From the IMG/VR virus record IMGVR_UViG_3300046167_000060, positions 1-35,752 of that record: a stretch of DNA of 35,752 nucleotides, one strand, 5' to 3'. Of this stretch, positions 1-35,752 are shown piece by piece. This DNA comes from a virus. Below the pieces are notes generated by a model. The model was not told the DNA's origin. It made no database searches and worked only from the letters and a program-made list of their open reading frames with translations. A program made the position numbers and the translations under genes. The first letter of the stretch is position 1; every line of letters begins with the position of its first letter.

Positions 1-42
1 ACACACGCACACGCCGCAGTCACAGCCCCTCCCCCGGCCCAG

Positions 43-74
43 TTATCCACAGGTTATCAACAAAGTTATCCACA
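43..74 (+). promoter_or_regulatory. DnaA-box cluster (three boxes), putative replication origin element
   Basis: Three 9-mers lie in the same orientation: TTATCCACA at 43-51, TTATCAACA at 54-62 and TTATCCACA at 66-74. The first and third are perfect matches to the canonical strong DnaA box; the middle one differs at one position. Start-to-start spacing is 11 and 12 bp, about one helical turn, so the boxes lie on one face of the DNA. Host DnaA recruitment is inferred. The cluster lies inside the terminal repeat and next to the AT-rich right-end spacer when the ends are joined. Confidence 0.75.
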
Positions 75-82
75 GCTTAGTT

Positions 83-116
83 CCAAAACAGAACCTACTC
101 AGTACCAAAACAGAAC
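83..116 (+). repeat. Two 12-bp direct repeats, 22-bp period
   Basis: CCAAAACAGAAC occurs at 83-94 and again at 105-116, exactly 22 bp apart (two helical turns). The first copy with its flank also forms a small inverted repeat, GTTC-N7-GAAC. The arrangement looks like a pair of protein-binding sites next to the DnaA boxes. No binding protein can be named. Confidence 0.6.
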
Positions 117-214
117 TAACTAGGTGAGGTGTGAGTGTCTAGGTTGGACCCCATAGACACGCCACAGACATTCACCATATGAATAGATACTACGCAGCCA
201 TCACTGATAGTTAT

Positions 215-286
215 ACGTTACCGGTAACGTTTGAGGTAACACATTCCGTTACATGAGGTAACAAAGTAACACTGGTAACAGGTAAC
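215..286 (+). repeat. GGTAAC iteron cluster with 16-bp palindrome
   Basis: A perfect 16-bp palindrome, ACGTTACCGGTAACGT, lies at 215-230. Direct GGTAAC copies follow at 235-240, 257-262, 274-279 and 281-286. There is an AGTAAC variant at 265-270 and an inverted CGTTAC at 247-252. Six or more copies of one hexamer in 72 bp is iteron-like, as in replication origins or operators. The cluster is noncoding and sits about 140 bp from the DnaA boxes. Origin or operator function is inferred. Confidence 0.65.
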
Positions 287-768
287 AGTGCGGACATGGT
301 ACAGGCTAAGTGTTTGTTTTTGTTGATGTTTTTATTGTTGGTACGTACTTCGCAGTATCTCTAGCGTTCAACAAGGCGACGGGGAGCCACAATCCCGCGA
401 GGCGCAATCCTCTCAAGAACTAACCGGCATCGAACGCCCCCTAGCGGATACCCGCAACGGATCATGCAAGTAGTGTAAGGCCAACCACGCCATCAGTGGG
501 TTTTTAACGATGGGCTTCGCATGAGGTTATAGGTTAGCGAGGGCGTGCAGTTTAGGGGTATCTCTGAACCGTAAACGAACTAGCCAGAAAACCGACACAC
601 ACGGAAGCAGACGACTCACCCGAACCGTAGCGAGTCACAGCGTGTCAGCAATGGGCAGACAATCCGGAGCGACTACGATACGCAACGTTAAAGCTACGGC
701 AGAGGGTGGATCACTGAAGGGTATTCGCTGAGTATTCTTCACTGATTCACTAACGAGGGTTTGAAACA
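287..768. other. Long noncoding leader before the first early gene, content unrecognised
   Basis: I see no supported gene on either strand here. The stretch from about 365 looks more GC-rich and less A-rich than the early genes that follow. It contains short complementary segments, for example GACAC (594-598) with GTGTC (642-646) enclosing GACTC (612-616) with GAGTC (631-635). A weak stem with T-run lies at 483-505. No tRNA, tmRNA or known riboswitch was recognised. It could be the untranslated leader of the early transcript, a structured RNA or origin DNA. Confidence 0.5.
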
Positions 769-1200
769 ATGCAAACTTACAAAGAGCATTTAAAATGTCG
801 CCAATCGTACAAAGAACACGGAGATTGTGCGGTTCGAGCATTATCGAATTTGCTAGATTGCTCCTACGGTCTAGCACATAGAAAACTTGCAAAGTACGGT
901 AGAGAACACGGCAAGGGGTCGCCTTGGTATTCTATTCGACTGGCTACCAAAGAAATTTGCAAAATGAAAGATCGAACAGTGTCTTGGCACGGTCACCCTG
1001 AGTCCTGTGTTCAGGCGGCTAAGTTTATGGGTTATAACGTGCAAACTATTAACCAGTTTCAAAGATCACACCCGAAAGGTGTTTACTTGATAGCAATGCG
1101 CGGCCATGTGGCGGCAGTGGTGGATGGTGAGCTGATTGATTGGACCGCTACTTCATCGAGACGGCACAAAGTAACTGGACACATAAAACTGGAGAGCTAA
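769..1200 (+). CDS. Putative papain-like (C39-like) cysteine peptidase, early protein
   Basis: This 143-residue protein has the layout of small phage papain-fold proteins. A cysteine opens a helix (GDCAVRALSNLL, Cys20). A KGSPWY segment lies mid-protein. A late beta-strand has GHVAAVVDGELIDW, giving His113 and Asp119 or Asp124 as candidate partners. No signal peptide or membrane segment is visible. It is the first gene after the origin-like region, so it is probably expressed first and may act on host proteins. GAGGG upstream of ATG 769 serves as a somewhat distant ribosome-binding site. Family assignment rests on motif resemblance only; an inactive papain fold is also possible. Confidence 0.55.
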   Translation: MQTYKEHLKCRQSYKEHGDCAVRALSNLLDCSYGLAHRKLAKYGREHGKGSPWYSIRLATKEICKMKDRTVSWHGHPESCVQAAKFMGYNVQTINQFQRSHPKGVYLIAMRGHVAAVVDGELIDWTATSSRRHKVTGHIKLES

Positions 1201-1203
1201 ACA

Positions 1204-1530
1204 ATGACAGAAGGGCAGATGAAGGCAGAGATTGGAAAGATAAAAAACAGACTATACGCGCAGAAATTAGTGAATAGAGAGATTTTGCGACGTGTTGATA
1301 TGTTAACTGAAGACGTAAAAACATTAACTACGGCATTAATAGAACAAACAACGGAGAAACAAGACATGACAAACCAACCAACACACAACGAAGTAAACGC
1401 GACTCTTAAACTCATTAACGAGCGTATGGACTATCTCAGTAACGAGGTGGTAGATCGTTCCTATGACCAGCTTATGGAGCTAAACGAGCTGGGTGACATG
1501 CGTGAGTATTTAAAAGGTCTGGCCGCGTAA
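1204..1530 (+). CDS. Small hypothetical early protein with internal ribosome-binding module and start
   Basis: This 108-residue protein is not recognised. It is charged and largely helical, with heptad-like leucines in both halves. The repeated early-gene ribosome-binding module (AAACAACGGAGAAACA, 1346-1361) lies in frame inside it and is read as part of EQTTEKQD. It is followed by ATG 1366, whose product would start MTNQPTHNE. Two products are therefore likely: the 108-residue form and a 54-residue form (1366-1530). Just before the module, TAATAG stop codons exist in another frame, so the long form may be a readthrough fusion of two ancestral tiny genes. Confidence 0.6.
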   Translation: MTEGQMKAEIGKIKNRLYAQKLVNREILRRVDMLTEDVKTLTTALIEQTTEKQDMTNQPTHNEVNATLKLINERMDYLSNEVVDRSYDQLMELNELGDMREYLKGLAA

Positions 1531-1559
1531 GCGGCTCCACAAACAACGGAGAAACAGAT

Positions 1560-1694
1560 ATGACAAACCAACAAGCACACAACGCATATAAGAACAGACA
1601 GCCTAAGATAGTGAACGAGACAGATGAATTGGTTTATGGCCTTGCGCTGTTTGCTTTACAGATTGTTTTTATTTTCGCTATCTTTACCGCCTAA
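1560..1694 (+). CDS. Small single-pass membrane protein (44 aa)
   Basis: An open frame of 44 codons starts at ATG 1560, four bases after a perfect copy of the early ribosome-binding module (1541-1556). The N-terminus MTNQQAHNA closely resembles the start of the internal product of the preceding gene (MTNQPTHNE) at protein and DNA level. This suggests duplication of the leader and gene start. Residues about 25-43 form one hydrophobic helix (LVYGLALFALQIVFIFAIF), so it probably inserts in the host inner membrane. Function unknown. Confidence 0.6.
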   Translation: MTNQQAHNAYKNRQPKIVNETDELVYGLALFALQIVFIFAIFTA

Positions 1695-1717
1695 ACAAAC
1701 AACGGAGAAACAACACA

Positions 1718-1894
1718 ATGACGGACAAGTTTTATAGTGAAGTAATCGCAGATACCATCTGGTACGCGGAAAAATACAAGATGACATTTAAAGAGGCTTT
1801 GAACGATTGGGAAGGAGACGGACCAGATGGATCATGGGGATTAACTAATCAAGAAAAAGCCGATATTCTTGAGTGCTATCGCGAAACTAAATAA
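1718..1894 (+). CDS. Hypothetical early protein (58 aa)
   Basis: A 58-codon frame starts at ATG 1718, five bases after another exact ribosome-binding module (1697-1712). It ends in TAA at 1894, just as the next module begins. The product is soluble, acidic and rich in aromatics (TIWYAEKYKMTFKEALNDW). No domain is recognised. The tight fit between modules supports a real gene. Confidence 0.6.
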   Translation: MTDKFYSEVIADTIWYAEKYKMTFKEALNDWEGDGPDGSWGLTNQEKADILECYRETK

Positions 1895-1912
1895 ACAACG
1901 GAGAAACACGAC

Positions 1913-2140
1913 ATGACACAGCTTGAAAGAAACGTATCCAACAAAATCGCAACGCTTTTCAACACTGTTTTAGTTTGGGAAGACATGGCAAAAAATGCTT
2001 TAGAGGAAGGCAATATTAAACAACATCGTACGCACCAACGCATGGCTGATGACGCAGTAATGGAGCTAGACCAAGAGTTTGGTATTGAGTTACCACATAC
2101 TGTTCACGCCTACCGGCGCTGGTTCAAGCGCGAAGAATAA
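1913..2140 (+). CDS. Hypothetical early protein (75 aa)
   Basis: This 75-residue helical protein starts at ATG 1913, four bases after an exact ribosome-binding module (1893-1908). It has a hydrophobic helix-turn pattern (VSNKIATLFNTVLVWEDMAKNALEEG) and a basic C-terminus ending in RRWFKREE. No family is recognised. It belongs to the run of tiny early genes, typical of phage host-takeover regions. Confidence 0.6.
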   Translation: MTQLERNVSNKIATLFNTVLVWEDMAKNALEEGNIKQHRTHQRMADDAVMELDQEFGIELPHTVHAYRRWFKREE

Positions 2141-2213
2141 ACCCACTGATGAGCTTGTGAGACTCAAGCGAAACGCCGCGAGGCGTCTGGGTAAACAACG
2201 GAGAAACAAGACA

Positions 2214-2372
2214 ATGACATACGACGAAGCAATGGAAGGGTACGACGTATCAGCAAAGCAAGCTAAGGCGGAAGTGTTAGCGCATGGCGTAGACTGGGCT
2301 GAGTTTGTGGAAGAAGTGGGAAGCAAATCAGTTTACAAATCAAACGAAGTTTTAGAATGGTTGGGGTGGTAA
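2214..2372 (+). CDS. Hypothetical early protein (52 aa)
   Basis: The frame is open further upstream, but ATG 2214 is chosen because the exact ribosome-binding module (2193-2208) ends five bases before it. The upstream part overlaps the previous gene and reads as non-protein-like sequence. The product MTYDEAMEGYDVSAKQAKAE... is a small helical protein with a DVSAKQAKAEVLAHGVDW segment that could be a short helix-turn-helix. The family is not recognised. Confidence 0.6.
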   Translation: MTYDEAMEGYDVSAKQAKAEVLAHGVDWAEFVEEVGSKSVYKSNEVLEWLGW

Positions 2373-2373
2373 C

Positions 2374-3021
2374 ATGTTGAAATTATCAAAAGCTAGCAAG
2401 ATGCCGTGTCGGTCATGGTCACTGCAAGCGTTAGACACTTGCCCGGCATCAAAGAAACGCGACGGATCATTAGTCGATGCTTGCAAAGGATGCTACGCAA
2501 CAACTGGCAACTATCGATTCAAGAACGTCAAAGCGCCACGTGAGCATAACAGAGAGGACTGGAAGCGTTCGGAGTGGGTCGCTGATATGGTGGCAGAGTT
2601 AGACAACGATCGTTATTTCCGATGGTTTGACAGCGGAGACGTTTACGATCTGCGCCTAGCTCAAAAGATCTTGGAAGTGATGACCGCTACGTCATGGGTG
2701 AAGCATTGGTTACCGACGCGGATGTATAAGTTTACAAAGTTTCGCGACGTACTCTCACAGATGGAAGCATTGCCTAACGTTGTGATTCGTCGATCATCTG
2801 ACAGTATTACCGGCGAGACTATCGAAGGCGTTACAACGTCCACCATTGCGACACTTGACAGTGTGCCAGAAGGCGCGACAGTCTGTGAGGCATACACGCG
2901 AGCGGGTAAGTGTGGAACGTGTAGGGCTTGCTGGTCAAAAGATGTGGCAGTTGTGTGTTACATCGGGCATGGCAAGACAATGGAAAAGAATCAACGCAAC
3001 ATCATAGCGAGGGCTGCATAA
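2374..3021 (+). CDS. GP88-like phage protein
   Basis: This 215-residue protein opens LKLSKASKMPCRSWSLQAL and then has TCP...ACKGCYATTG, the signature I associate with the phage 'gene product 88' family of unknown function. Cysteines cluster in two places: Cys12, Cys23, Cys37 and Cys40 near the N-terminus, and a CGTCRACW group near residue 180. A metal or Fe-S site is plausible. The central RYFRWFDSGDVYD motif is strongly acidic and aromatic. It follows the 52-aa gene by one base and shares its stop-start bases (TAATG) with the next gene, so it is part of the early operon. The biochemical role is unknown. Confidence 0.65.
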   Translation: MLKLSKASKMPCRSWSLQALDTCPASKKRDGSLVDACKGCYATTGNYRFKNVKAPREHNREDWKRSEWVADMVAELDNDRYFRWFDSGDVYDLRLAQKILEVMTATSWVKHWLPTRMYKFTKFRDVLSQMEALPNVVIRRSSDSITGETIEGVTTSTIATLDSVPEGATVCEAYTRAGKCGTCRACWSKDVAVVCYIGHGKTMEKNQRNIIARAA

Positions 3022-3131
3022 TGGATTTTATATTATTAGCATCATTGGTTATTACTTTGTTTTTATTCGGGGCCATCGTTGGTCACGCTGTAGGCTACGA
3101 AAAAGGAAGAGACGAGGGGAGACGACGATGA
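3021..3131 (+). CDS. Tiny single-pass membrane protein (36 aa)
   Basis: ATG 3021 overlaps the preceding TAA (TAATG), a classic translational coupling, and the frame ends at 3131. The product is a hydrophobic helix (FILLASLVITLFLFGAIVGHA) followed by a short highly charged tail ending GRDEGRRR. It is probably an inner-membrane peptide with a cytoplasmic tail. Function unknown. A longer upstream start exists but would overlap the GP88-like gene by about 90 bases and is disfavoured. Confidence 0.5.
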   Translation: MDFILLASLVITLFLFGAIVGHAVGYEKGRDEGRRR

Positions 3132-3298
3132 ATCCAACAATTGTTGACATTGTAATTTTATTTAGTTTTGTGCCTGTATGGTACATCATCTTCAGCGTGT
3201 ACGAACGTTGGAACGATCCACGGGCAAGACGACGACGCAAGCGCAAGGCACGACACAAGAGGCGCATGAAAGAGCTGAACAAACAATGGAGAGTTTAA
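3128..3298 (+). CDS. Small membrane-anchored, Arg/Lys-rich protein (56 aa)
   Basis: ATG 3128 overlaps the previous TGA (ATGA). Residues 4-24 are hydrophobic (TIVDIVILFSFVPVWYIIFSV). The rest is extremely basic (ARRRRKRKARHKRRMKE). By the positive-inside rule the basic tail should face the cytoplasm and could bind nucleic acid. The function is unknown. It sits in a translationally coupled chain with the 36-aa membrane protein, so the two may act together. Confidence 0.5.
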   Translation: MNPTIVDIVILFSFVPVWYIIFSVYERWNDPRARRRRKRKARHKRRMKELNKQWRV

Positions 3299-3299
3299 A

Positions 3300-3524
3300 A
3301 TGAGAATCACTACAGCACATAGGTACTACGGCGGACCGGAAGGTGTAGGCAACAACGGTATTGTTATCGACACGGACAAGTTTTTGGTTGATGTCTACTT
3401 GACAAACAGATTTAAGCTATCAACGGCGTACATACCAGCGGATGAGTTTTGTGGTGCGGGTTACATCGCTTGGCTGGGATGGTTACATATTGAGATAACG
3501 ACACGTGAGGTATTAAAAGCGTGA
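3300..3524 (+). CDS. Hypothetical early protein (74 aa)
   Basis: The 74-residue product is soluble, with a mixed beta pattern (NNGIVIDTDKFLVDVYLTN). No family is recognised. It starts at ATG 3300, one base after the preceding stop, behind a degenerate copy of the early ribosome-binding module (AAACAATGGAG). Its stop overlaps the GTG start of the next gene, so it is translationally coupled to the sigma-region-4-like protein. Confidence 0.6.
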   Translation: MRITTAHRYYGGPEGVGNNGIVIDTDKFLVDVYLTNRFKLSTAYIPADEFCGAGYIAWLGWLHIEITTREVLKA

Positions 3525-3688
3525 CAAGTAAAAAGAAAGGTAAGCAGTATGATTACTTCATGACTCAGCAGCAGGTCGCTGATGCTATGGGTATCACACA
3601 GACGGACGTTAAAAGAATCGAGAGCAGGGCTATTGCAAAGCTCAAGCGGTCCGGTAAACTCGATAAATTCTTAGGAGCAAAGGAGTGA
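3521..3688 (+). CDS. Sigma70 region-4-like mini-protein (55 aa, helix-turn-helix)
   Basis: The frame starts at GTG 3521, overlapping the previous TGA (GTGA). Residues 15-50 read TQQQVADAMGITQTDVKRIE followed by SRAIAKLKRSGKLDKF. This matches the region 4.2 helix-turn-helix plan of sigma70 factors (Q-E-V-A...G-(V/I)-(T/S)...R-(V/I)-x-x-I-E-x-(R/K)-A-x-x-K-L). Only that domain is present: there is no region 2, so it cannot act alone as a sigma factor. It could bind promoter -35 DNA or the RNA polymerase beta flap and alter host promoter choice. A generic small HTH regulator is the alternative. Confidence 0.65.
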   Translation: MTSKKKGKQYDYFMTQQQVADAMGITQTDVKRIESRAIAKLKRSGKLDKFLGAKE

Positions 3689-3690
3689 AC

Positions 3691-3969
3691 ATGAAACAAC
3701 CAGAGAATGACCATACAAAGATGTTTGGCAACGACGGACCTATTGGTAACGACGCTGAGATTGTGGTGTACTACGAGCAACACGGACCGGCAGAACCAGT
3801 GTTACGAATACCGTTCTGGTACTACAAAGAGGAGCTGGGAATGTATGAACACTTTGAGGCGTCAGTACACCGAACAGCGAAGGCACTCAAGGAGTCATAC
3901 ACGTACTGGCCTGAAGGTTACATACACGTGCAGACAATTATCAATGACGAATATGTCAACATGATTTAG
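3691..3969 (+). CDS. Hypothetical early protein (92 aa)
   Basis: ATG 3691 is preceded at ideal distance by AAGGAG. A GTG two codons upstream is possible but less favoured. The product is acidic, aromatic-rich and probably a small alpha/beta protein (EIVVYYEQHGPAEPVLRIPF). No domain is recognised. Confidence 0.6.
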   Translation: MKQPENDHTKMFGNDGPIGNDAEIVVYYEQHGPAEPVLRIPFWYYKEELGMYEHFEASVHRTAKALKESYTYWPEGYIHVQTIINDEYVNMI

Positions 3970-3977
3970 GAGGAGAC

Positions 3978-4145
3978 ATGCACATGATTGGTATTCATAC
4001 AACATATATCATAGAGTTATACGACGACGTGTGGTCGCAGGTGTGGGCAATAGACTGTATTGAACAAGCGAAGCACTACGTTCACACAAAACGTGACAAT
4101 GGTAAACGATACAGAATTGTCAAGCATACAACGGAGGTTTTATGA
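3978..4145 (+). CDS. Hypothetical early protein (55 aa)
   Basis: ATG 3978 follows a strong AGGAGGAG ribosome-binding site. The 55-residue product (MHMIGIHTTYIIELYDDVW...) resembles small phage proteins with one beta-hairpin and a helix (DCIEQAKHYVH). No assigned function. Its stop overlaps the next ATG (TTATGA), so the two are coupled. Confidence 0.55.
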   Translation: MHMIGIHTTYIIELYDDVWSQVWAIDCIEQAKHYVHTKRDNGKRYRIVKHTTEVL

Positions 4146-4279
4146 ACAGTGAAAGAGAAAGCTGGGAAGTCTGGCACGACGACTACCAAGATTACTGGGA
4201 AGCAAAGGGAAATTACGCAGAGGAGTTTGAACAGGATGACATCGAAGAATATAAACGCTTGCGTGATGAAGAAAAGTAA
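4142..4279 (+). CDS. Acidic hypothetical protein (45 aa)
   Basis: ATG 4142 overlaps the preceding TGA and follows CGGAGG. The product is very acidic and tryptophan-rich (SWEVWHDDYQDYWEAKGNYA). Such small acidic proteins in phage early regions sometimes mimic DNA or inhibit host enzymes, but nothing here proves that. Confidence 0.5.
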   Translation: MNSERESWEVWHDDYQDYWEAKGNYAEEFEQDDIEEYKRLRDEEK

Positions 4280-4346
4280 TGTTAGACTCTATGCAGAAAG
4301 CATATAAGACCAACATTTTAATATTAACTTATAAGGTATTTATCCT

Positions 4347-4529
4347 ATGAGTATCTCTAAAGAGAGAAAGATTTCAGAGATTGTTGAACGGCAGCTAGAC
4401 TTGTTAACCATTACGGAAGCGTTAAACATAGCGGGTGGTTTCTTTTCTGAACTGTTAGAAGCAATGGACGACGGTGAGATTGACGAACTGTACACTGACA
4501 TGGGAGCTGGTAGACATGACATTCACTAA
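4347..4529 (+). CDS. Hypothetical protein upstream of primase (60 aa)
   Basis: The 60-residue helical, acidic protein (LDLLTITEALNIAGGFF, MDDGEIDELYTDM) has no recognised domain. A 67-base gap (4280-4346), AT-rich and holding TATAAG- and TAATAT-like sequences, precedes it. That is the first real gap in this arm and a possible promoter location, though I find no convincing -35. The gene overlaps the primase start by 14 bases. Confidence 0.55.
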   Translation: MSISKERKISEIVERQLDLLTITEALNIAGGFFSELLEAMDDGEIDELYTDMGAGRHDIH

Positions 4530-5301
4530 CACACACCAGCCTTGTCCTGACTGTGACAGCAGTGATGGGTTAGCGTATAACGAAGACGGCTCGACCAAGT
4601 GTTTTGTATGTGATATGTACACACCAGCCGCTAGGGTTAATAACGTCAGAGAGCTAGGTTCTATCAGCGATAAGCCTAAGCCGTCATTCACTCAGACTGA
4701 ACACCGTTTAATCACAGCGGAGTACCGTACTATCACCGACCGTTTAATCACAGGAACGACGGCGAAGAAGTACGCAGCCCTGAAGCAGGGAGACATCACA
4801 ACCTTTGGTTACTACAACCCTGACGATCCAACAAAGCCAGTGGCAGCGAAGGTTCGTAACCCTGACAAACGATTCAGTATCGTTGGTGATTGGAAGCAAG
4901 CAGGATTGTATGGACAGCATTTGTTTTCTGCGGGTGGTAAGTATGTAACCCTTGTTGAAGGTGAGTACGATGCGTTAGCGGCTTATCAAATGACAGGCTC
5001 AAAGTTTCCAGTAGTGTCCGTTCGCAACGGTGCGACTTCGGCGGCAAAGGACTGTCGCCTTTTTTATGATTGGCTGAACAGCTTCGAGAACATTGTTATA
5101 TGCTTCGATGCTGATGAGCCTGGACAGAAGGCATCAAAGGAATGTGCCGATCTGTTCGGTAACAAAGCAAGGATTGTTAAGCACGTCAACGGCTACAAGG
5201 ACGCGTGTGATTATCTTGTTAACAATCAAGCGGAAGCGTACACCAAAGTATTCTGGTCCTGCGCAACCGTACACACCCGAAGGTATCGTCGGTGCTGGTG
5301 A
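4516..5301 (+). CDS. DNA primase half of T7 gp4-type primase-helicase (frame broken)
   Basis: ATG 4516 is chosen because the protein there begins like T7-type primases, with a zinc ribbon (Cys10, Cys13, Cys29, Cys32). A longer upstream start would run through the previous gene. A TOPRIM domain follows, with Glu148/Glu150 in LVEGEYDALAAYQ and Asp198/Asp200 in ICFDADEPGQKA. Homology runs to residue 248 (VFWS), after which the frame gives 13 unrelated residues and stops. The helicase continues in the +1 frame. Removing one base near 5260 joins them into one protein of about 539 residues, close to T7 gp4 (566). A functional primase-only product is possible but not expected. Confidence 0.85.
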   Translation: MTFTNTHQPCPDCDSSDGLAYNEDGSTKCFVCDMYTPAARVNNVRELGSISDKPKPSFTQTEHRLITAEYRTITDRLITGTTAKKYAALKQGDITTFGYYNPDDPTKPVAAKVRNPDKRFSIVGDWKQAGLYGQHLFSAGGKYVTLVEGEYDALAAYQMTGSKFPVVSVRNGATSAAKDCRLFYDWLNSFENIVICFDADEPGQKASKECADLFGNKARIVKHVNGYKDACDYLVNNQAEAYTKVFWSCATVHTRRYRRCW

Positions 5302-6136
5302 GCTACGTGATCTGATTAAGAAGCCACTCACCAAGGCGAAGGTACAGTACCCATTCGAGGGGCTGAACAAACACCTGTATGGTATACGCACAGCAGAGCT
5401 GGTTACTATTTGTGCAGGCTCAGGACTGGGTAAGTCTACTCTACTACGTGAGGTGGTGTCGTCCATCATGGCGCAGTCAGAAGACAACCTTGGCTTGATG
5501 TTTCTTGAGGAGACACCCGAGCGTACCATGCGTGGACTGGTAGGTCTTGAGCTGAACAAGCCGATACACCTACCTGACTGTGAGTACGACGACCAAGACA
5601 TTGATCTTGTGTACGATACGATGGACTATGAGAACCGCGTCTATCTGTGGGAGCATTTCGGTAGTAACGAGATTGAAAATGTACTGGGCCGTATGAGATA
5701 CTTCGTCAAAGTCTTAGGCGTACGTTATATCGTACTCGATCACGTCTCTATCCTTGTGTCTGACCAGAGTAACGGTGATGAGCGACGTGCTTTGGATATG
5801 ATTATGACTAAGCTGCGGACGTTCGTACAGGAGATGGGGATTTGTATGTTCCTTGTAAGCCACCTACGACGCCCTGAAGGGAAGCAACTGGAGGACGGTG
5901 CTGTTACTTCACTTGGTATGTTACGTGGCTCTGCGTCGATTGCACAGCTCTCTGATGCGGTCATCGGTGCTGAACGTAACAGTCAGAGTGATGATCCCAT
6001 TGTTAGAAACACGACCGTGCTGCGTGTGTTGAAGAACAGGTACACGGGAAAGACTGGTAAAGCCTGTGAAGTATTCTACAATGAAGCAACAGGTAGATTG
6101 ACACAGCGCGAGGAGAAGCATGATGATATCTTATAA
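5093..6136 (+). CDS. Replicative DNA helicase half of T7 gp4-type primase-helicase
   Basis: The frame is open from 5093, but family-like sequence starts only at about 5261 (AQPYTPEGIVGAGEL, the primase-helicase linker). DnaB/RecA-type motifs follow: Walker A AGSGLGKST, FLEETPERT, Walker B YIVLDHVSIL, SHLRRPEG, and an LRVLKNRYTGKTG arginine region near the end. It should unwind DNA 5'-3' at the fork as a hexamer using NTPs. Residues before the linker are an out-of-frame reading of the primase gene. No convincing start exists for a separate helicase, which supports one interrupted gene. Confidence 0.85.
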   Translation: MLYASMLMSLDRRHQRNVPICSVTKQGLLSTSTATRTRVIILLTIKRKRTPKYSGPAQPYTPEGIVGAGELRDLIKKPLTKAKVQYPFEGLNKHLYGIRTAELVTICAGSGLGKSTLLREVVSSIMAQSEDNLGLMFLEETPERTMRGLVGLELNKPIHLPDCEYDDQDIDLVYDTMDYENRVYLWEHFGSNEIENVLGRMRYFVKVLGVRYIVLDHVSILVSDQSNGDERRALDMIMTKLRTFVQEMGICMFLVSHLRRPEGKQLEDGAVTSLGMLRGSASIAQLSDAVIGAERNSQSDDPIVRNTTVLRVLKNRYTGKTGKACEVFYNEATGRLTQREEKHDDIL

Positions 6137-6623
6137 GCTAGGAAAGAACGAACAGAAAGTTTGTCAATCCATTGCAAAGATGCGTTATGAAAACGCCAGA
6201 GAGAAAGGTTTTGGACAGGATAAAAACGTAGTTAATGTAGATTCTTACAAGAACATTGACGTTGATGGTGTCGGCTCTGAGATGGCAGCAGCTAAGATTC
6301 TAAATGTGTATTACGATATTGAGACAGATTTTCAAGCAAGCGACTTACCAGCACATGATATTATACACAATGGTAAAACTATTGATGTGAAGACAACGAA
6401 GTACAAAACAGGTAGGCTTATTGTCATGCCCCACAAGAAACACGATAAGTGTGAGTTGTACTTGTTAGTAGTAGGGGAGTTTCCTGAGTATACTGTAGTT
6501 GGTTACGCTACTTACAATCATATAGTACAAGAGGAAAACTGGGGTGATCCTTTTGGTCGTAACAGACCCGCATATTTCTTAGATCAGGATAAACTGACAC
6601 CCGTAGAGGAACTAATTGAATGA
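6123..6623 (+). CDS. PD-(D/E)XK-type nuclease
   Basis: The 166-residue protein carries the PD-(D/E)XK core pattern: Glu53 (VGSEMAAAKIL), Asp79 (PAHDII) and Asp88-X-Lys90 (TIDVKTTKY). It is probably a metal-dependent DNA endonuclease or resolvase-like enzyme in replication or host DNA breakdown. Two ATGs (6120, 6123) are possible; 6123 has the better spacing to AGGAG at 6111-6115. It overlaps the end of the helicase gene and its stop overlaps the next start (ATGA). The exact substrate is unknown. The family call rests on motif spacing. Confidence 0.65.
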   Translation: MISYKLGKNEQKVCQSIAKMRYENAREKGFGQDKNVVNVDSYKNIDVDGVGSEMAAAKILNVYYDIETDFQASDLPAHDIIHNGKTIDVKTTKYKTGRLIVMPHKKHDKCELYLLVVGEFPEYTVVGYATYNHIVQEENWGDPFGRNRPAYFLDQDKLTPVEELIE

Positions 6624-6862
6624 GATGTATTGCGTGTGACGTAGAGCTAACAGGCTACGAAGCTACAAGGCGGTTCGCTGTTAGCAAAGAGTTTGTAGAT
6701 TTATGTCTTCACTGTTCTGCTCATAGTCTCTACGATTTTGTATTGATTGATAGGGAAGATTTACGTACACTCGCAGACTTAGAGGAGATGATATACCATG
6801 AGCAAGATTGGGAGCTGGATATTAGAACAGGAACTGTTGACGGAGACTTACCAGAAGTTTAA
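6620..6862 (+). CDS. Small zinc-finger protein (80 aa)
   Basis: Two CxxC pairs near the N-terminus (Cys3/Cys6 in RCIACD, Cys29/Cys32 in DLCLHCS) suggest one zinc ribbon. The remainder is acidic. It is translationally coupled to the nuclease gene upstream (ATGA overlap). The function is unknown; a DNA- or protein-binding accessory of the replication block is likely. Confidence 0.55.
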   Translation: MRCIACDVELTGYEATRRFAVSKEFVDLCLHCSAHSLYDFVLIDREDLRTLADLEEMIYHEQDWELDIRTGTVDGDLPEV

Positions 6863-7028
6863 CCACAACAGTGAACGTAACGAACTGAATGAGACTTACC
6901 ATGAATACCTGTTACTTGGATATAGAAACTACTACGGATCACTTAACGATCTGGTGTGCAGTTACGAAGGTGAAGAACGATATACAAGTGCATACAACAC
7001 CGGACTCATTGAGGAGTGTCTTGAATGA
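6798..7028 (+). CDS. Possible overlapping small protein (76 aa)
   Basis: ATG 6798 has a good upstream GAGGAG and opens MSKIGSWILEQELLTETYQ, which resembles small phage proteins that often precede a polymerase gene. It overlaps the zinc-finger gene by 65 bases and the polymerase by 128. Its C-terminal half coincides with the start of the exonuclease domain, which is constrained in the other frame. Perhaps only the first 30 or so residues are ancestral and the frame has drifted past an old stop. Alternatively it is a true overlapping gene. Confidence 0.4.
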   Translation: MSKIGSWILEQELLTETYQKFNHNSERNELNETYHEYLLLGYRNYYGSLNDLVCSYEGEERYTSAYNTGLIEECLE

Positions 7029-8541
7029 AGCTGACAAAATTGTTGGACATAATCTTATCGGATTTGACTGTCGTGTTCTCGATAGTGTTTGGGACATACA
7101 TATTGCTAGGTCTTCTGTTGTGGACACTCTCTACCTGTCCAGACTCTACAACCCCAGTCAAGACGGAGGGCATTCACTTCGGAACTGGGGAACGATACTG
7201 GGAGGAACCGGTAAGCTAGACTTCACTGACTACGACGGTGGACTCTGCGACGAGATGATCGAGTATTGTATTGCTGATGTTGAGCTGACTGAACAGGTTC
7301 ATAAATGGTTAGAGCTACAGCTACGCAATGAGAACTTCTCTCAGCAGTCTATTGATCTTGAACACAGTGTAGGCTGGGCCGTGACTGAGCAAGAACGGAA
7401 CGGGTTCAAGTTAGATACGGAGTACGCTGATAAGCTGATGATGGATCTTATGTTTGAGATGAACAACATCGAAGCAGAGCTGCAAAGTATCTTCCCACCT
7501 ATCGTTGAGGAACGTATCTCTGAGAAGACAGGTAAGCGTCTGAAAGATAAGGTCACTATCTTCAATCCCGGATCACGTAAGCAGATAGCAGAGCGACTGC
7601 AAGGTCTTGGCGTTACGTTTAAAAAGAAGACAGAGAAGGGTAACATCATCGTTGATGAGAAGGTACTTGACGGTATAGATCTACCCGAAGCCAAAGCAGT
7701 TGCACGTTACATGATGTTGCAGAAGCGAGTAGCGCAGATAGATTCATGGCTTAAGGCTGTCAAGGATGATGGTAGGGTACACGGAAGGGTTATCACTAAC
7801 GGTGCTGTGACAGGACGTATGACACACCTCAGTCCTAACATGGCACAAGTACCAGCCGTGTCTGCACCATTCGGTACTGAATGCCGTAGTTGCTGGACCG
7901 TGGATGAAGGGAACAGTTTAGTTGGCATTGACGCCAGCGGTTTAGAGCTACGCATGTTAGCTCACTACATGGATGACGAAGATTATACTAATGAAATCCT
8001 CAATGGCGATATACATACGGCTAATCAACGAGCAGCTGGACTTGAGACGCGGCCTCTTGCGAAAACATTCATTTATGCGTTTCTGTATGGAGCCGGAGAT
8101 GCTAAGATCGGAGCTATCGTTGGAGGAAATAGCTACACTGGAAGAAGACTTAAAGAAACATTTCTATCTAACACGCCGTCTCTTGAAAGAGTTAGAGGAG
8201 ATACACATATCGAGGCTCAGTCAGGCGTACTTGCTGGACTTGACGGACGAAAGCTCAGAGTAAGATCAGAACACGCCGCACTGAATACGTTATTACAAGG
8301 TGCAGGGGCTATCGTTATGAAGCAAGCTTTGATACACTTGTCAGATAGATTGAAGAACATACCACATAGATTTGTTGCCAACGTACACGACGAGTGGCAG
8401 ATAGAGACAACAACGCACTACGCAGATACAGTCGGACGTATCGGTGTACGTGCTATCAGAATCGCCGGTGAGACATTAAACCTACGGTGTCCCTTAGACG
8501 GCGAATATAGAGTAGGTAACAACTGGGCAGAAACCCACTAG
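6901..8541 (+). CDS. DNA polymerase I-family (family A), T7 gp5-like
   Basis: Replicative polymerase of 546 residues. The 3'-5' exonuclease domain has Asp7/Glu9 (LDIET), Asp55 (GHNLIGFD) and Tyr121/Asp125 (YCIAD). The polymerase motifs are motif A Asp343 (GIDASGLELR), the O-helix Lys387...Tyr391 (AKTFIYAFLYGAGD) and motif C His496-Asp497-Glu498 (VHDEWQ). The order and wording match T7 DNA polymerase closely. T7 is 704 residues; most of the shortfall is where T7 carries its long thioredoxin-binding insertion, so processivity may not depend on host thioredoxin. ATG 6901 is preferred over 6889 because MNTCYLDIET fits the family start. Confidence 0.95.
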   Translation: MNTCYLDIETTTDHLTIWCAVTKVKNDIQVHTTPDSLRSVLNEADKIVGHNLIGFDCRVLDSVWDIHIARSSVVDTLYLSRLYNPSQDGGHSLRNWGTILGGTGKLDFTDYDGGLCDEMIEYCIADVELTEQVHKWLELQLRNENFSQQSIDLEHSVGWAVTEQERNGFKLDTEYADKLMMDLMFEMNNIEAELQSIFPPIVEERISEKTGKRLKDKVTIFNPGSRKQIAERLQGLGVTFKKKTEKGNIIVDEKVLDGIDLPEAKAVARYMMLQKRVAQIDSWLKAVKDDGRVHGRVITNGAVTGRMTHLSPNMAQVPAVSAPFGTECRSCWTVDEGNSLVGIDASGLELRMLAHYMDDEDYTNEILNGDIHTANQRAAGLETRPLAKTFIYAFLYGAGDAKIGAIVGGNSYTGRRLKETFLSNTPSLERVRGDTHIEAQSGVLAGLDGRKLRVRSEHAALNTLLQGAGAIVMKQALIHLSDRLKNIPHRFVANVHDEWQIETTTHYADTVGRIGVRAIRIAGETLNLRCPLDGEYRVGNNWAETH

Positions 8542-8551
8542 GAGAAACATT

Positions 8552-8956
8552 ATGTCTGCAAACAAACTACCACCCATCACTGTACGTGGAACTGTTTACT
8601 GGTGTGAGCGTAACAAGCTCAACAAGTTTAGTAACAAGTACCAAGTGCAGCTTGGTAACCTTAGCGATAAAGCTATTGAAGCCATTGAAGAAATGGGTAT
8701 TGCACCTAGCAACAAAGGTGACGACCGTGGCTTCTTTATCACCATGAAGTCTAACAACCCTATGCGCTTGACTGACGCTGATGGTGTTGAGATACCTGAA
8801 GATGTACTTATCTCTAACGGATCAGAAGCAATCGCTGTTGTTGGTTATTACGATTGGTCTGTTGGTACTGGTCGGTCGCCTTCCATGATTAAGATGAAGG
8901 TTACTAACCTGATTGAGTACAGCGATAACTCTCTGTCCGAAGCGGAAGCGTTGTGA
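8552..8956 (+). CDS. Putative single-stranded DNA-binding protein (T7 gp2.5-like role)
   Basis: This 134-residue protein has the look of phage OB-fold ssDNA-binding proteins (ITVRGTVYWCERNKLNKFSN, YQVQLGNLSDKAIEAIEEMG, FFITMKSNNPM). It has a short acidic tail, LSEAEAL, and lies between polymerase and 5'-3' exonuclease. It probably coats ssDNA at the fork and recruits replication proteins through the tail. AGGAG lies upstream of ATG 8552. Assignment is by pattern and position; cysteine, aromatic and lysine placement fit but are not diagnostic. Confidence 0.65.
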   Translation: MSANKLPPITVRGTVYWCERNKLNKFSNKYQVQLGNLSDKAIEAIEEMGIAPSNKGDDRGFFITMKSNNPMRLTDADGVEIPEDVLISNGSEAIAVVGYYDWSVGTGRSPSMIKMKVTNLIEYSDNSLSEAEAL

Positions 8957-9639
8957 TCCTAATCGATGGTGACATCGTAGCTTATCGTTGTGCTTTCAAG
9001 TGCAATGATGAGTCAGCTAAGACTGCCTGTTATACTACGGGCAGTTTCTTATCTGATCTGGTCAGTGATCTATACGTTAAGATAGATGGCGAACCAGACT
9101 ACCGTGTCTACCTAACAGGTAAGGGTAACTTCCGTAACGACATAGCCGTCACTGCGCCTTACAAGGGTAACCGTAAGGACAAAGAAAAGCCTGTACACTT
9201 GCAAGCTATACGTAAGTATCTTATCGAAGAATGGAATGCTGTTGTATCAGAGAACGAGGAAGCTGATGACTTGATTGCTATCGACGCTACCCCTGACAGC
9301 ATCATTGTTAGTCTTGATAAGGACTTCCAACAAGTACCGTGCAAGCACTACAACTTCAACAAACGTACGCTATCTTCTGTTAACGAGAAAGAAGGGACGC
9401 TGTTCTTCTACCGTCAAATCATCATGGGTGACAAAGCTGATAACATTGTCGGCGTGTATGGTATCGGTGATAAGAAGTCTCAGAAACTCCTTGAAGGCTT
9501 GTCAGAGATAGAGATGTTCAACAAGTGTGTTGAGTTGTTAGAGTCTGAGGAGCGTGTCATCGAGAACGCTAGGCTTCTCTGGCTACGTCGTGAACCTAAT
9601 CAAACATGGGAAAGACCAAGTGAAGAGAACGAGACGTAA
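8953..9639 (+). CDS. 5'-3' exonuclease / flap endonuclease (FEN family)
   Basis: A 228-residue nuclease starting at GTG 8953, overlapping the previous stop (GTGA). Metal-binding acidic residues are in the expected order: Asp5/Asp7 (LIDGDIVAY), Glu103-Asp105-Asp106 (NEEADDLIA), Asp122/Asp124 (SLDKDFQQVP) and Asp160/Asp163 (GDKADNIVG). A helix-hairpin-helix follows (VYGIGDKKSQKLL). The APYKGNRK segment fits the helical arch that threads 5' flaps. It probably removes RNA primers and degrades host DNA for nucleotide recycling, alongside endonuclease I. Confidence 0.9.
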   Translation: MILIDGDIVAYRCAFKCNDESAKTACYTTGSFLSDLVSDLYVKIDGEPDYRVYLTGKGNFRNDIAVTAPYKGNRKDKEKPVHLQAIRKYLIEEWNAVVSENEEADDLIAIDATPDSIIVSLDKDFQQVPCKHYNFNKRTLSSVNEKEGTLFFYRQIIMGDKADNIVGVYGIGDKKSQKLLEGLSEIEMFNKCVELLESEERVIENARLLWLRREPNQTWERPSEENET

Positions 9640-10027
9640 CATACCCAAGGGCTATGACAGTTGGTTTGAGTATGATCTTCATAGTAAGTTCAAACGGTGT
9701 GAGTACCATGTTGATAAGCTAACATACACTCAGGTTAAGACTTATGAGCCTGATTTTATTTACCGTAGTAGTGGTGTAGTTATCTACATCGAAGCTAAAG
9801 GGAGGTTTCGTGATAGAGCGGAAGCGAAGAAGTATGTCGATGTTAGCCGATGCCTTGGCGAGAAGGAGGAGCTGGTCTTTGTCTTCCAAAACCCAAGAAC
9901 AGCCATGCCCGGAGCAAGACGTAGAGCTGACGGGACAAGATACACAATGCAAGAATGGGCAGACAAGCAGGGATTTGAATGGTACACCGCAGAAACCTGT
10001 CCTGTCGGATGGAGTAAAAAGCAATGA
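9620..10027 (+). CDS. Endonuclease I, Holliday-junction resolvase (T7 gp3-like)
   Basis: The 135-residue product has the T7 endonuclease I catalytic pattern: Glu17 (DSWFEYDL), Asp45 (TYEPDF), Glu58 and Lys60 (YIEAKGRF). It resolves branched DNA and helps break down host DNA. GTG 9620 is preferred, with GGGAAAG upstream and a 20-base overlap with the exonuclease gene. A GTG at 9554 would extend into the previous gene by 86 bases with non-family sequence. It ends overlapping the next gene's ATG. Confidence 0.85.
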   Translation: MKRTRRNIPKGYDSWFEYDLHSKFKRCEYHVDKLTYTQVKTYEPDFIYRSSGVVIYIEAKGRFRDRAEAKKYVDVSRCLGEKEELVFVFQNPRTAMPGARRRADGTRYTMQEWADKQGFEWYTAETCPVGWSKKQ

Positions 10028-10788
10028 CTAGACACTTAGTAATACCTGATACTCAATCAAAACCCGGTGACAGTGTTGAACACATGTACTGGGCTGGTCA
10101 ATACGCAGCCGATACAAAGCCTGACGTTATCATACATCTGGGGGATCACTGGGACATGCCAAGTCTCAGTAGCTATGACGTAGGTAAGAAGTCCTTTGAG
10201 GGACGACGGTATACTCGTGACATAACAGCAGGTCTAAACGCTATGGAACATTTCCTAGCACCTATCAGAGAGGAGAAGAAGCGTCTTCGTAGTAACAAGA
10301 AGAGGACATGGAACCCTCGTATGGTATTCCTGTTAGGTAATCATGAGCAGCGTATTGAAAGAGCTATAGAATCTGACGCTAAACTAGAAGGACTAATGAG
10401 CTATGATGACTTCAAGCTGGAGAAAGGTGGATGGGAGGTTGTGCCTTTCCTTCAACCAATCGTCGTTGACGGTATCGCCTACTGCCACTACTTCACCAGC
10501 GGTGTCATGGGAAGACCCGTCACGTGTGCAAAACTTATGTTGCAAAAGAAGTTCATGTCGTGCATTATGGGACATGTCCAAGACCGTGACATAGCATACG
10601 CTCGTAAGGCAGACGGTACTAACATCACTGGATTGTTTGCTGGTATCTTCTACAGCCACGATGAAGAGTATCTAAACCCTCAAACAAACGGAAGCTGGTC
10701 AGGTATCTGGATGCTTAACGAAGTAGACAACGGTTCCTTTGATGAGCTACCTGTTAGCATGAATTATTTAAGGAGGAAATACGGATGA
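10024..10788 (+). CDS. Calcineurin-like metallophosphoesterase
   Basis: The 254-residue protein carries the metallophosphoesterase signature in order: Asp9 (PDTQ), GDHWD at 40-44, GNHE at 105-108, His155 (AYCHYF) and GHVQDRD at 183-189. Two metal ions should be bound in the usual fold. The substrate is unknown; phage members are often found among replication genes and may act on nucleotides or DNA ends. Overlaps by four bases at each end show tight operon packing. Confidence 0.85.
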   Translation: MTRHLVIPDTQSKPGDSVEHMYWAGQYAADTKPDVIIHLGDHWDMPSLSSYDVGKKSFEGRRYTRDITAGLNAMEHFLAPIREEKKRLRSNKKRTWNPRMVFLLGNHEQRIERAIESDAKLEGLMSYDDFKLEKGGWEVVPFLQPIVVDGIAYCHYFTSGVMGRPVTCAKLMLQKKFMSCIMGHVQDRDIAYARKADGTNITGLFAGIFYSHDEEYLNPQTNGSWSGIWMLNEVDNGSFDELPVSMNYLRRKYG

Positions 10789-11072
10789 GCATTGACAAAG
10801 TAACCCCTGCTGAGTGGGATGCCTTAACAGCGTTGAACAACCTATCAATCAGAAAAAAACCTGACCCCGTTGAACGACCTGACCACTACAACAGCGGAGC
10901 AATAGAAGCTATAGAAGCAATCAAAGCGTCTATGCCTGAGCAAGAGTTTAAAGGTTATCTTAAGGGTAACGCACTGAAGTATCTTTGGCGATATGATTAC
11001 AAAGGTAAACCAGTAGAAGACTTACGTAAGTGTAAGTGGTATATTGAAAGACTAATAAAGGAAATGAATTAA
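10785..11072 (+). CDS. DUF3310 protein (T7 gp1.7-like nucleotide kinase domain)
   Basis: The 95-residue protein contains the DUF3310 pattern: ERPDHYNSGAIEAIEAI, then GYLKGNALKYLWRY, then EDLRKCKWYIERL. DUF3310 is the C-terminal domain of the T7 gp1.7 nucleotide kinase. A role in dNTP supply fits the adjacent ribonucleotide reductase. The start overlaps the previous stop (ATGA) and the stop overlaps the next ATG (TAATG). Confidence 0.8.
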   Translation: MSIDKVTPAEWDALTALNNLSIRKKPDPVERPDHYNSGAIEAIEAIKASMPEQEFKGYLKGNALKYLWRYDYKGKPVEDLRKCKWYIERLIKEMN

Positions 11073-12943
11073 TGGACGCATATCAACAGTACATACACAA
11101 GTCACGCTATGCACGTTACCTACCAGATCAGCAGCGACGTGAGACTTGGGAAGAAACAATCGACCGATACCTAAACTTCTGGATTGAGAAAGGCAAGCTA
11201 ACACTCGAAGAAGCTAACGGTATTTTTAAAGACATTCACGACATGGATGTTATGCCTAGCATGAGAGCATTGATGACTGCTGGCGAGGCTCTTGACCGTG
11301 ACAACGTAGCTGGTTTCAACTGTAGCTACCTACCTATTGACCACCCTAAAGCGTTTGACGAGATGATGTACGTACTTATGTGCGGTACAGGTGTAGGCTA
11401 CAGCGTTGAACGTCAATACGTATCTAAACTACCAGAAGTAGCAGAGGAATTTCATGATACCGATACAGTTATACATGTCGCCGACAGCAAGATTGGATGG
11501 GCTAAAGCTTACCGGGAACTTATTAGCTTGTTGTATTCAGGCCAACTTCCAAAATGGGACGTGTCTGGAGTACGACTTGCAGGGGCAGCCCTTAAGACCT
11601 TCGGAGGTAGAGCATCTGGTCCAGAGCCTCTTGTCGATCTGTTCAACTTCACAGTCAGCGTCTTTCGGGAGGCTTCTGGACGTAAACTTAGCTCCATCGA
11701 ATGTCATGATATCTGCTGTAAGATTGCACAGATCGTCGTCGTCGGAGGTGTACGCAGGTCCGCTCTCATCAGTCTGTCTAACCTCACTGACGATAGACTC
11801 CGACGATGCAAGTCAGGCCAGTGGTGGCAAGACAACCCTCAACGTGGACTAGCAAACAACAGTGCTTGTTATACAGAGAAGCCAGACTTCGAGGCATTTT
11901 TAAATGAGTGGAAAAGTTTATACGAGTCCCGTTCAGGAGAGCGAGGTATGTTCTCTAGAGTCGCAAGTCAAAAGCAAGCTGCAAAGAACGACCGACGAGA
12001 TGCTTCCTATGATTTTGGAACTAATCCATGTAGCGAAATCATCTTACGGCCTAACCAATTCTGCAATCTATCAGAGGTTGTTGTCAGGTCAACAGATACG
12101 CTCTCAGACCTTAAACGAAAAGTACGTACTGCGGCTATCCTTGGAACTTTACAAGCTACCCTAACTGACTTCCGTTACCTACGTAAGGTATGGCAGAAGA
12201 ACACTGAGGAAGAAGCATTACTAGGTGTGTCGTTAACAGGTATCATGGATCATCCAACCCTATCAGGAAGGAGAGATAAAGGTGTTCTCAAAACGTGGCT
12301 TACGGAGCTTAAAGAGGAGTCTATTGAGACTAACGCAGTTTGGGCTAATCGTCTTGGTATTAATGTTAGCACTGCCATTACTGCTGTTAAGCCTTCCGGT
12401 ACTGTTAGTCAGTTGGTTGACTCTGCTAGTGGCATCCACCCTAGATACTCAGATCAATATATTAGACGAGTCAGAGCGGACGCAAGAGACCCCCTCTGTA
12501 CCGTGCTTGAAGAAGCAGGAATCCCCGTAGAAGACGATGTAATGTCACCCTCTACCAAGGTATTCTCCTTCCCTATAAAGTCTCCTGACGGGGCTGTAGT
12601 AGCCTCTGAGATGGGTGCTATGGAACAGTTAGAACTGTGGGAGATTTATCAGGACTACTGGTGTGAACACAAACCGTCAATGACTTGTTATTATAGGGAC
12701 GATGAGTTTCTTGAAGTGGGTCAGTGGTTGTATAACAAGTTCGATAAGATCAGTGGTGTGTCGTTCTTGCCTTACTCAGAGCATACCTATCAGCAAGCAC
12801 CTTATGAGCCTATTGACTTAGAGACTTATGAGAAGCTGAAGGAAGAGTTTCCAGAGACGATTGAGTGGAACATCTCTGAAAACTCTGACATGACTGAAGG
12901 GTCACAGACGTTAGCCTGTACTGGTAACAACTGCGAGATTTAA
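11072..12943 (+). CDS. nrdJ: Class II (adenosylcobalamin-dependent) ribonucleoside-triphosphate reductase
   Basis: The 623-residue enzyme matches monomeric class II reductases: VMPSMRALMTAGEALDRDN, then FNCSYLP, GGVRRSAL and FGTNPCSEIILRPNQFCNL. Candidate residues are the redox pair Cys84 and Cys331, the radical cysteine Cys320, with Glu322 and Asn318. A C-terminal shuttle pair Cys616/Cys621 (ACTGNNCEI) recharges the active site. It makes dNTPs without oxygen but needs vitamin B12, so the host must make or import cobalamin. It is the last gene of the + arm. Its stop overlaps the stop of the opposing structural gene. Confidence 0.93.
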   Translation: MDAYQQYIHKSRYARYLPDQQRRETWEETIDRYLNFWIEKGKLTLEEANGIFKDIHDMDVMPSMRALMTAGEALDRDNVAGFNCSYLPIDHPKAFDEMMYVLMCGTGVGYSVERQYVSKLPEVAEEFHDTDTVIHVADSKIGWAKAYRELISLLYSGQLPKWDVSGVRLAGAALKTFGGRASGPEPLVDLFNFTVSVFREASGRKLSSIECHDICCKIAQIVVVGGVRRSALISLSNLTDDRLRRCKSGQWWQDNPQRGLANNSACYTEKPDFEAFLNEWKSLYESRSGERGMFSRVASQKQAAKNDRRDASYDFGTNPCSEIILRPNQFCNLSEVVVRSTDTLSDLKRKVRTAAILGTLQATLTDFRYLRKVWQKNTEEEALLGVSLTGIMDHPTLSGRRDKGVLKTWLTELKEESIETNAVWANRLGINVSTAITAVKPSGTVSQLVDSASGIHPRYSDQYIRRVRADARDPLCTVLEEAGIPVEDDVMSPSTKVFSFPIKSPDGAVVASEMGAMEQLELWEIYQDYWCEHKPSMTCYYRDDEFLEVGQWLYNKFDKISGVSFLPYSEHTYQQAPYEPIDLETYEKLKEEFPETIEWNISENSDMTEGSQTLACTGNNCEI

Positions 12944-15624
12944 TCTACAAAAATACGCTGCCCGTCGTCCATGTATCGTAGATAATCATCTACTGTGCTG
13001 ACGATGGGGAGCCATCTTTGCATAACCCTACCAACATCATCCATGTCTGCTTCGCCCATAGCCCCTTCAATAGCTAGGCTACCCACATCTCTAACAACAG
13101 AAAGTTGCGGTGGGTTTAAAGGATCAAAAGTAGGTCTACCGTACTGAGCAGCTCTTGGCTGAACTACACCGAATGTCGTTAATCCGGCAAGTTGATTAGC
13201 TGTTGACTCTACAGGATCATACTCAGCTTGTTCTTCACCTCGTAAAATCTTACGACCGTCGTCAAAGAAACCTGACAAACCTGCGGTTAGAATTGTATAA
13301 CGTAGACCGTAATCAGCCGCTTCTTTTAAATGTCCTCTACCTTTCTTAGTATTAAGACCTTCTTTGTAAGCCCTAACAACATTCCTCCCTACGTTTTCTC
13401 TTAATAGGTTTTGCTGTTGAATCATAAACGAAAGCATACTGTAGAAAACTCTTCCGTTAGGGTGTTCGTTAAAGGCTTTAGGCATAGACACTCTAGATAC
13501 AGGAGCAACATCTGTTAGTTCTCTGAAGATAAGATCTTTTATAAGAGGATGTTGTATGTTTTTCTTTTTTAATTGATCTTCGATTATTTTAAGCTCTGAA
13601 GGATCTAATCCTTTTGCTGCTTTAAAGTCTGATAGTTTACCTTTCTTGGCTAAGTTACGTGCCTTGTTAAGAGCAGCGTTGATTGCCACCTCTTGACCTA
13701 AGCGGTTAATCTTTCTGACACCAGAAACTTGAAAAAGTTTATCAGCAACCTTATCTATCTTACCACCACCAGCTTGCTTTATTTCCCCTAAGAATTGGTT
13801 TACAATCCCTAAATCAGCAGCTCTGAGTGTGTTGCCAAAGTCATCTACTATCTTATCACCGTCTGTTAACAGCATGGATCTAACAGAACCCGGTAAAGCC
13901 TTTAGTGCGTTAACAATACCGAAGTTAGTAGCAGCAATACCTACTTCAGACAGGTTAAGAATAGCGTTAGAAAGCTTTGCAAGCTGTGACGTAGAGACTA
14001 CAACACGCAAAGCATCTAGACCTTGGTTAGCAGCTTTTCTACCGTTGATAAAAGTTGTAGTAAGAATGTCTTTTAGGTTTGCTTTCTGTGCCTCTGAAAG
14101 ATCGTCACTTTTTTTGTAGATGGCGTTAATAACAGATTCTGTATTAGATTTAGGTATTTCACTAATCAACTTTGAAATTTGTTTTGATATTTCTTCTTCA
14201 GAAACACCTTGCTTTTCTAACTTAGTAGCCATGTTTTTAAGGTCATTAGCACTGTTAACAGGACGTAACTTTCTTATATCTACTCCGTAGTTTTTAGCTA
14301 AGGTGTGAGCGACTCTAACGTCTTCTACATATTCCAAAACAGAAGCAACAGGAGACTTGTAATCCCCTGTCCTATTAGCAGCTTGTATTCCCCTCTTAAT
14401 ATGTAAAGGCATATAATCACCAGTAGCTATGTTACCGGGATCTAATTCTTTAACCTTACGTAACTCAGCGTTTAACGCATCAAACGTCTTTCTAAATTCT
14501 GTAGGCGCTTCGTAACGTATAATGTTATAAGCCTTGTTAAAAGTTTCTTGTCTTGTAGCAGCGTCGTCAACAACACCGTATTTACCAGTCTTACCGGCGT
14601 CTGCTAAAAACTTTTTAGCTCTTTGACCCGCTTCAGTTTTTTCAAACCAACTATCTAAACGTGCTAAAGACCCTGACTTACCAGCAGCGTTGTCTAAAGT
14701 TTGAATGGTTGTAGCCATAGTACGCATTGTTTGACCGTCGCTGTCTACCAACTTACGCGCGTTTACTTCATCGACATTTTCAGCTGCCCATGTTTTTGTT
14801 CGTAGTCCTAACTTATCAGTGACTTTTTTTATACCTTCTATAGTAGAAGCAGCAGGATCAGCAACGGTCTCATCTGACACACGTAAAGGACCACGTGTTA
14901 CTGCGCCTGTAGACTCACTTATAATGGTGTCTTTTCTTGTCGCTGTGGCTCTGTCAAATATTTGTTTTTGTTTAGGAGTTTCTGCGACACCTTTTAAGAA
15001 AGCACCGCCGATACCTCCAATGGTTGCACCCAACGCAACAGAAGCAGGGTCTATTCCTCTTACTCTAGCTTCTATATCGCCTTCACCTTCACCTATTTCA
15101 TAGGCAGCCACTTCAGCAGCAGATGTTGCAGCGACTCTACCAATGTTACCAGCGCGTGTCGCGGCCATGCCTACACCTGCAACACCGCCTGTTCCAATAA
15201 TAGTTGGTAATGCACCGCCTAGTTCTAAACCAATAGAAAGTATAGGGTTTTCTTTTTCAAACCTTTCTTCAACAGCTCTTGCTCTTTGTAGATATTCTTC
15301 ATAGTCACGAGCTGTTTCTTCATCAAATAAATCTAAAGCCGCTGAAGATAATCCAGCAAGTGCTTTAACTTTTAAGGTTCCCGGCGCTACTCTAAAACCT
15401 TCTAAAAACTCATCAGACGTAGCTTGAGCAGCTGCAACAAACTCGTCACCAAAGCCTAGAAATAAACCGTCTAAGACTTTTTGATTAGCCGCTTGAACAT
15501 TATCAACAAGAGTGTTTTCTGCTTCAAACAATTCAGTAACTACTAAAGATTCGTCCTCATCAAATAAAGAAGGAACCGCTAAAGAAGTATCGTCATCGAA
15601 TAAACCTTTAACAACCAGACTCAT
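12940..15624 (-). CDS. Large structural protein, probable internal virion / DNA ejection protein
   Basis: This 894-residue protein is not recognised by motif. It begins with three imperfect repeats of a SLVV.xLF-D/E pattern (residues 1-35). A glycine/alanine-rich hydrophobic stretch follows at about 135-200 (GLELGGALPTIIGTGGVAG, SVALGATIGGIGGAF), and then long charged helices. Large proteins with such membrane-active Gly/Ala segments at the end of podovirus structural operons are typically internal core proteins ejected with DNA. It overlaps the upstream gene by four bases (ATGA). Confidence 0.6.
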   Translation of the reverse strand: MSLVVKGLFDDDTSLAVPSLFDEDESLVVTELFEAENTLVDNVQAANQKVLDGLFLGFGDEFVAAAQATSDEFLEGFRVAPGTLKVKALAGLSSAALDLFDEETARDYEEYLQRARAVEERFEKENPILSIGLELGGALPTIIGTGGVAGVGMAATRAGNIGRVAATSAAEVAAYEIGEGEGDIEARVRGIDPASVALGATIGGIGGAFLKGVAETPKQKQIFDRATATRKDTIISESTGAVTRGPLRVSDETVADPAASTIEGIKKVTDKLGLRTKTWAAENVDEVNARKLVDSDGQTMRTMATTIQTLDNAAGKSGSLARLDSWFEKTEAGQRAKKFLADAGKTGKYGVVDDAATRQETFNKAYNIIRYEAPTEFRKTFDALNAELRKVKELDPGNIATGDYMPLHIKRGIQAANRTGDYKSPVASVLEYVEDVRVAHTLAKNYGVDIRKLRPVNSANDLKNMATKLEKQGVSEEEISKQISKLISEIPKSNTESVINAIYKKSDDLSEAQKANLKDILTTTFINGRKAANQGLDALRVVVSTSQLAKLSNAILNLSEVGIAATNFGIVNALKALPGSVRSMLLTDGDKIVDDFGNTLRAADLGIVNQFLGEIKQAGGGKIDKVADKLFQVSGVRKINRLGQEVAINAALNKARNLAKKGKLSDFKAAKGLDPSELKIIEDQLKKKNIQHPLIKDLIFRELTDVAPVSRVSMPKAFNEHPNGRVFYSMLSFMIQQQNLLRENVGRNVVRAYKEGLNTKKGRGHLKEAADYGLRYTILTAGLSGFFDDGRKILRGEEQAEYDPVESTANQLAGLTTFGVVQPRAAQYGRPTFDPLNPPQLSVVRDVGSLAIEGAMGEADMDDVGRVMQRWLPIVSTVDDYLRYMDDGQRIFVD
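12961..13008. terminator. Hairpin at the convergent junction, possible terminator
   Basis: A 9-bp stem (12961-12969 with 13000-13008, one G-T pair) encloses a perfect 6-bp stem with tetraloop, GTAGAT-AATC-ATCTAC (12978-12993). It lies just past the ribonucleotide reductase stop, inside the end of the opposing gene. Read on the - strand, a T5 run follows six bases after the stem. On the + strand no T-run follows. It could slow or end transcription from both arms; alternatively it is a chance structure in coding DNA. Confidence 0.4.
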
Positions 15625-16721
15625 AAACGTCCCTTTTTCTTAAGAGCTGTTATAATTTCTTCTCGTGTCTTACCGTACTCGTTCATATTAGCAGTAATTA
15701 ATTCTTCTTGTTCATTTGTAAAAGATTCGGAAACATCTTCAGATCTTTCATAAGAAGGTACTAATATTTTCAAGCGTCCTTCTTGACGTTCTCTATATTC
15801 GTCAATTAACGCTTTCTCTGCGTCTTCATAAAAATCTTCTACATCATCTCCCCATTTATCTGCTTTTTGCTCTAGTTCAGATGCTCTAGTCTCTAATTGT
15901 TGTTTAGTAGGACGATACGTAGCAATGTCTGCCTCTACCTGCCTTATAGTGCTTCTATCAAACCGCTCATCTGATATTCTGGCAGAGTCTTCTGCAACGA
16001 TAGCTCGAAAAGCCTTTTCATTTATTGCTTTAATTTGTGCAGCAAGTTTACTTCGTTGTCCTGCATAGCTATATTGCTCACCTTCCGCTGGTATTAGATC
16101 TGTAACAGCTTTCAAGTCAGCTTCTAAAGCGGTCTTTATGTCTCCATCAGTAAGGTTGCCAATAGCGGTTTCAACAGAAACTACAGGTAACGGAGCGTCT
16201 TTGGAGGTTTGCCAAGATTCAATTTCTTCAACACGCTTCTGTCTTTCTAAGTCCTGTAGCTCTGCATTGTCAATTAAAAGTTGATCGTCTACCGGTAGTT
16301 GACCTTTAAATTTAACCCTGTCTGCTTCACCCATTGCAGTCCAAGCAGCCACTACATTTTTAGATCGCTCAGTCTGTAAGCGTTTTTGTTGATTAGCCTG
16401 AGCCTCTTCTAATTGTATTTTTCTAAGCTGTGCTTCTGGACCCTGCAATTGATTTAATCGTTGGGTTAATTGAAATGCTAATTTAGTAGCTTCTGGAGTA
16501 CCTAAAGCCGCTAACTTTTGAGAAACAGCAGTTAACTGGGCTGGGTCATTAGACTGTAAAGCAGTATTAGCCTCAGCAATAACTTGTTGCTGTCCTTGTT
16601 GCTGTTGCTGTAAAGCCCTCATCTGAGGAGCAGCACCAATACCACGAGCGGCTTCAAACAAACCTTCCTGATAAGAAGGCTGTAGCAGACCTTGTAAAAA
16701 TGTTTGTGAAAACTTAGCCAT
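15621..16721 (-). CDS. Helical structural protein, probable internal virion protein
   Basis: The 366-residue protein is predicted almost entirely helical, with a Gln-rich tract near residues 38-48 and long charged coiled-coil-like stretches (EAQLRKIQLEEAQANQQKRL). No enzymatic motif is visible. It sits between the repeat-rich structural gene and the large Gly/Ala-containing gene and is translationally coupled to the latter. A role as a core or ejection protein is inferred from position and composition. Confidence 0.6.
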   Translation of the reverse strand: MAKFSQTFLQGLLQPSYQEGLFEAARGIGAAPQMRALQQQQQGQQQVIAEANTALQSNDPAQLTAVSQKLAALGTPEATKLAFQLTQRLNQLQGPEAQLRKIQLEEAQANQQKRLQTERSKNVVAAWTAMGEADRVKFKGQLPVDDQLLIDNAELQDLERQKRVEEIESWQTSKDAPLPVVSVETAIGNLTDGDIKTALEADLKAVTDLIPAEGEQYSYAGQRSKLAAQIKAINEKAFRAIVAEDSARISDERFDRSTIRQVEADIATYRPTKQQLETRASELEQKADKWGDDVEDFYEDAEKALIDEYRERQEGRLKILVPSYERSEDVSESFTNEQEELITANMNEYGKTREEIITALKKKGRL

Positions 16722-16732
16722 GATTAACCTCG

Positions 16733-18472
16733 TTACTTAATTATTCCAATAGCGCGACCGATTTCGCCAAGCCCTTTTCCAACACCACCAAACAAACCAC
16801 CTAAGTCTCCAAGACCGGCGGCAGGAGTACTAACACCAGTAACCCTGTTAGTTTGTGGTGTAAACATACCAGCAAGAATGTTAGAGCCTACGCCACCTAG
16901 CAGGTTAGCACGTGCTTGCTCCGCTAACAGTTGAGCCTCGATACCAGACAGAGCAGTCTCACCAAAGAGTCCTGTACCAAACTGTTGAGCCTGTTGTGCC
17001 ATCTGTTGCTGTGTAAGTCCGGGCTGTAAAGCAGCCAGTAACTGTTGTTGTGGCAGATAGCTAGAACCAAGGAACTGTTGACCTAATGATGCTTGTTGCA
17101 TTTGTTCTGCTTGAGCCTGTTGCATAGCTCCTAGCATAGCTCTGTTACGTCCTTCTTCCTGCGCTGTAGCCATAGCCAGCATTTCAGGAGTAGCACCGCC
17201 GTAGGCAGCAGAAGATGTTCCTAGTCTACCTTGAGACGCTAAACGCTCTTCTAACGCAAGACGCTGACGTTGCTCTTCAGGCATCTGTGCCGCTCTCATA
17301 CGGTTAAAGATTTCTTGCTCACGTCCTGCTGTGGGCTGTTGAGCTTGACCAAAGAACCGCCCTGCACCGCCAAACAATCCTTCGTACATAGATTGCTCTT
17401 CAGGAGACAAAGACATACCTATCTCAAGACCTTCTTGAGGCTGAGACATTGGCTGTTGATATTGCCTTGCCATAGCGTCTGCCGCAGGTTGGCTATCAGG
17501 ACCGCCAGCAAAGCGGGGCATCTCAGCAGGAGGTGCTACAGGTCCACCAGTTACTGGCTGAGGCATTGGCTGTGGAGCTATCGGCATTGGCTGTGGAACC
17601 ATCCTCGGAGGAGGCGGCCTGTCCGGATTTAGACGCCTCATCTCTTCCGCCATTTCAAGTGCCCTTAGACCCGCCTCAGTAAAACCCGTCCTTTCGCGCC
17701 CTTGCCCACTTCCAAATGCACCATCACCGTCCGCTACAGTGCCGGGCATTGATCTAAGAACAGGTGTAAATTGCGGAGGAGGCGCTACAGGTCCACCAGT
17801 TACTGGCTGTCCAAACATACCCGGATTTAGACGCCTCACCTCTTCTTCCATTCTTCTATTAAATTCATTCCCAGAAGTAACGGGGATGTTCATTGGAGGC
17901 ATTATCCCCGCAGGAGGCGCTACAGGTCCACCAGTCAGCATAGGAGGCTGTGGTTGACCACCCATACGAGCAGTAAACGAAGATCCTGTAGGAGTAGTTA
18001 CAGTAAACGGTCTGAACTGTGACTCTTGTTGACCCCTTTCTGCAAGATCCATAGAGCGTTGATAAGCTGTGTCACCTACGTTGCTGAGTCTATCGTATGC
18101 TTCTTTAGTCAGCAAAGACCCAGCAATAGCTGGCATAGCTGGTGAGATAGCAGAGCCTATTTGTTGCACTCCTCCAAAGATGTCACCAAGAACATTACCA
18201 GCACCGGTAAGGAATTGTTGAAATCCTGTAGGGTTTGCAGACGCTAGCTGAGGAGATATATTAGCGTTACCCATAGTAGGTATGTTAAGCCCTCCTCCAG
18301 AAAGCCCACCACTTTGCCCAGTGTATCCGGGAAGGTTTAAGCCGCCGCTTGACAAACCACCACTTTGCCCCGTGTAACCGGGAAGGTTTAAGCCGCCAAC
18401 TGGATTGACCGCATTAAATGCGGCATTAGAAGCGGCCACTGATTCTGGAGTGAAATATGCTGGTAGTGACAT
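16733..18472 (-). CDS. Repeat-rich Gly/Pro/Gln structural protein
   Basis: The 579-residue protein starts with two nearly identical 17-residue repeats (GGLNLPGYTGQSGGLSS and a copy ending LSG) and a third partial copy. Next comes a hydrophobic Gly/Ala stretch (AISPAMPAIAGSLL). A long Pro-rich linker carries three TGGPVAPP repeats. The C-terminal part is Gln/Ala-helical, then glycine-rich. The composition suggests an elongated virion protein, possibly an internal or tail component. No enzymatic motif. Function inferred from position only. Confidence 0.6.
   Translation of the reverse strand: MSLPAYFTPESVAASNAAFNAVNPVGGLNLPGYTGQSGGLSSGGLNLPGYTGQSGGLSGGGLNIPTMGNANISPQLASANPTGFQQFLTGAGNVLGDIFGGVQQIGSAISPAMPAIAGSLLTKEAYDRLSNVGDTAYQRSMDLAERGQQESQFRPFTVTTPTGSSFTARMGGQPQPPMLTGGPVAPPAGIMPPMNIPVTSGNEFNRRMEEEVRRLNPGMFGQPVTGGPVAPPPQFTPVLRSMPGTVADGDGAFGSGQGRERTGFTEAGLRALEMAEEMRRLNPDRPPPPRMVPQPMPIAPQPMPQPVTGGPVAPPAEMPRFAGGPDSQPAADAMARQYQQPMSQPQEGLEIGMSLSPEEQSMYEGLFGGAGRFFGQAQQPTAGREQEIFNRMRAAQMPEEQRQRLALEERLASQGRLGTSSAAYGGATPEMLAMATAQEEGRNRAMLGAMQQAQAEQMQQASLGQQFLGSSYLPQQQLLAALQPGLTQQQMAQQAQQFGTGLFGETALSGIEAQLLAEQARANLLGGVGSNILAGMFTPQTNRVTGVSTPAAGLGDLGGLFGGVGKGLGEIGRAIGIIK
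18306..18407 (-). repeat. 51-bp tandem repeat within structural gene
   Basis: CCACCACTTTGCCC recurs at 18306 and 18357, giving a 51-bp period (17 codons) with few differences between units. It encodes the paired GGLNLPGYTGQSGG repeats. In-frame length variation by slippage or recombination would be expected between relatives. Confidence 0.8.
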
Positions 18473-18484
18473 TGTTGTCTCCTA

Positions 18485-20008
18485 TTAAAGTAGCTTACCT
18501 ATCAAAGCCATTACGTTAATTTCTTGTAGCGATAAAGATGAGCCATTAATTTCTGATTCAAGACCTACCTGTACACTAGTTCCATATCCTGTTGTGTTGA
18601 GACTACGTTGGTTTGTTAACTGTCCACCTGTAAACTCTACTGTTGTATACTCACTTTCACCGTAGAACCCAGTTATCTGAGTACCTACTGTAAACTCTGC
18701 TGTAGCGTATGTTGTATCAAAGTCATACGACCACTTCATAAATACTGTTGCATTGTTAGCACCCACTAACGTAGGTTTAAGCTTCTTTAAAATCTTAATT
18801 CTTGAGCTATCACCGAATGTTAAGCTAGGACTGTAATACTTAAACCTGTAACTAACATTGTTATCGGTATAACCTGTATGAGTACTAATACCGTTACTGG
18901 TTCCTATGTATAATGTTCCATCAGTAAGTGTTGTAAACGATGTAAAACCAGTAGAAGGCCACCGAGTAACACGATAAGACCCATTCTCTAACGTGCCTCT
19001 TACATCAAAACAATATGTCATGTCTTGACCAGTAAACGTTAGTAAGTAGAAACCTTCTTCGGGGCTGTAAACAGATCTAAAAAACTCAGTCTCATTCTGT
19101 AACGCGGCAATAAGATCTTTCGTGATATTGCCTGACAAACTACTAATAGGCATTGACTTTTCTTGTATTGTTCTGCCAAAGCTTTTAAGTCCTGTATGCG
19201 CTAGGAATAATACATCTGTGCCTGTATACTGTACCGTGTCTCTATTAACACAACCAATACCTGCGATTGTGTCTGATAAAGTCATAGAAGCAGGAGACGT
19301 AGCACCGGCATAAACAACAATGCTGTGCTTACCAAATATAATTAACAAATCATTATGTGCAGCTAACGATACAATTTCATCATAACCATCAGGCCATACT
19401 TTAGATATGTCTATGTTACCGCTAGAGCCACCTGTCCAAGCAACGCCGTCTAATAAGTCAGACCAATATATAGTAGATTTGTTAGTGCTAAAGTCGGCTG
19501 TCCATAAACGTCCATACGCGGCTAACACTTCGTTTCCATACATAGTGCTGGCTACGCCTGTAGCGTGTGCATGGACAGACATTTTCTCTACAACACCTGT
19601 ATGTTGAGAGTATACAAGAGGTTCAAAACCACGTTGAAAGAAAAACAAGTGATCGTTAAAGTTGACAATCTTCCAATTGTTAGCACTAATTGCATAACCA
19701 GCAGGAGTCTCATCAACCAGTGTAGCTGTACCACTAATAATCTTGTTGTTACCTACAGAAAATAACTTAGTGTTTCCTGCGTTGTCTCTGTAGTTCTTGA
19801 TGGCACGTAATGAATCAGTACCAAGTACAGTCTTGTTTGTTGTTATAACAGTGTGGCCCTTACGTGCAGCAATACGACCACGCTTATCAATCACGGCATT
19901 GTCTGCAATCTCTGCAAACGACGGATCTTGAGCAAGCGGAGAATCTTCAGTGTTGATTCCTTTAAACGCTGGAGCTACAAGATTTATGCTTTGAAGTTCT
20001 TGGGCCAT
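18485..20008 (-). CDS. Tail nozzle-like protein (tail tubular protein B / P22 gp10-type role)
   Basis: ATG 20008 (MAQELQSINL) is chosen because it lies one base after the adaptor gene stop and has AGGA upstream. The frame extends further back only through hydrophobic shadow sequence. The 507-residue product is beta-rich with recurrent strand-turn units (FAEIADNAVIDKRGRIAARK, RLWTADFSTNKSTIYWSDLL). These resemble beta-propeller nozzle proteins that close the short tail and follow the adaptor gene. The name rests on this pattern and gene order. Confidence 0.7.
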   Translation of the reverse strand: MAQELQSINLVAPAFKGINTEDSPLAQDPSFAEIADNAVIDKRGRIAARKGHTVITTNKTVLGTDSLRAIKNYRDNAGNTKLFSVGNNKIISGTATLVDETPAGYAISANNWKIVNFNDHLFFFQRGFEPLVYSQHTGVVEKMSVHAHATGVASTMYGNEVLAAYGRLWTADFSTNKSTIYWSDLLDGVAWTGGSSGNIDISKVWPDGYDEIVSLAAHNDLLIIFGKHSIVVYAGATSPASMTLSDTIAGIGCVNRDTVQYTGTDVLFLAHTGLKSFGRTIQEKSMPISSLSGNITKDLIAALQNETEFFRSVYSPEEGFYLLTFTGQDMTYCFDVRGTLENGSYRVTRWPSTGFTSFTTLTDGTLYIGTSNGISTHTGYTDNNVSYRFKYYSPSLTFGDSSRIKILKKLKPTLVGANNATVFMKWSYDFDTTYATAEFTVGTQITGFYGESEYTTVEFTGGQLTNQRSLNTTGYGTSVQVGLESEINGSSLSLQEINVMALIGKLL

Positions 20009-20009
20009 A

Positions 20010-20657
20010 TTAGATAGTCCTAAATACCATCTCTTCAGGATGCTTTGCCGCGTCAATAGCAATAGCGTCCGACAAGTACTGGTTAGCAATAGTAAAGTAC
20101 TCAGCAGTAGAAGTACCACCTGTTTCACCACGTTCACGAGCTAACAAAGCAACAGCTAAATGTATCACTGGCTGTGAAGGTATTAACAATGTATCAGCAT
20201 CAGCAGACAAATCTACCTGTCGTTTAACAGTATCAACACGTATGGTATACACACCGTCTGGTGTTGGTCCTACAAGGATCTGCGTATCACCGTTAGCGTC
20301 TAAACCGTTATAAGTATAATATTGCGGTGTTCCTTCTGAAGCATTTCCAATGTACAGTGCTTCGTTAAACCAGTCTTTAGTTTGATACTCCATAAAACAG
20401 TTATGAGTATCGTTTAACATTGACATTACTTTAATGTTATCACTACCGCCTGTTAATGAATAAGTGTTGTCTGAAGCCGCAGTAGTTATAATTAATGTTT
20501 CACGTAACGCAGACCAATCAGCAGCTTGACCTACTAATGTTTTGGCATCGTTAATAAAATCACCTACCATCTTAACGTAGGTTGTACTTGTAACAGACGT
20601 AGTTTCTTCTTCACGAAGTCTGCGTAGTACACTGTTCATAAGATTTAGATATGTCAT
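20010..20657 (-). CDS. Tail adaptor / head-tail connector protein (T7 gp11, P22 gp4-like role)
   Basis: This 215-residue protein begins LNLMNSVLRRLREEETTSVT and has VGDFINDAKTLVGQAADWSAL. I recognise this pattern from podovirus adaptor proteins (SU10/P22-type) that attach the tail to the portal. A beta-rich middle and C-terminal helices follow. It overlaps the upstream gene by four bases and is followed at once by the nozzle gene, the usual order. Confidence 0.75.
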   Translation of the reverse strand: MTYLNLMNSVLRRLREEETTSVTSTTYVKMVGDFINDAKTLVGQAADWSALRETLIITTAASDNTYSLTGGSDNIKVMSMLNDTHNCFMEYQTKDWFNEALYIGNASEGTPQYYTYNGLDANGDTQILVGPTPDGVYTIRVDTVKRQVDLSADADTLLIPSQPVIHLAVALLARERGETGGTSTAEYFTIANQYLSDAIAIDAAKHPEEMVFRTI

Positions 20658-23257
20658 ACCAGCATTCCTTGTACCTTTAATGGCTTAGGCATTTTTCTAG
20701 GTGATAGTCCTTTTAAGAATGGATCAAACTTTACAGGTTGTCGTGGCATAGCCGCTGCTATTTGTTCCGGTAGTTGTTGTTGTTGTAACGCAAGACCCAT
20801 TAAGCCAGCACCTAAACCTTCTCCTAGTCCTGCAATGCCCTCACCAAGCCCCGCAAGACCTGCTCCAACACCGCCGATTTGTTGACCTAGCCCACTAATA
20901 TCAGATTGAATACCTGTAAGCTCACCACCTACTTGCTCAAACTGACCTGCTACACTAGACTCAAACTCTTCTTGAGCTTCTGCTTGACTAACTTGACCTT
21001 CTTGAAGTCCTTCAATATCGACATTAACATCAGAAAACAGGTCATTAACATTCTGACCAAATTGATCAAACTGCTCTCTAGTTTGTTCATCTAGTGCGTC
21101 AATATCCCCACCGACACTAATAATAGCTTGTTGTAAATCTCTACGTTCTTCTGCTGCTTCTTCTTGCCCAACAGTTATTTGTGACTGTAAGTCAGTCCGT
21201 ACTGCATTTATGTTTTGCCCTAAGTCTAATAAACCGTCTTGTAAACCTCCTTCAACAACAGACATTTGTTGCAATATATCAGCTTCTACACCTGTTAATT
21301 CTGATAACAAATTAGCTTCAGCTTCACTTAACTCTCGAGCTTGTCCTATTGTATGTGCTTCTAAAGCCTCTGTTAAACTTCGTTCTACTTCACTAACCTC
21401 TCTTTGAATACCTAGTATAGAAGTGCCTAGTTCTGTTTGAACATCACTAACTTCTTCCCTAACATCAGAAATGTCTTGTTGAATAGTAGTTTGAATATTA
21501 GATGCAGCAGACTCTGCAACAGCTTCAATCTGCTCAGGAGTTAAAGTTTCTGCTTGAGGAGTGTTAGCTATTATTTCATTTACGATTTGAGACACTTCTT
21601 CAGAAGTCATGTTTTCAACATTAGGCTGATTAGCAAGAGCGTTATTAACCATTTCAGCTACTTGCTCTGCTGTAGTATAATCAACTACTGCTGCATCGCT
21701 TTCTCCTGCTTCTATAACATCTCCAAAAATTTCATTTGTTATAGATGTAGTATCTTGCAGTTCTGAATCAGCAGCTTCTATAGAGTCGTCTGAAGTAATA
21801 TCAACTATTTCTTCTTCAGGTACTACTTCAGGTACTACTTCAGGTACTACTTCTGCTGCTTCTGCACCTTCTCCTGCTTCTTCTTCTACTTCTTCCTGTT
21901 CCGGTAATGTAGGAGGAGAAATAGTTATAGGCATGTCTAATATAGGATCTTCTTCTTCATCTTCTGCAACATCTTCAAGCTCTAAAGGAACTTCTTGAAG
22001 AGGAGTATCAGGCGTTTCTTCTACAGCGTCTAATAATTCTTGAACAGTTTCGCTGTTTACATTTGGAAGATCTGTTGATGTAGATACTTCTTCGTTTTCT
22101 TCTATTTCTTCAACAATATTTGTAGCTTCGTTTATTAACCCGGCATTATTAACAATAGTCTCACCCAAATTTATAATGACATCGGTGTTGCTAAGAACCT
22201 CAGATACTTGTTGAGCTAATTCTCCAGACCCTGCTGTAGTAAGAGGCTCAAAATGTTCTAAAAGATTATTGTAATAATTTTCTAAGATTTCATTCCCAGA
22301 CTCTTGCGCTTCAATAAGAGCTTCTGAGTATTCATTAAATTTACCGTTTGCGTATTCTTGAGTTGCGTTTTGTGCTTCAGTATTTGCAGTTTCAAAATAA
22401 TCTCCTAAAAACTCACTAGCACCTGCTTGAACCGCAGCTACAGCTAAATCTTCTAAGTCTATTTCACCTGTTATTATTAATTGATTTATTGCACTAGTAA
22501 CAGCACCAGCACTAGCCCCGCCAATAAAACCACCACCAAAAGCAGAAGCTAAAGCAGGAGAGCCTACAGTAGAAACTAATAAAGCCATTCCTACTTTTGC
22601 GTAATCATAAATATCTGCGTGACCTACTTCAACAGTCTTTACATAAGCTGAACCGTTCCACTGAAACTTATCACCTGTCTCACTATAGACTGTATCGTTA
22701 ACACCGTACTTCTGTAACAGTGCTTGGTTAGCTTCTGAATTAACCCAGTTATCATACGCCGCTGATTGGTTTTGTGTACGTTCTCCATAAAGCTCTTCAT
22801 ACGTAGAAGACGCATCATCACCGTACTGAGTTAAATCGTCACCACCAAGAATCATCAACTCGTCTTCAGTTAACGACCCGGTGTACTCGTCCCAGTTACC
22901 TACGTCGTAATCACCGGACTGAATTAAACCTTCACGCTCAGTCATGTAAGCAAGGTAGTTATCAAAGTCGCCAAATACTTCAGGCAAACGGTTTACAGTA
23001 TCGCCTTCAAAGTATGCGCGTAGCTCTGCTTCAGTTAGCTGTTCAGCTTCTCTACTGCCGTACAAAGAAGTTGGACTAGCATCACCGCGTTCAGCGCCTT
23101 CAAAAAAAGTAAACGTCATTTCGGAAGGAGTGCTATCACCTTTAACATCCCGCATAGGCTTAACACCACCAGTCTCAGGAGGTGTTGTATCTTTTGTAGG
23201 CATAGCAGGTTTATCTGTTTTACCTGTTAGCATTCCTGTTTTAGCTTTTCTAGCCAT
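20654..23257 (-). CDS. Very large acidic coiled-coil structural protein
   Basis: An 867-residue protein of unknown family. The N-terminal 200 residues look globular (ELMILGGDDLTQYGDDASST). A hydrophobic Gly/Ala region follows (ALASAFGGGFIGGASAGAV, about 235-255), then an Asp/Glu/Val/Pro-rich linker with a VPEV repeat, then about 250 residues of continuous coiled coil (VREEVSDVQTELGTSILGI). It ends with a Gly-rich segment (GLGEGIAGLGEGLGAGLMGL). It lies between holin and tail adaptor genes, so it is likely a tail or ejection protein. Membrane insertion of the Gly/Ala part is possible. Confidence 0.55.
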   Translation of the reverse strand: MARKAKTGMLTGKTDKPAMPTKDTTPPETGGVKPMRDVKGDSTPSEMTFTFFEGAERGDASPTSLYGSREAEQLTEAELRAYFEGDTVNRLPEVFGDFDNYLAYMTEREGLIQSGDYDVGNWDEYTGSLTEDELMILGGDDLTQYGDDASSTYEELYGERTQNQSAAYDNWVNSEANQALLQKYGVNDTVYSETGDKFQWNGSAYVKTVEVGHADIYDYAKVGMALLVSTVGSPALASAFGGGFIGGASAGAVTSAINQLIITGEIDLEDLAVAAVQAGASEFLGDYFETANTEAQNATQEYANGKFNEYSEALIEAQESGNEILENYYNNLLEHFEPLTTAGSGELAQQVSEVLSNTDVIINLGETIVNNAGLINEATNIVEEIEENEEVSTSTDLPNVNSETVQELLDAVEETPDTPLQEVPLELEDVAEDEEEDPILDMPITISPPTLPEQEEVEEEAGEGAEAAEVVPEVVPEVVPEEEIVDITSDDSIEAADSELQDTTSITNEIFGDVIEAGESDAAVVDYTTAEQVAEMVNNALANQPNVENMTSEEVSQIVNEIIANTPQAETLTPEQIEAVAESAASNIQTTIQQDISDVREEVSDVQTELGTSILGIQREVSEVERSLTEALEAHTIGQARELSEAEANLLSELTGVEADILQQMSVVEGGLQDGLLDLGQNINAVRTDLQSQITVGQEEAAEERRDLQQAIISVGGDIDALDEQTREQFDQFGQNVNDLFSDVNVDIEGLQEGQVSQAEAQEEFESSVAGQFEQVGGELTGIQSDISGLGQQIGGVGAGLAGLGEGIAGLGEGLGAGLMGLALQQQQLPEQIAAAMPRQPVKFDPFLKGLSPRKMPKPLKVQGMLV
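21815..21850 (-). repeat. Three 12-bp tandem repeats (VPEV)
   Basis: TTCAGGTACTAC is repeated three times (21815-21826, 21827-21838, 21839-21850). The last base or two may differ in the junction to the next codons. It encodes the VPEVVPEVVPEE linker. Such a repeat is prone to slippage and may vary between isolates. Confidence 0.75.
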
Positions 23258-23656
23258 TTACTTTTCCCTCGATACGCCCTTAGTCTTTTCATAAGAACGC
23301 ATTGCACCAAGACCAAGCATACCCATAAGTACAGGCATCATAGTCTCTAGATCAATAAGCGGTATAGTTACTTCAATAGCCAACAATGCCAGAATAAAAT
23401 TAGTAAACGGTATAACCATAAAGTTACCTGTCATACCTAGTACACAGCACCAGCCAACAGCAGGTCGCCATCCAGAGACGAACAAGGACTTGTGTGATGC
23501 TTCTACCTTGTTGACTTCTATCTGTGCCGTAGCAAGCTCCTGAGCGTGTATCTGAGCCATTGTAGCGACTTCGTGGGCCAGCCTTGCCTTCTGGTCCTTA
23601 TCCTGTATAAACTTGTCTAGTAAGCCTGTGACAGGCCCTATAAGAGCTTCTATCAT
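23258..23656 (-). CDS. Holin (three-TM, GTA-holin type)
   Basis: The 132-residue protein has a soluble helical first half and SGWRPAVGWCCVLG at about residues 61-74, the hallmark of the 3TM (GTA) holin family. Hydrophobic segments span 66-80, 83-95 and 108-119. It should form lesions in the inner membrane at lysis, giving the M15 peptidase access to the wall. It ends a run of small membrane-protein genes, and the 61-aa gene upstream overlaps it by four bases. Confidence 0.8.
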   Translation of the reverse strand: MIEALIGPVTGLLDKFIQDKDQKARLAHEVATMAQIHAQELATAQIEVNKVEASHKSLFVSGWRPAVGWCCVLGMTGNFMVIPFTNFILALLAIEVTIPLIDLETMMPVLMGMLGLGAMRSYEKTKGVSREK

Positions 23657-23838
23657 CTTATGTACTCAGCAAAGACTAACGCACCAAGAATAAAAGGATA
23701 CAAAGCAAAGACAGCTTGACGGTTGACAGTAATGTCCTTACCTGCTAAATCAAGTTGACGTTGAATCATTTCGTAACGAACAAGGCATTCCTTCTCGTGT
23801 CCTTCGAGCCTAGCTATTAGTTCCTCTGTTCTAGTCAT
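23653..23838 (-). CDS. Small membrane protein, lysis-associated (61 aa)
   Basis: A coiled-coil N-terminus (EELIARLEGHEKECLVRYEM) is followed by one C-terminal transmembrane helix (VFALYPFILGALVFAEYI). This is the layout of small phage holin accessories (XhlA-like arrangement). It overlaps the holin gene by four bases and the upstream gene by one. The exact role (second holin, anti-holin or spanin part) is unknown. Confidence 0.6.
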   Translation of the reverse strand: MTRTEELIARLEGHEKECLVRYEMIQRQLDLAGKDITVNRQAVFALYPFILGALVFAEYIR

Positions 23839-24302
23839 TACTTACCACCTGTTATAATAAACATTAACAACCCAGCTAAAAGCCCTGTCATCGTCACTAT
23901 AGCCAAAGAACTAACAAGTGCTTCCTTTAGTTCTTGTTGTCTATAAACCGTTTCTTCTCTTTCTCTTGCTATGTTCTTCTTTAGTTCACGAAACTCTAAA
24001 AGTCCTTGACTACCGTATGCGTAGTTCAACATGGTTATCAAGTCTCTTTGTTGCGCTTCTATTTTCTTCTTTGCAGCAAAAGCTTGTATAGCCTCTGCTT
24101 CAACACTTTTCCTAAATACAACCTTCTTAAAAGGTGATGTTCTTTTTGCCTTGTTGTCTGCGTAAATGACATCAGATGCGTGTCCGTACCAAGTACTTAT
24201 CTGCATCATAGTGTCTTCGGCAGCTCTCCCTGCTTCTACCATTGCCTTCGCCATAGCAAATGCTTTAGAGGCTCCAGCAATAGCAGTAACAGGGTCAATC
24301 AT
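23838..24302 (-). CDS. Helical protein with C-terminal membrane anchor (154 aa)
   Basis: The N-terminus is an Ala-rich amphipathic helix (DPVTAIAGASKAFAMAKAMV). The centre is highly charged coiled coil with many Arg/Glu/Gln residues, and residues about 130-150 form a membrane helix (SLAIVTMTGLLAGLLMFII). The place in the lysis cassette and the single anchor make a spanin-like or holin-partner role possible. It could also be a virion protein. No lipobox is seen. Confidence 0.5.
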   Translation of the reverse strand: MIDPVTAIAGASKAFAMAKAMVEAGRAAEDTMMQISTWYGHASDVIYADNKAKRTSPFKKVVFRKSVEAEAIQAFAAKKKIEAQQRDLITMLNYAYGSQGLLEFRELKKNIAREREETVYRQQELKEALVSSLAIVTMTGLLAGLLMFIITGGK

Positions 24303-24620
24303 TTACCAAGGCACACCAGAGCCGCTAGTTGGGTTCTTGTCTGCTTCGATCTTAGCAGTCAGTGCCGCTTCAACGGTGTCTTGACCTACAGACTCCCATA
24401 CCCAACCTAAGACATCAGCTTCAGTTAGGCTGTCATAGGCAATGTAGTCAGATGCAGTAGGGTCTGGTGTAAAGCCTACAGTACCGTAAGAGGATGCAGA
24501 GTAAGTCACAGCGTCGTCGCCAGTACCTACGGTTTCTTCTTCAGTGCATCGCCAGTGTGCAACGGTTACACCGCCGTCTGCCAATTCACGCTCAAGTGTT
24601 CCAATAGTCCATGTAGCCAT
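24303..24620 (-). CDS. DUF7936-like small protein following tail fibre (105 aa)
   Basis: The protein is acidic and beta-rich (WTIGTLERELADGGVTVAHW, SLTEADVLGWVWESVG). I have seen this kind of small protein downstream of tail fibres in marine phages. No activity is known. It abuts the fibre gene and may be a fibre chaperone or accessory. Confidence 0.5.
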   Translation of the reverse strand: MATWTIGTLERELADGGVTVAHWRCTEEETVGTGDDAVTYSASSYGTVGFTPDPTASDYIAYDSLTEADVLGWVWESVGQDTVEAALTAKIEADKNPTSGSGVPW

Positions 24621-27600
24621 TAGTTAGTCTCCAATTGTGCAACTCTGGCACGTAATGATTGAATTTCTTTTACAAGCATAGGTACTAGCTTTGAGTAGTC
24701 TACGCCCAGCATGTCGTCTTCAGTCTCGCCTTCAGACACAGCTTCTGGTGCAACGTTTTGTAGCTCTTGTGCGACCATGCCGTACTTCTGGTGTGACCCG
24801 TCAGCCTTCCAGTCAAACGAACGTACTTGGATAGCGTCAATGTCGTTAGAAGCAGAAGGTGCGTCTACGATGTTGTCCTTGAGGCGTTGGTCTGAGGAGG
24901 TGTTAAACGATGTTGCAGAGCCGTTTGTTGAGATAGAACCTACTAAACCATTTCCATTTCTAAAAATAATAAGACTTGTTGCTGTAGTTGGGGTGGTTCT
25001 AAAAGATGCCGCCGTCCCTGAACTTAAAACAGAAAACTTTGCAGAGTCAGTCGTAGAAGTAGTACCAACCAGCACGCTGTCTGAGTAAGCAACACCTGAC
25101 AGGTAAAGGTCTTTCCACTTATTTCCGGCTTGACCTAAGCTAATAACTCCAGTGTCAACGGCGGCTGGCTCGAAATTATCCTTGTATGCCTGAACTGTTC
25201 GTCTGGTGGCATTCGTGTTATTACCAAACTCTAAATTGATTGCTCCGCCTGATGTTTCAGGAATAGTAATGTCAATAGTTGATGTGCCACGCACACCGCC
25301 TGAAAGGTGAAGGTCTTTGAATCGTCCTGATGCATAGCCTAAGTCCACACTACCGTCTACTGCTGAACCGCCCGATTCAGGGATTAAAATATTTGTACCA
25401 AACTGAATACCTGCGTGGTCAGCGACTGTTCCTCCGATTCTCAGATTGTTGGTATTAACAACACCAATACTTCCTACTTGGGTAGCATCTTTGCGAAAAG
25501 ATACAAGACTGCCATCAGAAGTTCTTCGGTTTATAAGTAGTGCAGTATCAGCTTCAGAAACTATTGACTGACGACCTGTTGGATAAATTCTAACACCTTG
25601 TGTTTCGTTGTCTGCAGACGTTTTACCTACCAACACGTTACCACTAGCATCTATAACAAACTGCTTGGACAGTGTTGTATCTGCGGCGTTATCAAATAAA
25701 CCAATAGCAAACTCGTCTGCATTATCTCTGCCAATAAATGCTGTGTTTACATCCTGACCTAACTTCATAAACTGGTCTGGGTGGTTGTTGTAAATAAGAA
25801 CAACAGTTCTTTCATTCACAGCGCCATCAGCAATCTGTAATACACCTTCATAAGAAGCGCCGGAGGTAGTTGTGCCAATTATGGCATCACCTGTAGTGTG
25901 TATAGATGCCTGTGGGGTGCTAGTGCCAATACCAACATTTCCATCACCACGAACAGCAAGCATTGATGCCGCACTAGTGTTTTCTACAAGCAAAGCATAA
26001 TCAGAGGAATTGGTTCCTGCTCTGACTCGTGTGCCAAAAGCTTGGCCTGTAGTTGCACTGGAGTTAAATCGAGCGGTGTAGGCGTTGGCATCTCCGTCGA
26101 CGACCATTTTTGCAGTGGCGTTCGTGCCGTTGACTAGCAAGTTGCCGCTAGAATCGAGGCGCATGGTTTCTTGAAGCCCATTAGAACCGTTTATTTCTTG
26201 CTCAAAAACAAATGAGTTTGAGTTATTAGCTCCAGAGTTTAGATACTTAATACGACCTTGGTTAAGGCCGCTACCTGAATAGTTTTCAAACATAACGCCT
26301 ACTGAATTACCTAACGTTACGTTTTCATTTAACAGGTGCAACACATCTACATTAGATGAACTACTCCCATAAATATCTAATTTATAAGCAGGACTGCTAG
26401 TACCAATACCCACATTGCCAGTAAACACAGAATTTCCAGCATTATTAATTTCAAGCCTATCCGCTAAAACGCCATTGATAAGCGTTTGGAAGTGAATAGA
26501 GCCGTCTTCAGCGCCATTGTTTGTTTGGTCTGCTACGCCATAAATAGTTGCAAACGTATTTGTAGAACCAACCGTGTCTTCACCTGTAAACGTAATTTGA
26601 CCAATCAAGTCACCGTTTGTCCCAGTGCCTGAGTTTCTCCAAAGATTAAGTTGTGGCCCCGCCAAGGCATCTGTATCTGTAGAGATAAGCGTGACTTGTG
26701 CGCTGTTGTCCGCAGTTGTAAAAATACCAGAGCCAGTTACGTCGATGCCTGTGGCGGTTGTGGCTAGTTTGGCGGCGTTGTTGTGATAGAGAGTTACAGC
26801 GCCATCAGCGGTTCCTAACATTAAGCTTTCAGTTCCAGTAGCGTTTTTAACACTAAATGAATCTGTTTGAATAAACAAAGTACCAGTGTCGTTGTCTAGA
26901 AAAGCATTATTGCCATTATGGAATAACGACATATCGCTATCAGTACCGAAGCTAGCTTTGCCATTGTCAGCAAAATTAGCATTACCGGTTATGTCAATGC
27001 CTGATGAGCTTGTGGCTAGTTTCTCACCACCTGCATAAAATAAAGAAACCTCTGCTCCATCTGTTCCTTTTAAGTAGTTAGCAGTGGCTCCAGCATTCTG
27101 CAATCTAACGTCAGTGCCTTGTATCAAAAGGTTTCCAGTGCCTGAGTCAGTAATGTGTGAAGCAGAGCCTGAGTGGTAGATTTGTAGGTCATCACCAGCA
27201 CCGAAAATGGCCTTGTCGTTGTCACCGAAGGTCACGTTGGCAGAAGTAGCAAGACCTGCAAAGGTTGGAGTATCAGTAGTAGCTACGCCTTGATCCAGAG
27301 ACTTAACAGCAGTAAGGTCAGTTAGCTCAGAGTCCATCAAGGCACCAGCATTAGTAACATTAGTTGTATCTGTTACGTCTGCTAAGGCTTCAATACCATC
27401 CAGCTTAGTACCGTCTGTAGCTACGTCGCGTCCGTCAAAGGTGCTATTAGTAGTAATCGCACCAGTCATTGCTCCGCCAGCTTTGGGAAGTGCATTATCA
27501 GCAGTAGTACCTTGTGCGGCAGTAGCGTAGTCAGAAGAGTCAAATGCTTTTACTTGTGCAAGGTTAGTAACTTCACTATCCATTAAAGCACCAGCAGCAG

Positions 27601-27868
27601 TAACGTTAGCTGTGTCAGTAACGTCTGCGCTAGTTTCAATGGTGTCTAGTTTAGTGCCATCAGTGGCAATGTCGCGGCCATCTACAGTACCTGTGACTGT
27701 AATATTGCCGGTAAAGGAGGGGTTTTCTTTGTTTGACTTAGAGTTTACTGCTGTTTGGATATTGTCAAACTCTGTACCAAATTCAGCGCCTCGAATGATT
27801 TTACCTGAGTCGCCTGACGGTAAGGAATCTTTTGATGTAAAGTCAGTAGTCTTTGTATAGTCAGTCAT
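24620..27868 (-). CDS. Tail fibre / spike with C-terminal S74-type autoprotease chaperone
   Basis: A 1082-residue receptor-binding protein. The N-terminus has two copies of a block with DGR-D(I/V)ATDGTKLD and ADVTD(T)xNVTxAGALMDSE (about residues 60-210). A long beta-helical body with recurring GxNVGIGTSSP-like motifs follows. The end (about 980-1082) is an intramolecular chaperone: SDQRLKDNI cleavage/catalytic region, FDWKADGSHQKYGMVAQELQ, VDYSKLVPMLVKEIQSL and a closing coiled coil. The chaperone trimerises the fibre and cuts itself off. Position after the capsid gene and a terminator suggests a lower dose. Confidence 0.88.
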   Translation of the reverse strand: MTDYTKTTDFTSKDSLPSGDSGKIIRGAEFGTEFDNIQTAVNSKSNKENPSFTGNITVTGTVDGRDIATDGTKLDTIETSADVTDTANVTAAGALMDSEVTNLAQVKAFDSSDYATAAQGTTADNALPKAGGAMTGAITTNSTFDGRDVATDGTKLDGIEALADVTDTTNVTNAGALMDSELTDLTAVKSLDQGVATTDTPTFAGLATSANVTFGDNDKAIFGAGDDLQIYHSGSASHITDSGTGNLLIQGTDVRLQNAGATANYLKGTDGAEVSLFYAGGEKLATSSSGIDITGNANFADNGKASFGTDSDMSLFHNGNNAFLDNDTGTLFIQTDSFSVKNATGTESLMLGTADGAVTLYHNNAAKLATTATGIDVTGSGIFTTADNSAQVTLISTDTDALAGPQLNLWRNSGTGTNGDLIGQITFTGEDTVGSTNTFATIYGVADQTNNGAEDGSIHFQTLINGVLADRLEINNAGNSVFTGNVGIGTSSPAYKLDIYGSSSSNVDVLHLLNENVTLGNSVGVMFENYSGSGLNQGRIKYLNSGANNSNSFVFEQEINGSNGLQETMRLDSSGNLLVNGTNATAKMVVDGDANAYTARFNSSATTGQAFGTRVRAGTNSSDYALLVENTSAASMLAVRGDGNVGIGTSTPQASIHTTGDAIIGTTTSGASYEGVLQIADGAVNERTVVLIYNNHPDQFMKLGQDVNTAFIGRDNADEFAIGLFDNAADTTLSKQFVIDASGNVLVGKTSADNETQGVRIYPTGRQSIVSEADTALLINRRTSDGSLVSFRKDATQVGSIGVVNTNNLRIGGTVADHAGIQFGTNILIPESGGSAVDGSVDLGYASGRFKDLHLSGGVRGTSTIDITIPETSGGAINLEFGNNTNATRRTVQAYKDNFEPAAVDTGVISLGQAGNKWKDLYLSGVAYSDSVLVGTTSTTDSAKFSVLSSGTAASFRTTPTTATSLIIFRNGNGLVGSISTNGSATSFNTSSDQRLKDNIVDAPSASNDIDAIQVRSFDWKADGSHQKYGMVAQELQNVAPEAVSEGETEDDMLGVDYSKLVPMLVKEIQSLRARVAQLETN

Positions 27869-27907
27869 GGCTTAACGCTCTCAGTAAAGTAGTCGTAGGT
27901 TTTGAAG

Positions 27908-27948
27908 AAATAAAATGAGGGTACTAACTGTTACCAGCTTTCCCCTCA
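27908..27948 (-). terminator. Terminator after the major capsid gene
   Basis: Reading the - strand, stem TGAGGG (27943-27948) pairs with CCCTCA (27916-27921), across a loop holding a small CTG/CAG inner stem, followed by TTTTATTT (27908-27915). It lies between capsid stop and fibre start, so it would lower transcription into the fibre and lysis genes. The loop is longer than in strong terminators, so partial readthrough is expected. Confidence 0.6.
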
Positions 27949-27955
27949 GAACTAC

Positions 27956-28939
27956 TTACGCATCGTAGACAGCAAGAACAAGACCAGCTTCTGGACGATA
28001 TACCTGAACACCGTAAAGAGTGTCCGAAGTAAACAGCGTTGAGAGGTACTCTTGCTTGTACTGTGTCTGTGAACGTACAGACATTTGCTCTGCGTGTACA
28101 AGGGCATCCTTCTGCATCATAATACAACCACGTACATTAGACTGAAGTGTTGGACAGTTAGATGAAACGTAAACATCTACGCCATACAAGTTGCCAATAA
28201 GACCAGTGTTGACAGTCTGTCCTGATACGAAGTCAGAAGACGAGAACCGCTCAGTACCCATGATGGTGTTACGTACTACTGGAGGAACAATAATGCAACG
28301 TCCGTCCATTGGTACATCAGCATCGTCCAACAACTGGATAGCTTGACGGAAACCAGCATCACTGAAAACGTCACCAGCGGCTACACTGTGTCCACCAGCG
28401 GCATCAAACAAACTTAATGGAGTACCACCTGTTGCGGCGGCATCAAAGAAGTATGAGTTACTGTTTTCCCAATCCGCACCAGTAGGAGCAGCAAGGTCAA
28501 GAGTACCATCACCAAAACCAGTAGCAGCATTCATAAGGTCAGTGTCAACCTTAAGAGCCAACTGATAACCAGCATCTTCAGTGTAGAACTGACGGAGGCT
28601 GTTAAGCGCCTGTACTTCTACGATGTCTTCGATAAAACGTGAGTACTCGAAGTGACGATTAACAGAAATCTGCAATTCGCCTTCTACGTTTGCTTGGATG
28701 TTGACAGCAGTGTCAGCAACCTTAGCAGAAGCAGCACCACGGATAGGCTTAGGAATGTGAATCACATCGCCCTTCTTGCCTGTCATTGGAAGCTTCTTAA
28801 CCAGAGGAGCCATCTTCAGGTTCTTCTGATATGCAGCAATAATCTCGTCACTCCAGATTTCTGGAATAAAAGTAGCAGCTGCTGTTTTGTTGACGATACT
28901 TCCACCGCCAACCGTACCGGGATAAGTTTGAGTAGCCAT
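27956..28939 (-). CDS. Major capsid protein
   Basis: This 327-residue protein begins MATQTYPGTVGGGSIVNKT and contains FIPEIWSDEIIAAYQKNL and GDVIHIPKP, a pattern typical of HK97-fold podovirus capsid proteins. Later segments (DVDVP... CIIVPPVVRN, SSDFVSGQTVNTG) fit the A and P domains. It follows the scaffold gene and has a strong AGGAG. It forms the icosahedral shell around the scaffold. Confidence 0.9.
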   Translation of the reverse strand: MATQTYPGTVGGGSIVNKTAAATFIPEIWSDEIIAAYQKNLKMAPLVKKLPMTGKKGDVIHIPKPIRGAASAKVADTAVNIQANVEGELQISVNRHFEYSRFIEDIVEVQALNSLRQFYTEDAGYQLALKVDTDLMNAATGFGDGTLDLAAPTGADWENSNSYFFDAAATGGTPLSLFDAAGGHSVAAGDVFSDAGFRQAIQLLDDADVPMDGRCIIVPPVVRNTIMGTERFSSSDFVSGQTVNTGLIGNLYGVDVYVSSNCPTLQSNVRGCIMMQKDALVHAEQMSVRSQTQYKQEYLSTLFTSDTLYGVQVYRPEAGLVLAVYDA

Positions 28940-28953
28940 TGTAATCTCCTAGA

Positions 28954-29751
28954 TTATTTTACTCGACCCTCCGCATAAGCTGCCATAATCTCATCGGCTA
29001 ATGCTGTATAACGGTCTGGGTCTGTTCTCATAAGTTTAATAATATCGGCCCGACGATATACTTTCTTCCTTGTCCCTTGGTTACTGCCTCGTGCATTACC
29101 TGTACTAGCTGCTTTTAGTGTTTGCTTCCGTGCCTGTTTTTCAACATTGACAGTCTGTTGTGCAACTACTTTACGTTCTTTCCAGAGTGTAAATAGCTCA
29201 TCAGCAGAATCAGAATCATAACCTTGGTCAGCCGCTACAAATAACTGAGTCCTAATCTTAGATCCTTTGATCCATTCTGCAAACTTAGGGTCTCCTAGTA
29301 TTGTTTGCATATCTGGATGTTTAGCTTGAAGCGTAGCAAGAGACGACTGCTTTTTGTATTCAACAGTGTAATGCTCTGCTTCTCTAATTTTAGGATGGTT
29401 CTCAATAGCACGATTAACAGCACCTTGTGGGTCAGTGAAGTAATCTATATCTTCTTCAGGCTCAACGTATTGTTGAGGTGCTTGCGCGGGTGCTTGACTA
29501 CTAATGTAATCATCAACCACTTTACGAAGTTCTCCTACCTCACCAGACTGACGACCTAAAAGCTTTTCAGCTTCTTGGTGCATCTGTACGACTTCTTCCA
29601 GCGACTTACCTTGATACTTCTCTGGAACGGTAGACTGCTCTTGAGGTTGCTCAGTTACTTCTTCTTCGTACTGAGTCTCATTTGCTTGTTCGTTTATATC
29701 ATCCGCGTTTTCCACTTCGGGTTGCGGGTCAACTAATGTTGCTCTTGACAT
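28954..29751 (-). CDS. Scaffolding protein
   Basis: This 265-residue protein has a very acidic, disordered N-terminus (ENADDINEQANETQYEEEV), a Gln/Glu helical middle and a basic helical C-terminus (RKKVYRRADIIKLM, YAEGRVK). The plan and its place just upstream of the capsid gene are characteristic of scaffolds. It templates procapsid assembly through its basic C-terminal helices and exits before or during packaging. CGGAG lies upstream of ATG 29751. Confidence 0.8.
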   Translation of the reverse strand: MSRATLVDPQPEVENADDINEQANETQYEEEVTEQPQEQSTVPEKYQGKSLEEVVQMHQEAEKLLGRQSGEVGELRKVVDDYISSQAPAQAPQQYVEPEEDIDYFTDPQGAVNRAIENHPKIREAEHYTVEYKKQSSLATLQAKHPDMQTILGDPKFAEWIKGSKIRTQLFVAADQGYDSDSADELFTLWKERKVVAQQTVNVEKQARKQTLKAASTGNARGSNQGTRKKVYRRADIIKLMRTDPDRYTALADEIMAAYAEGRVK

Positions 29752-29765
29752 TATTAATCTCCGTG

Positions 29766-29794
29766 ATTATAATCATTATGGAGTTACTATTTAC
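29766..29794 (-). promoter_or_regulatory. Weak promoter candidate before scaffold gene
   Basis: A consensus TATAAT lies at 29766-29771 (- strand) inside a perfect 12-bp palindrome TGATTATAATCA (29764-29775), just upstream of the scaffold ribosome-binding site. No good -35 is visible at 16-18 bp. An activated promoter or chance are both possible. Confidence 0.3.
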
Positions 29795-29996
29795 TACCTG
29801 CTTTTTCGTGTTCCCTAGTCCATTTAATAGAAGCTCCGGGGAATGAACCATCGGAGCCATTAAGGTGGAAAGACGGGGCAGATACCATTTTTGTAGCGTT
29901 AGCACCACAACCGCACCTACTGGTTGTAACACCACTAACTACAAATTCTTCAAAGACATGTCCGTTAGTACAACGGAAGTCGTATATTTTATACAT
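29787..29996 (-). CDS. Zinc-ribbon protein, FmdB-like (69 aa)
   Basis: The first 30 residues hold Cys9, His13, Cys28 and Cys30 (FRCTNGHVFEEF, SRCGCG), the FmdB-type regulatory zinc ribbon. The tail is a short low-complexity segment (FHLNGSDGSFPGASIKW) often seen in phage versions. It could be a small DNA-binding regulator or assembly factor. It overlaps the upstream gene by eight bases. Confidence 0.65.
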   Translation of the reverse strand: MYKIYDFRCTNGHVFEEFVVSGVTTSRCGCGANATKMVSAPSFHLNGSDGSFPGASIKWTREHEKAGSK

Positions 29997-30243
29997 CTAT
30001 AGGGTCTTCATCTTCAGCTTCTGCTTGATCGCGAGCAGCCTCGATAGTTCCTTGTAGGTTTATTACAGTAGCAAAAGCAGCGACTTGACCTTTGCGGAAA
30101 TGTAAATCTTCCAGATCTTTAACTGTTTGAATATCTGCTAACTGTTGTGCGTTGGTAGAAAGCTCGTTAACGAGTTGTTTGAAACCTTCATGATTAAACA
30201 ATTCATTGTAATTGTTAAAGTATGTTTCAAGCTCGGGTGTCAT
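29989..30243 (-). CDS. Small acidic helical protein (84 aa)
   Basis: ATG 30243 is chosen because AGAGGAA precedes it and the promoter -10 (30275-30280) lies between it and a further upstream start, which would not be in the transcript. The product (TPELETYFNNYNELFNHEGF...) is helical and ends in a strongly acidic tail (AEAEDEDPIDV). The family is not recognised. It is the first gene from the internal promoter. Confidence 0.65.
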   Translation of the reverse strand: MTPELETYFNNYNELFNHEGFKQLVNELSTNAQQLADIQTVKDLEDLHFRKGQVAAFATVINLQGTIEAARDQAEAEDEDPIDV

Positions 30244-30274
30244 AGTTTCCTCTAAAGTTACTGTGTATACTAAT

Positions 30275-30303
30275 AGTATATCATGTTTTTTCTTAGGTGT
30301 CAA
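30275..30303 (-). promoter_or_regulatory. Sigma70-type promoter with extended -10, driving head genes
   Basis: On the - strand: TTGACA (30298-30303), a 17-bp spacer, TATACT (30275-30280), and TG one base upstream of the -10 (TGATATACT). The -10 lies in a 15-bp palindrome (TATACTA-A-TAGTATA, 30266-30280). The -35 overlaps the upstream stop codon. The match to the bacterial consensus is near-perfect. It should strongly express the 84-aa, zinc-ribbon, scaffold and capsid genes up to the terminator at 27908. Confidence 0.8.
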
Positions 30304-30554
30304 GCTTTTTTTGTAGCCTTTCGTCTACGGCCTGACGCTGTTACTGCATGTTTAATTTTAGCTGGTCCTGTTTTACGTTTTGCAGAAGACTTCTTTTCTG
30401 CTGCTGTCATCTTAGATGCTACAGCTTTGGGTCTACAAGAAGGGTAAGGACGTTTACTTTTACTAGCAGACTTTCGTCCACATGCTTTACCTGTCTTAAC
30501 ATCAACCCAGTCTTCTTTAAACCACTTGGTTAAGCCTCCTTTGGCTTTACTCAT
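30300..30554 (-). CDS. DUF5872-like basic small protein (84 aa)
   Basis: ATG 30554 (MSKAKGGLTKWFKEDWVDV) is chosen because it is the family-like start; a GTG four codons upstream is less likely. The pattern GLTKWFKEDWVD...GRKS...YPSCRPKA fits a small phage family I know as DUF5872. It is extremely lysine-rich, with basic C-terminus RRRKATKKA. Nucleic-acid binding or a virion role is possible. It overlaps the next upstream gene by eight bases. Confidence 0.7.
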   Translation of the reverse strand: MSKAKGGLTKWFKEDWVDVKTGKACGRKSASKSKRPYPSCRPKAVASKMTAAEKKSSAKRKTGPAKIKHAVTASGRRRKATKKA

Positions 30555-30702
30555 AAGTACCACCACGTTTTTTGTACTCTTTAGTCAGCCATCCAGAAGC
30601 ATAAGCACTAGGCCAAACCTTATACTTGCGTTTAGCCTCTGCTTTAACTCGTGAGTACAAAGCCTTGTTTTTAGGTTTAGGACTACTTTTTGCCTTTGCC
30701 AT
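30547..30702 (-). CDS. Small basic protein (51 aa)
   Basis: A 51-codon frame (MAKAKSSPKPKNKALYSR...) with VWPSAYASGWLTKEYKKRG, the ending shared with small phage proteins that accompany DUF5872. It is very basic. It overlaps the downstream gene by eight bases and the upstream gene by 20, consistent with coupled translation. Probable role as for its neighbours: a small virion or nucleoid-like protein. No enzymatic signature. Confidence 0.65.
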   Translation of the reverse strand: MAKAKSSPKPKNKALYSRVKAEAKRKYKVWPSAYASGWLTKEYKKRGGTYE

Positions 30703-30946
30703 TTTTTACTCTCTTAACAGCAGCCTTCATCTTAGCGTCCATTTTCTTGTTACGCATTTGCTCTGCCATCTTCTTTTGCATAGCAGGACTAGGTGTCATA
30801 TTCTTTTCTCTTTTGTTTGCATCCCTAATACGAGCTTCTACTTCTTCTTGAGTAATTCGCTTTACGGGCTTTTTTGCTTTAGTCGCCGCTTTCTTTTTAG
30901 GGGGACGACCTACTTTACTTCCGTATGTTCCTTTTCCTTGTGGCAT
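30683..30946 (-). CDS. Lysine-rich small protein (87 aa)
   Basis: ATG 30946 has GGAGAG upstream and gives MPQGKGTYGSKVGRPPKKK; the frame extends further upstream only through the neighbouring gene's antisense reading. The product is almost half Lys/Arg in places (KKMDAKMKAAVKRVKNGKG) and carries one short GRPPKK AT-hook-like motif. DNA binding is plausible. The function is unknown. Confidence 0.7.
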   Translation of the reverse strand: MPQGKGTYGSKVGRPPKKKAATKAKKPVKRITQEEVEARIRDANKREKNMTPSPAMQKKMAEQMRNKKMDAKMKAAVKRVKNGKGKK

Positions 30947-30956
30947 ATTACTCTCC

Positions 30957-31238
30957 TTACCATTTAGATTTATTAGCCCAATAAGCGGCTGACATCTTCC
31001 CTTTTGAAATGTTCTTAGCATGTCTTGCCTTGAACGATTTACGCCTTGCTTTATCTTTTGCAGTAGTAGGATTTTTACCTGCGCCACTAACACCCTGCTG
31101 TCCATACCTAATAGTTTTAACCTTGTCGCCTTCCTTAGCAACAACTACATGAGACTTCTTAGGATGATTAGGCGTCCGCTTTGGTTTGTTGAACCCGCTT
31201 ACTCCTGCTCGTGCTAGTCTTGGGTCTTTCTTTGACAT
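30957..31238 (-). CDS. DUF6321-like conserved basic phage protein (93 aa)
   Basis: The sequence opens KKDPRLARAGVSGFNKPKRT and ends KGKMSAAYWANKSKW, a pattern I recall as conserved in many marine podoviruses next to the portal gene. It is strongly basic. The start overlaps the portal stop (TAATG), so it is translationally coupled to the portal. The role is unknown; it may bind DNA in the capsid or assist portal assembly. Confidence 0.75.
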   Translation of the reverse strand: MSKKDPRLARAGVSGFNKPKRTPNHPKKSHVVVAKEGDKVKTIRYGQQGVSGAGKNPTTAKDKARRKSFKARHAKNISKGKMSAAYWANKSKW

Positions 31239-31371
31239 TAGATAATCCCTCCACCTTGGTTTCCAGTTGGTTCAGCTGGTCCTCTAGGACTTTGAGGCGC
31301 TGGAACGTTCCTTTGAAGTGGTCGTTGACTTGGTCCAGCAGGGACTGCATTTCTTTTTGCGTTATTAACAT
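31168..31371 (-). CDS. Possible overprinted coiled-coil protein (67 aa)
   Basis: A 67-codon frame overlaps the last 134 bases of the portal gene and the first 71 of the next gene, in another frame of the same strand. It has AAGG eight bases before ATG 31371. The product looks like a genuine coiled coil (LLDQVNDHFKGTFQRLKVLE then DQLNQLETKVEGL) and a basic tail. The portal frame here is low-complexity (Pro/Gly/Gln), as expected where a second frame is constrained. It could still be a chance frame. Confidence 0.45.
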   Translation of the reverse strand: MLITQKEMQSLLDQVNDHFKGTFQRLKVLEDQLNQLETKVEGLSNVKERPKTSTSRSKRVQQTKADA

Positions 31372-33292
31372 TAGTCTTACCTTCTATTTGCTTTTCTTTG
31401 AGGAGAGTATCAGCCACTTTCATACGGCGTTCAAACTCTTTATCTTCAGCATCACCTTCACGAAGGTTTCGGGTGATAGCATTGATCTTATCTATTTCTA
31501 GTTCTTGAGGTACAACAGCAGCCTCAGCAGCTAACTTAGCGGCTCTAGCTTGTGACTCTTGAGCTTGTGCAGACAGTGCCTGAGTCTGAGATTGCTGGAA
31601 CTGCATTTGTAGTTGTTGTGCTTGTTGTTGCATTTGCTGTGCTTCAGGGTTAGGCTGTGAAGCTTGAGCCAATGCAGCAAGTAACTCTTCACGGTTAGAC
31701 AAGTTCATGTTGTCAACAACAGACTGTATTAGTGTATTGTACAACGGAGAGTCTTTACCCATAGTCTGTAACAACTGTACTAGCTGAGTTACTTCGTATT
31801 CTCTTGCAATAATACCAAGAGTACTACTAGCATTAAACTTATAGTCAGCCACGGGGTAGTTTTCTGGGTCAAACTGCATGTAACGATACGCTGCTTTCTT
31901 AACAAAAGGGATTAGGAAAGACTGTTGGAAGTTAATCAGTGTGCGTTTATGACGTTTAATAATAGCGCCAAGAGACATACTAATACCAGCGGCAGTACTC
32001 TCGCCATTAACCTGACCTGCGATTCCTGCTGAGTCAACGGCTCCTGTTGCTTGTTGTACCATCTGCTGCAAGGCTCCGGCCTGAGCAAAAGTAATTTGAT
32101 TAACTTGACCAAAGTTGAAAGGCTGTAAAACTTCACGAGGGTCTCCGTTAGTTAAAATCATTTTACCGGGTCGTACTTCTGGCTTAGAACCTCTAGGTAG
32201 TCGCGTAGCATCAATTGCCATCATAGGATGAATAGTAAGGCTTAATGCATCAATCCTTGCACGTAACTCAGTGTCAAGAGCTTTCTGACTGTTATAGCCT
32301 TTTTCACAGACACCACGGCCCCAGAAACGTCCGGGGACTACATCCCAAGGAAATGCAACAATAGGACGATCTTCCATCATGTAGGGGTTAGCTTCTGCTT
32401 TTAGTAACGTACCCCCGTTAGCGATCACTACAACGGCCTCTACGTACTTTGAATCAGACCCTTCCTCTTCTACCAGCTCTTCTATATCGTCGCTCATAGC
32501 GGAATCTAGAAGCTCTCGTGGCACTAAACCGTAGTACTTAGTAAGACGTACTTTGTCGTCACTGTAAACAGTAAGATCTTGGTCAGGTTCTAGGTCTGTA
32601 TCAGGTGCAGCAGAACCTACGTACACGTCTTTATACACGCCTTGTTCTTGTAACATCTCTACATGGTGTTTGCTGACAAACTCATCAACAGCTACACCCA
32701 TAGCATCCTCTACAGACGTTGCTACAGGGTCAATTAGAAAGTTCTGAGGCAGTACAGGTTTAAGCTTTACAACGACACGCTCAGTGATGTTAACACCAAC
32801 GGCTTGTAGATCACCTCCCATAACAGGTTGAGTTGCAGGAACCATTTCCTTCATCTCTTCAATAACAATCTCACCAATGCCTGTACCAAACACTGCTGAG
32901 TTAATAAGACATTCTGCAACGGCCTTACGTACCATACAGTTTTCAAAGTCTTCTGTAAGTTTGTTACGCAAGAACTGTACGTCTTGTCTGTCTGTATCAC
33001 CAAAGTTATCACTAACGTCAAACCACTTACCACGTCCAAACGTCGCTTCTTCTAACTCAGCAACATTAGACTCAACAGCCTGTTGTAATGCAGGAGAAAT
33101 AATACGGGAACGCTCAGACCCACGCTCACTGTCAGCAGCACTCCATTGACCACGCCATAATCTATAATATTCTTCAAATTTCTGTTCATAATTGCTTTCG
33201 TAGTTATCCCTCCAATCTTCACACTTGTTTATAACCCAATCTTCTAGAGACTCTTGGATCATCAATGGATCTTGTTCATATAGTTCAGTCAT
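31238..33292 (-). CDS. Portal protein
   Basis: This 684-residue protein has N-terminal and core patterns of podovirus portals: WRDNYESNYEQKFEEYYRLW, RSRIISPALQQAVESNVAEL, WDVVPGRFWGRGVCEKGYNS and AGIAGQVNGESTAAGISMSL. The C-terminal third is a Gln-rich helix and then a Pro/Gly-rich tail. Twelve copies should form the vertex ring for packaging and tail attachment. It lies between large terminase and small basic genes, one base after the terminase stop. Confidence 0.9.
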   Translation of the reverse strand: MTELYEQDPLMIQESLEDWVINKCEDWRDNYESNYEQKFEEYYRLWRGQWSAADSERGSERSRIISPALQQAVESNVAELEEATFGRGKWFDVSDNFGDTDRQDVQFLRNKLTEDFENCMVRKAVAECLINSAVFGTGIGEIVIEEMKEMVPATQPVMGGDLQAVGVNITERVVVKLKPVLPQNFLIDPVATSVEDAMGVAVDEFVSKHHVEMLQEQGVYKDVYVGSAAPDTDLEPDQDLTVYSDDKVRLTKYYGLVPRELLDSAMSDDIEELVEEEGSDSKYVEAVVVIANGGTLLKAEANPYMMEDRPIVAFPWDVVPGRFWGRGVCEKGYNSQKALDTELRARIDALSLTIHPMMAIDATRLPRGSKPEVRPGKMILTNGDPREVLQPFNFGQVNQITFAQAGALQQMVQQATGAVDSAGIAGQVNGESTAAGISMSLGAIIKRHKRTLINFQQSFLIPFVKKAAYRYMQFDPENYPVADYKFNASSTLGIIAREYEVTQLVQLLQTMGKDSPLYNTLIQSVVDNMNLSNREELLAALAQASQPNPEAQQMQQQAQQLQMQFQQSQTQALSAQAQESQARAAKLAAEAAVVPQELEIDKINAITRNLREGDAEDKEFERRMKVADTLLKEKQIEGKTNVNNAKRNAVPAGPSQRPLQRNVPAPQSPRGPAEPTGNQGGGII

Positions 33293-33293
33293 A

Positions 33294-34559
33294 TCAGTAT
33301 CCTGCTACAATATCTAAAATTTCAGGCTCATCGAAATCTATATCCCCTATACCATAAGGAACATTAGCTAATTGATCTATGTACGCAAGAGAGTCAACTA
33401 AATCGTCATGCGTCAATGGATCAGGAAACTGAAACAGTTGGTCAAGAAATCTACTGTTCCATTCGCCTTTGTTTAAGGTAATGGTGTTGTTTTCAAACCT
33501 ACCCTGTAACGCCCACATTACCCTGTCTGTTTTCTTCTTGTTACCGTGCGTTAGTTCTTCAATTCTAAAAAACTGTGCGTATTTCTTTTGTAAGTTAAGC
33601 AAGGGAGACATAACTGCCTGTTTAGCAATTCCCCTTTCGATGCCAACAGAAATAGGGCTGTAATCACGCACAGCTTGGAATATCTTGACGGCTGTTTCAT
33701 CTAATGTCCAACGCCCATATATAATGTTCTCTACGAACCAATCCCCGTCGTCTTCTACTTTAACTACAGATATAGCAGTCTCATCAAGTTTGGCATTCTT
33801 TGTACGTTTCTTACCTACTTCTTCAAAACCCGCCAAGTCGATTGCAATGTAGTAGTCACCCTCGTCAGGCTCTTCTCCAAAACTGACCCAGTCTTCTTTG
33901 AACATCTCCGAACCACGGGCTTCAAACGACGCCATAAACTCTTGACGAAACGCATAAGAAGACATAGACCTTTTAGCAATATCGATTTCATCCGGATCAA
34001 GAATAGGATTATCGTAAGAAGTAAAGTGCCAAGCTTTGTAAGTCGGATCATCATCTAGCTCCGCATATTTGTACAAGTCATAAAAATGGTTACGACCCAT
34101 CGGTGTCCCAATAAACATTGCACAGCCTTTTTGGTCAGCCAACGCAGGTCTTAGGATCTGTTCAAATACGTCAGGTTTCATGTCTGCGTACTCGTCCAGC
34201 ACTAGGAACTTTAACGACACCCCACGCATTGTCTCTGGTCTATCAGCCCCTTTGAGGCTAATGGTTGCTCCATTGACCAACTTGATTTGTAAATTATTGA
34301 TGTGGCTACCAGAGATAACAGGATTGCCAAGCTCAAGGAGAGTCTGCCACATGATGTCTCGTGCTTGTCCTTGTGTCGGCGCAACATAAAATACATGTCC
34401 TCTATCTGCTTGCAACGCATTAACAATTAACATCCATGCAGCAAGTCTGGACTTACCAGTACGTCGTCCTGCCGCTACTATTTTAAACCGTGTATCGTCT
34501 GCCCAAACGTCTTGTTGCCAAGGCAGTAGTTCAATGTTTAAATCCACTAATACGTCCAC
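33294..34559 (-). CDS. Terminase large subunit (packaging ATPase-nuclease)
   Basis: The 421-residue motor has Walker A at 29-37 (AAGRRTGKS), Walker B at 119-123 (LVLDE), a coupling motif (FIGTPMG, 149-155) and the RNase H-like nuclease with Asp241 (YIAIDLAGF). Later acidic residues in GIERGIAK and DLVDSLAY fit the nuclease site. It pumps DNA into the procapsid and cuts concatemers. It overlaps the lysin gene by 13 bases. Confidence 0.93.
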   Translation of the reverse strand: MDVLVDLNIELLPWQQDVWADDTRFKIVAAGRRTGKSRLAAWMLIVNALQADRGHVFYVAPTQGQARDIMWQTLLELGNPVISGSHINNLQIKLVNGATISLKGADRPETMRGVSLKFLVLDEYADMKPDVFEQILRPALADQKGCAMFIGTPMGRNHFYDLYKYAELDDDPTYKAWHFTSYDNPILDPDEIDIAKRSMSSYAFRQEFMASFEARGSEMFKEDWVSFGEEPDEGDYYIAIDLAGFEEVGKKRTKNAKLDETAISVVKVEDDGDWFVENIIYGRWTLDETAVKIFQAVRDYSPISVGIERGIAKQAVMSPLLNLQKKYAQFFRIEELTHGNKKKTDRVMWALQGRFENNTITLNKGEWNSRFLDQLFQFPDPLTHDDLVDSLAYIDQLANVPYGIGDIDFDEPEILDIVAGY

Positions 34560-34897
34560 ATAACAGGAGTAGATCCTCTTGTATCAACATGTACAAAGTC
34601 GTCAGCAATACCTATTCCTGTAAATCCTAGCTCAATAGCCTTTGTTACTATCTTAAGGCGAAACACGGCATTTGTTATTTTTATATCCGCCGCGATCCCC
34701 TGAGCGTGAGTGCCGGGTACTTCTTTCTTAGCCTCTATCGGATGATCAGTTGGGTGTCGATACCCACTGGTGATAGTGAAAGGAAACCCGCACGCGTCTC
34801 TTAACTCGTCCATCTTCTCTAGGAAGTCTTTCTCCATGTTGTTATGCCCAGTAACCTGACAATTAAACTCTGAAGGGTCAAAATGCTTAAGATTCAT
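34547..34897 (-). CDS. M15-family peptidase, putative endolysin
   Basis: The 116-residue enzyme has the M15 (D-Ala-D-Ala carboxypeptidase/VanY-like) zinc site: SGYRHP, His64 and Asp71 (GTHAQGIAADI) and His103 (FVHVDTR). It should cleave peptidoglycan peptides during lysis. No signal peptide is visible, so it needs the holin at 23258. It lies between the two terminase genes, away from the holin cassette, which is unusual. It overlaps both neighbours by 11-13 bases. Confidence 0.88.
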   Translation of the reverse strand: MNLKHFDPSEFNCQVTGHNNMEKDFLEKMDELRDACGFPFTITSGYRHPTDHPIEAKKEVPGTHAQGIAADIKITNAVFRLKIVTKAIELGFTGIGIADDFVHVDTRGSTPVMWTY

Positions 34898-35267
34898 CTA
34901 CTACTTCTCCTTCAATGATTGTAGGTTCAGGTACTTCTACCGCACCAACACCACTAATGTTGATCTGAATGGCGTTACGTCCACCATCTTTAACAATATC
35001 CTTCTCAAAAGCCGCAACAGGTAGTATTCTGTCCATAACAAGCTTCCACGCTGCCGCTTGATTCTTATGATCATGGTCTAATGCAGCGTCAAAGATAGTA
35101 TCAAGCACCTTTCTGGACTTCGGTGAAGCTAACATCCGTGCTTTGTATTCGTTAATAACAGCAGCGTCACCCTTTGGGCGACCAACAGCGTTGCGACTTC
35201 CTTTTTTAACAGAAGAAACATCGTTTTTACGTGGTCTTCCACGTTTCCGTTTAACAGGAACAGTCAT
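34887..35267 (-). CDS. Putative terminase small subunit (AT-hook-like DNA-binding)
   Basis: The 126-residue protein has two basic GRP motifs near the N-terminus (KRKRGRPRKN and AVGRPKGD), an AT-hook-like pattern. A central helical part follows (VLDTIFDAALDHDHKNQAAA), then an acidic C-terminus (IEGEVVDES). First gene of the late arm, upstream of the lysin and large terminase, so recognition of packaging DNA is the likely role. Identity as small terminase rests on position and DNA-binding features. GAGGG lies upstream of ATG 35267. Confidence 0.65.
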   Translation of the reverse strand: MTVPVKRKRGRPRKNDVSSVKKGSRNAVGRPKGDAAVINEYKARMLASPKSRKVLDTIFDAALDHDHKNQAAAWKLVMDRILPVAAFEKDIVKDGGRNAIQINISGVGAVEVPEPTIIEGEVVDES

Positions 35268-35274
35268 ATGACCC

Positions 35275-35378
35275 TCTTTAAAGACTCTTTAAAGATGCTT
35301 GTATGCCTTATAAGTTAAACATTTAATAATTATCATATAATATTTATCATATAAGGTGCAGTAAAGAATCTTTAAAGA
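35275..35378. repeat. TCTTTAAAGA palindromes in the late leader
   Basis: The perfect 10-bp palindrome TCTTTAAAGA occurs at 35275-35284, 35286-35295 (11 bp apart, one helical turn) and 35369-35378. Between them TTATCATATAA occurs twice (35330-35340, 35344-35354). All lie in the transcribed leader between the right-end promoter and the small terminase gene. They could be operator sites or RNA-processing signals. Confidence 0.6.
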
Positions 35379-35401
35379 GTAATTTCTAAGTCTATACTAA
35401 T

Positions 35402-35430
35402 AGTATATCATAAAAAATACTAAAAAGCAA
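35402..35430 (-). promoter_or_regulatory. Late promoter with extended -10, upstream of packaging genes
   Basis: On the - strand TATACT (35402-35407) is preceded by TGA (extended -10, TGATATACT). The -35 at 17 bp is weak (TTGCTT, 35425-35430). The sequence 35393-35411 is identical over 19 bases to the other late promoter at 30266-30284, including the 15-bp palindrome TATACTA-A-TAGTATA (35393-35407). The shared block suggests one regulator or holoenzyme acts on both. It starts the long - strand transcript. Confidence 0.7.
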
Positions 35431-35606
35431 TACCTTTGTTTAAAAAAAGTAATATATTTTACAAAGTACTTGACATTGTCCTTTAAACTGTACCAGCACG
35501 GTCCAGATTCTGCACCGCTTAGACCCTTTTGTTATATAGGTTTCTTGTTAGATAACTAGGGGTTATATTAAGGTTCAATTTCACTCTTTTTTGTATCTGA
35601 GAGGGA

Positions 35607-35752
35607 ACACACGCACACGCCGCAGTCACAGCCCCTCCCCCGGCCCAGTTATCCACAGGTTATCAACAAAGTTATCCACAGCTTAGTTCCAAAACAGAAC
35701 CTACTCAGTACCAAAACAGAACTAACTAGGTGAGGTGTGAGTGTCTAGGTTG
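35607..35752. repeat. Right copy of 146-bp direct terminal repeat
   Basis: Exact copy of 1-146, starting ACACACGCACACGCC and ending in GTGTCTAGGTTG. It includes a second copy of the DnaA-box cluster at 35649-35680. If the repeat is physical, a linear genome would carry an origin-like box cluster at both ends; if it is an assembly overlap, there is only one. Confidence 0.95.

Follow-up and report, generated by a model that had tools for sequence, protein, structure and literature searches.

Several small proteins of phage T4 are known to retune the RNA polymerase of the host by acting on the beta-flap or on region 4 of sigma, among them AsiA, which works together with the activator MotA, and gp33 (PMC2988021, PMC6755090); a structure of gp33 with the flap is listed in PMC4496699. 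In the host factor, sigma region 4 touches the flap via residues in or near helices H1, H2 and H5, while the -35 element is read by H3-H4 (PMC2988021); the flap-tip helix is a contact of region 4.2 (PMC7948647). Closer in size to the protein described here are the 'Sigma70_r4 domain containing proteins' of uncultured Caudovirales (BFVD A0A6J5LV43, A0A6J5KJE7, A0A6J5N2N3), which have 54-75 residues and are annotated with region 4 only. Homology to sigma region 4.2 and the occurrence of small phage proteins with region 4 only are already on record at the level of annotation. Searches of the open-licence literature gave neither a paper describing such a stand-alone region-4 protein in a phage nor a characterised system with this architecture.

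The window, that is, the whole stretch of 35,752 nucleotides analysed here, begins and ends with the same 146 bp in direct orientation (1-146 and 35607-35752) and is apparently a complete genome of ~35.6 kb, terminally redundant or circularly permuted. The absence of RNA polymerase and sigma genes therefore concerns an apparently complete genome. No RNA polymerase of the T7 type (PF00940), the type to which this absence refers, was detected in the window, whose leftward structural block holds large ORFs without assignment, or in 11 related virus records (positive control HTVC019P, 4e-106). Sigma region 2 (PF04542) was found neither in the window nor in nine related records, with matches in the control genomes, and a profile scan of the window gave no second region 4. 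These searches agree with the earlier note, in which neither a phage RNA polymerase nor a full sigma factor had been found, and the PF04542 search gave no separate region 2 partner such as a split sigma factor would have. The DNA polymerase is nearest to those of pelagiphages HTVC103P/104P (49% identity), the portal protein is distantly related to that of HMO-2011-type phages (about 24%), and a DNA-level search with the first 25 kb of the window gave no near relative in INPHARED. Nor did any INPHARED isolate emerge as a relative with good coverage. Two copies of TTATCCACA and one of TTATCAACA, resembling DnaA boxes, lie inside the terminal repeat (35647-35685) and are a possible replication origin. 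The protein encoded at the position of the small terminase (34887-35267, minus strand) has an AT-hook-like motif at its start (PF02178; its 19.9 bits exceed the cut-off).

The mini-protein gene (Table 1) lies in a rightward early/replication block, between GP88 (2374-3021) and the primase-helicase (4474-6136). Its frame runs for 55 codons to a TGA at 3686-3688 and encodes MTSKKKGKQYDYFMTQQQVADAMGITQTDVKRIESRAIAKLKRSGKLDKFLGAKE; the GTG start and the stop of the upstream gene overlap. In the window, primase and helicase are in two frames, whereas in the five relatives examined they form one continuous frame of ~540-555 codons from the primase match on; the split in the window reflects either a shift of frame by one base or an error in the sequence.

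Table 1. Positions of the mini-protein gene, its helices, its neighbours and the promoters discussed in the text
Feature	Position	Strand	Remarks
Sigma 4.2-like mini-protein gene	3521..3688	+	GTG start, 55 aa, stop included; open frame, Pfam and family evidence
Upstream gene, 74 aa, left edge of variable slot	3300..3524	+	Stop overlaps mini-protein start
Downstream gene, 85 aa	3707..3964	+	Where relatives lack the mini-protein, 16-19 bp after ORF 3300-3524
First HTH helix (sigma H3), residues 16-23	3566..3589	+	AlphaFold2 models, mean pLDDT 80 and 81
Recognition helix (sigma H4), residues 27-44	3599..3652	+	AlphaFold2 models; SigA/RpoD alignment
H5-like tail GKLDKFLGAKE, residues 45-55	3653..3685	+	Profile alignment to SigA/RpoD C-terminus; low family entropy; helix in model
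Late promoter, TTGCTT-17-TATACT, extended -10	35397..35425 (approximate)	-	Allelic, unlinked to the mini-protein
Promoter upstream of scaffold/capsid genes, TTGACA-17-TATACT with TG	30275..30303	-	Near-consensus extended -10 sigma70

The Pfam family PF04545 (Sigma70_r4) matches the mini-protein with 33.9 bits, above its cut-off of 24.1, and is the only family to pass. The match spans profile positions 21-49 of 50, which correspond to region 4.2, and the region 4.1 half is unmatched. The next family, HTH_3, stays below its own cut-off for the window protein. Sigma70_r4 was matched at E<=0.001 by all 12 diverse family members, and a resemblance to HTH_3, with lower scores, was seen in eight of them. 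When the family profile was used for the search, the best solved relatives were SigA/RpoD region 4.2 (E 2e-8), and the alignment extends through H5 to the last residues of RpoD/SigA with a three-residue gap, pairing L47, F50 and L51 of the mini-protein with L607, F610 and L611 (E. coli numbering). Residues Q27, T28, K31 and R32 align with R584, E585, R588 and Q589 of sigma70, which we take to be the residues reading the -35 element, and all four are changed. The mini-protein is homologous to RpoD/SigA over H3-H4-H5 and has the same predicted HTH fold, but it lacks regions 1-3, including region 2, and helices H1-H2 of region 4. The earlier view of a stand-alone, 55-residue product resembling the region 4.2 helix-turn-helix is borne out, with the H5 similarity in addition; a profile assignment to an unrelated HTH family, which the earlier note had allowed for, did not emerge, and identity as another HTH family was rejected on the Pfam and profile scores. 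LuxR/GerE-type and HTH_3 regulators have a comparable HTH fold, but their sequence scores are below that of Sigma70_r4. T4 AsiA and gp33 are not among the matches listed for the mini-protein in the sequence-profile and structure searches, and whereas AsiA has the partner activator MotA, none was identified here.

Two AlphaFold2 models predict the H3 and H4 helices with pLDDT mostly above 90 over residues 16-44, in agreement with an HTH fold. The H5-like helix covers residues 47-51 in one model; the other model shows it shorter and with lower confidence. SigF region 4 leads the Foldseek matches and SigA the VIA matches, all with weak E-values and Z-scores, and LuxR-type HTHs (DosR, LiaR and GerE among the matches) score about equally, so that comparison of the predicted structures cannot separate sigma 4.2 from LuxR-type HTHs. 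The predicted fold is also similar to that of the BFVD proteins, which were compared by fold and annotation, the Foldseek E-values being weak (0.13-0.42).

A protein search returned 29 good relatives in virus contigs. Two further divergent types, B (LHRITVQKIERDALKKLK) and C (pattern LTRSEVQQAE..GL.KLK), were found in the mini-protein slot when the conserved helicase was used as query (80 loci, 95-100% identical) and the loci were then scanned with a profile. Types A, B and C occupy one slot, with constant synteny, upstream of a near-identical primase-helicase whose helicase is 96-100% identical, and their recognition helices differ (ITQTDVKRIE, LHRITVQKIE and LTRSEVQQAE, respectively). A wider profile scan revealed more types in more distant relatives. 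The 117 loci, a count that exceeds that of the phages since it includes some contigs repeatedly, reduce to 44 distinct cores, of which 42 are phage-borne and two, from cellular MAGs, represent a different protein. A cellular origin was rejected, as the genome scan had matched only 22-28 residues in MAG proteins of another architecture. Within types, pN/pS is 0.17 (A), 0.10 (B), 0.19 (C) and 0.23 (D), compared with 0.54 in the mixed remainder group, and the recovered loci contain no internal stops. As judged from the 42 distinct phage cores, the low within-type pN/pS and the divergent types in a constant slot, the mini-protein is the product of a real gene under purifying selection and not of a chance ORF. 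The most sigma-like variant (ISRQMVRVIEYKALRKLS) is located at 363-611 on the minus strand of locus L120, and its apparent start falls, in a different frame, within a homologue of the window's ORF 4142-4279.

Entropy at the four positions assumed to face DNA is 1.49 bits, whereas H3 has 0.87 and the tail 0.80, a difference to be read with the facts that the recognition helix is only moderately more diverse than the rest, that other exposed positions vary equally, and that the search pattern of the wider profile scan favoured the tail motif, so that tail conservation is partly its product. For these reasons, recognition specificity may plausibly have been rewritten.

The 43 distinct syntenic segments comprise 13 with type A, 11 with type B, six with type C and 13 without the mini-protein. 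In loci L036, L038, L073, L092, L096 and L097 the slot is empty, with the flanking genes at the close spacing given in Table 1. In L041, L054, L063, L064, L069-L071 and L077 it is filled by an unrelated ORF of 62 aa, which is well conserved (8683-8871 in L041) and has the matching place in the others. PF04545 is not matched anywhere in a 37.7-kb relative. The idea that gene-less relatives hide a divergent copy was rejected on the basis of these slots and of the 37.7-kb relative, with the reservation that fragments could hold a copy elsewhere. From this distribution, we conclude that the mini-protein gene is accessory. It looks optional, and not like a late-gene switch, because close relatives without it keep the same late promoters.

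We regard the mini-protein as probably an accessory early DNA-binding regulator made of the primary-sigma helices H3-H4-H5, with recognition residues unlike those of sigma70 (probability roughly 0.55). This is the most economical account. With only H3-H4-H5 kept, the HTH should still face DNA with altered reading residues, and partial flap contact could persist. The C-terminal part of a primary sigma factor would have become a minimal regulator, encoded in the early/replication block of a phage that lacks a polymerase and seems to depend on sigma70 promoters of the host type. It would bind DNA through H4, with a specificity other than the host -35 element, and would tune transcription by the host polymerase at phage or host promoters early in infection, and H5, which it retains, might dock it on the beta-flap; it would not be required at late promoters. 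The protein is without H1-H2 and hence without most of the known flap-binding surface; H5 is kept, and by analogy with sigma a flap contact through this helix is possible.

Host takeover by protein contact would need no DNA site. The mini-protein would use H5 to bind the beta-flap, or would bind a sigma-4 partner, and so weaken region 4 of host sigma70. As described above, H5 is one of the flap contacts of sigma (PMC2988021) and region 4.2 meets the flap-tip helix (PMC7948647). All types conserve the H5-like tail well, as far as the search pattern allows this to be read. The change of all four presumed -35-reading residues in the window protein also points in this direction. However, the other flap-contacting helices are missing, and blocking host sigma70 would harm the phage too, because this group has late promoters close to the sigma70 consensus. 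We consider takeover by contact unlikely, but deserving of weight.

The allelic recognition helices at one locus of near-identical phages recall immunity groups, and the HTH_3 resemblance of eight members would also suit a repressor, acting on its own operon or on superinfecting relatives. On the other hand, no integrase or lysogeny gene was found among the ORFs scanned, and no type-specific operator was seen in the control region examined, so repression in this sense appears quite doubtful. The same allelic variation may be read in terms of exchangeable promoter-specificity cassettes, in which a constant H5 docks on the host flap and a variable H4 reads a new -35-like element. If this were true, swapping a 55-residue gene would direct the host polymerase to different promoter sets in otherwise near-identical phages; we hold it to be improbable.

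The earlier note saw the protein as a candidate to redirect host polymerase, for example by occupying the beta flap or the -35, and connected this with the late promoter at 35402; on that view it would be a late-gene activator standing in for sigma region 4 where the -35 is weak. In the window itself the -35 at this promoter is indeed weak and the -10 extended, but comparison with relatives detaches this feature from the gene. The promoter occurs as three alleles, TTGACA/TACAAT, TTGCTT/TATACT (window) and TTGTGG/TACAAT, all with an extended -10. Strong and weak -35 elements number 13 and 3 with the gene and 6 and 3 without it (Fisher p=0.63, 25 distinct control regions), where 'without' means no profile match in the locus, some loci are fragments, and L075, L068 and L084 differ in the early region. 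Both weak alleles are also present in relatives without a detected gene, and most gene carriers have a perfect TTGACA. The control region upstream of the terminase genes can be aligned by eye across close relatives, whether they have type A, B or C or no mini-protein, and in the one control region examined there was no tracking of mini-protein type. Upstream of the scaffold/capsid genes, TTGACA-17-TG.-TATA(A/C)T is found in nearly all closer relatives, with and without the gene, so the link to the 30275 promoter that had also been envisaged falls away together with that to 35402. Since the gene is, in addition, cleanly absent from close relatives, a late-gene activator is very improbable, and the simplest reading is that the late genes use ordinary host sigma70 promoters. 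A non-functional remnant of a captured sigma gene, for which the shortness and sporadic absence of the mini-protein might speak, is scarcely credible in the face of pN/pS values well below 1 and recovered loci free of internal stops.

Two further elements were observed. The palindrome CTTWWAAG occurs 13 times in the window, with 4.2 expected and none of 100 shuffles reaching 13; sites lie at 35276-35377, 4328-4335 and 6130-6137, and four are clustered upstream of the terminase genes, a possible operator array. The clustered sites are kept in relatives with and without the mini-protein. Because their control region persists without the gene, the palindromes need no mini-protein, and CTTWWAAG was rejected as its binding site. 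At 29745-29773 on the plus strand, opposite to the late genes, a perfect TTGACA-17-TATAAT adjoins a hairpin.

A promoter link that was inferred from one genome vanishes once relatives are added. The exchange of alleles is the most interesting feature of this locus. A phage that brings no RNA polymerase has to steer that of its host, and to our knowledge most of the phage factors that do so are unrelated to sigma. Here, a 55-residue piece of sigma is under selection, in several versions at one locus, in an abundant group of uncultured marine phages. The mini-protein offers a tractable test of a minimal sigma region 4 acting on DNA or on polymerase.
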